64,000 bases of DNA from positions 62,001 through 126,000 of the forward strand of contig NZ_PYJQ01000009.1 in NCBI RefSeq assembly GCF_003024605.1. Direction: 5' to 3'. The stretch's first letter is position 1, and the number at the start of each line of letters is the position of its first letter. Below, piece by piece: positions 1-64,000 of this stretch. The position numbers and the translations under genes were made by a program. Below the pieces are notes generated by a model. The model searched no databases, was not told where the DNA came from, and worked only from the letters and a program-made list of their open reading frames with translations. This DNA is from Rhizobium sp. JAB6 (lineage in GTDB: Bacteria; Pseudomonadota; Alphaproteobacteria; Rhizobiales; Rhizobiaceae).

Positions 1-1
1 G

Positions 2-1342
<1,341 letters not shown>

Positions 1343-1356
1343 TCGAGGTACCACTT

Positions 1357-1590
1357 ATGCCAATGAACCCCGGCGATATCGAAGACATGATCAAGGCCGG
1401 CATTCCCGGCGCCAAGGTGACGATTCGCGACCTGGCCGGGGATGGCGATCACTATGCCGCCGAAGTTGTCGCGGAAGCTTTCCGAGGCAAGAGCCGCGTG
1501 CAGCAGCATCAGATGGTCTATGATGCCCTGAAGGGCAATATGGGCGGCGTGCTGCACGCTCTCGCCCTGCAGACGTCAGCGCCCGACTGA
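1357..1590 (+). CDS. BolA family protein
   Basis: Small BolA/IbaG-like protein of 77 residues. BolA proteins pair with CGFS monothiol glutaredoxins and take part in iron-sulfur cluster handling and iron sensing. The start is ATG 1357, preceded by GAGG at 1345-1348 with 8 nt spacing. The central GDGDHYAAEVVAEAFRGKSR and the following QHQMVYDAL match the BolA fold, including the conserved HxxVY-type helix. The glutaredoxin partner grxD lies 2 kb downstream rather than adjacent, with two minus-strand genes in between. The 3' end overlaps the convergent gene's stop by 15 bp. Confidence 0.9.
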   Translation: MPMNPGDIEDMIKAGIPGAKVTIRDLAGDGDHYAAEVVAEAFRGKSRVQQHQMVYDALKGNMGGVLHALALQTSAPD

Positions 1591-2775
1591 GAGTGCCCGC
1601 GCCGCTTCGCCGGAGTTGAAGCTCAGCTCCGGCAATCTCTTCACCGAGAATTCAGCGAAATCCGCGGCCGGCAACGGACCGGCTGTCATGAGCGTGAAAT
1701 CGAAGAAGGCCCTAAGATCGGGGCCGAGCACATATTGCCGGTGAACCCGCAGGAGATCCCGTTTGATCTTCTTGTAGTGCTTTTCGGACAGCATCTGCTT
1801 GAAGCGCACGAAGAGGATCGAGGCCTGCCGGGCATCCTCATGCCCGCAAACAGCGGCGACCTTTGCCTTATAAAAATGGATCGCATCGGTCAGACAGTGC
1901 ACGTCGAGCCAGAAGATATCCTTGCAGCGTGCGATCAATCCCACGCGTGAGCGCAGCACGTTAGCCGGCCGCATGAGAGCACATTGCAGGATGGCACTGC
2001 CAAGGGTGGCAAACACCACGCGCTTGCCCTGCAGCAGGTCCGGCTCACGCTCCAGCAAGAGGCCGATCACATGAGCGGCCACGGACGAGCCCATGCTATG
2101 CGAAGAGATGACGAACTCTTCGGCGTCGGGTTCTTCCAAGGCTTGCCGGACGCTGGCGGCGCTGGCTTCCAGCCACTGTTCCGCGCCTATTCCGTTCAAA
2201 CCCGCCATCGCGACCGCCATCTCCCAATCGGAGAAGAGATGCAGCGTATGCAGTTTTTCCGCCTGCGGCAGAAAAACATAGACGAAGAAGGCGATCGCGA
2301 GCGCGATGCTGCCGATATGGCTCCAGGCTGGCAGCCCGAAAAAGATTGGCGTAAACGCGATCGACAGGCTGAGAATCAGTCCCGCAAGCATCAGCAGAAA
2401 GGGAAAGATAAAGAAGAGGCCAAAGCGCCATGCGTACCGGAAATAACCGGTCATCCCGCCGGAAGCGGCAACTTTTGCAGCGGCGAGATAGCCCTGCATC
2501 ACCCGCGTAAAGAACGGCCTGCCGTTCAGGGTGGCGACCAGATCATTGTGATCGACGATATGAATGCGGCTTTGTGAATGCCAGTCCGCAGCCGTCGCAG
2601 TGACGTCGAAATACGGCGCCCGACCGAAATTCTTTATTTCATCCACCGACGCGGTGAAATCCCAGGCGGCAGCACTCTGCCGCGCAGAGCGCTCGTAACG
2701 AGCCCGATGTGCGGCAGCGTCCAGCGGCTCGAAGCCAGGGAAGTGGAGAACCACCCTCTTCTTGATAGGATTCAT
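1576..2775 (-). CDS. Membrane protein with alpha/beta-hydrolase-like serine motif
   Basis: A protein of 399 residues from ATG 2775; an open frame continues upstream to 2856 but the family-like N-terminus NPIKKRVVLHFPGFEPLDA favours this start. It has two hydrophobic segments at about residues 117-145 and 152-170, so the C-terminal part probably sits on one face of the inner membrane. SSHSMGSS near residue 227 is a GxSxG-like nucleophile elbow (Ser-His-Ser-Met-Gly), suggesting a lipase/esterase-type alpha/beta hydrolase; the catalytic Asp and His cannot be assigned by eye. It is convergent with bolA and overlaps its end. Substrate unknown. Confidence 0.7.
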   Translation of the reverse strand: MNPIKKRVVLHFPGFEPLDAAAHRARYERSARQSAAAWDFTASVDEIKNFGRAPYFDVTATAADWHSQSRIHIVDHNDLVATLNGRPFFTRVMQGYLAAAKVAASGGMTGYFRYAWRFGLFFIFPFLLMLAGLILSLSIAFTPIFFGLPAWSHIGSIALAIAFFVYVFLPQAEKLHTLHLFSDWEMAVAMAGLNGIGAEQWLEASAASVRQALEEPDAEEFVISSHSMGSSVAAHVIGLLLEREPDLLQGKRVVFATLGSAILQCALMRPANVLRSRVGLIARCKDIFWLDVHCLTDAIHFYKAKVAAVCGHEDARQASILFVRFKQMLSEKHYKKIKRDLLRVHRQYVLGPDLRAFFDFTLMTAGPLPAADFAEFSVKRLPELSFNSGEAARALSVGR

Positions 2776-2989
2776 ATTGTAGTCTGTCCCCGAGGCGCCG
2801 ATAGCACTGATAAAAAACGGAAGACAGCCATGATCATGGACTGCCGGCTTTTTCATGGCGGAGTAGCCTAATTTGCTGAAAATAGAAATATCGAATCAAG
2901 TATTTACGATCATGGCTTAGGTGGAAAGGAAGCTGCTCGTAAGAATTCCTGGCCGCTCTCGTACCATTCGGTCGCGACACTGCACTAAC

Positions 2990-3292
2990 TCAGCATTCAT
3001 GTCGGGGGTATGGAGAGGCCTCGGCACATGAGTCTACCGGTGGAGCAATCATGATTTTTTGGGTGCTAGGCGGCGCTGCCGGCTGCTGTGTCGGGGCGGT
3101 CGAGGCACGGTAGCCGAAAGCGATGCTCAATATAAGAACGATGGCGCTTACGGTCACGGTGCTATTCAGGACCGATGCTCTTGGCGTACGAACATGCTCG
3201 AAATATTCCCGCTCGCCTTCGCTGGTGTCGTCAGAGCTGTAAAATTCCCGCTCCTCACCAAGCTGCCCGTCTGAATAATGGTGGTGGCTCAT
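2990..3292 (-). CDS. Small single-pass membrane protein, unknown function
   Basis: I do not recognise a family. The start at ATG 3292 is chosen because GAGGGAG lies 8 to 9 nt upstream; an in-frame upstream start at 3322 has no such site. The 100-residue product has an acidic, histidine-containing N-terminus (MSHHHYSDGQLGEEREF), a single hydrophobic span near residues 43-62 (TVTVSAIVLILSIAFGYRAS) and a Pro/Ala/Gln-rich tail with two cysteines. The surrounding DNA is more AT-rich than its neighbours. Confidence 0.55.
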   Translation of the reverse strand: MSHHHYSDGQLGEEREFYSSDDTSEGEREYFEHVRTPRASVLNSTVTVSAIVLILSIAFGYRASTAPTQQPAAPPSTQKIMIAPPVDSCAEASPYPRHEC

Positions 3293-3672
3293 GGTGTCCG
3301 CTCCCTCAAAATACGACTGCAATGTTCACACGGGACCGATACGCGCCAAATCGCACCAATCGACAAACTTTAACAAACATACCGATCGTTTGTAAATTAA
3401 ATAGCAGGCTAATACTAATCGTCCCTTGCTTCACTTTCATGTGTGTTGTTCAGGCATGGAGTTGAAGGCCCGTTTTCAAAACGCACTATTCAGAAAATCA
3501 ATTCAATGGGCCATTTTCATTGCCGCCGATGACCGTGTATCCGTAAATCCATTCATGCGATGAAAAAGACGATGCGTATGTTTTGCGGCTGGAAATCTTT
3601 TCGGCTGCTTGCTATTTAAGGGACAGATGTAACGCTGCGGACCTTGACCCCGCATGTGAAAGGAACTGGACA
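3293..3672. other. AT-rich intergenic region upstream of grxD
   Basis: 380 bp without a convincing gene. It separates the divergent small membrane-protein gene from grxD and must hold both promoters. It is visibly AT-richer than the surroundings (especially 3330-3600). I see no strong terminator, operator or structured RNA; the short frames here lack ribosome binding sites. Confidence 0.5.
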
Positions 3673-4008
3673 ATGAGCGGCATTCACGAATTCATCGACA
3701 ATGAAGTTAAGAACAACGACGTCGTTCTTTTCATGAAAGGCACGCCCCAGTTCCCGCAGTGTGGGTTCTCAGGACAGGTTGTCCAGATCCTCGATTATAT
3801 CGGCGTTGATTATAAAGGCATCAACGTCCTTGCCGATGCCGAGATTCGTCAAGGCATTAAGGACTATTCGAACTGGCCGACCATTCCGCAGCTTTACGTG
3901 AAGGGCGAATTCATCGGCGGCTGCGATATCGTGCGCGAAATGTTCCAGGCGGGCGAGTTGCAGCAACACCTTCAGGAACACGGCATCAGCGTTCGCGGCG
4001 CCGCCTGA
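3673..4008 (+). CDS. grxD: Monothiol CGFS glutaredoxin (Grx4 type)
   Basis: 111 residues, the normal length for single-domain bacterial Grx4. The active site is PQCGFSGQ with a single redox cysteine, which identifies a CGFS glutaredoxin that binds a bridging [2Fe-2S] cluster with glutathione and exchanges it with BolA partners or scaffold proteins. [19 protein letters not shown] carries the glutathione-binding TIP loop and the GGCD motif. The start ATG 3673 has AGGAA about 8 nt upstream. The BolA-family gene at 1357-1590 is the expected functional partner. Confidence 0.96.
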
Positions 4009-4105
4009 CCGGGCACCGGGCTCCTCGTCCGGTTTCCATTGTTAAATTTGATCAATTGGGCGCTGCCGCCGGGCGGCGCCTTGACATGTTTATGGGAATA
4101 AAACC

Positions 4106-5380
4106 GTGACGACTTCATCTCAGGCCATGTCCCATGGGCAGCTGCCCATGGGCAAACGCGAGTTCATCGCACTCGCGGCCTTCCTGATGGCGACCAATTC
4201 GCTCGCCATCGACATCATGCTCCCCGCTTTGCAGCAGATCGGTTCCAGCCTCGGCGTGACGAACGAGAATCATCGGCAATATGTGGTGACGGCCTATCTA
4301 ATCGGCTTCGGCTCGGCGCAGCTCATCTACGGTCCGCTGTCGGATCGCTTTGGCCGGCGCCTGCCCCTCCTGATCGGTATCACCGTCTACGTCGTCTCCG
4401 CTTTCGGCATCGCTCTGATACCCTCCTTTGCCGGCCTTCTCGCCCTGCGATTTATCCAGGGTCTGGGCTCTGCGGCCACGCGTGTCATCACCATTTCCAT
4501 CGTTCGAGACGTATTTGGCGGCCGCCTGATGGCAGAAGTAATGTCGCTCATTATGATGGTCTTCATGATCGTTCCGGTCATCGCGCCGGGAAGCGGTCAG
4601 ATCATCATGCTCGTCAGCACCTGGCACATGATTTTCGTCTTCATCGGCACCATGGCAACGCTCGTCGGCCTCTGGATGTATTTCCGGCTTCCGGAGACGT
4701 TGAAGCTGGAAAATGTCCGTCCGCTGACTATCAGGTCGGTCGCCTCCGGCTTCAGGATGGTTCTGACGAACCGCGTGGCCCTCTGTTACACCCTTGCCAG
4801 CACCTTCCTGTTCGGGGCGTTGTTCGGCTTCATCAATTCGGCGCAGCAGATCTATAGCGGCATTTACGGGCTGGGCGTGTATACGCCGGTCGCCTTTGGC
4901 GGCGTGGCGCTGTTCATGGCGCTATCCTCCTTCATCAACTCACAGCTCGTCGGCCGTTTCGGCATGCGGCGGCTTTCGCATGCGGCATTGCTCGGCTTTT
5001 CCTTCATCACCTTCATTTGGATGCTGGTGCAGCTTTATGGCCCAGCACCAATGCCCTTCCCACTGTTCATGCTGTTTTTCGCTCTGGCAATGTTCCAGTT
5101 CGGCTGGATCGGTTCGAATTTCAATTCTCTTGCCATGGAGCCGCTCGGTCACGTCGCCGGCACTGCCTCCTCCGTGCTCGGCTTCATGAGCACGGTCGGC
5201 GGCGCCTCGATCGGTGCCGGTATCGGTCAGTATTTCAACGGCACGGCGACCCCGATGGTGATCGGCTACTTCACCGTCTCGTTGATCGGTCTCGTATTCG
5301 TGCTGGCCGCCGAAAGAGGGCGCCTCTTCCGCCCGCACAATGCGCCCCCTCCGGCCGATCAGTCCCTCGCTTTACATTGA
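4106..5380 (+). CDS. MFS transporter, Bcr/CflA drug-resistance family
   Basis: 424-residue inner-membrane protein with about 12 hydrophobic helices, in the size range of Bcr/CflA (DHA1) exporters. The N-terminal helix carries SLAIDIMLPALQQIGSSLG and the first cytoplasmic loop GPLSDRFGRRLPLL is the MFS motif A, indicating a proton-driven exporter. GTG 4106 is used as start, preceded by GGGAATA; ATG 4127 is an alternative. A second, paralogous transporter starts 14 bp after the stop and is almost certainly co-transcribed. Substrate cannot be read from sequence. Confidence 0.9.
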   Translation: MTTSSQAMSHGQLPMGKREFIALAAFLMATNSLAIDIMLPALQQIGSSLGVTNENHRQYVVTAYLIGFGSAQLIYGPLSDRFGRRLPLLIGITVYVVSAFGIALIPSFAGLLALRFIQGLGSAATRVITISIVRDVFGGRLMAEVMSLIMMVFMIVPVIAPGSGQIIMLVSTWHMIFVFIGTMATLVGLWMYFRLPETLKLENVRPLTIRSVASGFRMVLTNRVALCYTLASTFLFGALFGFINSAQQIYSGIYGLGVYTPVAFGGVALFMALSSFINSQLVGRFGMRRLSHAALLGFSFITFIWMLVQLYGPAPMPFPLFMLFFALAMFQFGWIGSNFNSLAMEPLGHVAGTASSVLGFMSTVGGASIGAGIGQYFNGTATPMVIGYFTVSLIGLVFVLAAERGRLFRPHNAPPPADQSLALH

Positions 5381-5393
5381 CAGGCATATTCGA

Positions 5394-6689
5394 ATGACAA
5401 CCCCGCCTCAGTCTCAGCCAGCGGTCCAGCCGCCGGCGCAGTCCGGCTCCAGCCGCATCGGCCTCGGCATCGTGGAATTCATCCTCACGATCGCCCTGAT
5501 GACCGCCAGCATTTCCATGGGCATCGACAGCATGCTGCCGGCGCTGCCGAATATCGGCCAGTCGCTGCATGTCGCCAATCCCAACGACACCCAGCTCGTC
5601 ATCGGCGTCTATTTCCTCGGATTCGGCATCTGTCAGCTTTTCTTCGGCAGCCTGTCGGACACCTATGGCCGGCGGTATATTCTGCTTGGCGGTCTTGCCT
5701 TCTATACCGTGACCCTGTTTGCCGCCGCCTGGAGCGGCAGCCTGTTTGCCTTGCTGGCCATGCGCTTCGCCCAGGGTGTCGGCGCCGCAGCCGTTCGTAT
5801 CACCACGCTCGCCATCGTCCGCGATTGCTTCGGCGGCCGGGAAATGGCCCGCGTCATGTCCTATGTCATGATCGTGTTCATGATCATGCCGATGGTAGCG
5901 CCCTTCGTTGGTCAGATGATCGTTGCCTATTCGAACTGGCAATGGATCTTCATCCTGCTTGGGATCGTCAGCGCCGGCCTTTTCCTGGTCGCCTTCTTCC
6001 GCATGAAGGAGACGCTGCCCACCGAAGAGCGCCTGCCGCTCTCGGTCTCGTCGGTTCTTTCCGGCTTCAAGACTGTGCTCACCAACCGCATCACCTGTGG
6101 CTACATGATCGGCCTGACGCTCTATACCGGCGTCATCTGCGCCTACATCGTCTCGGTGCAGCAGGTCTTCGGCGAGGTCTATGGGCTTGGCGACACGTTT
6201 CCGATCGCTTTTGCAGCAACGGCAGCCGGCACCGCGGTGGCGCAGTTCGCCAATGGCTATTTCGTCCGCAGCTTCGGCATGCGCCGAATTTCTCATGCGG
6301 CCATGATCGTCTTCACAGTCCTTGGCGCTATCGGCTACGCCGTCGGCATGTTCGGCCAGCCAAGCTTCACCTTCATTTACGTGCTGATCTCGATCATGCT
6401 GATGATGTTCGCCGTCATCACCACCAACTGCATGGCCATTAGCCTCGAGCCGATGGGGCATCTGGCGGGCACCGCAGCCGCCATCACCAGTTCGGTCTCC
6501 ACGACAGCCGGCGTTCTGATCGGCGGCATCGTCGGCCAGATGTTCGATGGCACCGCACAGCCGCTGCTTGCCGGCTTCACCATATTTGGCGTGCTGTCGA
6601 TTCTTGCGACGCTGTGGGCAGAGCGCGGCAAGCTCTTCACCCATCCCGGCGATACGCCGGCGCTGGAACCCGGCATGGGGCACGTCTGA
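5394..6689 (+). CDS. MFS transporter, Bcr/CflA family (tandem paralogue)
   Basis: 431 residues from ATG 5394; the longer open frame from 5340 would overlap the upstream gene and adds a non-conserved tail. It aligns along its length with the preceding transporter: MGIDSMLPALPNIGQSL parallels the first helix, and GSLSDTYGRRYILL is motif A. It therefore looks like a tandem duplication forming a two-gene export operon. The Pro/Gln-rich cytoplasmic N-terminus is specific to this copy. Whether the two act as separate pumps or a hetero-pair is unknown. Confidence 0.88.
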   Translation: MTTPPQSQPAVQPPAQSGSSRIGLGIVEFILTIALMTASISMGIDSMLPALPNIGQSLHVANPNDTQLVIGVYFLGFGICQLFFGSLSDTYGRRYILLGGLAFYTVTLFAAAWSGSLFALLAMRFAQGVGAAAVRITTLAIVRDCFGGREMARVMSYVMIVFMIMPMVAPFVGQMIVAYSNWQWIFILLGIVSAGLFLVAFFRMKETLPTEERLPLSVSSVLSGFKTVLTNRITCGYMIGLTLYTGVICAYIVSVQQVFGEVYGLGDTFPIAFAATAAGTAVAQFANGYFVRSFGMRRISHAAMIVFTVLGAIGYAVGMFGQPSFTFIYVLISIMLMMFAVITTNCMAISLEPMGHLAGTAAAITSSVSTTAGVLIGGIVGQMFDGTAQPLLAGFTIFGVLSILATLWAERGKLFTHPGDTPALEPGMGHV

Positions 6690-6707
6690 GCGTCGTGCCT
6701 CTCGTTC

Positions 6708-7637
6708 TTAAGCGCCGCTGCGCGGCCGGCTCACCCAGCGCACCGCCGCAGCGATCGCAAGCCCAAAGAGCGGCCACATCGCCCACGGCGTTCCGTTCCA
6801 AGTGAAAAGGTTGATCGCTACGATGCCGATGCCGGTGATGACAAGGCCGGCAATCGCCATATCGATCTGCGGGTTGCTACGCACGTAACGATACGCGTTG
6901 GCCCACAAGATCGCGAGTATCGGCCATTTCGCCCAGAATTCGCCATGCCAGGTCAACCCGTTGAGAACGGCAAGGCCCATGCACACGACTAGGACAGCAC
7001 CGTAGCGGCGGCGCCAGTCTTGCGGCACTGCTTCCTGCATCGCTACTTCCGGGGCCCGCACAGGAGCCCGCACCGGGGCAGATTGATAATCGGAAGTAGT
7101 ATCGACAACCTGCACGCCGCCGATCCGCACCGCGTAGCTCGGCACGCCACCTTCGATATTCTTGACCTCGAGCTGCCCGAGAAAATCGAAACCCACCGCC
7201 ACTTTGTTACGGACCTGGTCATAGACGGTGTTGGAAATGACGATACCGCCCGGCGCAGCGCGCGACTGCAGCCGGGCGGCAATATTGACGCCGTCACCAT
7301 AGAGGTCGTCGCCATCGGCGATCACATCACCGAGATTGAGGCCGATGCGAAAGAGCATCTGCTTGTCGGGGTCGGTTACGGCATTGTAGCCGGCAAGCTC
7401 GTTCTGCGTGTCGATCGCAGCCCGCACGGCTTCAACCACGCTCGGAAATTCGGCGAAGACGCCATCGCCCCAGGTGTTGATGACCCGGCCGCCATGCGCT
7501 TCGATCAACCGTTTCATCGCATCGCGGTAACGACGAAGGGTCGAAAGCGTCCCCTCCTCGTCCCTACCCATGAGGCGCGTATAGTCCTGCACATCGGCGC
7601 AGAAGATGGTGGTCAGCTTGCGGCTCGTCTCGGACAT
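6708..7637 (-). CDS. Class III adenylate/guanylate cyclase with C-terminal tandem 2TM module
   Basis: 309 residues from ATG 7637 (GAGG 5 nt upstream; a GTG at 7646 is the alternative). The catalytic domain occupies roughly residues 5-170: FCADVQDYTRL holds the first metal-binding Asp, NTWGDGVFAEF the second, and GDGVNIAARLQ the transition-state Asn and Arg region, so the domain looks active. The C-terminal 90 residues contain two related two-helix units, LTWHGEFWAKWP and FTWNGTPWAMWP, anchoring the cyclase in the membrane. Rhizobia carry many such cyclases; the signal sensed here is unknown. Confidence 0.88.
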   Translation of the reverse strand: MSETSRKLTTIFCADVQDYTRLMGRDEEGTLSTLRRYRDAMKRLIEAHGGRVINTWGDGVFAEFPSVVEAVRAAIDTQNELAGYNAVTDPDKQMLFRIGLNLGDVIADGDDLYGDGVNIAARLQSRAAPGGIVISNTVYDQVRNKVAVGFDFLGQLEVKNIEGGVPSYAVRIGGVQVVDTTSDYQSAPVRAPVRAPEVAMQEAVPQDWRRRYGAVLVVCMGLAVLNGLTWHGEFWAKWPILAILWANAYRYVRSNPQIDMAIAGLVITGIGIVAINLFTWNGTPWAMWPLFGLAIAAAVRWVSRPRSGA

Positions 7638-7753
7638 CTGCCTCACCCTCGCGGCAAGCGCCGACCAAGGCTCTTGCCTGTTGGAGCAAAGATAACCTCG
7701 CCGCGGTGACTTTCCAAGGGGCCCTACCGGCTATCCTTGCACACGGCTCGCGG

Positions 7754-8578
7754 TTAGAGAGTGAAGACCTCGTGCCGCAGCAGTTCCCATGTGTCCTTGT
7801 CCGCAGCGATCAGCAGCCCGCCATCAAGATGGTGCGGCAGATAGGGCGAACCGTCGAAACGGCGAACATAGGCGCCGGCTTCGGCCGAGATCAGCGATCC
7901 CGCCAGGTGATCCCAGGGCATCAGCTTGTTGTACATGAGATAATGCACATAGCCACCCGCAAGCGTGCGGTATTCATGCGCCGCGCAGCGATAGCAGGTC
8001 GTATAGCGCACCTTGGCGAGATTACCCATGATTTCGGCGCGCTTTTCCTTCGGCAGAAAGCCGGTGGCCGCCATGCCGACCAACTCTTCCAGCGGGACCG
8101 ACTGAGCCACCTTCAAACGCAGCGTCTCGCCATCCGGTCGCCGCAGCCATGCGCCGCTTCCCCGCTCCGCCAGCACCCAGTCATCGCCCATCGGGTCGAA
8201 AATGATGCCGGCAACGGTCTCGCCCTTCGAGACGACCGAAGCCATCACGCCGAAGGCCGGAATCCCCGCGGCGAAATTGAACGTGCCGTCAACAGGATCG
8301 ACGATGATGGCGAGATCGGCATCCTGCAGCTTTCTCAGCAGCGATGGATCGGCGGCAACCGATTCCTCACCAATAAACAGCGCCTCGGGCCAGAGTCGGG
8401 CAACCTCTGCCTTGATCATGCGCTCGGCCCGCTCGTCGGCTTCCGTCACCAGATCCGTCGCCTCGCTCTTGGCGCGGACATCGTCGCTGCCGAGCCTGCG
8501 AAAACGTGGCAGGATCTCCGTCTGCGCCGCGCGGCGCAGCACATGGGCAAGCGTGGTAACGTCAACGAGCGATGTCAT
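7754..8578 (-). CDS. Inositol monophosphatase family protein (copy 1)
   Basis: 274-residue Mg-dependent, Li-sensitive-type phosphatase. Metal-binding motifs are present: GEES (with the conserved Glu), DPVDGTFNFAAG (canonical DPxDGT) and the C-terminal WDHLAG in place of WDxAAG. The substrate could be inositol-1-phosphate, histidinol phosphate, PAP or another sugar phosphate; the FNFAAGIPAFG variant seen here does not decide this. AAAGGA lies just upstream of the ATG. It follows a closely related gene by 16 bp on the same strand, forming a tandem pair. Confidence 0.9.
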   Translation of the reverse strand: MTSLVDVTTLAHVLRRAAQTEILPRFRRLGSDDVRAKSEATDLVTEADERAERMIKAEVARLWPEALFIGEESVAADPSLLRKLQDADLAIIVDPVDGTFNFAAGIPAFGVMASVVSKGETVAGIIFDPMGDDWVLAERGSGAWLRRPDGETLRLKVAQSVPLEELVGMAATGFLPKEKRAEIMGNLAKVRYTTCYRCAAHEYRTLAGGYVHYLMYNKLMPWDHLAGSLISAEAGAYVRRFDGSPYLPHHLDGGLLIAADKDTWELLRHEVFTL

Positions 8579-8594
8579 GCTTTTTCCTTTCGCG

Positions 8595-9422
8595 TCAGGC
8601 GCCGATGATTTCGCGGCGGATCATCCGCCAGCTTTCCTCATCCGGCGCAGAAATGATGCCTCCGGTCGTTTCGCCGGGCCTGTAGGGCGTACCATCGAAT
8701 TTGGCGGTATAGCCGCCCGCCTCCTGATGGGCCAGCACGCCGGCCAGGTGATCCCACGGCATCAATTTGGAATGGCCGATGAAATGCCACTTGCCCGAGG
8801 CGACCATCCAATATTCGTAGGCCGAGCAATTGAGCGAGAAAGCCATGCGGGCCTTCGATAGATTGGCGTTGATCCGCGACCGGTCCGGTTCATCCATGTG
8901 CCCCCAGGATATAGCGCCCGTCATCCCGGCCAGGGGAGCAGGACCGGCGACGGCTAGCCGCCTTGCCTGCCCGCTCTGCCGGCGCAGGAAAGTCCCGCCA
9001 CCCTTCATGGCAGTCAGAGTGTCGCCAAGCACAGGATCGTGAATGATGCTGGCGATCGTCTCGCCATTGGCGACGACGGCGACGATCGTCCCGAAAACCG
9101 GCAGTCCGGCAGCGAAATTGAATGTGCCATCCACCGGGTCGATGGTGAAGGCCAAGTCGGCATGCGCCAGCGCCGGCACGACGGATTTATCGGCCTCATA
9201 GGCTTCTTCGCCGACGATCACGGCTTTCGGAAAACGCGTCTTCAACGCCGCGGTGATGTGCCGCTCGGCCAGAAGATCGGCCTCGGTCACAAGATCGATA
9301 GCCGACGTCTTTTCCGATATGTCGCCAGCATCCAGATTGCGGAAGCGCTGCATGATTTCCTTTGACGCCGCCTCGGCAACGATCGTCATCACGTAGTCGA
9401 AATCAGCATCGGAGAAATTCAT
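8595..9422 (-). CDS. Inositol monophosphatase family protein (copy 2)
   Basis: 275 residues, upstream member of a tandem pair with the gene ending at 7754. The same motif set is present: GEEAY, DPVDGTFNFAAG and WDHLAG, with the same departures from the canonical family sequence, which points to duplication rather than two independent acquisitions. GAGG lies 6 nt before ATG 9422. The two products differ clearly in their N- and C-terminal thirds, so they have probably diverged in substrate or assemble as a heteromer. Confidence 0.9.
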   Translation of the reverse strand: MNFSDADFDYVMTIVAEAASKEIMQRFRNLDAGDISEKTSAIDLVTEADLLAERHITAALKTRFPKAVIVGEEAYEADKSVVPALAHADLAFTIDPVDGTFNFAAGLPVFGTIVAVVANGETIASIIHDPVLGDTLTAMKGGGTFLRRQSGQARRLAVAGPAPLAGMTGAISWGHMDEPDRSRINANLSKARMAFSLNCSAYEYWMVASGKWHFIGHSKLMPWDHLAGVLAHQEAGGYTAKFDGTPYRPGETTGGIISAPDEESWRMIRREIIGA

Positions 9423-9495
9423 AGGAAGCCTCTGTTTTGAAAGGGCTTCCTCTTATGCCCGATTCGATGACATGGGTGTGGCAAAAGCCCTGAAA

Positions 9496-10383
9496 TTAAG
9501 CGGAACCGCTCGAAGAGCCCTGCGCCATCAAACCTGCAAAATCGAACAGCTTGGGATCGAGCAGGTGCGATGGGTTCACATGCGCCAGCGCGCGCAGCAT
9601 CGTATCCTTGCGGCCCGGCATGCGCCGCTCGATATCGGCGAGCATGTCCTTCATGGCATTGCGCTGCAATCCATCCTGCGAGCCGCAGAGATCGCAAGGG
9701 ATAATCGGAAACTGCATGGCTGTCGCAAATTTGGCGAGATCATCCTCAGCGGCATAGGCAAGCGGACGCAACAGCATCAAGTCGCCCTCGTCGTTGAGCA
9801 GCTTGGCCGGCATGGAAGCCAGCCGGCCGCCATGGAAGAAGTTCATGAAGAAGGTCTCGAGAATATCCTCGCGGTGATGGCCGAGCACCAGCGCGTCGCA
9901 ACCTTCCTCGCGAGCGATGCGATAGAGGTTGCCGCGGCGCAGGCGCGAACAGAGCGAGCAATAGGTTGCCCCCTCCGCCACCTTCTCCTTCACGATCGAA
10001 TAGGTGTCGCGATACTCGATGCGATGCGCGACACCGATCTTGGTCAGATACTCCGGCAGAATATGCTTCGGAAAGTTCGGCTGGCCCTGATCGAGATTGC
10101 AGGCGACGATCTCCACCGGCAACAGACCGCGCCATTTCAGATCGAGGAGCAGCGCCAGCAGACCGTAGGAATCCTTGCCGCCGGAAAGGCCGACCAGCCA
10201 GCGCTTCTGGCCCTTCAGCATCTGGAAGTCTTCCATCGCCTGGCGCACCTGCCGCAACAGGCGCTTGCGAAGCTTGTTGAAGGAGACCGAACGCGGCGCA
10301 TCGGAAAACATAGGATGCGCGGCAGAACCGCCATCGTCAGCTTCGATATCGATGTCGTCGTTCACCGTTGTCGCGATATTCAT
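9496..10383 (-). CDS. ttcA: tRNA 2-thiocytidine biosynthesis protein TtcA
   Basis: 295-residue PP-loop ATPase that thiolates cytidine 32 of certain tRNAs using a [4Fe-4S] cluster. The PP-loop is [14 protein letters not shown] near residue 65; cluster-binding cysteines are in [12 protein letters not shown] (CxxC) and the downstream [24 protein letters not shown] is the conserved block that follows. The first 30 residues are acidic and variable. It stands alone, 73 bp upstream (on this strand) of the IMPase pair. Confidence 0.95.
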
Positions 10384-10443
10384 TCCGTCATTCCTTCCAT
10401 CTCGCCACGCTGATAGCAGAAAGCGGGACGAGAAGACATGGTG

Positions 10444-11373
10444 TCAATCGCCGAATACAGACCAGCCGGTGCGCGCCGCCAACATCTCCAGCGCGACAGC
10501 ACCGAGCTGCGAATTGCCGACCTTGTTCAAGCCCGGCGACCAGACGGCGATCGAGCCGATACCCGGCGCCACGGCTAGAATGCCGCCGCCGACGCCGCTC
10601 TTGCCGGGCAGACCGACATGATAGGCGAAGTCGCCCGAACCGTCATAATGCCCGCAGGTCAGCATCAGAGCATTGATGCGCCGCGCCCGCTTCGGCGAGA
10701 CGACGGAATGGCCAGTGATCGGGTTGCTGCCGCGGGCGGCGAGATAGAGCCCCGCCTTGGCAAGCTGTTGGCAGCTCATGGAAAGCGCACATTGATGGAA
10801 GTAGACGCCGAGCACATGCTCGACTGGATGGTGGATATTGCCATAAGCGCGCATGAAATTGGCGAGCGCGAAATTGCGAAAGCCTGTCTGCGTCTCCGAA
10901 CGCGCCACCTTGTCATCGATGCTGATCGTCTCGTCGTCGGCTACATAGCGGACGAAGCGCAGCAGCTCACCGATCGCCTCGCGCGGCTCATGTCCAGCGA
11001 GTACGACATCACTGACGGCAATGGCACCCGCATTGACGAAGGGATTGCGGGGAATACCCTCTTCCCGCTCCAGCTGGACGATGGAATTGAAAGCGGTGCC
11101 CGACGGTTCGCGACCTACACGCTTCCAGAGGCTCTCACCGACTTTGCCAAGCGCCAGGGTCAGCATGAAGACCTTGGAGATACTCTGGATGGAGAAAGGA
11201 ACGCCGGCGTCGCCGATGCTGTAGACATCGCCGTTGACTGTCGCGATTGCCATGCCGAACTGTTTCGGATCGACCTTTGCCAGCTCGGGAATATAATCGG
11301 CAACCTTGCCCTCGCCGATGCGCGGCGAAAGCTCCGCATGAATGCCGTCGAGAATGGCCTTCAAATCCGTCAT
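10444..11373 (-). CDS. glsA: Glutaminase A
   Basis: 309 residues, serine-dependent beta-lactamase-fold glutaminase that hydrolyses glutamine to glutamate and ammonia. The SxxK catalytic pair is in [12 protein letters not shown]; other family blocks are [10 protein letters not shown] and the C-terminal [12 protein letters not shown]. Start ATG 11373 is chosen because GGAG lies 6 nt upstream; an earlier frame start at 11391 lies inside the rpsD terminator. It follows rpsD on the same strand but is separated from it by that terminator, so it probably has its own promoter or depends on read-through. Confidence 0.94.
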
Positions 11374-11389
11374 GAGGCGCTCCAAAGAC

Positions 11390-11420
11390 AAAAAAGCCGC
11401 TCAAACCGAGCGGCTTTTTC
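11390..11420 (-). terminator. Intrinsic terminator of rpsD
   Basis: A perfect 12-bp inverted repeat, 11391-11402 against 11408-11419, with a 5-nt loop. Read on the minus strand the stem ends in a run of six T. It lies 26 bp beyond the rpsD stop and immediately before the glsA ribosome binding site. Confidence 0.9.
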
Positions 11421-11445
11421 ATTCATCAAGAAAGTTATCCGCTTA

Positions 11446-12063
11446 TTAACGCGAATAGAATTCGACGACCAGATGCGGTTCCATGACGACGGCGTAGGGT
11501 ACGTCGCCGAGGGCCGGAACGCGGGCGAAGGTCGCAACCATCTTGTTGTGATCGACTTCGATGTAGTCCGGAACGTCACGTTCAGCCAGGGCAACCGATT
11601 CGAGAACGGTTACGAGCTGCTTGGACTTTTCGCGAACTTCGATCACGTCGCCAGCCTTGCAGCGGTAGGAACCGATGTTGACGCGAACGCCGTTGACGGT
11701 GACGTGGCCATGGTTGACGAACTGACGGGCAGCGAAGACGGTCGGAACGAACTTGGCGCGGTAGACGATCGCGTCGAGGCGCGATTCGAGCAGGCCGATC
11801 AGGTTTTCCGAGGTGTCGCCCTTGCGGCGGTTGGCTTCGTCGAAGATGGCGCGGAACTGCTTTTCACGCAGGTCGCCGTAGTAGCCCTTCAGCTTCTGCT
11901 TGGCGCGCAGCTGCACGCCGAAGTCGGAAAGCTTGCCCTTGCGGCGCTGGCCGTGCTGGCCCGGACCGTATTCGCGACGGTTAACCGGGGACTTCGGACG
12001 GCCCCAGATGTTTTCGCCCATACGGCGGTCAATTTTGTACTTGGACGATTCGCGCTTGCTCAT
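11446..12063 (-). CDS. rpsD: 30S ribosomal protein S4
   Basis: 205 residues from ATG 12063, with AAAGGA 8 to 9 nt upstream; five extra in-frame codons upstream are rejected as non-conserved. S4 nucleates 30S assembly on the 16S 5' domain. [20 protein letters not shown] is the alphaproteobacterial N-terminus, and the S4 RNA-binding domain spans [15 protein letters not shown] through [16 protein letters not shown]. It is monocistronic here, as is usual in rhizobia, and ends at a strong terminator. Confidence 0.98.
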
Positions 12064-12280
12064 CGCATTTCCTTTCAAGTGTTATGGCGGCTCGTTGCCG
12101 AACCGCGAAGGAAACACGCCCTCCTCTGAACTCCGTTTTCGAGCTCTGACAGGCTTCTCACGTTAGCGAACGGACGAAGCCACGGGACATGTCAAATGAA
12201 ACACCGGACATTTCTGCCCGGCGTTGGCGCGGTCTGTAAGGGGTCGTCATGAAAATGTCAACAGCGTCGCGCGTCCAAGG

Positions 12281-12335
12281 TTGAGAATGTGGCAGCAGAT
12301 GCTATATCTGATGCGTGATGATTGATGCGCAATCA
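12281..12335 (+). promoter_or_regulatory. Predicted vapBC promoter and autoregulatory operator
   Basis: TTGAGA at 12281-12286 and TATATC at 12303-12308 with 16-bp spacing form a plausible housekeeping promoter. Just downstream, an inverted repeat TGATTG (12319-12324) / CAATCA (12330-12335) with a 5-bp centre ends 10 bp before the antitoxin start. That is the expected position for the operator bound by a VapB ribbon-helix-helix dimer. Inferred from position and symmetry only. Confidence 0.45.
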
Positions 12336-12345
12336 AGGTGTGACC

Positions 12346-12573
12346 ATGCGGACAACTCTTGCAATCGATGACGATGTGCTTGCAGCCGCCAAGACGATGG
12401 CGGAGCAGCAGCGTCGAAGCGTCGGCGATGTCATTTCCGATTTGGCTCGCCGATCGCTCAATCGTCCGCAAGCACTAAAGGAGCGCAATGGTATCCCGCT
12501 ACTGACACCCAAGCCCGGCAATCCGCCCGTCACGCTTGATCTCGTCAACAAGCTTCGTGACGAGCTTCCATGA
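12346..12573 (+). CDS. VapB-type ribbon-helix-helix antitoxin
   Basis: 75-residue antitoxin from ATG 12346 (AAGGTG upstream; the longer frame from 12322 begins inside the operator-like repeat). MRTTLAIDDDVLAAAK is the beta-strand and first helix of a RHH/CopG-like DNA-binding domain; the C-terminal half, rich in Pro and charged residues, would wrap the toxin. It overlaps the toxin start by 4 bp (ATGA), typical of translationally coupled toxin-antitoxin pairs. Confidence 0.85.
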   Translation: MRTTLAIDDDVLAAAKTMAEQQRRSVGDVISDLARRSLNRPQALKERNGIPLLTPKPGNPPVTLDLVNKLRDELP

Positions 12574-13010
12574 CATTTCTGCTGGACATCAATGTTCTGA
12601 TTGCTCTGTTCGATCCCTCCCATGTAGCACATGATATTGCCCATGACTGGTTTCATTCGTTAGGCAGCGATAGCTGGGCAACCTGTCCGCTGACGGAAAA
12701 CGGCGTCGTCAGGATTCTCAGCCAGTCGAACTACCCAAATTCTCCCGGGCCTCCCTCCGCTGTGGCTCTTCTGGTCTCGCAGCTTCGCGGTCTGCCGGGT
12801 CATCAATTCTGGGCCGATGACGTCAGCTTGTTAGATGAAAGTTTAGTGGACTCGACCCGGCTTCTCACACCCGGCCAAATCACCGACACCTATTTGTTGG
12901 CACTTGCAAAATTTCACAACGGCCAGCTGGCAACGCTTGATCGGCGCCTGTCGGCTGCAGCCGTCAAGAATGGAAAAGCGGCGCTACATATCATCGCCGG
13001 CAATCAGTAG
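12570..13010 (+). CDS. VapC-type PIN-domain ribonuclease toxin
   Basis: 146 residues. PIN-domain acidic residues are all present: Asp in FLLDINVLIALFD, Glu in CPLTENGVVRI, Asp in ITDTYLLALA and Asp in LATLDRRL, so the nuclease looks intact. VapC toxins cleave tRNA or rRNA and are neutralised by the cognate VapB. The gene overlaps the antitoxin by 4 bp. The convergent ATPase gene ends 8 bp downstream. The IDANVL-like N-terminus (here LDINVL) and TDTYLLALA form are typical of one chromosomal VapC subgroup. Confidence 0.88.
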   Translation: MTFLLDINVLIALFDPSHVAHDIAHDWFHSLGSDSWATCPLTENGVVRILSQSNYPNSPGPPSAVALLVSQLRGLPGHQFWADDVSLLDESLVDSTRLLTPGQITDTYLLALAKFHNGQLATLDRRLSAAAVKNGKAALHIIAGNQ

Positions 13011-13017
13011 TTCGCAG

Positions 13018-14535
13018 CTATTCCGCCGCCGCCTGCTCGCCACCATCCAGATCGGGCGCATTGGCATCGCCGGGCGCTGTTTGGGACCCCATGTCCGGGA
13101 AAGCGACGATGCGCTTGCCGGAGAAATCCGTGTGAACGACAACGCTGCCCTGTTCTTCGAAATAGCTTAGCAGTCGCCGCGCGCGTCTGGCCGAATGGGT
13201 GCCGTAGGCGCGAGCGATGCGGGCGTCGGAAGGGCATGGCTCGCCGCTGATCGCGGCCTTGGCGAGCATCAGGAAGACGCCCTGCAGGTCATCGGTGACA
13301 CTGGCAGACAACGAGAGTGCGGTTGCCCATTGATCCGTCGCCATGACCTCCTCGTCCGCACCGGAGCGCGCGATCGCCACACGGCGACGGAATTCGGAGA
13401 GGCTCATGGGGGCACCCGGAACGCGGCGCATGCGCAAGCGTACAAGAAACTCCTGATAAAGCACGGAATCGGTACGGAAGCCCGAGGCCGGGTCGTCGAG
13501 GATTTCGGAGAGTACCGCGCTCACCCTCGCCTCACGATCCTCGCTCGATAGTTCCGGCTGGCTGACTTTCGGCTCGGAAGGTGCCGGGCTCGCCGCCGGC
13601 ACGGAGCGGGAAAGCTCGGCCAAAATATCGGTGGTCGGGCGCGGCGCCGGCGTGCTGCGGCGGACAACGGGCCGCGCAAATTCTTCCGGGTCCGGCGTGA
13701 AGATCAGATCCTCGACATCCTGCGGCGCATCCGGCAACGGCATCAGCTTCGGGCTGGAAGAGCGCGCCGAGGTTTCCACCGCGCCGATGGTGATCGGCAG
13801 CGGACGACGCGAGAGCGCCGGCCCGAGGGCGACGAAATTGCCGCGCTTCAGGTCGCGGAACATTTCCGCCTGCCTGCGATCCATGCCGAGCAGATCGGCA
13901 GCACGCGCCATGTCGATATCGAGAAAGGTGCGGCCCATCAGGAAGTTGGAGGCCTCAGCCGCAACGTTCTTGGCGAGCTTCGCCAGACGCTGCGTCGCGA
14001 TGACGCCGGCAAGGCCGCGCTTTCGGCCGCGGCACATCAAGTTGGTCATGGCGCCGAGCGACATCTTGCGCGCATCTTCCGAGACGTCACCGCCGACCGA
14101 GGGCGCAAACATCTGCGCCTCGTCGACCACAACGAGCACCGGATACCAAAATTCGCGATCGGCATCGAACATGCCGTTCAGAAAGGCGGCAGCAGCGCGC
14201 ATCTGCTGCTCGATATCGAGCCCTTCCAGCGTCAGCACGCAGGAGACGCGATGCTGGCGGATACGGTTGGCGATACCGGCGAGCTCTGCCTCGGTGCGCT
14301 CGCCATCGACGACGACATGACCGAACTTGTCAGCCAGCGTGACGAAATCGCCTTCGGGATCGATGATGACCTGCTGCACCCATTGCGCCGATTGCTCCAG
14401 CAGCCGCCGCAGGAGGTGCGATTTTCCGGAGCCGGAATTTCCCTGCACCAAGAGACGGGTTGCCAGCAGCTCCTCGATATCGAGCTGGGCGCTGGTCCCG
14501 CCGGACGCCGTTCCCATGTCGATGCCGACCTGCAA
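13018..14535 (-). CDS. HerA/FtsK-superfamily ATP-binding protein
   Basis: About 505 residues from TTG 14535, chosen because GGGGA lies 6 nt upstream and the product then begins QVGIDMGTASGGTSAQ; the open frame reaches 14610. Walker A is VQGNSGSGKSHLLRR and Walker B VLVVVDEAQMFAP, followed by MCRGRKRGLAGVIATQRLAK, which carries the sensor/arginine region of HerA-type DNA-translocating ATPases. The C-terminal 200 residues are Pro-rich and then helical. No NurA-like nuclease partner is nearby, so a role in DNA processing is possible but unproven. Confidence 0.8.
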   Translation of the reverse strand: MQVGIDMGTASGGTSAQLDIEELLATRLLVQGNSGSGKSHLLRRLLEQSAQWVQQVIIDPEGDFVTLADKFGHVVVDGERTEAELAGIANRIRQHRVSCVLTLEGLDIEQQMRAAAAFLNGMFDADREFWYPVLVVVDEAQMFAPSVGGDVSEDARKMSLGAMTNLMCRGRKRGLAGVIATQRLAKLAKNVAAEASNFLMGRTFLDIDMARAADLLGMDRRQAEMFRDLKRGNFVALGPALSRRPLPITIGAVETSARSSSPKLMPLPDAPQDVEDLIFTPDPEEFARPVVRRSTPAPRPTTDILAELSRSVPAASPAPSEPKVSQPELSSEDREARVSAVLSEILDDPASGFRTDSVLYQEFLVRLRMRRVPGAPMSLSEFRRRVAIARSGADEEVMATDQWATALSLSASVTDDLQGVFLMLAKAAISGEPCPSDARIARAYGTHSARRARRLLSYFEEQGSVVVHTDFSGKRIVAFPDMGSQTAPGDANAPDLDGGEQAAAE

Positions 14536-14665
14536 TGCACTTCCCCTATGAGCAAGAATCAAACGCGGATACGTCCCATCTTTCTGAAAGGACGCGCCTC
14601 CGTCTAGCAAAGATTTGCAAGCTTCGCGCCCGTGGATTGAAAAAACCCACAGGCGATTGCGAGAC

Positions 14666-15811
14666 CTATCTGAAGCGCAGATTGGCCCGCGACAGCTGGC
14701 TGACGGACGTGCAGCCCATCAGCTTCATGTCGCGTTCGACTTCGGTGCGCAGATGCCTCAGCGCCCGCTCCACGCCCGCCTGGCCGGCAGCGGCCAGCGG
14801 ATAGAGATAGAAGCGGCCTAGGCCGACCGCCTTGGCGCCGAGCGAAAGCGCCTTCAGCACATGCGTGCCGCGCTGCACGCCGCCATCCATCATGACATCG
14901 ATGCGAGGGCCGACGGCATCAACGATCTCCGCCAGTTGATCGAATGCCGAACGCGAGCCGTCCAGCTGCCGCCCGCCATGGTTCGACAGCACGATGCCGG
15001 TACATCCGATGTCGACAGCACGCTTGGCGTCCTCGACCGACATGATGCCCTTGAGGCAGAACTGCCCGTTCCAATGCTTCACCATCTCGGCGACGTCGTT
15101 CCAGTTCATCGACGGATCGAGCATCTCAGTGAAATACTTGCCGATCGACATGGCACCGCCACTCATGTCGACATGCTCGTCGAGCTGCGGCAGGCGGAAT
15201 TTCTCATGCGTTACATAGTTGAGAGCCCAGCCAGGTTTAATGGCGAACTGGGTGATGCCCGCAAGATTGAGCTTGAACGGGATCGAAAATCCGGTGCGAA
15301 GATCGCGCTCACGATTGCCGCCGGTAATGCTGTCGACGGTCAGCATCATCACATTGACGCCGGCCTCCTTCGCCCGCTCCATCATCGCACGGTTCAGGCC
15401 ACGGTCTTTGTGGAAATAGAACTGATAGACCTGCGGCCCGGAATGTTTCTTGCGGATTTCCTCAAGGCTGACGGTGCCGAGCGAGGAAACGCCGAACATC
15501 GTGCCAAGCGAGGAGGCGGCGGCTGCAACTGCATTTTCGCCCTGGTGATGGAATAGCCGCTGCAGCGCCGTCGGCGAGCAATAGAAGGGCGTCGCGAGCT
15601 TTTGTCCCATGACGGTGACAGACATGTCGATCTCGCTGACCCCACGCAGGACGTTGGGAACGAGATCGCAGCTTTCGAAGCTCGACGTGTTTCGCCGCAG
15701 CGTTACTTCGTCGTCGGCTGCGCCATCGATATAGTTGAAGATCGGGCCGGGAAGACGCTTCTTCGCAAGAAGACGAAAATCATGGAAGTTATGGCATTCA
15801 CGCAGACGCAT
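14666..15811 (-). CDS. lldD: FMN-dependent alpha-hydroxy-acid (L-lactate-type) dehydrogenase
   Basis: 381 residues from ATG 15811 (GAGG 7 nt upstream), the standard LldD length. Motifs are FNYIDGAADDEVTLRRN near the N-terminus, YQFYFHKDRGL (substrate/FMN Tyr), MLTVDSITGGNRERD, and SNHGGRQLDGS with the catalytic His and substrate-binding Arg. GLGRFYLY closes the FMN phosphate site. It oxidises a small 2-hydroxy acid, most likely L-lactate, feeding electrons to the respiratory chain. Without a permease or regulator nearby the exact substrate is not certain. Confidence 0.88.
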   Translation of the reverse strand: MRLRECHNFHDFRLLAKKRLPGPIFNYIDGAADDEVTLRRNTSSFESCDLVPNVLRGVSEIDMSVTVMGQKLATPFYCSPTALQRLFHHQGENAVAAAASSLGTMFGVSSLGTVSLEEIRKKHSGPQVYQFYFHKDRGLNRAMMERAKEAGVNVMMLTVDSITGGNRERDLRTGFSIPFKLNLAGITQFAIKPGWALNYVTHEKFRLPQLDEHVDMSGGAMSIGKYFTEMLDPSMNWNDVAEMVKHWNGQFCLKGIMSVEDAKRAVDIGCTGIVLSNHGGRQLDGSRSAFDQLAEIVDAVGPRIDVMMDGGVQRGTHVLKALSLGAKAVGLGRFYLYPLAAAGQAGVERALRHLRTEVERDMKLMGCTSVSQLSRANLRFR

Positions 15812-15895
15812 GGCTTGCCTCGACCACACTGCAATCACTCTCAAAAGACATCAAATACCGACCTTCCAATATTCCGTTGCCGCCCGGACCCTGAA

Positions 15896-16360
15896 TCACA
15901 ACCGGTGCAAGCGTGCTTCCCATTTGTAAAGCACATCCGGCTCTTTTTCCTCATTGCCCGCCCCATCCGACTCGTCAACCACGAAGAAGCCATGCTTTTC
16001 GTAAAAGCGGCGCGCCGGCTCATTTCTCTGGAATGTCCAGAGCGATAGCGCCGGATAGGCCGACTTGGCAACATCCAGAAGGCGGCTGCCGATGCCGCGC
16101 CCTTGTGCCTCGGGCAGGACGTAGAGCTGATCGATCCAATGATCGAGAAAGGCGATGACACCGACCAGACGACCTCCTTCTTCCGCACCCCAGATCTGGC
16201 AATCCCTATAAACGACCGCGCTCCAAAAGCCGACATCCTCTTCCGGCGTATGAAGCCCGGCAAGCGTCGGCAGCCGTTCGTTGAAGGAAGCGCGATGGAC
16301 GGCGGCGGCAGCCGGCATATCCGCGAGATCGAGTTTCCGCAGCAAAACCTTGTCTTTCAT
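15896..16360 (-). CDS. GNAT family N-acetyltransferase
   Basis: 154 residues from ATG 16360. The acetyl-CoA-binding motif A is IDQLYVLPEAQGRGIGSRLL (Q/RxxGxG/A), followed by motif B RNEPARRFYEKHGF. The start lies two bases beyond the murI stop (TGATCATG junction), so translation is probably coupled to murI. The acceptor substrate is unknown; position after trmJ and murI gives no firm clue. Confidence 0.9.
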   Translation of the reverse strand: MKDKVLLRKLDLADMPAAAAVHRASFNERLPTLAGLHTPEEDVGFWSAVVYRDCQIWGAEEGGRLVGVIAFLDHWIDQLYVLPEAQGRGIGSRLLDVAKSAYPALSLWTFQRNEPARRFYEKHGFFVVDESDGAGNEEKEPDVLYKWEARLHRL

Positions 16361-16362
16361 GA

Positions 16363-17163
16363 TCAAGCCCTGAGCCCAAAGCCCTGCATCAGCCGGCGCG
16401 TGGGGAAATCCGGTGCCCCGGAGGTAAAGACCGCAAAATCAAAATCATCGGGATGGACGGCATCGGCCACTTGCGGCACCAGGCTGCGGGCGCGCCTTGC
16501 GATGGCTTCAGCCGGATCGAGCCAATCCACCGGCCAGGGCGCGAGCCTGCGGAAGATATTGGCCATGAAGGGGTAATGCGTACAGGCGAGCACGACGATA
16601 TCGGTCTTGCGGCCATCCATTTCGACAAAGCATTGATCGATCTCCGTCAACACGGCCTCATCGGTCACGGCGTCGCCACGAATATAGGCCTCGGCAAGTC
16701 GAGCAAGATTCTGCGATCCGACGAGCCGGACATGGCATTGCGTGGCGAAGGACTGGATCAGGTCGCGCGTATAGGCACGCTTGACGGTGCCCGGCGTCGC
16801 CAGAACCGACACGAGCCCCGAACGCGTGCGTTCCGCGGCCGGCTTGATCGCCGGCACGGTACCCACGAACGTCATCTGCGGAAAGGCAGTACGCAGAGCA
16901 GCACCCGCCAGCGTGAAGGCCGTGTTGCAGGCGATGATGCAGACTTCCGGATCATATTGCGCGAGCAGCTTTGCGAAGAGTTCGACGATGCGCTCCTTCA
17001 GCGCCGCTTCCTCCCAACTCCCATAGGGAAAGCCGGCATCGTCGGCGATATAAATGAAACCGCGCTCCGGCATCAGCACGCGGGCTTCGCGCAGCACGGT
17101 CAAACCGCCGATCCCTGAATCGAAGACAAGGACCGGTTTCAGCTCATTCGCCGCTGCTGTCAT
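16363..17163 (-). CDS. murI: Glutamate racemase
   Basis: 266 residues. Converts L- to D-glutamate for peptidoglycan. Both catalytic cysteines are present, in [12 protein letters not shown] and [12 protein letters not shown], and the N-terminal [14 protein letters not shown] is diagnostic. The start at 17163 lies inside the 3' end of the upstream trmJ gene (20-bp overlap), and the stop is two bases from the GNAT start, so the three genes form a tightly packed operon. Confidence 0.96.
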
Positions 17164-17986
17164 CGCTTGAGGCTTCCTTGGGGATTTTAGCGGATCTGGG
17201 ATGCGAGCCGCTGCCGCGCGGAGACTTCCGCGAGAAACGGTCGAGAGACGAGATCACCCCGCGCAAGACGCTGATTTCCTGTTCGGTAAACGCCCGGCGC
17301 GAGAGGACAGCCCGGAGATTGTCGACCATTTTCGGCTTTTTCCCGGCGGGATGGAAATAATTGCGTGCATCCAGCGCCTCCTCGAGCTGGTCGAAAAGGC
17401 CGAAAAGCTGCTCCTTCGTCGAAGGCCGCTGCTCGATCGCCTGGAACGGCACGGCACCCAGATCTTCCATGCCCGATTTCATCCATTCATAGGACATCAG
17501 GAGCACGGCCTGCGCGATGTTCAATGAAGCAAAGGCGGGATTGACGGGAAAGGTGACGATTTCGTCCGCCAGAGCCACTTCCTCGTTCGTCAGGCCCCAG
17601 CGCTCCCTGCCGAAGAGAATGCCGGTGCCCTCGCCCGCCTTGAATTTGACGCGAAGGGTCTCAGCCGCAACGACGGGCGAACGCACCGGCTTATAGCCAT
17701 CCCGCTCACGCGCGGTCGTCGCATAGACGAAATTGAGATCCGCGATTGCCTGTTCCAGCGTTTCGTAGACCTTCGTCGCTTCGATGATGTGATCCGCCTT
17801 GGAGGCCGTCGCCTGCGCCCTCTCGTTCGGCCAGCCGTCGCGGGGATTGACAAGACGCAACTCGGCAAGCCCGAAATTCGCCATAGCGCGCGCCACCATG
17901 CCGATATTCTCACCCATCTGAGGCTCGACCAGAATGATGGCCGGCCCTTCGGCCAGAAGTTGACGCTCGCTGTTCGTACCTGCCAT
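17144..17986 (-). CDS. trmJ: TrmH-family tRNA (cytidine/uridine-2'-O-)-methyltransferase TrmJ
   Basis: 280-residue SPOUT methyltransferase. [15 protein letters not shown] is motif 1, [14 protein letters not shown] motif 2 and [16 protein letters not shown] motif 3, including the knotted SAM site. TrmJ 2'-O-methylates position 32 of tRNAs, the same nucleotide thiolated by TtcA, whose gene is 7 kb away. A basic, Ser-rich C-terminal tail ([14 protein letters not shown]) is specific to this group. First gene of the trmJ-murI-GNAT operon. Confidence 0.9.
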
Positions 17987-18026
17987 GACGCCTAAAATCT
18001 CCGCGCGCGCTCAATCGCGCCAATTC

Positions 18027-18074
18027 GAGCATGGTGCCGAAAAGTGTGAGCGGTTTTCGGACGACATCATGCTC
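18027..18074. repeat. Rhizobial intergenic palindromic repeat
   Basis: 48 bp with outer arms GAGCATG (18027-18033) and CATGCTC (18068-18074) and inner arms CCGAAAA / TTTTCGG around a short centre. From memory, this type of palindrome recurs between genes in Rhizobium genomes, often downstream of coding regions. Only one copy is in the window, so its repetitive nature is recalled, not shown here. It lies upstream of trmJ and downstream of the Q-rich protein gene. Confidence 0.5.
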
Positions 18075-18161
18075 TATTTCCCGATTCCGGAGCCGCAATA
18101 GCGAGACAGGCGGCTGTCGGCAAGGTTTTTACGCACAAACGCGGCGATGTACTTTGCCCGA

Positions 18162-18767
18162 TCACTGCGGATTGGCCGGCTTGGCCTTGTCCGATGGTTG
18201 CTGCTGCTGATCCGTCGGCTGTTGCTGCTGTTGTTTGACGAGATCCACCATCACGCTCTTGAGCGAGCTCGGATTGCCATTGTCGTCGTTGGTGACGATA
18301 TCGTCCACCACGGGCCTGCCGCCCTCTTCGATAACCTCGAAGCGAACCGTAGTCACCTTCTGAGAATCGGCGTCGGAGCCCATGCAGGTGGATTTCTTGA
18401 AGGTTGCAAGCACCTCCGTAACATTGTTCTTCGGCGGCTGCGCGGCAATCTTCACATCCTCCAGCGGACACGCATCCTGCGCGTTGACGATGACATCGTA
18501 GTCGAATGGCGAAATACCATCCTCGTCGGCGGCGGGAAACTGCGCCGCCGCTTGGTATTTCGCTCCGAAATCCTTGCTGTAGATATCGTTTAGCTTATCC
18601 TCGCCAAAAATATCCTGCCAGTCGCTGTCGCCGCCCGCCCAGTTCGAGACCGTCGCATCCATGATGACCTTGACCGGAGTCGTCGCATCGGCCGCCAGTG
18701 CCATATGCGCACCGAGCGAGAACTGGAAAAGCGTGAAGGCAAGCGCGGATACGGCAAATTTCTGCAT
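18162..18767 (-). CDS. Exported Gln-rich-tail protein, unknown function
   Basis: 201 residues from ATG 18767, with GGAA about 8 nt upstream. The N-terminus MQKFAVSALAFTLFQF...HMALAA is a clear Sec signal peptide with cleavage near residue 26. The mature part is acidic, with SPFDYDVIVNAQDACPLED and two conserved-looking cysteines, and ends in QQQQQPTDQQQQPSD. It might belong to a DUF3828-like group of periplasmic proteins, but I cannot establish this by eye. The gene is divergent from icd. Confidence 0.65.
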   Translation of the reverse strand: MQKFAVSALAFTLFQFSLGAHMALAADATTPVKVIMDATVSNWAGGDSDWQDIFGEDKLNDIYSKDFGAKYQAAAQFPAADEDGISPFDYDVIVNAQDACPLEDVKIAAQPPKNNVTEVLATFKKSTCMGSDADSQKVTTVRFEVIEEGGRPVVDDIVTNDDNGNPSSLKSVMVDLVKQQQQQPTDQQQQPSDKAKPANPQ

Positions 18768-18989
18768 GATATGATTCCGTTGCAATAGGCAAAACATGCG
18801 CGACATTAGACCCATCGACCGCTTTGGCAATGGCCCGATCACAAAAAGCGGGCGATGTCAGGAATGATCAAAAACGCGATGCTGGAGGCTCTAGCGGCTT
18901 TGCGTTCCGTACTTGCGGTGCTATAGCCCTCGGGACTTCCTATTACCCACAGGACCATCCGGTCCCATCAGCTTAAACGAGGCAGAAGC

Positions 18990-20204
18990 ATGAAGAAGAT
19001 CAAGGTCGCTAACCCCGTTGCCGATCTCGATGGCGACGAAATGACTCGCATCATCTGGCAGCTCATCAAAGAAAAACTGATCTTCCCCTACCTCGACCTC
19101 GACATCGACTATTACGACCTCTCGGTCGAAAACCGCGACGCCACCAACGACCAGGTCACCGTCGACGCCGCCAACGCCATCAAGAAGTACGGCGTCGGCA
19201 TCAAATGCGCGACGATCACCCCGGACGAAGCCCGTGTCAAGGAATTCAACCTCAAGGAAATGTGGAAGAGCCCGAACGGCACGATCCGCAACATCCTCGG
19301 CGGCGTTATCTTCCGCGAGCCGATCATCTGCAAGAACGTTCCGCGCCTGGTTCCCGGCTGGACGCAGCCGATCGTCGTCGGCCGTCACGCTTTCGGCGAC
19401 CAGTATCGCGCCACCGACTTCAAGTTCCCCGGCAAGGGCAAGCTCACCATCAAGTTCGTCGGCGAAGACGGCACGGTCATCGAGAAGGAAGTCTTCAACG
19501 CTCCGGGCGCCGGCGTTGCCATGGCCATGTACAACCTCGACGAGTCGATCCGCGAATTCGCCCGCGCTTCGATGATGTACGGCCTGATGCGCAAGTGGCC
19601 GGTCTACCTGTCGACCAAGAACACCATCCTCAAGGCCTATGACGGCCGCTTCAAGGATATCTTCGAAGAAGTCTACCAGAACGAGTTCAAGGCTCAGTTC
19701 GACGAAGCCGGCATCACCTATGAACACCGCCTGATCGACGACATGGTCGCTTCTGCGCTGAAGTGGTCCGGCGGCTACGTTTGGGCCTGCAAGAACTACG
19801 ACGGCGACGTCCAGTCCGACACGGTTGCCCAGGGCTTCGGCTCGCTCGGCCTGATGACCTCGGTTCTCCTGACGCCGGACGGCAAGACGGTCGAAGCCGA
19901 AGCCGCACACGGCACGGTGACCCGCCACTACCGCCAGCACCAGAAGGGTCAGGAAACTTCGACGAACTCGATCGCCTCGATCTTCGCCTGGACCCGCGGC
20001 CTGGCGCACCGCGCCAAGCTCGACGACAATGCCGAACTCGCAAAGTTCGCCTCGACGCTGGAAAAGGTCTGCGTCGATACCGTCGAAGCCGGCTACATGA
20101 CCAAGGATCTGGCGCTGCTGATCGGCCCCGATCAGCCTTGGCTCTCGACCACCGCCTTCCTCGACAAGATCGACGAGAACCTCAGGAAGGCCATGGCTGC
20201 CTGA
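18990..20204 (+). CDS. icd: Isocitrate dehydrogenase, NADP-dependent (dimeric type)
   Basis: 404 residues, the eukaryote-like homodimeric class typical of alphaproteobacteria. Oxidatively decarboxylates isocitrate to 2-oxoglutarate in the TCA cycle, producing [22 protein letters not shown] is the substrate-side N-terminus, [19 protein letters not shown] holds the SPNGTIRN isocitrate-binding motif, and [17 protein letters not shown] the NADP-binding loop. GAGGCAGAAGC precedes the ATG. Codon use is strongly biased to C-ending codons, consistent with high expression. A terminator follows 24 bp after the stop. Confidence 0.98.
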
Positions 20205-20227
20205 GCCTTGCCGACATAAGCAGGTAC

Positions 20228-20260
20228 GAAAACCCGGCCTCATCGCCGGGTTTTCTTTTG
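20228..20260 (+). terminator. Intrinsic terminator of icd
   Basis: Perfect 11-bp stem 20228-20238 / 20245-20255, 6-nt loop, then a T-rich run ending at 20259. Confidence 0.9.
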
Positions 20261-20322
20261 CCCTGAATCTTGCCGCCGGGGCTAACCAGTGGCAAGAATG
20301 CGCTCAACAAAGGGAGAGGCAG

Positions 20323-20949
20323 ATGGCAGAAGAACTCGTTTTCTATACCAATCCGATGTCGCGCGGACGCATCGCCCGCTGGATGCTTGAGGAGGTCGGC
20401 CAGCCTTACCGTACCGTATATCTCGACTTCGGCACCACGATGAAAGCGCCAGAATATCTGTCGATAAACCCTATGGGCAAGGTGCCGGCCATCAAGCATG
20501 GCGACACCGTGGTCACCGAAGGTGCCGCCATCTGCGCCTATCTGGCCGAAACATTCCCACAGGCAGGCCTTGCCCCGACGGCGGCCGAGCGCGGTCGCTA
20601 CTTCCGCTGGATGTTCTTTGCCGCCGGGCCGATGGAGATGGCGGTCACCAACCGTGCCCTCGGCTTCGAAATCCCTGCTGAGCGTCTGCGCATGGCGGGC
20701 TGCGGCAGCCTGGACCATGTCTTCGATACCCTGGAACAGGCCGTGACCGCTTCGCCGTTCATCGCCGGCGACCGTTTTACGGCCGCCGACGTCTATGTCG
20801 GTTCCCATGTCGGCTGGGGCCTTAATTTCGGCACCATCGAGAAGCGACAAGCCTTCATCGACTATTGGGGTCGGGTCAGCGACCGCGATGCCTATCGCCG
20901 CGGTAACGAGATCGACAACGCCGCCATGCCAAAGTCGGCAAATTCCTGA
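20323..20949 (+). CDS. Glutathione S-transferase family protein
   Basis: 208 residues with the usual two-domain GST layout. The N-terminal thioredoxin fold has FYTNPMSRGRIARWMLEE, where Ser in PMSRGR is the likely thiol-activating residue (beta/theta-like), and NPMGKVPAIKHGD with the cis-Pro; TEGAAICAYLAE binds the gamma-glutamyl moiety. FTAADVYVGSHVGWG is the N-capping/hydrophobic staple region of the helical domain. GGGAGAGGC precedes ATG 20323. Substrate unknown. Confidence 0.92.
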   Translation: MAEELVFYTNPMSRGRIARWMLEEVGQPYRTVYLDFGTTMKAPEYLSINPMGKVPAIKHGDTVVTEGAAICAYLAETFPQAGLAPTAAERGRYFRWMFFAAGPMEMAVTNRALGFEIPAERLRMAGCGSLDHVFDTLEQAVTASPFIAGDRFTAADVYVGSHVGWGLNFGTIEKRQAFIDYWGRVSDRDAYRRGNEIDNAAMPKSANS

Positions 20950-20996
20950 AAATACAAGGCACTGAGAAGAAATCCTCACCGACTGGATATATGCCG

Positions 20997-21848
20997 CTAT
21001 TGCAGCGGCATATAAATATCCGTGAGCAATTCCGTTGGCGGTACGTCGCGCGGATTATTGATATATTCCTCGAACATGACCGCATCGCGCAGCTGCCGGC
21101 CGGAGGCTGGCAGCCATTGCGCATAGAGCCACTGATACGCCTTGTGCATGTTCGCATAGGGCCCCTTGTGGCGCAGCACGGCATAGTCGCCCCCGTCGAG
21201 CGAGCGCCGCTCCAGCGGAGCATTGGCAACGACTGCGTCGCCAGCGGTGACACAGGCATAGGAGCGCAGCTTCTCCGCTTCCACGACGTCAGGATCGTCG
21301 AGATAGATGCCGATCATGCGCATATCGGGACCTGCAAGGCCGCGGGCAAAGATGGTGCCGAAAAGCGTTTCGAAAGCCTGGCCGATCTGCATGTAGGAGC
21401 CGCGATGGGCGACACCGACCAGTGACATCGGGGAGATGGTGCGAAGCGTAACGTCGAACATGACCGTGATCCTTCCTTGGGTGCTGGGTTCGAAGATCGT
21501 GTGGCTTCCCTCATTCCGATATCGCGCCGGCGGCATGCCGTAGACGGATCTGAAGATGCGGTTGAACGACTGGAGGTTGGGATAGCCCGACCGCTTTGCA
21601 ATGTTGCTGACGGATAGACGGGTGTTGACGAGATCGCCGGCGGCACGATGCAGCCGCAGCCGCTTGACGGTCGCCGTCGCCGTCTCGCCGTAGATCGCCC
21701 GATAGATCCTGTGCCAGTGATAGCTGGACATGCAAGCGATCTCGGCGAGCTTTTCCATATCGAGCTCATCGTCCAGATGCTCATGGATATAGGCCGAAAC
21801 CCGTCGCAACCGGGTCTCGTAAAGCGTCCACGCCGTTCCACCACTCAT
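20997..21848 (-). CDS. AraC-family regulator with C-terminal GyrI-like effector domain
   Basis: 283 residues from ATG 21848 (AAGGGG 8 nt upstream; the frame runs on to 21950 without support). The two AraC helix-turn-helix motifs are N-terminal (residues about 8-110): LAEIACMSSYHWHRIYRAI and IAKRSGYPNLQSFNRIFRS. The C-terminal 150 residues, with YAVLRHKGPYANMHKAYQWL, are the GyrI-like small-molecule-binding domain of Rob/SoxS-like multidrug sensors. It is convergent with the GST gene. Target genes unknown. Confidence 0.93.
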   Translation of the reverse strand: MSGGTAWTLYETRLRRVSAYIHEHLDDELDMEKLAEIACMSSYHWHRIYRAIYGETATATVKRLRLHRAAGDLVNTRLSVSNIAKRSGYPNLQSFNRIFRSVYGMPPARYRNEGSHTIFEPSTQGRITVMFDVTLRTISPMSLVGVAHRGSYMQIGQAFETLFGTIFARGLAGPDMRMIGIYLDDPDVVEAEKLRSYACVTAGDAVVANAPLERRSLDGGDYAVLRHKGPYANMHKAYQWLYAQWLPASGRQLRDAVMFEEYINNPRDVPPTELLTDIYMPLQ

Positions 21849-21927
21849 GTCAAACCCCTTGCAAATCGATCGGCCCGACAAGAGCATAACCCGATTTGAC
21901 AAATCCTGCGGAATTGCCCGCACAAAG

Positions 21928-21961
21928 AAAAATGGCGGACGCCGAAGCATCCGCCATTTTT
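21928..21961 (-). terminator. Intrinsic terminator of alaS
   Basis: 12-bp perfect stem 21928-21939 / 21950-21961 with a 10-nt loop and T-run on the minus strand. It lies 25 bp past the alaS stop and 79 bp before the AraC-family start. Confidence 0.9.
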
Positions 21962-21985
21962 GATTACCAATCGGAAATCAGAACC

Positions 21986-24646
21986 TTAACCGGCAAGCGC
22001 CGCTCCAATCGCTTCGATCGCCTCGTCGGCCTTGGCGCCATCCGGGCCGCCGGCCTGCGCCATGTCCGGACGACCGCCACCGCCCTTGCCGCCAAGCGCG
22101 GCCGAAGCGACGCGCACGAGATCGACGGCGCTGAAGCGGCTCGTGAGATCCTCCGTGACGGCGACGACAGCGCTGGCCTTGCCATCGTCCGAAACGCCGA
22201 TCAGCGCCACGATGCCGGAGCCGAGACCTGCCTTGGCTTCATCCGCCATGCCCTTGAGATCTTTGGGGTCGACGCCGGAAACCGGTTTTCCGAGGAACTT
22301 GACGCCATTGACCTCACGCACCGCATCGGCCGACCCGCCCTGGCCGCCGCCCATGGCGAGCTTACGCTTGGCATCGGCCAATTCGCGTTCCAGTCTGCGG
22401 CGCTCATCCATCAGCGCTTCAACACGCGAAACGACATCGGCCGGCTGGACCTTCAGCGTCGAGGCCAAGCTCTTCACGCGATCGTCCTGTTCAGCGAGAT
22501 AGTCACGCGCGGATTCACCGGTGACGGCCTCGATACGGCGGACGCCGGCGCCCACGGCGCTTTCGCCGAGAATGCGCACAAGACCGATCTGGCCGGTGGC
22601 GGAGACATGCGTGCCGCCGCAAAGCTCGACCGAATAGGGCTTGCCGGATTTGGCACCGCGCACCCCCTGCCCCATCGATACGACGCGGACCTCATCGCCA
22701 TACTTCTCGCCGAACAGTGCCATCGCGCCTTCCGCAATCGCATCGTCGACGCTCATCAGTCGGGTCGTGACAGGCGAATTCTGCAGGATGATCTCGTTGG
22801 CCATATCCTCGACGACCTTCAGTTCCTCGGCCGTCATCGGCTTCGGATGAGAGACGTCAAAGCGCAGGCGCTCGGGCGCGACCAGCGAGCCCTTTTGGGC
22901 CACATGCGTGCCCAGCACTTCGCGGAGAGCCTCGTGCAGGAGGTGAGTGGCGGAGTGATTGGCGCGCAGGCGCGAGCGCCTGTTATGATCGACGGTCAGG
23001 ACGACGGCGTCGCCGACCTTGATCTTGCCTTCCGAAACTTCGGAACTGTGAACGAAGAGGCCCTCGCCCTTCTTTTGCGTGTCGCCGACCACTAGCGTGC
23101 CGTGGTCGCTCGAAATCACGCCGGTATCGCCCATCTGACCACCGGATTCGCCGTAGAAGGGCGTCTGGTTGACGACGATCTGAACCTTGTCACCGGCATC
23201 GGCGCTGTCGACGGCAATACCGTCCTTGACAATCGCCTGGATCACGCCTTCGGCCGTTTCCGTGTCATAGCCCAGGAACTCGGTCGCGCCGAGCTTTTCC
23301 TTGAGTTCGAACCAGATTGTTTCGGTCGCCTTGTCTCCGGAGCCTGCCCAATGCGAGCGCGCTTCGGCCTTCTGGCGCTCCATGGCATCCGTGAAGCTGG
23401 AAATGTCGACACCGATGCCGCGCGCGCGCAGCGCGTCCTGCGTCAGGTCGAGGGGGAAACCATAGGTGTCGTAGAGCTTGAAGGCGGTTTCGCCATCCAG
23501 GCTGTCGCCCTTATGCAACGCCGAGGTCGCGTCGTTGAGCAACGACAGGCCACGCTCCAGCGTCTTGCGGAAGCGGGTTTCTTCGAGCTTCAGCGTCTCT
23601 GAGGTCAGCGCCTCGGCGCGCACCAGCTCCGGATAGGCGCGGCCCATCTGCTGGATCAGCGCCGGCAGCAGCTTCCACATCAACGGCTCATTGGCGCCGA
23701 GCAGCTGAGCGTGACGCATGGCGCGGCGCATGATGCGACGAAGCACGTAACCGCGGCCTTCGTTCGACGGCAGCACGCCATCGGCGATCAGGAAGGCGGA
23801 GGAGCGAAGGTGGTCGGCGATGACGCGATGGCTTGCACGATGCTCGCCCTCGGCCTTGACGCCCGTTGCCTCTTCCGAAGCCTCGATCAGGGCGCGGAAC
23901 AGGTCGATATCGTAATTGTCATGCTTGCCCTGCAGCACGGCGGCGACGCGTTCGAGGCCCATGCCCGTGTCGATCGACGGGCGCGGCAGGTCGACGCGCT
24001 GCTCCTTGGTGATCTGCTCGAACTGCATGAAGACGAGATTCCAGATCTCGATGAAGCGGTCGCCGTCTTCTTCCGGAGAACCGGGAGGACCGCCCCAGAT
24101 ATGGTCGCCATGGTCGTAGAAGATTTCGGAACAGGGACCGCAAGGACCGGTATCGCCCATCGCCCAGAAATTGTCGCTGGTGGCGATCCGGATGATCCTG
24201 TCGTCGGAAAGGCCGGCGATCTTCTTCCACAGGTTAAAGGCGTCGTCGTCGGTATGGTAGACCGTGACCAGCAGGCGCTTGGCATCGAGGCCGAATTCCT
24301 TGGTGATCAGGTTCCAGGCAAGCTCGATGGCACGTTCCTTGAAGTAGTCGCCAAAGGAGAAGTTGCCGAGCATCTCGAAGAAGGTGTGGTGGCGGGCGGT
24401 ATAGCCGACATTGTCGAGGTCGTTATGCTTGCCGCCGGCACGAACGCATTTCTGCGCCGTCGAGGCCGTCGTATAGGGGCGCTGCTCCAGGCCGGTGAAC
24501 ACGTTCTTGAACTGCACCATGCCGGCATTGGTGAACATCAATGTCGGATCGTTACGCGGCACCAGCGGGCTCGACGGCACGATCTCGTGGCCGTTTTTCT
24601 TAAAATAGTCGAGGAAGGTCGACCGGATTTCATTCACACCGCTCAT
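21986..24646 (-). CDS. alaS: Alanyl-tRNA synthetase
   Basis: 886 residues from ATG 24646 (AAGGG 6 nt upstream). Class II aminoacylation domain at the N-terminus: [33 protein letters not shown] and [19 protein letters not shown]. The editing domain carries the zinc ligands [11 protein letters not shown] and [10 protein letters not shown] that clear Ser/Gly-tRNA(Ala). A C-Ala-type domain closes the protein with [16 protein letters not shown]. Located directly downstream of recA, a common alphaproteobacterial arrangement, but separated from it by a terminator. Confidence 0.98.
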
Positions 24647-24735
24647 AGGGGGCCCTTCAGTACTGCCGTCAACAACTTGCGTCAAAGTCAGTGGCTTTTA
24701 TCGTTCGCTCCGGGCGCTGTCCAGCCGCACGAACA

Positions 24736-24773
24736 AAACCGGCCGCACATCCCTTGGACAATGCGGCCGGTTT
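24736..24773 (-). terminator. Intrinsic terminator of recA
   Basis: 12-bp stem 24736-24747 / 24762-24773 with a 14-nt loop, followed on the minus strand by TTTTGTT. It sits between recA and alaS. Confidence 0.8.
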
Positions 24774-24819
24774 CGACTTTCAGTCTCGGTCTCAGGTCGG
24801 GAATTGCTTCCCGGAGCCC

Positions 24820-25905
<1,086 letters not shown>

Positions 25906-25961
25906 CCGATCCACCTTTAGGTTATTGAAGCCGCTCTAGCAATGTCGCCGCCGATGAGAAT

Positions 25962-25990
25962 TCTGTACTCTATTTGTTCTCTTATCGCAA
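25962..25990 (-). promoter_or_regulatory. recA promoter with LexA-type operator GAAC-N7-GTAC
   Basis: On the minus strand the sequence reads GAAC-AAATAGA-GTAC (plus-strand 25965-25979). This is the GAAC-N7-GTAC form I recall as the R. etli recA operator, a variant of the alphaproteobacterial GTTC-N7-GTTC SOS box. It sits between a possible -35 TTGCGA (25985-25990) and a -10 TACAGA (25962-25967) spaced by 17 bp, so LexA binding would block RNA polymerase. Confidence 0.75.
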
Positions 25991-26144
25991 GAGCACAACA
26001 AGCAATTGAAAGAAAAAGGTAAAATGAATTTCGTTCTACTTTTGTTTTCTTCTTTCTTCCCAGACACTTACGGCTCCGGGATGATCAATTCGGGCCGGTC
26101 GCCACGCCGCTCGATTCGCCTTTTCGATCGCTGAGGATAACCAT

Positions 26145-27089
26145 ATGGCGAAAAAGATTCTCGTTCTCGGCGGCGCCCATATCGACCGGCGCGGCCGCAT
26201 TTTCGGCGAGACGGCGCCCGGCGCCAGCAACCCGGGCGCATGGTTCGAGGAGCCTGGCGGCGGCGGCTTCAATGCCGCCCGAAACCTCGCCCGCCTCGGC
26301 TTCGATGTAAAGCTGATCTCGCCGCGCGGGGGCGACCCTTCTGGCGAATTGGTGGCGGAAGCCGCAAGCCATGCCGGCATCGATGACAAGCCCTTCGTCT
26401 TCCTCGATCGCAAGACGCCGAGCTATACCGCGATCCTCGAGAATGACGGCAATCTGGTCATCGCGCTCGCCGATATGGAGCTTTACAAGCTTTTCGTTCC
26501 ACGGCGCTTGGCGATTCGCGCCGTTCGCGATGCCTTCGATGAGACCGATCTCATTCTCTGCGACTCGAATCTTCCGGCGGAAACCCTGGGCGCGATTGCG
26601 GCAAGAGCCGCTCTATGCGGCAAGCCGGTCGCCGCTATCGCCATTTCGCCGGCAAAAGTGGTGCGGCTGAAGCCAAGCCTTGCGGGCATCGACCACCTGT
26701 TCCTCAATGAGGCCGAAGCCTCGGCGCTGACCGAAATCCGTCCGGAGGATCCGCGCGAATGGGTGAGTGCTTTGCGCGCGCTCGGCCTGCGCAACGGCGT
26801 CATCACCCGCGGCAAACGCCCCCTGATCGCCTTTTCTGGCGATACTATCGTCAGCCTGCAGCCGCCTGTCGTCGACGATGTGGCCGATGTCACCGGTGCG
26901 GGAGATTCGCTTGCTTCCGGTGTTCTTTCGGCGCTGATGGCCGGTTATGATCTCGCGGAAGCCGTCCGTCATGGCGCGGCGGCGGCGGCAATCACGGTCC
27001 AGTCCCCCTATGCGACGGCAGAAAATCTCTCTCCTGAGCTTTTGAAGACGATGTTGGCCCTTGTTCCCGAGGCCGAACTTCTGTCATGA
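26145..27089 (+). CDS. psuK: PfkB-family carbohydrate kinase, probable pseudouridine kinase
   Basis: 314-residue ribokinase-fold enzyme. GGGGFNAARNLARLG is the N-terminal PfkB signature and DVTGAGDSLASGVLSA the C-terminal one with the catalytic Asp and anion hole. GAGGATAACCAT precedes ATG 26145. The next gene, 46 bp downstream, is psuG, and in pseudouridine catabolism the kinase makes pseudouridine-5'-phosphate for PsuG to cleave. The specific assignment rests on this pairing; from sequence alone it is only a PfkB sugar/nucleoside kinase. Confidence 0.8.
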   Translation: MAKKILVLGGAHIDRRGRIFGETAPGASNPGAWFEEPGGGGFNAARNLARLGFDVKLISPRGGDPSGELVAEAASHAGIDDKPFVFLDRKTPSYTAILENDGNLVIALADMELYKLFVPRRLAIRAVRDAFDETDLILCDSNLPAETLGAIAARAALCGKPVAAIAISPAKVVRLKPSLAGIDHLFLNEAEASALTEIRPEDPREWVSALRALGLRNGVITRGKRPLIAFSGDTIVSLQPPVVDDVADVTGAGDSLASGVLSALMAGYDLAEAVRHGAAAAAITVQSPYATAENLSPELLKTMLALVPEAELLS

Positions 27090-27135
27090 AGCCTGCTCAA
27101 AACGCGTGTACTGTTTCAGTGAATTGGAAATGACA

Positions 27136-28062
27136 ATGACCCAGCCTATCTCGCCCCTGCTTCCGATCTCCTATTCGAAGGAAGTCGCTGCCGCCAAGCT
27201 GCGCGGTGCGCCGATCGTCGCCCTGGAATCGACCATCATCACCCACGGTATGCCCTATCCTGGCAATATCGAGATGGCCCGCAGCGTTGAGGCAATCATC
27301 CGGCAGGAGGGTGCTGTTCCCGCGACCATCGCCGTCATTCACGGCACGCTGCATATCGGTCTTGAGCCGGAAGAGCTTGAAGCATTGGCCAAGACGGAAG
27401 GTGCGATGAAGGTCTCGCGCGCCGACATCGCATTTGCCATCGCCGAGCGCCGCACCGGTGCGACCACTGTCGCCGCGACCATGATCGCGGCTGCCCGCGC
27501 CGGCATCAAGGTTTTCGCCACCGGCGGCATCGGCGGCGTACATCGCGGCGCGGAAGAGAGCTTCGATATTTCAGCCGATCTTGAAGAACTGTCCCGCACC
27601 GGCGTCATCGTCGTGTGCGCCGGCGCCAAGGCGATCCTCGATATCCCGAAGACGCTCGAAGTGCTGGAAACCCGCGGCGTCCCGGTCGTGACATACGACA
27701 GTACCGAATTCCCGGCCTTCTGGTCGCGCTCGTCCGGGCTCACGAGCCCGCTGACGCTGAATAGCCCGGCCGCGATCGCCAACTTCCAGATGACCCGCGA
27801 GCAACTCGGCATCGATGGCGGCATGCTGATCGCCAACCCGGTTCCGGAAGCCGACGAGATCCCGCGCGAGGAGATGGAAATCTACATCGAGCGCGCCCTC
27901 GACAGCGCTGAGCGCGACGAAATCACCGGCAAGGCGGTTACGCCTTATCTGCTGAGCACGATTTTCGACATCACCGAGGGCCGCAGTCTCAAGACCAATA
28001 TCGCGCTTGTCGAAAACAACGCGCGCCTGGCCGCAGAAATCGCCGTCGCTCTGGCGGAATAA
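27136..28062 (+). CDS. psuG: Pseudouridine-5'-phosphate glycosidase
   Basis: 308 residues. Cleaves the C-C glycosidic bond of pseudouridine-5'-phosphate to uracil and ribose-5-phosphate. Family blocks are ALESTIITHGMPYPGN, VSRADIAFAIA, VFATGGIGGVHRG and VVCAGAKAILDIPKTLE with the active-site Lys. ATG 27136 has GGAAA 5 to 6 nt upstream; ATG 27130 overlaps that site. Forms a two-gene salvage operon with the preceding kinase. No nucleoside transporter is adjacent. Confidence 0.95.
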   Translation: MTQPISPLLPISYSKEVAAAKLRGAPIVALESTIITHGMPYPGNIEMARSVEAIIRQEGAVPATIAVIHGTLHIGLEPEELEALAKTEGAMKVSRADIAFAIAERRTGATTVAATMIAAARAGIKVFATGGIGGVHRGAEESFDISADLEELSRTGVIVVCAGAKAILDIPKTLEVLETRGVPVVTYDSTEFPAFWSRSSGLTSPLTLNSPAAIANFQMTREQLGIDGGMLIANPVPEADEIPREEMEIYIERALDSAERDEITGKAVTPYLLSTIFDITEGRSLKTNIALVENNARLAAEIAVALAE

Positions 28063-28084
28063 TCAAGTCTCTAGTCACAGGAAC

Positions 28085-28116
28085 CGGCCGGGTGCGATCG
28101 CCCCGGCCGTTCTCTT
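28085..28116. terminator. Bidirectional terminator between psuG and trpS
   Basis: An 8-bp GC stem, 28085-28092 with 28102-28109, between two convergent genes, followed by a pyrimidine-rich stretch on the plus strand. The T-run is interrupted, so efficiency is uncertain. Confidence 0.55.
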
Positions 28117-28120
28117 TCCT

Positions 28121-29140
28121 TCAAGTCAGAGAAAACAGACCCAGGGCAGACCGCAACTCGGCAAGCGTTGCCTCCGTTCGCTCCCTCGCCTTTCGCGTGC
28201 CTTCACGCACGATCCCCATGACGTAATCCGGCTCGGCGGCATAATGCGCGCGGCGCTCCCGGATCGGCGCGAGCAGCGCTTGTAGGACATCCTCAAGATG
28301 TCTCTTGAGCGTGACGTCGCCAAGGCCGCCGCGGCGATAATGCGCTTTCATCTCTTCGACGAATTGCCGATCCTCGCAAAAGGCATCGAGGTAGATGAAG
28401 ACGACGTTTCCCTCGACCTTGCCGGGATCGCAGACGCGCAAATGATCCGGATCGGTATACATGCGCCGTACCGCATCCCTGATTTCGTCTGATGATGCCG
28501 AAAGCGGAATGGCGTTGCCCTGGGATTTGCTCATCTTCGCCTTTCCGTCAACGCCGGGCAGCCGCCCAACCTTTGGCACCATGGCAGCCGCCTCGACAAG
28601 CACATCACGCCCGATCTGCCGGTTCATGCGGCGAACGATCTCGTTGGTCTGCTCGATCAACGGTGCCTGATCCTCCCCGACAGGGACGACGGTCGCCTTG
28701 AAGGCGGTGATATCGGCCGCCTGCGCAACCGGATAGCAGAGAAAGCCGGCCGGCACATCGCGCTCGAAACCGCGCTGTTGGATCTCCGTCTTGATCGTCG
28801 GGTTGCGCTCCAGGCGGCTGACCGTGACGAAATTCAGGTAAAGCAGCGTCAGCTCCGCCAGTGCGGGCAGAGCCGATTGCACGCAGATCGTCGTCAGCGT
28901 CGGATCGATGCCGACGGCGAGGTAGTCGATCGCGACTTCCAGAACGTTGCGGCGGACCTTTTCGGGATCGCCGGCATTGTCGGTGAGCGCTTGTGTATCC
29001 GCCAGGAGCAGAAATTGCTCGTGGCTGCACTGAAGAGCGACGCGGCTTTTCAGCGAGCCGACATAGTGGCCGAGATGAAGTGGACCAGTGGTCCGGTCGC
29101 CAGTCAGGATGACAGGACGGGTATTGGTAGCAATATGCAT
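28121..29140 (-). CDS. trpS: Tryptophanyl-tRNA synthetase
   Basis: 339 residues from ATG 29140, with GGAG 6 nt upstream. Class I synthetase: [11 protein letters not shown] is the HIGH motif and [11 protein letters not shown] the KMSKS loop. [12 protein letters not shown] at the N-terminus, with [10 protein letters not shown] and [10 protein letters not shown], are further family blocks. The ribosome binding site lies in a hairpin that is part of a leader with a tryptophan-rich ORF (29141-29296), suggesting the gene is induced when charged tRNA(Trp) is scarce. cckA lies upstream on the same strand, ending 220 bp away. Confidence 0.96.
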
Positions 29141-29260
29141 TCTTAGCTCCGCAAAAGGAGCCGCCGCAATCGGGAAGGGAAAACGGAAATGGACCTGCCG
29201 GATCACGGCGGCAGGGTCGATTTCAAGATATGACGACTGCCGCTCCTAGAAGGAGCGCCA
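29141..29260 (-). promoter_or_regulatory. Attenuator-like leader region of trpS
   Basis: On the minus strand four complementary segments follow the leader Trp codons. Segment 1 (29251-29257, CGCTCCT) pairs with segment 2 (29241-29247, AGGAGCG), 7 bp. A middle hairpin pairs 29209-29215 with 29194-29200, 7 bp. Segment 3 (29157-29161, GCTCC) pairs with segment 4 (29146-29150, GGAGC), which is the trpS Shine-Dalgarno. Segment 2 can instead pair with segment 3 (GGAGC/GCTCC plus two more pairs across a G-G mismatch), which would free the Shine-Dalgarno. No T-run is present, so control would be translational. Confidence 0.65.
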
Positions 29261-29296
29261 CCACATTTGGCAAATGGTCTTGGCAAGGTCGATCAT
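29246..29296 (-). CDS. trpS leader peptide with tandem Trp codons
   Basis: A 16-codon ORF reading MIDLAKTICQMWWRSF, ending in TAG at 29246-29248. The two adjacent TGG codons (29258-29263) abut the first strand of hairpin 1:2. No Shine-Dalgarno precedes the ATG, but a possible promoter (TTGCCG, 15-bp gap, TATAAG, last base near 29306) would start transcription at or next to the ATG. Leaderless translation is known for the rhizobial trpE(G) leader peptide. An in-frame upstream ATG would give a 29-residue version. Confidence 0.6.
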   Translation of the reverse strand: MIDLAKTICQMWWRSF

Positions 29297-29360
29297 GGAA
29301 GGTTGCTTATACCGTTGCGCCGCAGTCGGCAACATGGGGAAGGCGCAAAACGCCTCTCAC

Positions 29361-31979
29361 TTAGTTCTTGTCCAGCGTCTCGCGTACAACGACGGCAAGC
29401 TGCTTCAGCGAGAATGGCTTCGGCAGGAAGCCGAATTGGGCGTCTGCCGGCAGGTTGCGGGCAAAGGCATCCTCGGCATAGCCCGAAACGAAGATGAACT
29501 TCAGATCCGGATATTTCTTGCGCAGTTCGCGCAGCAGCGACGGCCCGTCCATTTCCGGCATGACGACATCGGAGACAACGACATCGACCTGGCCATCGAG
29601 CTCCTCCATGATGTCGAGCGCCTCGACGCCGGAGCCGGCCTCGTGAACGGTGTAGCCGCGCGTTTCGAGCATGCGCTTGCCGCCGCGGCGGACCGCCTCT
29701 TCGTCCTCGACAAGCAGAACGACTGCGGACTTGCCTGTGAGATCGGCCGGCTCTTCCGTCGACGCGGCGACACCCGCGTTCTGGTCCATGGCCGCTACAT
29801 CGCGGCCTTCCACCACTTTGGCTTCCGTCACCGAAGGCATTTCCACGATGTGCCGCGGCAGGAAGATGCGGAAGGTCGTTCCCTTGCCCACTTCCGACTC
29901 CGGCTGGATATAACCGCCGGACTGCTTGATGATGCCGTAGACCATGGCAAGACCGAGGCCGGTGCCCTTACCCACTTCCTTGGTCGTGAAGAAGGGCTCG
30001 AAAATCTTGTCCATGATCTCAGGTGCAATACCGGTTCCGGTATCGCTGACCTCGACGAGCACCATGTCCTCGTGGGGAAGATAGGGATAGTTGAAGGCAC
30101 TGACATCGGCCGCGCGCAGATTGCGGGTGCGCAGCGTCAGCGTGCCGCCGCCCGGCATGGCATCGCGGGCATTGACGCAGAGGTTGATCAGCACCTGCTC
30201 GAACTGCGAGAGATCGGTTTTAACGGGCCAGAGGTCGCGCCCGTAATCGACGTCGAGTTTGACATGCGTGCCCGACAGCAGCCGGTCCACCAGCATGCGC
30301 AGATCACCGATCACGTCCGTCAGGTTCAGGATCGTCGGCCGCATGGTCTGCTTGCGCGAGAAGGCGAGCAACTGCCGCACCAGCACGGCCGCACGATTGG
30401 CATTGCGCTTGATTTCCATCAGATCCGCAAAGCTGGCATCGGAAGGCCGCGCCTGCAGCAACAGGTGGTCGGAAGACAGAAGGATCGCCGTCAGTACATT
30501 GTTGAAGTCATGCGCAATGCCGCCAGCAAGCGTGCCGACGGCATTGAGCTTTTGCGTCTGCGCCATCTGTGTTTCGAGCGCCTTCTGCTCGGTCACTTCG
30601 ACCGCATAGACGATGGCGGCTTCTTCCGGCGCCTCGTCGGTCTGGTCGATGACGGCGTTGATATAGAAGCGGAAATGCCGCGTCTCGTCCTTCGGATTGC
30701 GGGAATCGATCGGCGGAATATCGCCCTGCCGGTCCTTGGCGGCCGCCAGCGCCTGCTGCAGCTGCGGCCGGTCGCTTTCGTTGACGACGCTCTCCAGGGC
30801 AGCGCCGCGCTCGATATCGTCGCGCGAGACCAGATCCGAAAAAAGCTTCAGGAAAGGCGCATTCGTCCTAAGAATACGGCCATTGCCGTCGACGGACGCG
30901 ATCGCCATCGGCGTATTGTTGAAGAAGCGGCTGAAACGCATCGCGGCGGCAGAGGCCGATTGTTCGGTATCCCCACCATTGTGGCGGGTCAGAACGATGG
31001 TGCGGCTCTCGCCGGGAGCGCCGTCACGCATCGACGTGACGCTGTGGACGATCTGCACCGGCAGGCTCTGCCCGTTGAAACGGCGCAGATCGAGATCGAG
31101 GGTCACCGTCTTCTTCAATCCCGGCTCGGCTTGGACGGACTGAATGAGTGCCAGCCCCTCGCCGGCGACAAGATCGCCGATCGTCATCGAGCCCGGCACG
31201 AATTTCGTCAGATCGAAGCCCAGCCATTCGGCAAGCGTCGCATTGAGATAGAATATCTCACCCTTGCGCCCGGCGGAAAAGAAGCCGGCCGGCGCATGGT
31301 CGAGATAATCGATCGCGTTCTGCAATTCCTTGAAGAAACGTTCCTGGTCGTCACGCTCGGAGGTGATGTCGGTGATCTGCCAGATATGCAGGATTTTGTT
31401 GCCGCCTTGCTCGGCCGGCAGCACGCGAGCCTTCAGCCGGTACCAATGCGCGCCATTGCCGCTTCCGTCCATCGGCCCGAGCGGCTTCAGCAGGCGGAAC
31501 TCCTCCGATCCCTCCTTGCCGTCGCGCAGGCCATTGGCAAGACGATAGAGAGCCTCGTTGGACTCGCGATTCCGCGACAGCAGCATCTCCAGCGACTGCA
31601 CTTCCGTCGCCTTGGTCGCACCGGTCAGCCGGCCATAGGCGGCGTTCGCATAGACAATGCGCCCCTTCTCGTCTGTGATCAGGGTTCCGTCGGGTTGGCT
31701 GTTGAGGAAGGAGCGCGCCAGACTGTCGGACTGCGGCTGCGGCATGACCTCGACAAAGCCGATGATCGAAGAAACGAGGAAGAAGATGCCGACCATGGCG
31801 AGAATGCCGAGGCCGCCGAGAACCGCTTCATTGTCCAGCTGGTTCTTGAAGACGACGAAGGCCGCCGCGGCGGCCACGAGAACGAGCGCAAGCAGGATGA
31901 TGCGCAGCACCGTTCCCGAACGAACCCCGCGATCCACCAGCGGCACGCTATACTCGTCGGACGGACGCTGCTTCGTCAT
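29361..31979 (-). CDS. cckA: Cell-cycle hybrid histidine kinase CckA
   Basis: 872 residues from ATG 31979 (GAGGGG 5 nt upstream). Two membrane spans near residues 24-45 and 54-78, three PAS-like modules (about 87-205, 222-332 and 347-462), HisKA with the phosphoacceptor in [11 protein letters not shown] (His near 490), an HATPase with [10 protein letters not shown] and [11 protein letters not shown], and a C-terminal receiver (about 752-872) with [13 protein letters not shown]. CckA drives phosphorylation of CtrA through ChpT in alphaproteobacteria. It is divergent from a FliO-like gene. Confidence 0.96.
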
Positions 31980-32232
31980 GAACCCCTCGTATCCGCCGTT
32001 CTCCTTGCGACATGTCATACACGTTTAGGGGTCGCCAGAGTCGGACTTTCGAATCTTCTTTATCAATTTGCATCATCGGCAAAAAGCTTTGCCGGACCAG
32101 AAAGGCTTGAATTCACAAGCAATAGAATACAATCAGCCCGCAATCACATCTTGTCTCCGGCGCAATCCTGTTCATATGATCGCCGTATAGAAGGGTCATG
32201 GTCAAATCATTACCCGCAGCAGTTGCGCTTAC

Positions 32233-32335
32233 TGCATAACTCCCTAAATCGGATTCGATTTAAGGGTAAAATTATGCAGGGGATTAAAGTACTACAGCGA
32301 CCTTTGCGCGTCACATATGACGCGCGGCGCTGTAG
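32233..32335. repeat. Two-palindrome rhizobial intergenic element (RIME-like)
   Basis: About 103 bp made of two hairpins. Left: TGCATAA (32233-32239) / TTATGCA (32272-32278) enclosing CCCTAAATCG / CGATTTAAGGG. Right: CTACAGCG (32292-32299) / CGCTGTAG (32328-32335) enclosing GCGCGTCA / TGACGCGC. Size and two-palindrome design resemble the rhizobial intergenic mosaic element RIME1. It lies in the cckA/fliO divergent region (31980-32371). Only one copy is in this window. Confidence 0.55.
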
Positions 32336-32371
32336 ACCGCGACATCGGGGACAATTACGGAGTATCTCGAT

Positions 32372-33301
32372 ATGTTGGACGACATCGCCGGAGCTTATGG
32401 CAGCCGCTTCCTTCTCGCAGCCGGCGGGGTCGGCATTGCCCTGCTGGTGCTGATCGGCATTCTCTGGATCATGCGCAATCGCGCACCCTCTCCCTTCGTG
32501 CGCGGCGGCAAGAACCGTCAGCCGCGCCTGCAGGTGCTGGATGCCGCCGCCGTCGATGCCCGCCGGCGCCTCGTGCTCGTTCGGCGCGACGGCATTGAAC
32601 ATTTGATCATGATCGGCGGCCCCACGGACATTGTCATCGAATCGGGCATTTCCAATGGCAGCCGGGCCGGAACTGCCACGACGCCAGTCGATATCCCCAT
32701 GGCATATGAAGACCGCAAGCCGCTACAGGCGAAGGCGGCTGCGGTGGAGCCGCCTCCCGCGGCGCTTCCCCAGCGCCAGCAATCCGCCGAGGACAAGATC
32801 GAAGCCTATCTGCGCAATGAGTCACGCCTTGAGCCTGCGGTGCAGCCGGCTCCGGTGCCGCAGGTGGCCGAACATCCGCAACCCGCTGCCGTCAAACCGC
32901 CGCATCCGACGCCTCAGCCGGGGCCCGTTATCAGTGAGGCCGAAGCCGCCGGCATACTGGACGCTGCCCGCCATGTCGTCCTGCCACAGCAGCAACCGGC
33001 TCCCGCACGCCCGGCGCCGGCCGAACCTATCCCCGCGCCGACGCCATCGGCCGAACCAAGCACTGATTTCCAGCGCATACTGGAAGCGGAAATGTCGAAG
33101 AACCTGACCGCTGAACGGATCATTCCCAACGCGCCGGCGTCGCGACAGGTGCAGCAGCAACCGAATGCCGGACCATCCCCGATCACAAGCGCGGCAAAAC
33201 GTGTCGAGCCCGAGCTTGCTCCGCTGACCGGAACCGACAGCGCTCTTCAGAAAGAAGTCGCTCGCATCTTTGGCGAAATGAGCGTCAGCCGCGACAAATA
33301 A
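32372..33301 (+). CDS. FliO-like flagellar biosynthesis family protein
   Basis: 309 residues. One N-terminal membrane span (RFLLAAGGVGIALLVLIGIL) is followed by LQVLDAAAVDARRRLVLVRR and HLIMIGGPTDIVIE, the short FliO-type domain. The remaining 200 residues are Pro/Ala/Gln-rich and low in complexity. FliO assists assembly of the flagellar export gate, but this gene lies far from flagellar clusters, next to cckA, an arrangement seen in other rhizobia. A role in envelope biology other than flagella is possible. Confidence 0.75.
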   Translation: MLDDIAGAYGSRFLLAAGGVGIALLVLIGILWIMRNRAPSPFVRGGKNRQPRLQVLDAAAVDARRRLVLVRRDGIEHLIMIGGPTDIVIESGISNGSRAGTATTPVDIPMAYEDRKPLQAKAAAVEPPPAALPQRQQSAEDKIEAYLRNESRLEPAVQPAPVPQVAEHPQPAAVKPPHPTPQPGPVISEAEAAGILDAARHVVLPQQQPAPARPAPAEPIPAPTPSAEPSTDFQRILEAEMSKNLTAERIIPNAPASRQVQQQPNAGPSPITSAAKRVEPELAPLTGTDSALQKEVARIFGEMSVSRDK

Positions 33302-33331
33302 AGCGCGGCCCCTCGGAAACGACGGAATTGA

Positions 33332-33370
33332 AAAAGGCACCACGGAAATCTCCATCGTGCCTTTATTTTA
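33332..33370 (+). terminator. Terminator of the FliO-like gene
   Basis: AAAGGCAC (33333-33340) pairs with GTGCCTTT (33357-33364), with partial extension inside the loop, followed by ATTTTA. It lies about 30 bp beyond the stop. Confidence 0.65.
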
Positions 33371-33476
33371 CGGATGAGATCGACAAGCGCTTTGCTCAAA
33401 AATATGGTACTTTTCCTTGCGCGGATGACCTCGTGGTGAAGTGCGGTGCATCGGCTGAAAGCACCGTCAGGCCACC

Positions 33477-34715
33477 TTACTCGAGCCTTGCCGGATTGAG
33501 GCGTCCGCGCGCCTTCTCATCAGGCGGGCGTGGACGCCACGTATCGACAAAGCGTTCATAGCCCTTTTGTGCTTGCTCAGCGACGCGCATCTCCTGGTCG
33601 CGGAGCTTCTTGACGTTATAGGCATAGGCAGGGCCAGGTTTGTTTCCCTTCTTCTGCGGTTTCCCAGCCTGCAATTCCATTGCCCGAATCTTGTGTGTCA
33701 CGAGACTCGGGCGAGCCCAGAGATAGTCGGCCTGCTTGGTTAACATGTGCCAGACCAGAACCGCAAGCTTTCGAGCCACTGCGACGGCTGCGACCTGGTG
33801 GCCGCGTTTGGCTCTGATCCGGACGAAGAAGGCGTGCAGCGGCCCCGGTGCTTTTGCGGCCGCCCACGCTGCCTCCACCAGCATGGCCCGCGCATGGCTG
33901 CGACCGATCTTGCTGATGCGTCCGTGGTGGGCAGCGCCAAGTCCAGACTGGCGAACCCGCGGATTGAGCCCGAAGTAGCTGACCAGCTTCTGCGGGCTTT
34001 CAAACCGGCTGATATTGCCGATGGCGGCCATTAATCCCGTCGCCACGGTGAGATCGACGCCTGTGATCGTGAGCAGCCGTTTTGCCGCGGGATCATCGAT
34101 CGTGCCTTCAGCAATTTGCCGATCAAGCACCGCAAGATCTTCACCGAGCCTGTCGAGTTCGCGTACATGCCGCTGGACCGCAATCTGCTCATCGTCAGGC
34201 AGAGGCTGACGTTTGAGCCATTCACGCCCGCGGCCGTTGAACAGGTCGGCATGTGGACACTTCGGGATTAGGTGAGCATTCAAGATAGAATGCACCTCGT
34301 TCTTAATCCGCGTCCGATGTCGCACGACCTGATAGCGACGGGCCACCAGCCTCCTCATGCGTTCTGTTGCGGCGTCTGGTGTCCAGATTTCCGGCAGATA
34401 CCCAGCAGCATAGAGATTGGCCAGTGTGCCAGCATCGATCTTGTCGGTCTTTACGTGCGCCTGCGCGATCGCTTTTACCTGCAGGGGATTAGCAATCACG
34501 ACCCGTCGCACGAACGGCGAAAGGACACGAGATACAGCCATGCAGTTTCCCGTCGCCTCGATGACAACATCGTCTGTTGACGTAAGTGTCTTGCCGAACC
34601 CCTCAAGAGCTGTTCGCGTCATGTCGACGCGGCCACCATGGCGGAGCCGGCCGTCTTCCCAAAAAACCACCTCGCCAAACGTTCGGTGGATATCAATTCC
34701 GATAACCCGTCGCAT
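33477..34715 (-). CDS. IS110-family transposase (DEDD/serine recombinase)
   Basis: 412 residues from ATG 34715 with GGAG 7 nt upstream. N-terminal RuvC-like domain: Asp in RVIGIDIHRTF, Glu in VVIEATGN, and Asp residues in VKTDKIDAGTLANLYAAG. C-terminal Tnp_20 domain: GVDLTVATGLMAAIGNISRF and GRISKIGRSHARAMLVEAAW, containing the catalytic Ser of ISK. The frame is intact and all key residues are present, so the element may still be active. Confidence 0.93.
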   Translation of the reverse strand: MRRVIGIDIHRTFGEVVFWEDGRLRHGGRVDMTRTALEGFGKTLTSTDDVVIEATGNCMAVSRVLSPFVRRVVIANPLQVKAIAQAHVKTDKIDAGTLANLYAAGYLPEIWTPDAATERMRRLVARRYQVVRHRTRIKNEVHSILNAHLIPKCPHADLFNGRGREWLKRQPLPDDEQIAVQRHVRELDRLGEDLAVLDRQIAEGTIDDPAAKRLLTITGVDLTVATGLMAAIGNISRFESPQKLVSYFGLNPRVRQSGLGAAHHGRISKIGRSHARAMLVEAAWAAAKAPGPLHAFFVRIRAKRGHQVAAVAVARKLAVLVWHMLTKQADYLWARPSLVTHKIRAMELQAGKPQKKGNKPGPAYAYNVKKLRDQEMRVAEQAQKGYERFVDTWRPRPPDEKARGRLNPARLE

Positions 34716-34721
34716 TAGCGT

Positions 34722-34965
34722 CTCCTGTCGTTTGAACAACGGGAGCTGCGGGCGACACGACAACTACGGATTCGCGCTCTCGGCGCAACCAGGCGAGTCG
34801 CAGAGGCGGCCAGCTACTAACACGAGCTCACAGCTCATCCAATGTATCGGCCTGCCCGCACCTTCGTGCTCCCGGTGCCTCTGTCCCGGACGCTCGCAGC
34901 ATACGCCGCAATTCTCGAAACTGCAGCAGGACGTCAGCACCGAAGGTCTTATACCGGTTACTAAT
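34722..34965 (-). other. IS110 5' non-coding end, candidate bridge RNA region
   Basis: About 245 bp upstream of the transposase with no ORF. A hairpin lies at 34722-34745 (CTCC...GGAG arms with inner GTT/AAC pairing) just before the start codon. In characterised IS110-group elements this end is transcribed into a guide RNA whose loops base-pair with target and donor DNA. I could not identify the guide loops by eye. Confidence 0.4.
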
Positions 34966-34987
34966 CCGGTCGAAACCGATGCCGTCA

Positions 34988-35407
34988 TTATTCGTCGCGG
35001 TAAACCTTTTCGCGGCGCTCGTGACGTTCCTGTGCCTCGATCGACAAGGTCGCGATCGGACGAGCGTCCAGTCGCTTCAGGCCGATCGGCTCGCCGGTTT
35101 CTTCGCAATAGCCGTAGGTGCCGTCTTCAATACGCTGCAATGCGGCATCGATCTTGGAAATGAGTTTACGCTGACGGTCGCGAGCCCGAAGTTCGATGGC
35201 TCTATCGGTTTCGGAGGACGCGCGGTCGGCGAGATCGGGGTGATTTGCGCTTTCTTCTGCCAGATGATCCAGAGTTTCGCGCGCTTCTCTAAGGATATCG
35301 TTTTTCCATGCTACCAGTTTCGCTCGAAAATAAGCCCGCTGGTTCAGATTCATGAACTCCTCGTCTTCCGAGGGCACATAATTGCTAAGATCGATCTTCT
35401 CACTCAA
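34988..35407 (-). CDS. dksA: RNA polymerase-binding transcription factor DksA (cysteine-poor)
   Basis: 139 residues from TTG 35407, preceded by AGGAG with 7 nt spacing; the product then begins with SEKIDLSNYVPSEDEEF, as in rhizobial DksA. The coiled-coil tip carries DLADRASSETDRAIELRARD with the conserved DxxDxA-like acidic residues. The C-terminal finger reads YGYCEETGEPIGLKRLDARP and then TLSIEAQE: only the first of four zinc cysteines remains. DksA with ppGpp tunes rRNA and amino-acid promoters. An IS110 element sits directly downstream. Confidence 0.93.
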   Translation of the reverse strand: MSEKIDLSNYVPSEDEEFMNLNQRAYFRAKLVAWKNDILREARETLDHLAEESANHPDLADRASSETDRAIELRARDRQRKLISKIDAALQRIEDGTYGYCEETGEPIGLKRLDARPIATLSIEAQERHERREKVYRDE

Positions 35408-35687
35408 CGCGATTCTCCTGAAGAACATCTCATATGGCTGGGCTGTATATCCCAACCAATAGTGCCGATTCAAGCCAAATAGATGCTGTCAACTGATTTT
35501 TAAATTTGTCATAAAATTCGGCTAAGGGTCTAATTTTTCATCGCTTCTTCTTACCGACCCGGATTCTTGGCGCTCGTAACCTTCCCGTGATGATGGAGCA
35601 TTTCGCCTTCTGGCGGATCGCGCAGCAGTTGACGGCACCGGTAAACAGACGCTACCTCATTGAAGAAACCGAGCCCCGGAATTCGCG

Positions 35688-36179
35688 ATGACCACAATTT
35701 CGCCGCCGCCCTCCCGGATTTATCTTCTGCGCCACGCCGAGGCCCTGCCGGCTGCACCCGGCCAAAAGGATTTCGACCGTCCCTTGAGCGACAATGGCTA
35801 CGCCGCAGCCGAGATTGTCGCCGACGAGGCAGCCGATAAAGGCTACAAGCCGGATCTCGTCATTTCCTCCACTGCTCTGCGCTGCCGCCAGACCGCCGAA
35901 GCTATACGCCGCGTCGTCACGCCGTCCACGGAGTTCCGTTTTGTCGACGAACTCTATAACGGCTCACCGGATGTCTACCTGTCGCTCATCGCCGCGCAGA
36001 CCGATCAGGACTCCGTCATGCTGGTCGCACACAATCCGGTCATCGAAATGACGCTTGCGGCCCTGATCGGACGCGACGCTCTGGCCGGCGTTCTTCCTCG
36101 CGGCTTTCCGACAGCCGGCCTTGCCGTTATCGATTCGACGCCATCGGGCTGGGTGCTGATCGACTTTGTCACCAAATAG
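35688..36179 (+). CDS. SixA-like histidine phosphatase
   Basis: 163 residues of the phosphoglycerate-mutase-like (RHG) superfamily. YLLRHAEALPA holds the RHG catalytic His, VISSTALRCRQTAEAI the conserved SxxxRxxQTA arginine, and MLVAHNPVIE the second His. SixA acts on phosphohistidine of HPt-type proteins in E. coli; an Hpt-domain gene lies 7 kb away and cckA 4 kb away, but a link is speculative. GGAA lies 6 nt before ATG 35688. Confidence 0.88.
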   Translation: MTTISPPPSRIYLLRHAEALPAAPGQKDFDRPLSDNGYAAAEIVADEAADKGYKPDLVISSTALRCRQTAEAIRRVVTPSTEFRFVDELYNGSPDVYLSLIAAQTDQDSVMLVAHNPVIEMTLAALIGRDALAGVLPRGFPTAGLAVIDSTPSGWVLIDFVTK

Positions 36180-36302
36180 CGATTTCGCCGAGATGGGCCG
36201 CGCACGGTAGCGCCGCTGATTGCAGACACATCTCCGCTCATCTTTTCGGCGCAGGTTTCCATCCCTATATTCACGGCCACGCTGTCATCCAGGGACCCCG
36301 CC

Positions 36303-37778
36303 TTGCCCCCAAGCCTGACCTCTTTCACCGACGACGCCCTCATTGCCTTTGACAATCTGGCCGATCGTGCCGCCGGTCTCGTCAATCCGACAATTCGTCT
36401 GGGCGTCACGGGCCTCTCCCGTTCGGGCAAGACCGTCTTCATCTCTTCGCTCGTACACAATCTTCTGAATGGCGGGCGCCTGCCGCTGTTCGAGCCCGTG
36501 CAATCCGGCCGCGTTTCGGCCGTTCGTCTCGAACCGCAGCCCGATGATGCCGTGCCGCGCTTTCAGTACGAGGATCATATCCGCGCACTCGTAAAGGACC
36601 GCATCTGGCCGGACTCGACGCGGGCAATTTCCGAGCTGCGCCTCACGCTGGATTATCAAAGCGCCAGCGGCTGGAGCCGCCTGTTCTCTCCCGGCCGTCT
36701 CTCGATCGATATCGTCGATTATCCGGGTGAATGGCTGCTGGACCTGCCGTTGCTCGCCAAGAATTTCCGCGCTTTCAGCGAGGAAACGCTGGCGCTGGCG
36801 GAGACCGGCGTTCGCGCGGAACTGTCCCGTCATTGGCTCGGCTTGACGGAGGCGGCAGATATCGCTGAAACCGCGGATGAAATGAAGGCGCGCGATCTGG
36901 CCGCAGCTTTCGCCGATTACCTGAAAGCCTGCAAATCCGACGAACGCTCGCTTTCCACATTGCCGCCCGGCCGTTTCCTTTTGCCGGGCGATCTCGACGG
37001 TTCGCCTGCCCTCACCTTCGCGCCGCTGAAGCTGCCCTCAGAGGGTAACGCGCCGAAAGGATCGCTATGGGCGATGATGGAGCGGCGCTACGAGTCCTAC
37101 AAGGCCGTCGTCGTCAAACCCTTCTTTCGCGAACATTTCGCCCGGCTCGACCGCCAAATCGTTCTGGTGGACGCCCTGCAGGCCATCAATCGCGGCCCGG
37201 AAGCGGTGCAGGATCTCGAACGGGCGCTGACGGATGTGCTGGCCTGTTTCCGCCCGGGCACAAACTCCCTTCTGTCCTCGCTGCTCGGCCGCCGCATCGA
37301 CCGCGTGCTGGTCGCCGCGACCAAGGCCGACCACCTCCATCATGAAAGCCATGACCGGCTGGAGGCACTGACGCGCCGTCTCGTCGACCGCGCCATAGAG
37401 CGTATCGGCATGACCGGTGCCGGGATCGATGTCATGGCCATCGCTTCGGTGCGGGCGACCCGCGAGGCAACCGTGACCCGCGACGGGCAGACGCTTCCCG
37501 TCATCGTCGGCACGCCGATGGACGGCGAAACCATCGCCGGCGAAACCTTCGACGGTAATCGCAAGACGGCGGTCTTCCCCGGCGATCTCCCCGAAAATCC
37601 GCGCTGGCTGTTCGAAACTCTTGAATCCGATGGCACCAAGGCTCATCTGCCCGAAGTGAATGTCGTGCGGTTCCGCCCGCCGGAGCTGGAAAAAACCGGG
37701 GAAGGCATCAAGCTTTCGGTGCCGCATATCCGCCTCGACCGCGCCATGCAGTTCCTGTTCGGAGACCGTCTCGCATGA
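36303..37778 (+). CDS. YcjX-family GTPase/ATPase
   Basis: 491 residues from TTG 36303, with AGGGA upstream. Walker A is GVTGLSRSGKTVFISSLVHN; DIVDYPGEWLLDLPLL is the family's Walker B region and AATKADHLHHE an NKxD-like guanine-specificity motif. In E. coli ycjX-ycjF lie beside the phage-shock operon and respond to envelope stress. The stop overlaps the next gene by 4 bp (ATGA), so translation is coupled. Confidence 0.92.
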   Translation: MPPSLTSFTDDALIAFDNLADRAAGLVNPTIRLGVTGLSRSGKTVFISSLVHNLLNGGRLPLFEPVQSGRVSAVRLEPQPDDAVPRFQYEDHIRALVKDRIWPDSTRAISELRLTLDYQSASGWSRLFSPGRLSIDIVDYPGEWLLDLPLLAKNFRAFSEETLALAETGVRAELSRHWLGLTEAADIAETADEMKARDLAAAFADYLKACKSDERSLSTLPPGRFLLPGDLDGSPALTFAPLKLPSEGNAPKGSLWAMMERRYESYKAVVVKPFFREHFARLDRQIVLVDALQAINRGPEAVQDLERALTDVLACFRPGTNSLLSSLLGRRIDRVLVAATKADHLHHESHDRLEALTRRLVDRAIERIGMTGAGIDVMAIASVRATREATVTRDGQTLPVIVGTPMDGETIAGETFDGNRKTAVFPGDLPENPRWLFETLESDGTKAHLPEVNVVRFRPPELEKTGEGIKLSVPHIRLDRAMQFLFGDRLA

Positions 37779-38866
37779 CGAAATCGACCGAAAACGAGCC
37801 GAACGGCAACCGCCGCCCAGCGGCATTCACGCTGGAACCGGAGGCATCCGGGACAGGGCTGGACGACAAGGCCGCTCCGCCGGCGGTTCGCAAGCCACAA
37901 AGTTTCGATACCGATATCGTGCTCACGCCGGATGCAGAAGATCCATTCATCAATCCGGCTCTCGGCGCCGATTCGGATGCAACTGCCATCGTCAAGCCCC
38001 GCCGCAAGGGGTTCTCCTTTGGCAAGGTGGCCCTCAGCGCGCTCGGCATTCTGGTCTCGCTTGCCTTCGGCCTCTGGACGGATCAGCTCATCCGCGACCT
38101 GTTCAGCCGGGCGGACTGGCTTGGCTATGCCGCCCTGGCGGTCGTCGCCGTCGGCATTCTGGCCGTACTTGCCATCGTCATTCGCGAGACGGCTGGAATG
38201 ATGCGGCTCGCCGCCGTGCAGACCATCAAGGCGGAGGCGGAAGCTGCCATCATCGAAACCCGGCCGGCGCGCGCCAAGGCATTGGTCAAACGCCTCTGCA
38301 CCATTCTGGAAGCCAATCCGGATACGGCAAGAGGCCGCGCGACCCTCAAGGCGGCCGAAGATGATATCATCGATGCGCCGCAGCTGATCGATCTTGCCGA
38401 ACGCGAGCTGCTCGGCCCGCTCGACCGCCGTGCCCGCGCACTGATTCTCGGCGCCTCGAAACGCGTCTCGGTGGTAACTGCCGTCAGCCCTCGCGCTCTC
38501 GTGGATATTCTCTATGTTCTTTACGAAGCGGCAAAGCTGGTCCGCGCCATGGCCGAACTCTATGGCGGCAGGCCCGGAACGCTCGGCATGGTCAGGCTGA
38601 TGCGCGATGTGATTGCCCACCTCGCCGTCACCGGCTCCATCGCAGTCGGCGACAGCATCGTGCAGCAGCTGATCGGTCACGGCCTGGCGTCGAAACTCTC
38701 CGCACGCCTTGGTGAGGGCGTCGTCAACGGGATGATGACCGCGAGAATCGGCATCGCCGCCATGGACCTCTGCCGGCCGCTTCCCTTCAAGGCCCTCAGG
38801 CGGCCGGGCATTGCCGATTTCGCCGGCGACCTCACGCCGAACGTCACCGGCCGCAACCCCGCATGA
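37775..38866 (+). CDS. YcjF/TIGR01620-family inner-membrane protein
   Basis: 363 residues. A Pro/Thr-rich cytoplasmic N-terminus is followed by two membrane spans (FGKVALSALGILVSLAFGLW and WLGYAALAVVAVGILAVLAIV) and a C-terminal DUF697-like helical region (LVDILYVLYEAAKLVRAMAE). It always pairs with YcjX; here the ATG overlaps the ycjX stop. The pair probably works in envelope-stress or membrane homeostasis, though its molecular role is not known. Confidence 0.9.
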   Translation: MTKSTENEPNGNRRPAAFTLEPEASGTGLDDKAAPPAVRKPQSFDTDIVLTPDAEDPFINPALGADSDATAIVKPRRKGFSFGKVALSALGILVSLAFGLWTDQLIRDLFSRADWLGYAALAVVAVGILAVLAIVIRETAGMMRLAAVQTIKAEAEAAIIETRPARAKALVKRLCTILEANPDTARGRATLKAAEDDIIDAPQLIDLAERELLGPLDRRARALILGASKRVSVVTAVSPRALVDILYVLYEAAKLVRAMAELYGGRPGTLGMVRLMRDVIAHLAVTGSIAVGDSIVQQLIGHGLASKLSARLGEGVVNGMMTARIGIAAMDLCRPLPFKALRRPGIADFAGDLTPNVTGRNPA

Positions 38867-38970
38867 TGACCTGCAAATTAGGGACTTTTGCGCCCCGGAA
38901 ACCAAGCATTAACCATTCTGCGGCAAAAGTGACAACCAGTTTCACGGTTTCGCCTCGCTAGGGAATGTCC

Positions 38971-39522
38971 ATGTTTTCGCGTCGATTTCTTCTTGTCAGC
39001 AGCCTTGCCGCCGCAGCCATCTCCACCGGCGCCTGGGTGCAGTCGGCCGACGCGGCACCCCGCGACAGGGCCTTCTTCCAGTCGATCTCGGGCACTTGGA
39101 GCGGCCCCGGCGAAATCGTCGCCGGCAAGTACAAGGGCACGAAGTTCACCTGCAATCTCACTGGCAAGCCATCCGATGGCAGCAGCGCCGGCGTCAAGCT
39201 CGACGGGACCTGCCGCGTCGGCGTCTTTCAGCAGCCGATGTCGGCCGAGATCACGCAGAATGGCGGTTCCTATAGTGGAAAATTCCTGGACGGCGCAGCC
39301 GGAAAAGGTCTCGATGTAACGTCCGGCACGGTCAACGACAACACGGTCGTTCTCGGCCTGAACCGCCAGAAGCTCAACGGCGCCATGATCGCCCGCATTG
39401 CAGACAGCAAGTCGATGAATGTCACCATCTCGGTGAAGGTCGGCGATCAGATGGTGCCGGTCATCGGTGTCACCCTGAAGCGGGCCGACGTCGACCAGAT
39501 GGCGGTCGGGTCAATCCAGTAG
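38971..39522 (+). CDS. Tat-exported protein, unknown function
   Basis: 183 residues from ATG 38971 (GGGA 6 nt upstream; ATG 38965 is immediately after the same site). The N-terminus MFSRRFLLVSSLAAAAIS has a twin-arginine motif SRRFLL, so it is likely exported folded to the periplasm. The mature part, beginning near APRDRAFF, is beta-rich: SISGTWSGPGEIVAGKYKGT and FTCNLTGKPS with two cysteines. Homologues are common in rhizobia but I know no function. A lone CtrA-like half-site TTAACCAT lies at 38909-38916. Confidence 0.75.
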   Translation: MFSRRFLLVSSLAAAAISTGAWVQSADAAPRDRAFFQSISGTWSGPGEIVAGKYKGTKFTCNLTGKPSDGSSAGVKLDGTCRVGVFQQPMSAEITQNGGSYSGKFLDGAAGKGLDVTSGTVNDNTVVLGLNRQKLNGAMIARIADSKSMNVTISVKVGDQMVPVIGVTLKRADVDQMAVGSIQ

Positions 39523-39545
39523 GCATCGAACAAGAGCTCAGAATA

Positions 39546-39577
39546 AGAAGGCCGGCAATTTTGTCGGCTTTTTTCTT
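39546..39577 (+). terminator. Terminator of the Tat-exported protein gene
   Basis: A hairpin of about 9 bp (AAGGCCGGC with GTCGGCTTT, two G-U pairs) around 39549-39572 followed by six T. It lies between this gene and the convergent folK. Confidence 0.7.
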
Positions 39578-39593
39578 TCTATATCCGTGCGGT

Positions 39594-40121
39594 TCATGCC
39601 GTTCGCCACCAATCGCGGCTTTCATCCGCAATCTCGATGCCGTGGACGTCGGCTTCCAGCAGCCAGTCGCGGATCGTGCGGTCCTTAACGACGAGATCGG
39701 CGGAAAAATCGGCAAGCGGCATCAGCACGAAACCGCGCTCGACCATTCGTGGATGCGGAATGGTGAGCAGCGGCTCGGCCTGTTCCAGATCTCCATAGGT
39801 CAGCACGTCGATATCGATCGTGCGCGGTCCCCAGCGCTCGATCCGCACGCGCTTCATCTGCCGCTCTATGTCGAGACACACGTCGAGCAACGCTTCCGGC
39901 GAAAGCGTCGTATCGAGGGCGGCACAGGAATTGTAGAAGAAGGATTGATCCGTCTTGCCCCAGGGCGGCGTGCGGTAAAGCCGCGACACCGAAACCACCC
40001 GACAATCGGCGCGCGCGTCCAGCATGCGCAAGGCTAGCGCCATGGCGTGGATCGGGTTGTCCAGATTGCCGCCCAGACCGAGCGTCGTCCGCACGGCTAC
40101 ATCTTCAGGCAAAATGCTCAA
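39594..40121 (-). CDS. folK: HPPK, 2-amino-4-hydroxy-6-hydroxymethyldihydropteridine diphosphokinase
   Basis: 175 residues. Transfers pyrophosphate from ATP to hydroxymethyldihydropterin in folate synthesis. TTLGLGGNLDNP is the N-terminal block, RWGPRTIDIDVLTYGD the metal-binding DxD motif, and IPHPRMVERGFVLMPLAD the C-terminal signature. The start lies 17 bp inside the 3' end of folB, so the two are translationally coupled. Last gene of the folP-folB-folK cluster. Confidence 0.96.
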   Translation of the reverse strand: MSILPEDVAVRTTLGLGGNLDNPIHAMALALRMLDARADCRVVSVSRLYRTPPWGKTDQSFFYNSCAALDTTLSPEALLDVCLDIERQMKRVRIERWGPRTIDIDVLTYGDLEQAEPLLTIPHPRMVERGFVLMPLADFSADLVVKDRTIRDWLLEADVHGIEIADESRDWWRTA

Positions 40122-40476
40122 TGCTCACCTGCACATAATCGAGAACGCCCGGAACGGGGGCATTGGGCTTGCGTACCGTGATTTTGGCGCGGCGGATACT
40201 CGGAAAACGGCGGCATAGCCCCTTCGCCACATCGAGCGCCAGCGCCTCGATCAGATAACGCCGACGGCCGGTCACGATTTCCTCGATGACGCTGAAGGCA
40301 ATGCCGTAATTGACGGTATCGTCGATCGAATCGCGCTCCAGCGCATCGCCCGCTTCGACATCGAGTTCGGCGTCGACAAAGAAGCGCTGCCCGAGGAACT
40401 CCTCTTCGTCATGCACGCCGTGCCGGGCAAAGAAGGCGCAATTCTGCAGAGTAATGGTATAGGTCACAGCGCTCAT
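40105..40476 (-). CDS. folB: Dihydroneopterin aldolase
   Basis: 123 residues from ATG 40476 with GGAGGG 6 to 7 nt upstream; the open frame extends to 40677 but overlaps folP. Converts dihydroneopterin to hydroxymethyldihydropterin and glycolaldehyde. FARHGVHDEEEFLGQRFFVD contains the active-site Glu of the family, and DTVNYGIAFSVIEE and LIEALALDVAKGL the substrate-binding residues. Middle gene of the folate cluster. Confidence 0.95.
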   Translation of the reverse strand: MSAVTYTITLQNCAFFARHGVHDEEEFLGQRFFVDAELDVEAGDALERDSIDDTVNYGIAFSVIEEIVTGRRRYLIEALALDVAKGLCRRFPSIRRAKITVRKPNAPVPGVLDYVQVSIEHFA

Positions 40477-40537
40477 GGCGTCCCTCCGTTTCGAACAGGC
40501 GCGATCGGTTCCGAAAACCGCTCCGTAGATTTGAGCA

Positions 40538-41395
40538 TTACGCTTTAAGTCTCGCGCGCGTCCTGAGAATAGCATCCGCAACCGCCAGCGCGTCCCTGTT
40601 GATTGCGACATTGTGTACGCGGAATATCGCAGCTCCCTGCAATCGCAGGATTGTGCTGGTTGCGGCGGTACCCACATCGCGATCGGCTGATTCGCGGCCG
40701 GTTATCGTGCCGACGAACCGCTTGCGCGAGGTGCCGACCAATAGAGGCAGGTCGAAGCGCAGCAGAGCATTGAAGCGCGCCATCAGCTCCAGATTTTCCT
40801 CGGCATTTTCCTTGGCGAAGCCGAAACCCGGGTCGAGCACGATCGTCCGCCTGTCTACGCCTGCGGCAGCCGCGATTTCCAGCGAGCGATTGAGAAAGAA
40901 AAGCTGGTCATCGATGACATCAGGCAGCTTCTGCCGGTTACGGCCCGTATGCATGATGCAGAGACCCGCGCCCGTTTGCGCCGCCATGGCGGCGATGTCG
41001 GGCTCGCGCTGCAGGCCGAAGACATCGTTGACGATATGGGCCCCGGCTCCGATCGCCAGCCGCGCCGTGTCGGCCCGGTAGGTATCGACCGAAATCAATG
41101 CGTCGGTCCTCCCGCGCAGCGCCTCGATGACAGGCAATACTCGTCCCTGCTCCTCCGTAGCGTTGACGGGGGCAGCACCCGGCTTGGTCGATTCGCCACC
41201 GATATCGATGATGGCGGCACCCTCCTCGACACAAGCCAGCGCATGGGCGACAGCAGCATCGACGGCCTCATAGTGGCCGCCATCGGAAAAGGAATCCGGC
41301 GTCACATTGACGATAGCCATGATGACGCTCTGCTGGCCGACATCGATGCTGCGGCCATGCGCGACATGCCAGGTTTGGCTGCGAAGCTCCGTCAC
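40538..41395 (-). CDS. folP: Dihydropteroate synthase
   Basis: 285 residues, GTG start at 41395 with GGGATGG upstream. Condenses pABA with pterin pyrophosphate; the sulfonamide target. Family blocks are MAIVNVTPDSFSDGGHY, IIDIGGESTKPGAAPV, NDVFGLQREP, DPGFGFAKENAEEN and LVGTSRKRFVG. All look normal for a sensitive chromosomal enzyme, with no obvious resistance insertion near STKPGA. First gene of the cluster, divergent from the DUF922 gene. Confidence 0.97.
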   Translation of the reverse strand: MTELRSQTWHVAHGRSIDVGQQSVIMAIVNVTPDSFSDGGHYEAVDAAVAHALACVEEGAAIIDIGGESTKPGAAPVNATEEQGRVLPVIEALRGRTDALISVDTYRADTARLAIGAGAHIVNDVFGLQREPDIAAMAAQTGAGLCIMHTGRNRQKLPDVIDDQLFFLNRSLEIAAAAGVDRRTIVLDPGFGFAKENAEENLELMARFNALLRFDLPLLVGTSRKRFVGTITGRESADRDVGTAATSTILRLQGAAIFRVHNVAINRDALAVADAILRTRARLKA

Positions 41396-41481
41396 GAACT
41401 GTCCATCCCATTGAAAGGAAAAACCTTGCGCTTGATATTGCGCTCACAGTGGCTATGCCGCAAGGTTCAAAGAAGTTCAAC

Positions 41482-42120
41482 ATGGTAGCAACACGAATGC
41501 CGCTTGCATCCCATAAGTTCACCCTCTCGTGTGCCTTGCTGCTCGCGGTCTGCATACCCGATGTGGCCGGTGCGGAAGTCATCGCCCGCAAAACCATTTC
41601 CTATTTCGACATCAAAGGCAGCACCGCCGACGAGCTTGACGCGGCCTTGAATCAGCGTGGGCCCTTGGCGATAGGCTCCAGCAGCCACCATCCCGGCGCA
41701 ACGAAGATCCGCTTCGGCGGCAATGCGACCTATAGCGAAGCAAACGGCCGCTGCCGCATCTCCAGCGTCAAGGTAACGGTCGATACGGAAATCATCTTGC
41801 CGCGGTGGCGTGATCGGCGGCACGCCAGCAAGCAGCTATCCATGATCTGGGATACCCTGGCCGCCGACATCCGGCGCCATGAGGACCGGCATGTCGAAAT
41901 CGCTCGCCAGCATGCACGGCAGATGGAAAAACAGATCCTGGCTCTGCCATCCGCCGGCAATTGCGATACGTTGCAGGAACGGGCAAACGCGGTGACATCT
42001 CGCGAAACCGAGCGGCACGATGCCGATCAGGCGCGCTTCGACCGCATCGAAGCGCTCAATTTCACGAGCCGCATGCAGAGGCTGCTCTATTATCGCAGCC
42101 GACAAGGCAATTCCCAATAG
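41482..42120 (+). CDS. Exported DUF922-family putative zinc peptidase
   Basis: 212 residues from ATG 41482 (AAAGAAG upstream; GTG 41449 and ATG 41455 are alternatives). It begins with a Sec signal peptide ending near VAGAEV. The diagnostic segment is DIRRHEDRHVEIARQHARQM, where HEDRH is an HExxH zinc-protease motif; the two Cys in NGRCRIS and AGNCDT may form a disulfide. DUF922 proteins are predicted periplasmic proteases, none characterised to my knowledge. The gene is followed by a 540-bp gap containing an sRNA. Confidence 0.85.
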   Translation: MVATRMPLASHKFTLSCALLLAVCIPDVAGAEVIARKTISYFDIKGSTADELDAALNQRGPLAIGSSSHHPGATKIRFGGNATYSEANGRCRISSVKVTVDTEIILPRWRDRRHASKQLSMIWDTLAADIRRHEDRHVEIARQHARQMEKQILALPSAGNCDTLQERANAVTSRETERHDADQARFDRIEALNFTSRMQRLLYYRSRQGNSQ

Positions 42121-42500
42121 GCGGAAGAGCGGCCCTTCGAGCGGCTGCGCTTTTCATGGAATCTCTGAGCCGCGCTATCTCTTTGCTTCCCATAATTCCG
42201 GACGGAAACAGCTGCGCACTTTCCCCGGGATTGCCCCAGCGCAAAGGGTATCGAGCAATGACGGCTGTGGGAAATCGGTCACTATATGTTGTGAATCGTG
42301 CGATTTCGCAGCTCTTTGAACTTTACGAGAAGCTGAAATAGGTTTTTCCTTATCAATTACAGAGACAAATGCACCGGTCGATTCGAAAATGGCCGGGCGG
42401 ACGCCTCATACGGATCGATTTCGAGTGCCTGCGTCGGCGGGTTTATTCGCTCTTCGGCGCAGTCGGGGTTTGTTTTTCGAAGCATGCGCTAAATGTTCTC

Positions 42501-42597
42501 CTGGCGCGTCCTGAAGCCGCAGGTGTTTCCTCCCTTGCCTGCGGTGATGCGCCCGCCTTGCCTCGCTCGCTGCACCAGCTGAGCGGGGCATCTTTTT
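42501..42597 (+). ncRNA. Trans-encoded sRNA, alpha-r8/MmgR-like
   Basis: Intergenic 42121-42659 has no credible ORF but a compact two-hairpin transcript. Arm GGCGCGTC (42503-42510) pairs with GATGCGCC (42546-42553). Inside it CCGCAGG (42517-42523) pairs with CCTGCGG (42538-42544), exposing a loop that contains TTTCCTCCCT, an anti-Shine-Dalgarno sequence. A terminator hairpin follows (42560-42568 with 42581-42589) and then TTTTT to 42597. The loop decamer is the conserved motif I recall for the alpha-r8 family (MmgR of Sinorhizobium, which limits polyhydroxybutyrate). CTAAAT at 42489-42494 is a possible -10; 42121-42488 otherwise shows nothing. Confidence 0.65.
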
Positions 42598-42659
42598 GAA
42601 TGATGAGCTTCTACAGGAATGTGGCCGGGAAATAGAGCAAGGCGCGTCGAAACCCTGCC

Positions 42660-42980
42660 TCAGGCCTGGCGTTCGGGCACATGCACCACAAGCCCGTCAA
42701 GGGCGCTCTTCATCTTGATCTGACAGGAAAGCCGCGAGTTCGGACGGACGTCGAATGCGAAATCGAGCATGTCTTCTTCCATGGCCTCCGGTCCGCCAAC
42801 CTTTTCGGTCCACTCCTCGTCGACATAGACATGACAGGTGGCACAGGCACACGCGCCGCCGCATTCCGCTTCGATACCCGGCACGGAGTTGCGCACTGCA
42901 TTTTCCATCACGGTGGAGCCCTCGTCGACATTGAGGTCAAAGCGCGTGCCGTCGAAGGCGACGATGGTCAATTTGGTCAT
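42660..42980 (-). CDS. 2Fe-2S ferredoxin (adrenodoxin type)
   Basis: 106 residues. Cluster ligands follow the adrenodoxin/ISC pattern: Cys residues in [18 protein letters not shown] (C-x5-C-x2-C) and a fourth in [28 protein letters not shown] is the acidic partner-binding helix region of this class. It would carry electrons to a P450, a biosynthetic oxygenase or cluster assembly. It is monocistronic and convergent with the sRNA. Confidence 0.93.
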
Positions 42981-43127
42981 GTGGGTGAATTCCGAATTGC
43001 TTGAATGAAGGACGATCGGAATTTTACTTCCAACAAATCGCTGGAGCAGTCAACATTTGCGCCGCCGAAACGGTCTATCCCGTCTGGCGGCGCAAGAATG
43101 CGTATGATTGATCTTCGGACGCCCGGC

Positions 43128-43496
43128 TCAGCGCGAAAGCTTCAAAATGAAGTTTTCGGCCTCGATTACGCTGGCGGTGACCGCTGCCATGCAAGCGGCG
43201 TCACTGGCACTGCTTTCGAGCGCTCCGGCAGCATCCGCCACTCGGAAAGCGCCGACGGCGCTGGCGGCGCCCTTCAGCTTATGCGATGCGGCCTCCACGC
43301 GCTTGGGATCGCCACTGCCGAACTCCTGCAGACAGGAGCGTGCCTGCCTTGCGAACATCTGCAGCACCTCGACTTCCAGCGCCTTGTCGCCCATCGTCTG
43401 CTTTCCGAGGTGAACAAGATCGATCGCCCGCTCCCGCGAGGGAGCCGCGCCCCGTGCGTTGTCCGGAGATTCAAATGCGATGTTCAAAGCGGCCAT
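43128..43496 (-). CDS. Hpt-domain phosphotransfer protein
   Basis: 122 residues from ATG 43496 with GGGAG 9 nt upstream; the frame continues to 43547 without support. A single HPt four-helix domain, with the phosphoacceptor His in AASHKLKGAASAVGAFRVAD. It relays phosphoryl groups between a hybrid kinase and a response regulator. The upstream region, shared with the GPR-like gene, contains CtrA-type sites, which suggests cell-cycle timing. It is not ChpT, which is larger and has a degenerate ATPase domain. Confidence 0.88.
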   Translation of the reverse strand: MAALNIAFESPDNARGAAPSRERAIDLVHLGKQTMGDKALEVEVLQMFARQARSCLQEFGSGDPKRVEAASHKLKGAASAVGAFRVADAAGALESSASDAACMAAVTASVIEAENFILKLSR

Positions 43497-43611
43497 GTGC
43501 CAATGCTCCCGTCTTTTATCTGTGACTGTTTTAGGAACCCGCCGCATAGTTGCGGCCCGGACATGGCCATCCAGTTAAATTTTGGCACATTCAGGGCTGA
43601 AAACTCCAGAC

Positions 43612-43692
43612 ATGGTTAACGTGCGTTAAACATCCTCAAAAACTTGGGTTTTCACAGCATTGAACAGCCAAACAGGGTTAATCGTCCCTTAA
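43612..43692. promoter_or_regulatory. Cluster of CtrA-type binding sites
   Basis: In the 492-bp hpt/GPR divergent region, TTAA-N7-TTAA (43678-43681 and 43689-43692) matches the alphaproteobacterial CtrA consensus. A 22-bp near-palindrome at 43612-43633 contains the half-site TTAACCAT on the minus strand (43612-43619) and a second TTAA at 43626-43629. They lie 115 to 200 bp from the hpt start and about 300 bp from the GPR start. The rest of the region shows no other clear element. Confidence 0.55.
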
Positions 43693-43988
43693 TGATCCAC
43701 TGGCTTTAAGGTGGAATTAATTGTCATAACTGGGGGAATGTGTCACTACGATACTGGTAAATTGGGTAGATGGCACATGCCTTTGCCCCGGAAGTGGATG
43801 ATGGTAATGTTTTCATAACATCCGTTTGAAAAACCAGTTATCCACTCTGAATGTAATGGGAAATCCAAACTCGGTGCTGACCGAAGGCGGAAGACCCCAC
43901 GGGAGGCAGGGTTCGTTTTTTCCGGACGCGGCGGAATTACCGGAAAAGACACGGCAAGCCCGAGTGAGTTGTAACGAGGCGTAACCGC

Positions 43989-46900
43989 ATGGCGAACAAA
44001 AAGTACATCGAGTCGGTCGAGGACAAGGCCTTTCAGGCGTTGGACGAAGCTTTGCAGATCGATTTCAGTGACGAGAGCTTGGAGTCTCGCAGCGGCACTA
44101 CGCCCGATATCCCGGAGCAAAATGTGTCTGAGCCGCCCAAACAGCCGATAAAGCAGACCAGGGATGATGCAGCCCGCAAGAATGGCGGCGCGCGCAGCAC
44201 TGCGGCCCCTGCCGCCCCTCCTCGCCCAGCCGAGGCACCGAGGAACCCGAACCTCGCTGCCGCCAATGACGGCAACCGGGCAAGTTCCGCCAGCATATTG
44301 AGAGCGCTTGATGGAGCCTCCCAGAGCCATGCGGTGAGAAATGCCACGATCTTCTCCCTGTTCTGGATCATCGGCGGGGCCGGCCTCGCCTTCATGCTCT
44401 ATGGCACCCAGATCCGAAATATCCATTCGATCGCGGATCTCGCAGACCTTCCCGGCGTGATCGCCTGCATCGTCGGCATTATCGTTCCGGTGCTGCTTTT
44501 CTATGCTTTCGGCATGATGATCTCGCGTGCGCATGAGATGCGCAATGCGGCTCGTTCCATGGCGGAAGTTGCCCTGCGTCTCGTCGAGCCGGAAACCATT
44601 GCTTCCGAGCGCATCATGACGGTCGGTCAGGCCGTTCGCCGCGAAGTCTCGGCAATGAACGAAGGCATCGAGCGCACCATTGCACGCGCGACAGAGCTCG
44701 AAACCCTCGTCCATACCGAGGTCAACGCGTTGGAGCGCAGCTACGCCGACAACGAATTACGCGTGCGCGGCCTCGTCCACGAGCTCGGCGCAGAACGCGA
44801 CGCCATCGTCAATCACGCCGAGCGTATCCGCTCATCGATTTCGGGCGTGCACGATCAGATCAAGGAAGACCTATCGCTGGCGACCGAAGAAATCGCCGTG
44901 CGCCTCTCCACATCAGGCGAAGCTTTCGCATCGATGATCGACACGCGCGCAGCCGCGTTAATGGAGAAGTCGGATTCCGCGGTCCAAGCCCTTGGCACCC
45001 TGCTTTCCGCCAAGACCGACAGCCTGCTGCAGAACCTCAACGCCTCGGGCCTCGCTCTCAGCCACGAATTCGATTCCCGTCTGGAATCCCTGTCGTCGAC
45101 CCTTGCCGAACGCGGCAAGGAGTTGCTCGGCCAGTTCGAAACCCGCGCTTCGACGCTCGATGCAAACACCGAAAAGCTGAACTCCGCATTGAACGAACGT
45201 GCACGCCAGCTCAACGAAACGCTGGTTGCCCGCACGAAGGAAATCAGCGAAAGCCTCAGCGGCGGCGAGCGGTCCATCACGGGCACGCTGGACAATGTTC
45301 TGTCCCGCCTCAACACGGCACTCGACGAAAAAGGCGCGAGCTTCCGTCAAAGCCTGCAGTCGACGGCCGATGACGCCATCATGGATATCGATCTGCGCTC
45401 TGGCTTCTTCGAAGAGCGCTTCCAGTCGACGATCGCGCAGCTTTCGACGACCTTCGACGAACGCGTATCGGAATTCACCTCGGCCTTCGACAAGCGCGCC
45501 GGCTCCCTGGACACCAAGCTCTCGGAAAGCCTTGCCCGCATCAATCAGTCGCTCGGCAGCAATTCGGATGCGCTGGAAGGCATCTTGACTTCCAGCATCG
45601 AGCGCCTGGGTTCGCATCTCACCGACCAGTCCTTCGCTCTGGCAACGACGCTGGCAACCGGCCAGGAAGTATTGGAAAGCGCGATCGGCTCCAAGGCGAA
45701 CGAGATCACCTCCGCGCTGCAGAACGCCACGACAGGTATTTCCTCCGCCCTGACCTCGGGCACGAGCGAACTCAACACCACGCTCGCCTCGCATGCCGGC
45801 GCCTTCACATCCGCCGTGCAGGGTGTCACGCGCGATGTCTCCGCCGCGCTGCAAAGCGGTACGGAAGAACTCACCTCGGCCTTCACCGGCCGCGCCAACG
45901 ATATCAACAACACCCTCTCTGCCCGCACCAACGAGATCACGCAGGCTTTGAGTTCCGCCCACGAGCGGGTCGATGCCGTCATGGCCACCCGCAGCAACGC
46001 CTTGTTCGGCGCGCTGGCCGATAACCAGTCCCGTTTCGAGCAGACGCTTGCCGAGCGTTCGGAAGCGATTGCCAGCGCCGTCAGCGGTTCCCACGAACAT
46101 CTGACCGCCGCCCTGGACGAGCGCACCTCGATGCTGGCCATTTCGCTTGCCGAAAGCCAGCTGCGCCTCGAAAACACGCTTGCGAGCCGCGCCGATGCGA
46201 TCACCGGCGCAATGGCCGATACCCACAACAAACTGGCCGACACGCTCGACGACAAGACGATGGCGCTTGCCATCGCGCTTTCCGAAGGCCAATCGCGTCT
46301 GGAGGACACGGTTTCCGGCCATGCGGAACGTGTTGCCGGCACGCTGGATGCCAAGACCAATGAACTTGCGCGCGCGCTGGCCGAGGGCCAGGCTCGGCTC
46401 GAAAGCACCGTCTCGGGTCACTCCGAAAGCGTCACGAATGCCCTCGACGACCGGACGATGGCACTCGCCATCGCGCTTTCAGAGAGCCAGGCACGGCTGG
46501 AGGAAACCGTTGCCGGTCATGCTGACCGCGTCGCTGACACGTTCGAAGGCAAGACCAGTGCCCTCGCCGCCGCCCTGACCTCCGGCCAGGCTCGTCTTGA
46601 AGAAACCCTCGCGAACCGCGCCGAAGCCATCATCAAGGCATTTGCAGGCAATCATAATGCCTTGGCCGAAGCGCTGGACGACAGAACCATGGCGCTCGCC
46701 ATCGCGCTCAGTGAAAGCCAATCCCGCCTGGAAAGCACTATAGCCGGTCACGCGGAAAGCGTCGGCAGCACGCTCGACGACAAGACGATGGCGCTGGCCA
46801 TCGCATTGTCGGAAGCCCAGGCCCGCCTTGAAGATACCGTCTCCGGCCATGCCGACCGCGTTGCCGACACGCTCGAAGGCAAGACACGGGCGCTCGCCGA

Positions 46901-49900
46901 TGCGCTGACCTCGGGGCAGTCGCGTCTCGAAGCGACGCTTGCCAATCGCGCCGAGGCGATTACCAATGCGTTTACCAGCAACCATAACGCGCTGGCCGAC
47001 GCACTGGACGATAAGGCGATGGCTCTCGCCATTTCGCTCTCTGATACCCAGTCGCGCCTTGAGGATGCGGTGTCCAGCCGTCTCGACGCCCTCTCGGAAA
47101 CTGTCGCCGGCACTCACGACAAAATCGTCAACAGCCTCGACGACCGGACGACGGCGCTTGCCAGCGCTCTTTCTGAAGGCCACGCGAAGCTCGAAGACAC
47201 TCTTTCCAACAGCGCCAAGGCCATTGCCCATACCGTCACCAGCGGCCACGAGGCATTGACCAACACGCTCGACGACAAAAGCATGGCCTTCGCAATTTCG
47301 CTTGCAGAAAACCAGAACCGCTTCGAAAGCGCCCTGGAGGAACGCGCCAACGCACTCCTCAACAGCGTCTCCGATGCAGAGTCCCGCGTTGCCGGTGCCT
47401 TTGGCGACAAGGCAGATGCCATCCGCGCTGCCTATAGCGAAAACCAGGAACGCCTCGACCGCTCGCTCGCCGCTCATACGGGCGCCCTCTCCGAAATGCT
47501 CGGCGCCAACAGCGATCGCGTCGAAACCGTTCTCGGCACCACGGCACGTCAGCTGGAGAACACGCTCGGCGCCGGTCTGTCGCAGATGGATCAGAACCTA
47601 GCCTCGGCCTATGAGCGTATGCGTTCCACGCTGGACGACCGCAGCAATGCGATCAATCTTGCCCTGCGTGACGCCCATGCTCAGATCGACAACACGCTGA
47701 TGGAACAGACGACCGCCATCGGCACCTCGATCGCCACCAGCGCGAGCATGCTGGAAATGTCGCTTGAAGACCGTGAGGCTTCACTGCGCCAGACCATCGA
47801 CGCCAGCGCAAGGGCGCTGGAAGAGCGCCTGAACAGCGGTGCGGGCGACATCGCCGGCCGTATCCAGCAGGCCGCCGGCGACATCGCGCGCTCGGCCGAA
47901 ACCTTCTCGTCCAACCTCAACCAGTCGATCGACGGCATGACGGACCGCTTTGCCGAAACCGGCTCGCGGGTCGAGGCGAGCCTGTCTGCTCTCGAAAATC
48001 GCATCCACGAAGGCGTCACAGGCGTTGCCGCCCAGGTCGATGCCGCCGGCAACCGCCTCTCCGATACGCTGGCGAGCGGCGCGGCAAAGATCGACGACAG
48101 CGGCAGCCAGGCAGCTGCGCGTATCGAAGAGCGCCTTTCGACAATGGATCGGGCCCTCAATCTCGGCCTCGAAGCCGTCAACCGCACGATCGAGGGCAAG
48201 GCCGCCAATCTTGCGACGACGCTGCGCACGGCCGTTGCCGATGCCGCGCAGGGCATGGACACGGAAGCGACCCGCACGGCCGAATTGCTCGCCAATACCG
48301 GCCAGCAATTCGCTGAAAACCTCGGCAGCCACAGCGATGCCTTCGCGCGCGCCATGACCGAACGTTCCGATGACCTCGTCAACCGTGTCTCGGAAACGCA
48401 GAACCGACTGGCAAGCCAGGCTGCGGCCGTCGCCCAGACCTTCTCGGAGGCGGGCAATGCGATCGTCAACAAGGTCGCCGAAGCCGAAGGCCTCGTCAGC
48501 AACCAGGTGAATACGATCTCGCAGGCGCTCTCCTCGGCGGAACAGTCGCTGGAAGCCCGCGGCGCGGCCATTCGCAACACGCTTGCCGGCGGCAGCGAGC
48601 AGATCGCCGCCACCATGGCACAGGTCGAGCGCACGCTCGATGAGCGCAGCACGGCGATCCGCAGTTCGCTGGAGGAACGCGCCCGCGAGATCGACTCGAC
48701 CCTTGCCGATGTCGACAAGGCCCTGGAAGCCCGTGGCTCCTCCATCCGCACTTCGCTCGACGAGCGCACCCGCGAGCTGAATTCGATGCTGGCTGGACGC
48801 TCCACCGAGCTCTCGCGCCTGATCGACGAAAAGGCTCGCCCGATCGTCGATCGCTATGCCGCAACGGGTCAGGAGGCGGCCGCTCTCATCACGGCGGCAG
48901 CTCAGGAAAGCACGGAGCGTCTGCGCGCCGAAAACGCCGCGCTGATCAACGCGATTTCGTCGCGCACCGAACATGCCGTCAACACCGTCAGCGCGCTCGA
49001 AAACAACCTGCTTGCGAGCGTCAACGGCATCATCGCCCGTCTGGCGGACAACAACTCCGCAATTGCCGGACTGCTGTCCAATGCCGCGAGCGAATTCGCA
49101 AGCGTCGATGACCGCCTCATGGCGACCTCGTCACGCTTCGCCGAATCCGCCGCGAAAGCCGGCGAGATGGTCTCGGCCTCCAGCCGCCTCCTCGAAGGCA
49201 AGGTCGACAAGCTGTCCGAGATCACCGGCCAGACCCTGTCGCAGGTCGGCAGCATCGTTGGTCGTTTCGACGATCATTCCAAGGTGCTGACACAAGCATC
49301 CCAACTCCTGGGCGCCGCCCAGTCAAACCTCGTATCGACACTGGAAGAGCGCGAAACGGCGCTGCAGAACCTGGCTGTCGGCCTCGTTCAGCGCTCGGAA
49401 GAGATCGAGAACACCATGCGCGCCCTCGGCTCGATGGTGGAAACGGCTTTCGACCGTGCGGAGCAGCGGTCGAACCAGGTGACCGGCAATCTTCGCCAGA
49501 GCGTACAGTCTTCCTTCGCCGATATCGGTCGCGTTCTCTCCGACGCCGAGAAGCGCGCCGAAGATGCGGCGGAAAACATGCGCACTGCGTTGCAGAAGGC
49601 TGGCGAGGAAGCCAACCAGGCTGTCGAGAACACATTCGCCAATGCCGAGCGCCGCTCCAGCGATCTCACCAATCGGCTGCGTGGCGGCCTCACGGCTTCG
49701 CTGTCAGAGGTCGAGCAGATGCTCGCCGATGCCGGCAAGACTTCCGATACGGCTGCCCAGCAGCTGCGCGAAACGCTGCGTGTCGCGGTCGATGACGCGA
49801 TCGGTCGTTTCGCCGGTGCAACGGATGAAATCCGCCGCTCGGCCGGCGATATCCGCCGCGAGCTCGACCTCACCCGCAGCGAACTGAAGCGCGGTGCCTT

Positions 49901-50768
49901 CGACCTTCCGGAAGAGGCCAAGGAGAGCGCTGCAGCCATGCGTCGCGCCGTCGCGGAGCAGATCAAGGCCCTGCAGGACATCTCGCAGATCGTCGGCCGC
50001 TCGACGCAGCAGCTGGAGATTTCCGAGCCGACTGCTCGCGCGCTGGCGGAAGCACAGCCTGCCCCGCGGCTGCAGCCCGCCGCATCTGCTCCGGCGGCCG
50101 CAGCCCCACGGCCGCAACAACCGGCGCCACAGCCGCCGGTCGCCCAACAGCCGGTTCAGCGCCCGGCACCGCAGCCGCAGCAGCCTCCGATCGAATCCCT
50201 CGGCCTGCGTGGATCGCTCGCCGCCGAACGCCCGGCAGCACAGCCGCAGCGTCCGGCCGAACCAGCAGCTCCCCCCCGCCAGGAAGCGGCCGGCGGCGGC
50301 TGGATCAGCGATCTGCTGCGTGGCGCGTCACGCGATGAAAATGCTGGTCTGCAGCCGGCCCGCCAGCCGGCGCCGAAAACCCCGGCGGAACAGGCTCCTG
50401 CTCCTGCCGCACGCAACCCGCGCCATGTCGTGGAATCGCTGAACTCGCTTTCCGTCGATATCGCCCGCGCCATCGATCATGATGCATCGGTCGATCTGTG
50501 GCGCCGTTACCAGCGCGGCGAACGCGACGTGTTCACCCGCCGCCTCTATACGCTCAAGGGCCAGCAGACCTTCGACGAGATCAAACGCAAATACGACCGC
50601 GAGCCGGAATTCCGCACCGCGGTCGATCGCTACATCGCCGATTTCGAAAAGCTGCTCGCCGACGTCGCGCGCACCGATCGCGATCGCACCGTCACGCAGT
50701 CCTATCTCACCTCGGATACCGGCAAGGTCTACACCATGCTGGCCCATGCGGCAGGCCGCCTGAACTGA
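43989..50768 (+). CDS. Giant apolipoprotein-like polar growth protein (GPR/RgsE type)
   Basis: 2259 residues, similar in size and plan to Agrobacterium GPR (growth pole ring) and Sinorhizobium RgsE. Two membrane spans lie near residues 120-139 and 155-176. A helical repeat region follows to about residue 2010, where an 11-residue periodicity is unbroken for at least residues 665-1302, with units such as LDDKTMALAIALSE. Then come a Pro/Gln/Ala linker (about 2020-2150) and a conserved C-terminal domain containing VDLWRRYQRGERDVFTRRLY. GPR organises the growing pole in Hyphomicrobiales, which lack MreB-based elongation. GAGG precedes the ATG. An intrinsic terminator follows. Confidence 0.88.
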   Translation: MANKKYIESVEDKAFQALDEALQIDFSDESLESRSGTTPDIPEQNVSEPPKQPIKQTRDDAARKNGGARSTAAPAAPPRPAEAPRNPNLAAANDGNRASSASILRALDGASQSHAVRNATIFSLFWIIGGAGLAFMLYGTQIRNIHSIADLADLPGVIACIVGIIVPVLLFYAFGMMISRAHEMRNAARSMAEVALRLVEPETIASERIMTVGQAVRREVSAMNEGIERTIARATELETLVHTEVNALERSYADNELRVRGLVHELGAERDAIVNHAERIRSSISGVHDQIKEDLSLATEEIAVRLSTSGEAFASMIDTRAAALMEKSDSAVQALGTLLSAKTDSLLQNLNASGLALSHEFDSRLESLSSTLAERGKELLGQFETRASTLDANTEKLNSALNERARQLNETLVARTKEISESLSGGERSITGTLDNVLSRLNTALDEKGASFRQSLQSTADDAIMDIDLRSGFFEERFQSTIAQLSTTFDERVSEFTSAFDKRAGSLDTKLSESLARINQSLGSNSDALEGILTSSIERLGSHLTDQSFALATTLATGQEVLESAIGSKANEITSALQNATTGISSALTSGTSELNTTLASHAGAFTSAVQGVTRDVSAALQSGTEELTSAFTGRANDINNTLSARTNEITQALSSAHERVDAVMATRSNALFGALADNQSRFEQTLAERSEAIASAVSGSHEHLTAALDERTSMLAISLAESQLRLENTLASRADAITGAMADTHNKLADTLDDKTMALAIALSEGQSRLEDTVSGHAERVAGTLDAKTNELARALAEGQARLESTVSGHSESVTNALDDRTMALAIALSESQARLEETVAGHADRVADTFEGKTSALAAALTSGQARLEETLANRAEAIIKAFAGNHNALAEALDDRTMALAIALSESQSRLESTIAGHAESVGSTLDDKTMALAIALSEAQARLEDTVSGHADRVADTLEGKTRALADALTSGQSRLEATLANRAEAITNAFTSNHNALADALDDKAMALAISLSDTQSRLEDAVSSRLDALSETVAGTHDKIVNSLDDRTTALASALSEGHAKLEDTLSNSAKAIAHTVTSGHEALTNTLDDKSMAFAISLAENQNRFESALEERANALLNSVSDAESRVAGAFGDKADAIRAAYSENQERLDRSLAAHTGALSEMLGANSDRVETVLGTTARQLENTLGAGLSQMDQNLASAYERMRSTLDDRSNAINLALRDAHAQIDNTLMEQTTAIGTSIATSASMLEMSLEDREASLRQTIDASARALEERLNSGAGDIAGRIQQAAGDIARSAETFSSNLNQSIDGMTDRFAETGSRVEASLSALENRIHEGVTGVAAQVDAAGNRLSDTLASGAAKIDDSGSQAAARIEERLSTMDRALNLGLEAVNRTIEGKAANLATTLRTAVADAAQGMDTEATRTAELLANTGQQFAENLGSHSDAFARAMTERSDDLVNRVSETQNRLASQAAAVAQTFSEAGNAIVNKVAEAEGLVSNQVNTISQALSSAEQSLEARGAAIRNTLAGGSEQIAATMAQVERTLDERSTAIRSSLEERAREIDSTLADVDKALEARGSSIRTSLDERTRELNSMLAGRSTELSRLIDEKARPIVDRYAATGQEAAALITAAAQESTERLRAENAALINAISSRTEHAVNTVSALENNLLASVNGIIARLADNNSAIAGLLSNAASEFASVDDRLMATSSRFAESAAKAGEMVSASSRLLEGKVDKLSEITGQTLSQVGSIVGRFDDHSKVLTQASQLLGAAQSNLVSTLEERETALQNLAVGLVQRSEEIENTMRALGSMVETAFDRAEQRSNQVTGNLRQSVQSSFADIGRVLSDAEKRAEDAAENMRTALQKAGEEANQAVENTFANAERRSSDLTNRLRGGLTASLSEVEQMLADAGKTSDTAAQQLRETLRVAVDDAIGRFAGATDEIRRSAGDIRRELDLTRSELKRGAFDLPEEAKESAAAMRRAVAEQIKALQDISQIVGRSTQQLEISEPTARALAEAQPAPRLQPAASAPAAAAPRPQQPAPQPPVAQQPVQRPAPQPQQPPIESLGLRGSLAAERPAAQPQRPAEPAAPPRQEAAGGGWISDLLRGASRDENAGLQPARQPAPKTPAEQAPAPAARNPRHVVESLNSLSVDIARAIDHDASVDLWRRYQRGERDVFTRRLYTLKGQQTFDEIKRKYDREPEFRTAVDRYIADFEKLLADVARTDRDRTVTQSYLTSDTGKVYTMLAHAAGRLN
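45981..47894 (+). repeat. Hendecad repeat array inside the GPR-like gene
   Basis: The encoded protein runs for 58 consecutive 11-residue units with no register break. The pattern is a hydrophobic residue at position 1, usually an acidic or small residue at 2 and 3, often a basic residue at 4, and Leu/Ile/Val at 8. Larger modules of 33 and 44 residues recur; the 330-nt blocks starting at 46524 and 46854 are close copies, a sign of internal duplication. Confidence 0.85.
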
Positions 50769-50790
50769 GATTGAGAAGAGAGACTACCCG

Positions 50791-50820
50791 ATCCCCGGCA
50801 GAGATGTCGGGGATTTTTGT
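50791..50820 (+). terminator. Intrinsic terminator of the GPR-like gene
   Basis: Stem ATCCCCG (50791-50797) / CGGGGAT (50808-50814) with a 10-nt loop and a T-run to 50818. Confidence 0.88.
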
Positions 50821-50899
50821 TTCAGGCTGCTTTAGGCTTTAGGCACGAAAAAGGCGGCTCTCGAGCACCCTTGATTTGCTTGCAGTAGCTCCATCCGGC

Positions 50900-51226
50900 T
50901 TACCGGGCCTCATGCACCTGCGAGATCAAACCGCTGGTAATACCGACCAGGAGGAAGTTGTTCTTGAGACGAATCCAATGATAGCCGCGCGGAGGCGTGG
51001 ACAGCTGGAAGGCGCGATAGTCGATCTCCGTTGCGCGGCGGCGGTCGGAGGCCGAGAGCCGACGCCCCTTGACCCAGCCGCCCTTGCGGATCACGACCTT
51101 CTTCTTCACCACGTCCTTCTGGACGACGGCCTGCTTGCCGGCGGATGCAGGCTTGACTTGCGCAATCGCGGCCAGCGGCGTCCCCACGACCGACGCCGCG
51201 AGAAACACAGCGAAGATTTTTCTCAT
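50900..51226 (-). CDS. RcnB-like periplasmic protein
   Basis: 108 residues from ATG 51226, with GAGGAAA 7 nt upstream. The N-terminus MRKIFAVFLAASVVGTPLAAIA is a Sec signal peptide. The C-terminal PPRGYHWIRLKNNFLLVGITSGLI matches the RcnB domain (GYxWVRxxxDxLLVxxxTGxI), named after an E. coli periplasmic nickel/cobalt homeostasis protein. Rhizobia encode many RcnB-like proteins and metal binding has not been shown for them in general. The protein is very basic between residues 30 and 65. Confidence 0.82.
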   Translation of the reverse strand: MRKIFAVFLAASVVGTPLAAIAQVKPASAGKQAVVQKDVVKKKVVIRKGGWVKGRRLSASDRRRATEIDYRAFQLSTPPRGYHWIRLKNNFLLVGITSGLISQVHEAR

Positions 51227-51368
51227 TGGTTGTTTCCTCATTTCAGAATCTGCACGCGAACTTACCGTGACAGACATGAAACGCATCTGACAGTCGAATT
51301 ACAATTCCGTAATCGGGAAGAAGACAGCAGGCAGGCTTTGCATGGCATTGCCGTAGGTCTTTGACCTC

Positions 51369-52979
51369 TCACAGCTCATCATAGTTGAACCAGTCGAAAT
51401 CCGCTGTCTTTGTTCGGCCTGAGATGTCGAAGGCGAACATGCCGACGAAAGCACCGGTGAAGGAGCCATGCTCGCCGCGCCCGCCCTCGTCCGAAATGAC
51501 GCCGGCATCGAGCACTGGCCCGATGGCTTGCCATGAGCCCATGCCTTCGGCTTGCCAGAAGAACTGCAGATCGTTGCCCTGCACTTCTATCGCAAGCTGG
51601 ATCCGCCCATCCGGCACTGCGACGCCGCCCTCGATCGGGAAGCTTAGGCGGCCATTCGGATAGTCTCCCGGGCACGTCATGATGGTGACGCAGCGGCCGA
51701 GTTTTTCATGCAAGGTCACCGCAATGGCATGCAGCTTGAAGCGATTGTAGTAGTGCGTCAGGCCCGCCACCTGCTGATAGGTATCGGGCTGGAAATCGAC
51801 GACGGTTTCAGCGCGGAAACTGTGATGTTCCTGACGGCGGGCGACGAGCGCTTGCTCGAACCAGGAACCGATGCTTTCCCGGGCAAACAGCCGCAAATGC
51901 CCAGGGCGGTCCGTTACGCTGAAGATGCGTTCAGGCTGCGGTGTGCGCAGCCACTGAAAATCCGTCGGCAGGCTCGCCTCATCGAAATTGTAACCGCTGC
52001 GGCGCGGCTTTTCGACCGGCACGGCACCGTTCAAGCCGATGACATCGACATCGGGAACAGTAGTGCCGTTTTCGAGATAGAGCCAGCCGTCGTCTTTCCA
52101 GGCGCATTTCTGCAGAGCCGTCTCCCGGCCGAGCGTACAGCGGCGATGCGGCGGCAGAGGCCGCCCGCAAAGATGCGTATGATAGAACTGTCCGTCATGC
52201 GTCTCGACATATTGTCCGTGGCCCGTACGTTGCAGCGCCGCCTCCGGATGATCCTTGGAGGTAATCAGGTACTTGTTCGGATGTAGTTCGTAAGGGCCGG
52301 CTATATCCCGGGATCTGGCCATGGTCACGGCATGATCGTAACCAGTGCCGCCTTCGGCCGTGGTCAGATAGTACCAGCCATTACGCTTGAAGAGATGCGG
52401 CCCTTCGACCAATCCCAGCTCCGTGCCGGCAAAGATGTTCCTGATCGGCCCTTTCAACGATTTCGTCGCTGGATCCCATTCCTGCAGCAGGATACCGTCG
52501 AAAGCCGGCGTTTTCGGCGAGCCGCCATAGCTCTCGGTGCGGTGGTTCCATTGCATGTTGACGAACCACTTGCGGCCGTCATCGTCATGAAACAAAGACG
52601 GGTCGAAACCGGAGGAATTAACATAGGCAGGCTCGGACCATTCGCCTTCAATGGTCGACGAGGTCACGATGTAATTATGAGCGTCCTTGAAGTTGCCGTC
52701 ATAACGCTTGACGTCGGTATAGACGAGCCAGAACAACCCATCCGCATAAGAGAGGCAGGGTGCCCAGATGCCGCAGCTGTCGGGTTCGCCGCGCATGTCG
52801 AGCTGAGACGCGCGCTCCAGCGGCCGCCTGACGAGCGTCCAGTTCACCAGATCGCGTGAATGATGGATCTGCACGCCAGGATACCATTCGAAGGTCGAGG
52901 TGGCGATATAATAGTCCTCGCCGACGCGGCAAATGGACGGGTCGGGATTGAACCCCGGCAGGATCGGATTGCGGATCAT
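51369..52979 (-). CDS. Glycoside hydrolase family 43, beta-xylosidase-like
   Basis: 536 residues from ATG 52979 (GGAGGAG 8 nt upstream). The five-bladed propeller domain has all three catalytic acids: Asp in GFNPDPSICRVGEDYY (base), Asp in SSGFDPSLFHDDDG (pKa modulator) and Glu in LGLVEGPHLFKR (acid). The C-terminal beta-sandwich is that of GH43 xylosidases. No signal peptide is present, so it acts in the cytoplasm on imported xylo- or arabino-oligosaccharides. Last gene of the sugar island, after a terminator that follows the aldo-keto reductase. Confidence 0.93.
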   Translation of the reverse strand: MIRNPILPGFNPDPSICRVGEDYYIATSTFEWYPGVQIHHSRDLVNWTLVRRPLERASQLDMRGEPDSCGIWAPCLSYADGLFWLVYTDVKRYDGNFKDAHNYIVTSSTIEGEWSEPAYVNSSGFDPSLFHDDDGRKWFVNMQWNHRTESYGGSPKTPAFDGILLQEWDPATKSLKGPIRNIFAGTELGLVEGPHLFKRNGWYYLTTAEGGTGYDHAVTMARSRDIAGPYELHPNKYLITSKDHPEAALQRTGHGQYVETHDGQFYHTHLCGRPLPPHRRCTLGRETALQKCAWKDDGWLYLENGTTVPDVDVIGLNGAVPVEKPRRSGYNFDEASLPTDFQWLRTPQPERIFSVTDRPGHLRLFARESIGSWFEQALVARRQEHHSFRAETVVDFQPDTYQQVAGLTHYYNRFKLHAIAVTLHEKLGRCVTIMTCPGDYPNGRLSFPIEGGVAVPDGRIQLAIEVQGNDLQFFWQAEGMGSWQAIGPVLDAGVISDEGGRGEHGSFTGAFVGMFAFDISGRTKTADFDWFNYDEL

Positions 52980-53022
52980 GAAACTCTCTCCTCCGGAGAC
53001 CACGGCAGCGGCAAAGTGAAGA

Positions 53023-53054
53023 AAAACGCCCGGAACCGGTTTCCGGGCGTTTTG
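53023..53054 (-). terminator. Intrinsic terminator between aldo-keto reductase and GH43 genes
   Basis: Perfect 13-bp stem 53023-53035 / 53041-53053, 5-nt loop, with an A/T-rich 3' run on the minus strand. Only 43 bp remain before the GH43 start. Confidence 0.88.
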
Positions 53055-53060
53055 GGTCGG

Positions 53061-54092
<1,032 letters not shown>

Positions 54093-54112
54093 AATGGAAT
54101 TCCTTCGAGATG

Positions 54113-54142
54113 AAAAAGCGCGCAGGTTGGTTACCCGCGCGC
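54113..54142 (-). terminator. Intrinsic terminator after the Gfo/Idh gene
   Basis: GCGCGC (54118-54123) pairs with GCGCGC (54137-54142), extended inside by GGT/ACC, followed on the minus strand by TTTTT. It lies only about 20 bp before the aldo-keto reductase start. Confidence 0.75.
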
Positions 54143-54161
54143 AAACTAGCTCTTCCTGCGC

Positions 54162-55295
54162 CTACTTCAAGAGCGCCTGAGCCTCTTCGATGCCGAGGGC
54201 TGCCGGCTGCGTGCAGGTCGTCGTCAGATCGATAAAACGTCCCTCCTCGCCCGACCTCAGGATCGATGTCATGACGTCGACACCATGCAGGGTGCGGTCG
54301 AGCGAGCAACGGGCATCGCGTCCGTCGATCAGCGAGGCCGCCATGTCCGCAAGACCCGCCGTGCGATAGTTGGCGCGTGAGCCGTTCGGGCTTTCCTGAT
54401 TGACGATGCCGAAGGGATGCGCCCAGTTTTCCAGCGGCTTGATGTCCTTGTCGCGGCCGCTCGCCTCGACGGTGCCACCGAAAAAGTTCGGATCGGGCAC
54501 GTAGAGCGAGCCCTCGGTGCCGTAGAGCTCCATATTGGCGTGGCGGTGCGACCACACATCCCAACTCGCCGTCAGCGTTATCCGGGCGCCGCTGACGAAT
54601 TCGAGCAGCGCCTGGATCGTCGTCGGGGTCTTCACCGGGATGATCTCGCCGTGGCGCGGCTGGCTGGTGATGGTGCGGGTCGGCGACGCCATGGAGGTCA
54701 TCGCGCCAACACGCTTCACCGGTCCGATCAGGTTGATGAGGTTGGCGACGTAATACGGGCCGAGGTCGAGGATCGGGCCGCCGCCGGGCAGGAAGAAGAA
54801 ATCCGGATTCGGATGCCACATTTCCATACCCGGGCTCATCACGTGGCACGAGCCGGAGGTGACGCGCCCGATGCCGCCATCATCGATAAATTTACGGGCG
54901 AGCTGATGCGCGCCGCCAAGGAAGGTATCGGGAGCGCAGCCGACGGCCAGCCCCTTTTCCTTGGCGATGCGGCGCAGCTCCTCGCCCTGCTCCAGCGTCA
55001 GCACCAGCGGCTTTTCGGAGTAGACGTGCTTGCCGGCTTCAAGGATGCGTTTGGAAACCGGGAAATGCGCATCCGGGATGGTCAGGTTGACGATGACGTC
55101 GAGCTCGTCATTGGCGAGCAGTTCATCGATGGTCTGGGCCTTGACCTTATATTCCGCGGCACGCGCACGCGCCGCATCCATGTTGATATCCGCGCAGGCC
55201 AGCACCTTCAGGCCCTTGAAGAGCGGTGCGAGCGAGAAATAGGTGGTTGAAATGTTGCCGCATCCGATGATGCCGACGCCAAGTTCCTTAGCCAT
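54162..55295 (-). CDS. Gfo/Idh/MocA-family oxidoreductase
   Basis: 377 residues from ATG 55295 (GAGG 9 nt upstream; TTG 55310 is an unlikely alternative). The Rossmann domain begins GVGIIGCGNISTTYFSLAP; the catalytic-site Lys is in VYSEKPLVLTLEQ (EKP motif). The C-terminal domain contains GGGPILDLGPYYVANLINLI, with the conserved DxGxYY/H segment. It oxidises a cyclic sugar or polyol with NAD(P). The start is 12 bp inside the upstream isomerase gene, implying coupled translation. Confidence 0.92.
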   Translation of the reverse strand: MAKELGVGIIGCGNISTTYFSLAPLFKGLKVLACADINMDAARARAAEYKVKAQTIDELLANDELDVIVNLTIPDAHFPVSKRILEAGKHVYSEKPLVLTLEQGEELRRIAKEKGLAVGCAPDTFLGGAHQLARKFIDDGGIGRVTSGSCHVMSPGMEMWHPNPDFFFLPGGGPILDLGPYYVANLINLIGPVKRVGAMTSMASPTRTITSQPRHGEIIPVKTPTTIQALLEFVSGARITLTASWDVWSHRHANMELYGTEGSLYVPDPNFFGGTVEASGRDKDIKPLENWAHPFGIVNQESPNGSRANYRTAGLADMAASLIDGRDARCSLDRTLHGVDVMTSILRSGEEGRFIDLTTTCTQPAALGIEEAQALLK

Positions 55296-55306
55296 GTAGA
55301 AGTGCC

Positions 55307-56068
55307 TCAAAAGCTCTTGAAGGATGCGATGGAGCGCGTGATCAGACGATCGACATCGCTCGGATTGTCATGTTCGACGACGAAATGCTTGGCCTTGGTG
55401 CCGGCGAGCGCCTTGAGCAGCTTTGCCCACGGGACCGTGCCGTGCCCGACATCGGCCCAGCCGTCTTCATTCTTGTTCTCGCCAGCCGGCGCGATGTCCT
55501 TGACGTGAACGGCCGTGATGCGCGGACCGAGTTTTTCGATCCAGGCAAAGGGATCGCCGCCGCCACGAATGACCCAGGCGATATCGGCTTCCCAGGAAAT
55601 ATCCGGAGCGCCTTCGAATATCTGTTCAATCGGCAACGAGCCATCGGCCTGCTTGACGAATTCGAAGTCATGGTTGTGCCAGCCGAACTCGAAGCCCGCA
55701 TCCTTGTAGGGCTTGCTCATTTCATGCAGCCGCTTGCCGAAGGCGAGCCAGCCGGCAGCGTCGGTCGGACGCTGGTCGGCAGCAATGTGCGGCGCATAGA
55801 TCGAATCCATGCCCAAGGTCTTGGCGATGGTGAGCGACTTCTGCACATCGCCATCGAGGAAGTCCGGGCTGAAGTGGCCGCTCGCCATCCGCAGGCCGTT
55901 CTTGTCGAGTTCGGCGCGCAGGTTCCTGAGGCCGGTCTCGTCGAGATCGGCATAGATGCCGCCGAAGCCTTCGACTTCGGCGTAGCCGGCTTTGCCCAGC
56001 TTTACGAAGATCTCCGAATAAGGTTGGAAATTGCGGGCGCTGTAGAGCTGAAATCCGAGTTTCGTCAT
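55307..56068 (-). CDS. Xylose-isomerase-like TIM-barrel sugar phosphate isomerase/epimerase
   Basis: 253 residues from ATG 56068, with GGAGGA 7 to 8 nt upstream; the upstream open frame to 56272 runs into the mannosidase gene and is ignored. AP-endonuclease-2 fold: FGWHNHDFEF, ISWEADIAWVIRGGGDP, VHVKDIAP and HFVVEHDNPSD supply the His/Glu/Asp metal ligands. Such enzymes epimerise or isomerise keto-sugars, often the product of an adjacent Gfo/Idh enzyme, which fits here. Confidence 0.92.
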   Translation of the reverse strand: MTKLGFQLYSARNFQPYSEIFVKLGKAGYAEVEGFGGIYADLDETGLRNLRAELDKNGLRMASGHFSPDFLDGDVQKSLTIAKTLGMDSIYAPHIAADQRPTDAAGWLAFGKRLHEMSKPYKDAGFEFGWHNHDFEFVKQADGSLPIEQIFEGAPDISWEADIAWVIRGGGDPFAWIEKLGPRITAVHVKDIAPAGENKNEDGWADVGHGTVPWAKLLKALAGTKAKHFVVEHDNPSDVDRLITRSIASFKSF

Positions 56069-56123
56069 CAATAGTCCTCCAATGGCCATCGGGCCGTCTG
56101 TCTTGGGACTTGGGGCCCCGTAA

Positions 56124-56141
56124 GCGCCGCCACTGCGGCGC
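56124..56141. other. Intercistronic hairpin downstream of the mannosidase gene
   Basis: Perfect 7-bp stem GCGCCGC / GCGGCGC with a CACT loop in the 79-bp gap between the beta-mannosidase and isomerase genes. No T-run, so it is more likely an mRNA 3'-end stabiliser or processing site than a terminator. Confidence 0.45.
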
Positions 56142-56147
56142 AATAGG

Positions 56148-58625
56148 TCAATCCGCCAGTTGGCTGGCCGCCGACTGGCTGGATTGCAAATCGTAGATGC
56201 GGAATTCCGGCACGCCGCTTGGGAGCGGCTTGGCCGGCGTGAAGACGACGCGGCGGCTTTCGCCGGCGGCAAGATCGAAGGCGTTATCGGAATAACGTCC
56301 TTCCGCCTCGCTCTCGATCATCACGAACAGCGCAAGTCCCTTTGCGGTGACCGTGAGTTCCACTGTCCCGTTTTCCTCTTTCTCCTCCCGCAGCACCGTC
56401 AGGCCGGCGGGCTGAAGCTCGAGCGCCTTATAGGTGCCGTGGACATAGTGCCCCTCGCCGCCCATGCCGTTCGACGCGGTGAAGCGCCACGCCAGCAGGC
56501 AATCGGCCGGCACCTGGTCCGCATCGATCGACAAGGCCGTGACGGCGGCATCCGGCGTGCACACGGCATGCGCCGTTGTCAGCGGCACGCGCTCGCCATC
56601 GAGCTTGAGCAGCGACACCGAGATATCGACCACCACATCGGCATTGGTATCGTTGACCAGAGAGAAGCGGATCGTCTTATTGTCTTCCGAGGGAATTGCC
56701 GCGACCGATACGGGCTGAAAGAAGCGCCGCACCAGATAGTGCATCACCTTCCACCGGCCGCCGTAATCCAGGCTCGACCACGAAGCCACGGGCCAGGTGT
56801 CGTTGAGCTGCCAATAGATGGTGCCCATGCAATGCGGCTTCAGCGAACGCCAATATTCCACGGCCGTCTTGATGGCAAGGCCCTGCTGGACCTGGCTCAG
56901 ATAGACGAAATTCGGGAAATCCTTCGGGAAGCGGAAATAGCGGAACATGGTGCCGGCAATACGCTCGTTGCCGCCGGCATTCTTCTGGTGCAGCTCCATG
57001 ACCGGAGAGGCGATGTTCATATCCTTGGCCTCGGCATAGGTCTTGATAACAGGCAGCGAGGTGTAGGACTGGAAGCCGAATTCCGAGCAGAAGCGCGGGC
57101 GGACCGAGCGGTAATTGTCGAAGGACTTGTTCTCGTGCCAGACCGACCAGTAATGCATGTCGCCGGAGCCATCGGCATGCCAGGCGTCGCCGAAGTTGAG
57201 GTAGCCGGAAGCCGGGCTGGACGGCCACCAGATCGCATCCGGCAGCGCCTTCTTCATTGCCGTCTCTATCGTCCGGTTCAGGCGATCATAGGAGACGAGA
57301 TAGCGATCCCGGTCTTTGCGCGACTCCTCGAACCAGGTGAGCGCACCCACCAGTTCATTGTCGCCGCACCAGAGAACGATCGAGGGATGGCTTGCGAGGC
57401 GGCGCACCTGGTAATCCACCTCTGCCTCGACATTCTCCAGGAAGTCGTTCGTCGAAGGATACAGATTGCAGGCGAACATGAAGTCCTGCCACACCATCAG
57501 CCCCAGGCGATCGCAGGTATCGTAGAACCAATCATGCTCGTAGAAGCCGCCGCCCCAGACGCGGATCGCATTCATGTTGGCATCGGCGGCCGATTGCAGC
57601 AGATCCTCGGTTGCAGCAGGATTGGAGCGGGAAAACAGAGCGTCGGCCGGAATCCAGTTCGCCCCGCGAGCAAATATCTCGCGACCGTTGACCTTCAATG
57701 CAAAACGGCTGCCCGCTTCATCCTCGGTGGTGATTAGCTCGACCGTACGCAGGCCGATCTGCCGCGTGACGGTTTCGAAATTGGTTTCCACGGACAGCGC
57801 ATAAAGCGCCTGCTCGCCATTGCCGGCCGGCCACCAGAGCCTGGGCTTGTCGATATGGAAGAAATGGGTGATCGACGTCTCGCCGGCGTTGACGCCGACA
57901 TCGAGGCGCACGCGCTCATCGTCGAGCGAAAAATAGAGCTGCGCGATCCCCGTTCCCTTGGCAAACAACGCCACCGTCACCTTGAGATCGACCGAGCCGT
58001 CACCATTATGAATCTGCTGAGTTACGACATTTTCGATGCGCGCTATTTCGAGCTTCTTCAGCGCGATGGTGCCATAGAGGCCAAGCGGCGCGATCGCGAT
58101 GTTCCAGTCCCAACCGAAATGGCATTGCGGCTTGCGCAGCATATTGCCGTTCGGGATCGGCGAATTGCCGGTGCTGTAGGGAATGTAGAACGGCTGCTTT
58201 GCCTGCAGGGCGGCCCCGGCCGAAATGCTCGAGTGTAGGACGATGCGAATGGTGTTTTCACCCGTCTTCAGCACTTTCGAGACGTCGGGACGATAGCGCT
58301 GGAAACAGTTGTTGGCCTCCAGCACCAGTGCATCGTTGAGATAGACGCTAGCGACGGTATCGAGATAGTCGATATCGAGATACCAGTCTCCGCCGGCATC
58401 ATCGAGCACGAAGCTGCGCGTCAGCTCCCAGTCCTGCTTGGCGACCCACTTCACGACCTCTTCATTCCGCGCGAAATAAGGATCGGGAATAAATCCCTCC
58501 GCATGGAGCGCCGAGTGGATATCACCGGGCAGAGACATGGACAGAGAATGATCGCTGCCGGGAGACGTCAGCCTCCACGATCCGGCCAGGTCGACGGTGA
58601 GGCTATCATTGATGGAAGAAGACAT
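56148..58625 (-). CDS. Beta-mannosidase, glycoside hydrolase family 2
   Basis: 825 residues from ATG 58625 (GAGGAGG 5 nt upstream). GH2 layout: N-terminal sugar-binding sandwich, immunoglobulin-like domain, TIM barrel and C-terminal sandwich. The acid/base Glu is in LWCGDNELVGAL and the nucleophile Glu in RFCSEFGFQSY; GANWIPADALFSR and IRVWGGGFYEHDWFYD are typical of beta-mannosidases rather than beta-galactosidases. No signal peptide, so it cleaves mannosides after import. Together with the transporter it defines the island's likely substrate class. Confidence 0.95.
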   Translation of the reverse strand: MSSSINDSLTVDLAGSWRLTSPGSDHSLSMSLPGDIHSALHAEGFIPDPYFARNEEVVKWVAKQDWELTRSFVLDDAGGDWYLDIDYLDTVASVYLNDALVLEANNCFQRYRPDVSKVLKTGENTIRIVLHSSISAGAALQAKQPFYIPYSTGNSPIPNGNMLRKPQCHFGWDWNIAIAPLGLYGTIALKKLEIARIENVVTQQIHNGDGSVDLKVTVALFAKGTGIAQLYFSLDDERVRLDVGVNAGETSITHFFHIDKPRLWWPAGNGEQALYALSVETNFETVTRQIGLRTVELITTEDEAGSRFALKVNGREIFARGANWIPADALFSRSNPAATEDLLQSAADANMNAIRVWGGGFYEHDWFYDTCDRLGLMVWQDFMFACNLYPSTNDFLENVEAEVDYQVRRLASHPSIVLWCGDNELVGALTWFEESRKDRDRYLVSYDRLNRTIETAMKKALPDAIWWPSSPASGYLNFGDAWHADGSGDMHYWSVWHENKSFDNYRSVRPRFCSEFGFQSYTSLPVIKTYAEAKDMNIASPVMELHQKNAGGNERIAGTMFRYFRFPKDFPNFVYLSQVQQGLAIKTAVEYWRSLKPHCMGTIYWQLNDTWPVASWSSLDYGGRWKVMHYLVRRFFQPVSVAAIPSEDNKTIRFSLVNDTNADVVVDISVSLLKLDGERVPLTTAHAVCTPDAAVTALSIDADQVPADCLLAWRFTASNGMGGEGHYVHGTYKALELQPAGLTVLREEKEENGTVELTVTAKGLALFVMIESEAEGRYSDNAFDLAAGESRRVVFTPAKPLPSGVPEFRIYDLQSSQSAASQLAD

Positions 58626-58683
58626 CGGACCTCCTCGGACCGCTGCAAAGAAGGAGGCGGCCTGGCCGCCTCCGGGCATGGGA

Positions 58684-59775
58684 TCATATTCTGAGTTCTG
58701 TCTGCGCATCGAAGAGCGATGCGAGAGACATGTCGAAGCCGAGCTGTACCGCCGATCCGGGGCCAAAGCGCCTGGCGCCGTTGACGCGAACCGACATGGT
58801 GTGACCGGCATGCTTCAGCCAGAGCAGATTGTCGGCACCCATCGGCTCTTCGATATCGACCGTTGCATTGTGGATCTCGGCGCCGGACACGGCCGTTTCA
58901 TTGACCTTGATATGCTCGGGGCGAACACCCAATACGACCTTGCGGCCGGCCTGCAGCGCCTCGCCGGCCTTGTAGCCATCGAGAGAAAACAGCACGTCAT
59001 TGGTCGCGAACACGATCTCGCCTTCGCGGTTGACCAACTCGCCCTTGAGGAAATTCATCGACGGCGAGCCGATGAAGCCAGCCACGAAGAGATTGCGCGG
59101 CTCGTTATAGATCGTTGTGGGATCGTCGAGCTGCATGATGACGCCGTTCTTCATGATCGCGATGCGGTCGGCGAGCGTCAACGCCTCAATCTGGTCATGG
59201 GTCACGTAGATCATCGTGTTCTTCAGCGACTGATGCAGCCGCTTGATTTCCACGCGCAGTTCCGAGCGCAGCTTGGCATCGAGGTTCGACAGCGGCTCGT
59301 CGAAGAGGAAGACGTCGACATCGCGCACGAGCGCCCGCCCGATCGCGACACGCTGGCGCTGGCCGCCTGAAAGCTCGGCCGGCTTGCGCTTCAGAAGCGG
59401 CTGGATCTGCAGGATCTCGGCAGCGCGCGCGATGCGCTTATTGATCTCGTCCTGCGGCACCTTGGCGACACGCAGGCCGAAGGACAGGTTCTTCTCGACC
59501 GTCATCTGCGGATAGAGGGCATAGGATTGGAACACCATGCCGATGCCGCGGTCCTTCGGCTCCTCCCAGGTGACGTTCTTGTTCTTGATGAAGATCTGCC
59601 CTTCGGTGATATCGAGCAGGCCGGCAATGCAATTCAACAAAGTCGATTTGCCACAGCCCGACGAACCGAGAAGTACGAGGAATTCGCCGTCATTGATCTC
59701 GAGGTTGAGGTTCTTCAGAACGGTGACCGCACCGAAATCGAGCGAGAGGTCTCTGATGGAAACGCTGCTGTTCAT
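58684..59775 (-). CDS. ABC transporter ATP-binding protein, MalK/UgpC type (CUT1)
   Basis: 363 residues. Walker A LLGSSGCGKSTLLN, Q-loop VFQSYALYPQMTVEKN, signature LSGGQRQRVAIGRAL, Walker B VFLFDEPLSNLD and switch His in YVTHDQIEAL are all present. The C-terminal 120 residues form the OB-fold TOBE regulatory domain (GVRPEHIKV) found in CUT1 ATPases. It ends 59 bp before the mannosidase start and begins 3 bp after the permease stop, so it belongs to the transport operon. Confidence 0.96.
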   Translation of the reverse strand: MNSSVSIRDLSLDFGAVTVLKNLNLEINDGEFLVLLGSSGCGKSTLLNCIAGLLDITEGQIFIKNKNVTWEEPKDRGIGMVFQSYALYPQMTVEKNLSFGLRVAKVPQDEINKRIARAAEILQIQPLLKRKPAELSGGQRQRVAIGRALVRDVDVFLFDEPLSNLDAKLRSELRVEIKRLHQSLKNTMIYVTHDQIEALTLADRIAIMKNGVIMQLDDPTTIYNEPRNLFVAGFIGSPSMNFLKGELVNREGEIVFATNDVLFSLDGYKAGEALQAGRKVVLGVRPEHIKVNETAVSGAEIHNATVDIEEPMGADNLLWLKHAGHTMSVRVNGARRFGPGSAVQLGFDMSLASLFDAQTELRI

Positions 59776-59778
59776 GGA

Positions 59779-60720
59779 TCACCCCTTCACTGCGCCGGCG
59801 GCAATGCCGCGGACGAAGAGCCGTCCGGACACGAAATAGACGATAAGTGGAACAAGACCGGTCAGGATCGTTGCCGCCATGTTGACGTTGTATTCCTTCA
59901 CGCCCTGGACGGAATTGACGATATTGTTGAGCTGAACGGTCATCGGATAATATTCCGGCCTGGTGAAGACGACGCCGAACAGGAAGTCGTTCCAGATGCC
60001 CGTGACCTGCAGGATCATCGCGACGACGAAAATCGGCAGCGACATGGGCAGCATGATACGCAGGAAAATCTGCCAGAAGCCGGCACCGTCGATGCGCGCC
60101 GCCTTGAAAAGCTCTACCGGCAGCGATGCGAAATAATTGCGGAATAGAAGCGTCAAGATCGGCATGCCGAAGATGCTGTGCACCAAAATAAGTCCGGTCA
60201 GCGTACCGTAGATGCCGATTTCGCGCAGTACGATGACAATCGGATAGATCATCACCTGATAGGGTATGAACGCCCCGATCACCAGGATCGAAAAGAACAG
60301 ATCAGCTCCCTTGAAGCGCCAGTTGGCAAGTGCATAGCCGTTGACCGAAGCAATCGCGATCGAGAGAATCGTGGACGGCACGGTGATGCGTACGGAATTC
60401 CAGAAGCCGCGGGAAAGACCGTCACAATTGAGACCGGTACAAGCCGTTGCCCAGGCCTTTACCCATGGTTCGAAGGTAATCTCGAGCGGCGGCGAGAAGA
60501 TGTTGCCGAGCCGGATTTCAGGCATTCCCTTCAGCGATGTGACGATCATCACATAGAGCGGCAACAGGTAATAGGCCGCGGCAACGAAGAGCGTACCGTA
60601 GAGCATGATATTGCGGCCGGAAATCACCCGGCGCGGCTTGCGCCCTCTCGGTCCGGAGAGCGTCTTGTCAGTCAAGGCAGCACCGCCGTTCGCATTCTTG
60701 AGAGTAACAGGATTAGACAC
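59779..60720 (-). CDS. ABC sugar permease, GtsC/MalG-like
   Basis: 313 residues with six predicted membrane spans. ELFKAARIDGAGFWQIFLR is the EAA loop that docks with the ATPase. The periplasmic segment ACTGLNCDGLSRGFWNSV, with two Cys, matches the glucose/mannose GtsC subgroup as I recall it. The start overlaps the preceding permease gene by 8 bp, indicating translational coupling and a heterodimeric channel. Confidence 0.94.
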   Translation of the reverse strand: MSNPVTLKNANGGAALTDKTLSGPRGRKPRRVISGRNIMLYGTLFVAAAYYLLPLYVMIVTSLKGMPEIRLGNIFSPPLEITFEPWVKAWATACTGLNCDGLSRGFWNSVRITVPSTILSIAIASVNGYALANWRFKGADLFFSILVIGAFIPYQVMIYPIVIVLREIGIYGTLTGLILVHSIFGMPILTLLFRNYFASLPVELFKAARIDGAGFWQIFLRIMLPMSLPIFVVAMILQVTGIWNDFLFGVVFTRPEYYPMTVQLNNIVNSVQGVKEYNVNMAATILTGLVPLIVYFVSGRLFVRGIAAGAVKG

Positions 60721-61618
60721 GTTTGCGCCCTCCGCCGAATTCCAGGTAGGCCCAGGGAATGATGATGATCGCGACGGTCACCAGCATCATGGTGGAAGCA
60801 GCAAATCCCTGACCGAGGTTCTGCGCCTGGAACATGTAGTCGTAGACGTATTTCGCCGGGACTTCGGAAGCGATACCGGGTCCGCCGCTCGTTTGTGCAA
60901 CGACGAGGTCGTAGACCTTGACGATGCCGCTGGCGATGATGACCAGCGTTGTGATGAAGACCGGGCGCATCATCGGAATGACGATGAAAAGATAGGTCCT
61001 CCACATGGGAATCCCGTCCACGCGTGCCGCTTTCCAGATATCTTCGTCGATGCCGCGCAGGCCTGCGAGCATCAGGCACATCACGAGCCCAGTTCCCTGC
61101 CAGAGAGCCGCAATCAGCACACCGTAGATGACGATGCTCGGGGTATAGAGGGGGTCGAAGGTAAAGGTCGTCCAACCCAGCGAACGCACCACGGACTGGA
61201 TGCCGTAGTCGGGGTTGAGCAGCCACTGCCAGACAAGGCCGGTGACGATGAAGGAGAGAGCGAAAGGATAGAGAAAAATCGTGCGGAAGGTGTTTTCGAA
61301 CCGGATCTTCTGGTCCATCAGCGTAGCCAGCACAAAGCCGATCACGAGACTGAAGATCAACGAAAAAATGCCGTAAACCGCAAGATTTTCAATGGACACG
61401 CTCCAGCGAGGTGCTGCCCACAGGCGGTAGTATTGATCCAGTCCGACGAAGCTGAGACGGGGCAGCAGCTTCGAATTGGTGAAGGAATAAACGACCGTCC
61501 AGATCGTGCCGCCAAAAAAGATGACGACGGCGGTCAGGATCATTGGAATGGATGCAATCTTCGAATTCAAATTGCGCAGATATTGATTTGGCCGGCCGGC
61601 TTTCGCGTGACCCGTCAT
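60713..61618 (-). CDS. ABC sugar permease, GtsB/MalF-like
   Basis: 301 residues from ATG 61618, with GAGG 4 nt upstream; the longer frame to 61738 adds a hydrophilic, non-conserved stretch. Six spans, beginning IASIPMILTAVVIFFGGTIW; the EAA loop is EDIWKAARVDGIPMWRTY. It pairs with the overlapping downstream permease. It is separated from the binding-protein gene by a strong stem-loop, which probably keeps its mRNA level below that of the binding protein. Confidence 0.94.
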   Translation of the reverse strand: MTGHAKAGRPNQYLRNLNSKIASIPMILTAVVIFFGGTIWTVVYSFTNSKLLPRLSFVGLDQYYRLWAAPRWSVSIENLAVYGIFSLIFSLVIGFVLATLMDQKIRFENTFRTIFLYPFALSFIVTGLVWQWLLNPDYGIQSVVRSLGWTTFTFDPLYTPSIVIYGVLIAALWQGTGLVMCLMLAGLRGIDEDIWKAARVDGIPMWRTYLFIVIPMMRPVFITTLVIIASGIVKVYDLVVAQTSGGPGIASEVPAKYVYDYMFQAQNLGQGFAASTMMLVTVAIIIIPWAYLEFGGGRKRV

Positions 61619-61779
61619 TGTACCTCTTTCTGAAGCGCGACTGCTTCGGTGATCAGGAACCGCGTCAATGAGCGCAGTTTCTGCCGCTCCCTCCTCGCCG
61701 ACAGTCGACATCACATCCTGCGCGTCCGTTGCCGACAAGAAGCGCCGTAATTCCGATGAGCGAGATGCGTCCCGGTCGT

Positions 61780-61808
61780 GATACCGGCCCCACGAGGAGG
61801 CCGGTATC
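61780..61808 (-). other. Stem-loop between binding-protein and permease genes
   Basis: Perfect 10-bp stem 61780-61789 / 61799-61808 with a 9-nt loop, 20 bp after the binding-protein stop. There is no T-run. Such intercistronic stem-loops commonly protect the 3' end of sugar-binding-protein mRNA, raising its level over the permeases. Confidence 0.65.
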
Positions 61809-61828
61809 GCTACGGCGAAAAGATCGAA

Positions 61829-63064
61829 TCAATCAGCCGCAGCGATGATCTCGACGAAGCGCTTCTGAGCCGCTTCGGGCGTCATCGAAGGATTGGCGAA
61901 GAACTCGGAGAACAGATCCTCTTTCTGCTTCTGCGTGTCGGCAGACAGAAGCTGGTCCGTACCCTCGATCACGTTGCCCTTCTTCAGGATTTCCAGGCCC
62001 TTCTTCATGCAGTCGTTGGCGGATGCGAGATCGACGTCGCCGCGCACGGGCAGCGACCCCTTCTTCAAATTGAAGGCGACCTGCGTCTTGGGGTCGAGAA
62101 GCGTCTTGGCGAGAACTTCCTGAGCCTTCGACTTCGCCTCATCCTTCAGCAGAGGGAAATAGAAAGCGTCACCGCCCGTGGAGATGATTTCGTTGACGCC
62201 GAGACCCGGAAGGCAGGTGTAATCGGTGCCTGCCTTCTGACCTGCGAGCGCAAATTCGCCCTGCGCCCAGTCGCCCATGATCTGGCCGCCGGCCTTGCCG
62301 GTAATGACCATGTTCGTCGCCTGATTCCAATCCTGAACGTTGGAGCCCTTGGACATCTTGCGGGCATCATCGGCGGCCTTGAAGACCTTCGCAATTTCCG
62401 GGCCAGCCGCCAACTTGGCGTCTCGCTCGCCGAATACTTTCTGGTAGACGTCCTTGCCGGCGATGGCAACCATCAGCACGTCGAAGGCGCCCGTTGCCTG
62501 CCAGGGCTGACCGCCGACAGCGAGCGGAACGATGCCTGCCTTTTCCAGCGCGGGAGCGGCGGCGACGAATTCATCCCAATTCTTCGGAACCGGAACGCCG
62601 GCCTTTTTGAAGGCAGCATTCGAAAGCCAGAGCCACTGCCAGGAGTGAATATTAACCGGAGCGCAATAGATCTTGCCGTTGATCGTGCAGGAATCGAGCA
62701 GGCTCGACGGACGGATGATGTCCTTCCAATGCTCCTGCGTCGCGACATCGGTCAGATCCCGCATCAGGCCGGCCTGCACCAGTTCCTCGGCCTGACGGCC
62801 GTGGTTGAACTGGGTGGCACCCATGGGATCGCCACCGGTGATGCGGCTGATCATAATCGGACGAGCAGTACCGCCCGAACCGGCGATCGCGCCATCGACC
62901 CAATGATTGCCGGTCGCGTCGAACGCCTTCGCCAATTCCGCCACGGCGGCAGCTTCGCCACCGGACGTCCACCAATGCGTTACCTCAAGGTCAGTTGCCT
63001 TGGCCGCACCAAACGGCAGCGCGACTGAAGCGGCCAGCATAACGGCCATCAAACGAATATTCAT
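61829..63064 (-). CDS. ABC sugar-binding protein, GtsA-like (CUT1)
   Basis: 411 residues from ATG 63064 with GGAGGAG 6 nt upstream. MNIRLMAVMLAASVALPFGAAKA is a Sec signal peptide. The mature start LEVTHWWTSGGEAAAVAELA, and then GSGGTARPIMISRITGGDP, resemble glucose/mannose-binding GtsA proteins; WQWLWLSN and DWAQGEFALAG supply aromatic residues for sugar stacking. With the mannosidase and xylosidase downstream, oligosaccharides from plant hemicellulose are a reasonable guess at the ligand. Confidence 0.94.
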   Translation of the reverse strand: MNIRLMAVMLAASVALPFGAAKATDLEVTHWWTSGGEAAAVAELAKAFDATGNHWVDGAIAGSGGTARPIMISRITGGDPMGATQFNHGRQAEELVQAGLMRDLTDVATQEHWKDIIRPSSLLDSCTINGKIYCAPVNIHSWQWLWLSNAAFKKAGVPVPKNWDEFVAAAPALEKAGIVPLAVGGQPWQATGAFDVLMVAIAGKDVYQKVFGERDAKLAAGPEIAKVFKAADDARKMSKGSNVQDWNQATNMVITGKAGGQIMGDWAQGEFALAGQKAGTDYTCLPGLGVNEIISTGGDAFYFPLLKDEAKSKAQEVLAKTLLDPKTQVAFNLKKGSLPVRGDVDLASANDCMKKGLEILKKGNVIEGTDQLLSADTQKQKEDLFSEFFANPSMTPEAAQKRFVEIIAAAD

Positions 63065-63175
63065 GAGTTCTCCTCCCTCACTGAAACGTTGCCGGAAAAA
63101 CGTAGTCGAATCATTTTGAACGCGCAACCGCCCGCTCATAAAATTTTTCAGCAAGCTCAAATATAGCCGCCTTGG

Positions 63176-63204
63176 ATTATATACCCTCTTTCAAATATGC
63201 CAAA
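63176..63204 (-). promoter_or_regulatory. Predicted promoter of the sugar-transport operon
   Basis: On the minus strand TTTGGC (63199-63204), a 17-bp spacer and a perfect TATAAT (63176-63181) lie 112 bp or more upstream of the binding-protein start. The remainder of 63065-63513 is AT-rich and shows no ORF. Confidence 0.6.
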
Positions 63205-63215
63205 GCGCTTACCAC
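63198..63215. promoter_or_regulatory. Candidate LacI-family operator
   Basis: AAGCGCTT (63203-63210) is an 8-bp palindrome with the central CG typical of LacI/GalR operators. It overlaps the -35 box of the predicted transport promoter, and the LacI-family gene reads away from it 300 bp to the right. Repression by promoter occlusion is the simple reading. Confidence 0.5.
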
Positions 63216-63513
63216 CCATCTCACCATTTGCTGGCGGACATAAAATTTAACATTTTGATTATATTGGTATATTTCAAATGCCGACAACGAAGCCTCTGTA
63301 GCCTGCACTTCGCATCGGCAAATTTGGGAAAAGATAGGTGGATTGAGCCATCGCCCATGTCAGCTTTCTCGATAGGAGAAAAAGTGCTCGACTTTTCAAC
63401 TGTATCGTTACAGATTTTCGAGACGAGGAAGGAGCGACCACATCATACATAGGCTTGCGGCATGGCCGTGGGCAATGATAGGCGGTTGGTCGCGGGAGGC
63501 AGCATTGCAGGAC

Positions 63514-64000
63514 ATGGACAGTAAGAAGATTTCCGGCAGCAGCACAGCGCCATCCACGCGTGAACGGCCGACGCTCAAGACGATCGCCTTTATGACGGGG
63601 CTCGGGATAACCACCGTCTCCCGCGCCTTGAAAGATGCTCCCGACATCGGCGCCGAGACAAAGCAGCGGGTGCGCATGGTCGCGCGGCAATTGGGATATC
63701 ATCCCAATCGCGCCGGCGTGCGCCTCAGAACCGGCAAGACCAATGTCATCGCTTTGGTGCTGAGCATCGACGAAGAAATCATGGGCTTCACCAGCCACAT
63801 CGTCTTCGGCATTTCCGAGGTTCTCGCCGGCACTCAGTATCATCTGGTCATTACGCCGCATTCGCATAGCAAGGACCCGCTGGTGCCGGTGCGCTATATC
63901 CTCGATACCGGTTCAGCGGACGGCGTCATCATATCGCGTACCGAACCGGACGATCCGCGTGTCGAACTCATGCACGACCGCGGCATGCCCTTTGCTACGC
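63514..64000 (+). CDS. LacI-family transcriptional regulator (3' end outside window)
   Basis: 162 N-terminal residues are visible; the frame is open at the window end. After a Ser-rich leader the HTH reads [20 protein letters not shown], followed by the hinge-helix region [16 protein letters not shown] and the start of the periplasmic-binding-like domain ([14 protein letters not shown]). ATG 63514 is used; TTG 63505 in the same frame has a better placed GGAGG (63495-63499) and may be the true start. Divergent from the sugar ABC operon, which it most likely controls. Confidence 0.92.

Follow-up and report, generated by a model that had tools for sequence, protein, structure and literature searches.

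A probable leader-peptide attenuator, likely translational, of an auxiliary tryptophanyl-tRNA synthetase gene in Rhizobium sp. JAB6

Results

The cckA-trpS2 intergenic region

The window, by which we mean the whole stretch of 64,000 nucleotides that was analysed, carries on its minus strand a short leader open reading frame (ORF) between cckA and a tryptophanyl-tRNA synthetase (TrpRS) gene, trpS2. The features are given below with the basis of each assignment.

29327-29332, minus strand: putative -35 box (TTGCCG), its first T 36 nt 5' of the leader ATG (sequence; TTG position in relatives)
29306-29311, minus strand: putative -10 box (TATAAG), 9 nt 5' of the leader ATG (sequence)
29246-29296, minus strand: leader ORF, MIDLAKTICQMWWRSF and stop (translation; comparison with relatives)
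29251-29257, minus strand: segment A (CGCUCCU) (A:B pairing; conservation)
29234-29247, minus strand: segment B (AGGAGCGGCAGUCG), partner of A or C (duplex energy; alignment; nascent folding)
29201-29219, minus strand: segment C (CGACCCUGCCGCCGUGAUC), a hub with B, D and E as possible partners (covariation)
29194-29200, minus strand: segment D (CGGCAGG) (C:D covariation; relatives with a T-run)
29160-29171, minus strand: segment E (GAUUGCGGCGGC), partner of C (12 bp) or, via its 3' end, of F (C:E covariation)
29157-29162, minus strand: E3 (GGCUCC), the strand that sequesters the Shine-Dalgarno (SD) sequence (E:F covariation)
29145-29150, minus strand: segment F (GGAGCU), including the trpS2 SD GGAG (sequence; alignment)
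28121-29140, minus strand: trpS2, auxiliary TrpRS II-type, 339 aa (profile and structure matches)

Translation of 29296-29246 bore out the predicted 16-codon ORF ending in Met-Trp-Trp-Arg-Ser-Phe-stop, with the tandem Trp codons at 29263-29258. The three hairpins of the original prediction were all found in the sequence. Hairpin 1:2 (CGCUCCU/AGGAGCG, 7 bp, 29257-29251 with 29247-29241) lies directly 3' of the Trp codons, and the leader stop codon falls inside it (A:B in our lettering). The second hairpin is CCUGCCG/CGGCAGG (7 bp), and the third, GGCUCC/GGAGCU (6 bp including one G-U), holds the GGAG SD of trpS2, whose ATG is at 29140. The 191-nt region folded more strongly than its shuffles (z -2.64; 2 of 200 equally good). 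No terminator-like site was returned by a pattern scan of 29100-29400, in agreement with the predicted lack of a T-run after the hairpins. A known Rfam element was ruled out as the identity of the leader, as covariance models for the T-box riboswitch and other families gave no match at E<=1 in 29080-29340. Elsewhere in the window, 42438-42594 (plus strand) matched the Rhizobiales sRNA Atu_C7 in Rfam at 69.2 bits.

The leader ORF is probably leaderless, as had been suggested, judging from related leaders. Of the Rhizobiales-type leaders, 32 have an in-frame ATG; none of these has an SD-like motif 5' of it, and in 26 the distance from the ATG to the first Trp codon is 11 codons. A TTG was found within -46 to -29 in 30/32 leaders (control windows, 37/160), and 27/32 occurrences lay at 35-37 nt. 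A -35 box 35-37 nt before the ATG would by its position place the transcript start at the ATG. The -10 candidate TATAAG is present at 29311-29306 as predicted, but it is separated from the -35 candidate by 15 nt, which does not make a good sigma-70 site, and a promoter scan of 29100-29400 found no sigma-70 site on the minus strand.

The downstream gene is an auxiliary TrpRS II gene

The gene after the leader had been called trpS. Its product is a tryptophanyl-tRNA synthetase, matching tryptophan--tRNA ligase TIGR00233 at 236.5 bits (cut-off 176.75), but it is not the housekeeping enzyme. Its nearest solved structures were 1yi8 and 2a4m, both Deinococcus TrpRS II (405 and 402 bits; next 224), and another TrpRS gene was found elsewhere in the genome (G000:C1; 275.6 bits), for a total of two. 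By these matches, the gene behind the leader is a second enzyme of the Deinococcus TrpRS II type. Genes of this type were sporadic, occurring in 3/199 genomes sampled from the family (judged from E-values), 18/397 of the order and 33/385 of the class, and 26 of the 33 in the class had <60% identity and came from genomes of about 0.6-2.1 Mb. A Gln was present in 128/128 TrpRS II rows where the canonical TrpRS of the same genome has His, a site that we take to be the indolmycin contact His43 of Bacillus stearothermophilus TrpRS. TrpRS II and the indolmycin-resistant TrpRS1 are covered in a review (PMC9437257).

Two observations on individual genes were made. The trpS2 copy at L170/L129 (G437) has an intact leader element but may be broken, as its reading frame seems to be shifted from about residue 130 on. 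At L085 (G161) and L049 (a Salinarimonas metagenome-assembled genome), a TrpRS II gene lacking the leader element directly follows a gene for a flavin amine oxidase resembling VioA (scores of 229 and 211 bits, under the NCBIfam cut-off of 600), and the pair may be an operon for a Trp-derived compound with a self-protecting TrpRS.

Distribution of Trp-codon leaders

Conservation of the TGG pair had been set as a test of the original prediction. Under a strict rule, a Trp-Trp (WW) leader ORF was found close upstream of 29 of the best 80 of 587 trpS2 relatives in public genomes, compared to 35/2204 other 350-nt windows and 0/80 on the reverse strand. Canonical trpS genes of the family had one in 1/28 cases, and this single case (L093) looks like chance. 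All 22 further alphaproteobacterial genes of at least 68% identity that were examined (L113-L128 and L130-L135) were preceded by a Trp-codon leader, with one Trp codon only in L118 and L130; this comparison and the alignment below were made without L129, a partial match whose leader was seen in L170. Among the 23 divergent rows L136-L158, no WW leader was found, and a single-Trp ORF satisfying a loose rule in 6/23 was taken as chance. These rows are TrpRS II genes, 52-59% identical, of small-genome alphaproteobacteria and are perhaps the only TrpRS genes there.

Many alpha- and betaproteobacterial TrpRS II genes are preceded by a Trp-codon leader, in most cases where TrpRS II is an auxiliary enzyme. 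For the 50 of the best 80 (of 587) loci in which auxiliary status was counted, a WW leader was present in 30/38 genomes with a further TrpRS versus 1/12 with TrpRS II alone (Fisher p 2e-5). Phylogenetically independent pairs pointed in the same direction without reaching significance (sign test, median p 0.125 for WW leaders and 0.0625 with single-Trp leaders counted).

Pairing support across relatives

Pairing was assessed in an alignment of 33 Rhizobiales-type rows, which includes L009, whose leader has lost the Trp pair and the in-frame ATG, and in a dereplicated set of 23 rows. An alignment-free test compared the duplex energy of native and swapped partners; z values are given below for 33 and 23 rows, respectively, and six control segment pairs gave -0.8 to +2.3.

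A helix between C and E, missed in the original prediction, is 8-13 bp long across rows. Over 33 rows, standard pairs occupied 91.3% of its cells versus 81.1% when shuffled, double-change cells numbered 38 versus 14.5, and the covariation score was 0.375 versus 0.199; none of 500 shuffles was as high on these three measures, and slid registers paired in 31-62%. The alignment-free z was -8.8/-7.0. The paired sequences are GCCGCCGUGAUC/GAUUGCGGCGGC in the window, CCGCCGUUCA/UGAAUGGCGG in Bradyrhizobium, GCCGCCGCGAGAAA/UUUUUCGUGGCGGC in L124 and GCCGCUGU/ACAGUGGC in L084.

C:D was also supported (z -7.0/-5.6), with the signal mostly in its distal part and a nearly invariant inner stem. E:F gave z -5.2/-3.9, in keeping with the prediction that the trpS2 SD lies within a conserved alternative hairpin. 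As aligned, E:F was 69.7% paired, and its support comes from the inner four pairs; the outer two fail in 22/33 and 25/33 rows and shift register. A:B was paired in 97.9% of cells, with double changes in 3/6 pairs, and gave z -2.5/-1.7; its covariation is slight because it is nearly invariant. For B:C, z was -3.2/-1.3, the covariation not being significant after dereplication. Taken jointly, A:B, C:D and E:F were 84.9% paired versus 81.9% shuffled with 13 versus 3.9 double-change cells, and further standard pair types were no more frequent than in shuffles (16 versus 15.2). Within the commoner C subtype (19 rows), C:D (-5.3), C:E (-4.9) and E:F (-2.5) remained, and the signal was gone for A:B (+1.4) and B:C (-1.0).

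Terminator and SD types of the leader

As the terminator pattern we took a GC hairpin with a T-run behind it, no more than 140 nt from the Trp codon. It was matched by 7/7 rows of one alphaproteobacterial clade (L020, L024, L038, L040, L132, L133 and L135; support 100/96), by 18/26 beta- and gammaproteobacterial rows with a leader and by 3/33 Rhizobiales-type rows (L005, L119 and L130), that of L005 being the SD hairpin itself. In L119, C:D is followed by GTCTTTTT. The C:D hairpin is the counterpart of the terminator hairpin in relatives. L132 has a WWRSF-stop/A:B segment identical to that of the window but a real terminator at C:D, which makes B:C the antiterminator by position. With attenuator segments numbered in the usual way, the window has regulatory codons next to segment 1 and mutually exclusive 1:2, 2:3 and 3:4 pairings; the 3:4 intrinsic terminator with a U-run that marks a classical transcriptional attenuator was not found there.

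In an enzyme tree from which 17 Acinetobacter rows had been left out, the terminator-type alphaproteobacterial genes fell within a 45-row set (80/91, branch not starred) that also holds 29 SD-type rows, 6 without a leader and 3 with another leader. For the SD type, the starred branches force at most one change. These last three (L015, L016 and L022, betaproteobacteria) scored 51-69 bits with the SD-type model, outside its training set. From these sequences, two outputs appear to exist: an intrinsic terminator and a terminator-less form, mainly in Rhizobiales, that would act on the RBS.

Folding models and proposed mechanism

Whole-leader folding of SD opening under ribosome masks was set to 30 C, other folding was run at default settings, and pseudoknots could not be represented. 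With A masked, the mean modelled cost of opening the RBS was 5.7 kcal/mol when C:E was forced, 9.4 for C:D, 10.2 for B:C and 8.0 unforced. The cost was lower with C:E than with C:D in 31/33 rows, or 33/33 for the SD alone, and C:E therefore behaves in the model as the opening helix. Equilibrium folding by itself did not distinguish free, stalled and stop-codon states, either in the probability of an unpaired SD (0.14, 0.15 and 0.16; p 0.35) or in opening cost (9.9, 9.1 and 9.3; p 0.20), and the energy difference between C:E and C:D did not shift consistently with the masks. In transcripts ending 5' of D, B:C had 6.2 bp with no ribosome, 10.5 bp with the stalled mask and 2.8 bp with the stop-codon mask. 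Once D is present, C:D outweighs B:C at equilibrium in 31/33 rows, even when stalled, and the model therefore needs kinetics.

We hypothesized that the RNA between cckA and trpS2 acts as a ribosome-mediated attenuator, responding to tRNA(Trp) charging and controlling the translation of trpS2, a reading to which we assign a probability of about 0.72. Segments A, B, C and D would constitute a classical attenuator core. With ample Trp-tRNA, the ribosome would reach the stop codon within A:B, leaving B masked or held by A, and C:D would form. This would lock the C loop, so that E:F covers the SD and keeps trpS2 off. If Trp-tRNA runs short, through starvation or an inhibited housekeeping enzyme, the ribosome would stall on the Trp pair and cover A. 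B would then pair with the 5' part of C and prevent C:D, and the freed 3' part of C would pair with E, taking E from F and opening the SD. The comparison of relatives establishes the leader, the conservation of A:B, the compensatory changes in C:D, C:E and E:F and the homologous terminator version. From these we infer ribosome stalling, the order of events, the direction of control and that C:E opens the SD in vivo. The direction was deduced from the homologous terminator version, with B:C as the expected antiterminator, and from the sense that it makes for a synthetase gene.

Alternative readings of the leader

The original prediction had proposed an ermC-like scheme of four segments in which stalling frees B, B pairs with E3 and the SD is freed. 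The complementarity of segments 2 and 3 that it requires is real (AGGAGC/GCUCCU in the window) and pairable in 90.9% of cells in 33 rows, but shuffled partners reach 90.7%, there were no extra double changes, and the alignment-free z was -0.2/+0.4. The central A-U pair is lost in 9/33 rows, and the strongly covarying C:E helix would be left unexplained. B:E was accordingly rejected as the switch, although most rows retain the potential to form it and, on the sequences compared, the pairing itself is unsupported rather than excluded; the scheme as a whole is highly improbable. The proposed check of 1:2, 2:3 and 3:4 by covariation thus gave a divided answer, with A:B conserved but covarying little, B:E without compensatory signal and E:F covarying. 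A different role for C:D, as a weak terminator, intrinsic or assisted by Rho, in Rhizobiales-type leaders with the SD hairpin secondary, would accord with the 7/7 clade rows that match the terminator pattern, with the covariation of C:D, with the sequence after C:D in L119 and with a pyrimidine-rich linker read 3' of C:D in the window. Such a role is rather unlikely, as the pattern is found in so few of the 33 Rhizobiales-type rows (one of the three being the SD hairpin) and not in the window, and the covariation of C:E and E:F would be purposeless.

The C:E covariation could also be accommodated by a pseudoknot, in which the loop of a closed C:D pairs with E and stabilises the closed RBS instead of opening it. 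The loop, 8 nt long (CCGUGAUC), can pair with GAUUGCGG, and most of the covarying C:E pairs fall within it, so covariation cannot tell a pseudoknot from an extended C:E. However, the extended helix also keeps its pairs at the C:D stem positions (columns 64-67), where a single cell departs from standard pairing, though part of this conservation may be due to E:F, and forced C:E lowers the modelled opening cost. We regard the pseudoknot as unlikely, though it carries appreciable weight. It is scarcely credible that the small ORF exists for a conserved peptide or as a by-product and that the pairing is incidental: the N-terminal length is near constant (11 codons before Trp, as above), but its residues vary, mainly the part adjoining and inside segment A is kept, and non-coding helices covary. 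On balance, we read the leader as a genuine tRNA(Trp)-charging attenuator with a six-segment switch, probably translational.

The same architecture upstream of other genes

A covariance model, R1, was built from the 33 Rhizobiales-type rows and used to search 397 genomes of the order. Of 26 matches >50 bits, 18 were at trpS2, in exactly the 18 TrpRS II genomes of the order (17 of these matches were in the R1 training set; that of G437 was not), and 8 were in other genomes. All eight (L174, L175, L177, L179 and L181-L184, in G433, G384, G432, G277, G410, G383, G275 and G352) stand before isochorismatase-like genes, five of them translated and three with GTG starts. The products scanned matched PF00857, with the isochorismatase 2fq1 and PhzD (1nf9) as nearest solved relatives (PhzD/EntB-like). 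The leader peptides end in KFYWRFL, SFYWRFL, RYWRFL or GYWRFR, presenting Phe, Tyr and Trp codons. C:E of at least 9 bp was possible in 8/8, in one with a mismatch, and a TTG lay 35-36 nt 5' of the chosen ATG in 7/8 (44 in L179). The eight leaders belong to two genera, and wider searches of the two families, covering 8 and 11 genomes, yielded no additional copy. Across the class (385 genomes), 5/5 matches >50 bits were at trpS2.

Further observations concern neighbouring genes and weaker matches. At L190 (G384), trpE and trpG are found about 4 kb away from the isochorismatase gene. A Tyr-Tyr leader, MIKNAPIAANYYATLP and stop, with a terminator-like hairpin precedes tyrS at L187/L194 (G570) and L208 (G516); L187 is a weaker R1 match, and its gene matches TIGR00234 at 371 bits. 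A third DNA match, in G419 (L209), has no Tyr-Tyr leader and a different gene downstream. L188, another weaker R1 match, has a leader ending in WWRTS-stop before what looks by eye like trpE(G).

Taken together, we give an even chance to the proposal of a portable RNA device, in which one aminoacyl-tRNA sensor core is joined to either a terminator or a C:E/E:F toggle. The translational form would serve two unrelated genes, an antibiotic-tolerant backup TrpRS via Trp codons mainly in Rhizobiales and an isochorismatase via Phe/Tyr/Trp codons in two other genera.

Discussion

In the usual textbook account, attenuation by amino acid starvation regulates transcription termination, as by the leader peptides trpL of the E. 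coli and rhizobial trp operons. The trpS2 leader has in common with these attenuators the tandem Trp codons abutting a 1:2/2:3/3:4 core, and the terminator-type trpS2 leaders share their design. It differs from them in its output, the SD of a synthetase gene, in its extra segments E and F and in having no terminator. In the translational attenuation of ermC, macrolide-stalled leader translation decides whether the SD is sequestered. The erm leaders are alike in this dependence of the SD on leader translation, but at trpS2 the ribosome is expected to stall at Trp codons and the SD would be freed by C:E, not 2:3.

Trp-codon leaders before synthetase genes are known from Streptomyces. The S. coelicolor trpRS1 attenuator is reportedly the subject of experimental work by Vecchione and Sello. 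An attenuator was predicted for S. avermitilis trpS2 (PMC1262725), and the S. lividans TrpL2 leader is MMTRTCTQLWRAA and stop (PMC8079986). As described in the accessible parts of these two papers, the Streptomyces trpS attenuators resemble ours in placing a Trp-codon leader before a TrpRS gene, and that of S. lividans also in its leaderless leader and the lack of a uridine-rich stretch downstream (PMC8079986). They belong to a different phylum and are presented there as classical transcriptional attenuators, and those parts report no C:E/E:F switch at the RBS. For an alphaproteobacterium, Caulobacter crescentus, the accessible part of PMC4117421 lists trpS with a small leader coding sequence whose translation was seen by ribosome profiling, which is again alike. 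The original prediction knew of no such attenuator. In the open-access literature, with subscription papers mostly outside our scope, we found no description of leaders of proteobacterial TrpRS II genes, but the Streptomyces trpS2 attenuators and the Caulobacter leader coding sequence precede the present one. The sensor principle is known, and it is apparently the RNA architecture and its output that are new for trpS2 and reused before another gene.

In the present leaders, the sensor of classical attenuation appears to be coupled to an RBS toggle in place of termination. As both leader versions occur on related genes in one enzyme tree, how the output changed can be followed and put to the test. 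The arrangement suggests how a spare TrpRS could stay silent until charged tRNA(Trp) runs short, and such silent-until-needed control is what an inducible backup against TrpRS inhibitors requires. The element would be a compact amino acid sensor whose leader codons appear to be exchangeable. If its proposed role before the isochorismatase-like genes is true, the aromatic products of chorismate would, through control of isochorismatase, decide how chorismate is shared.
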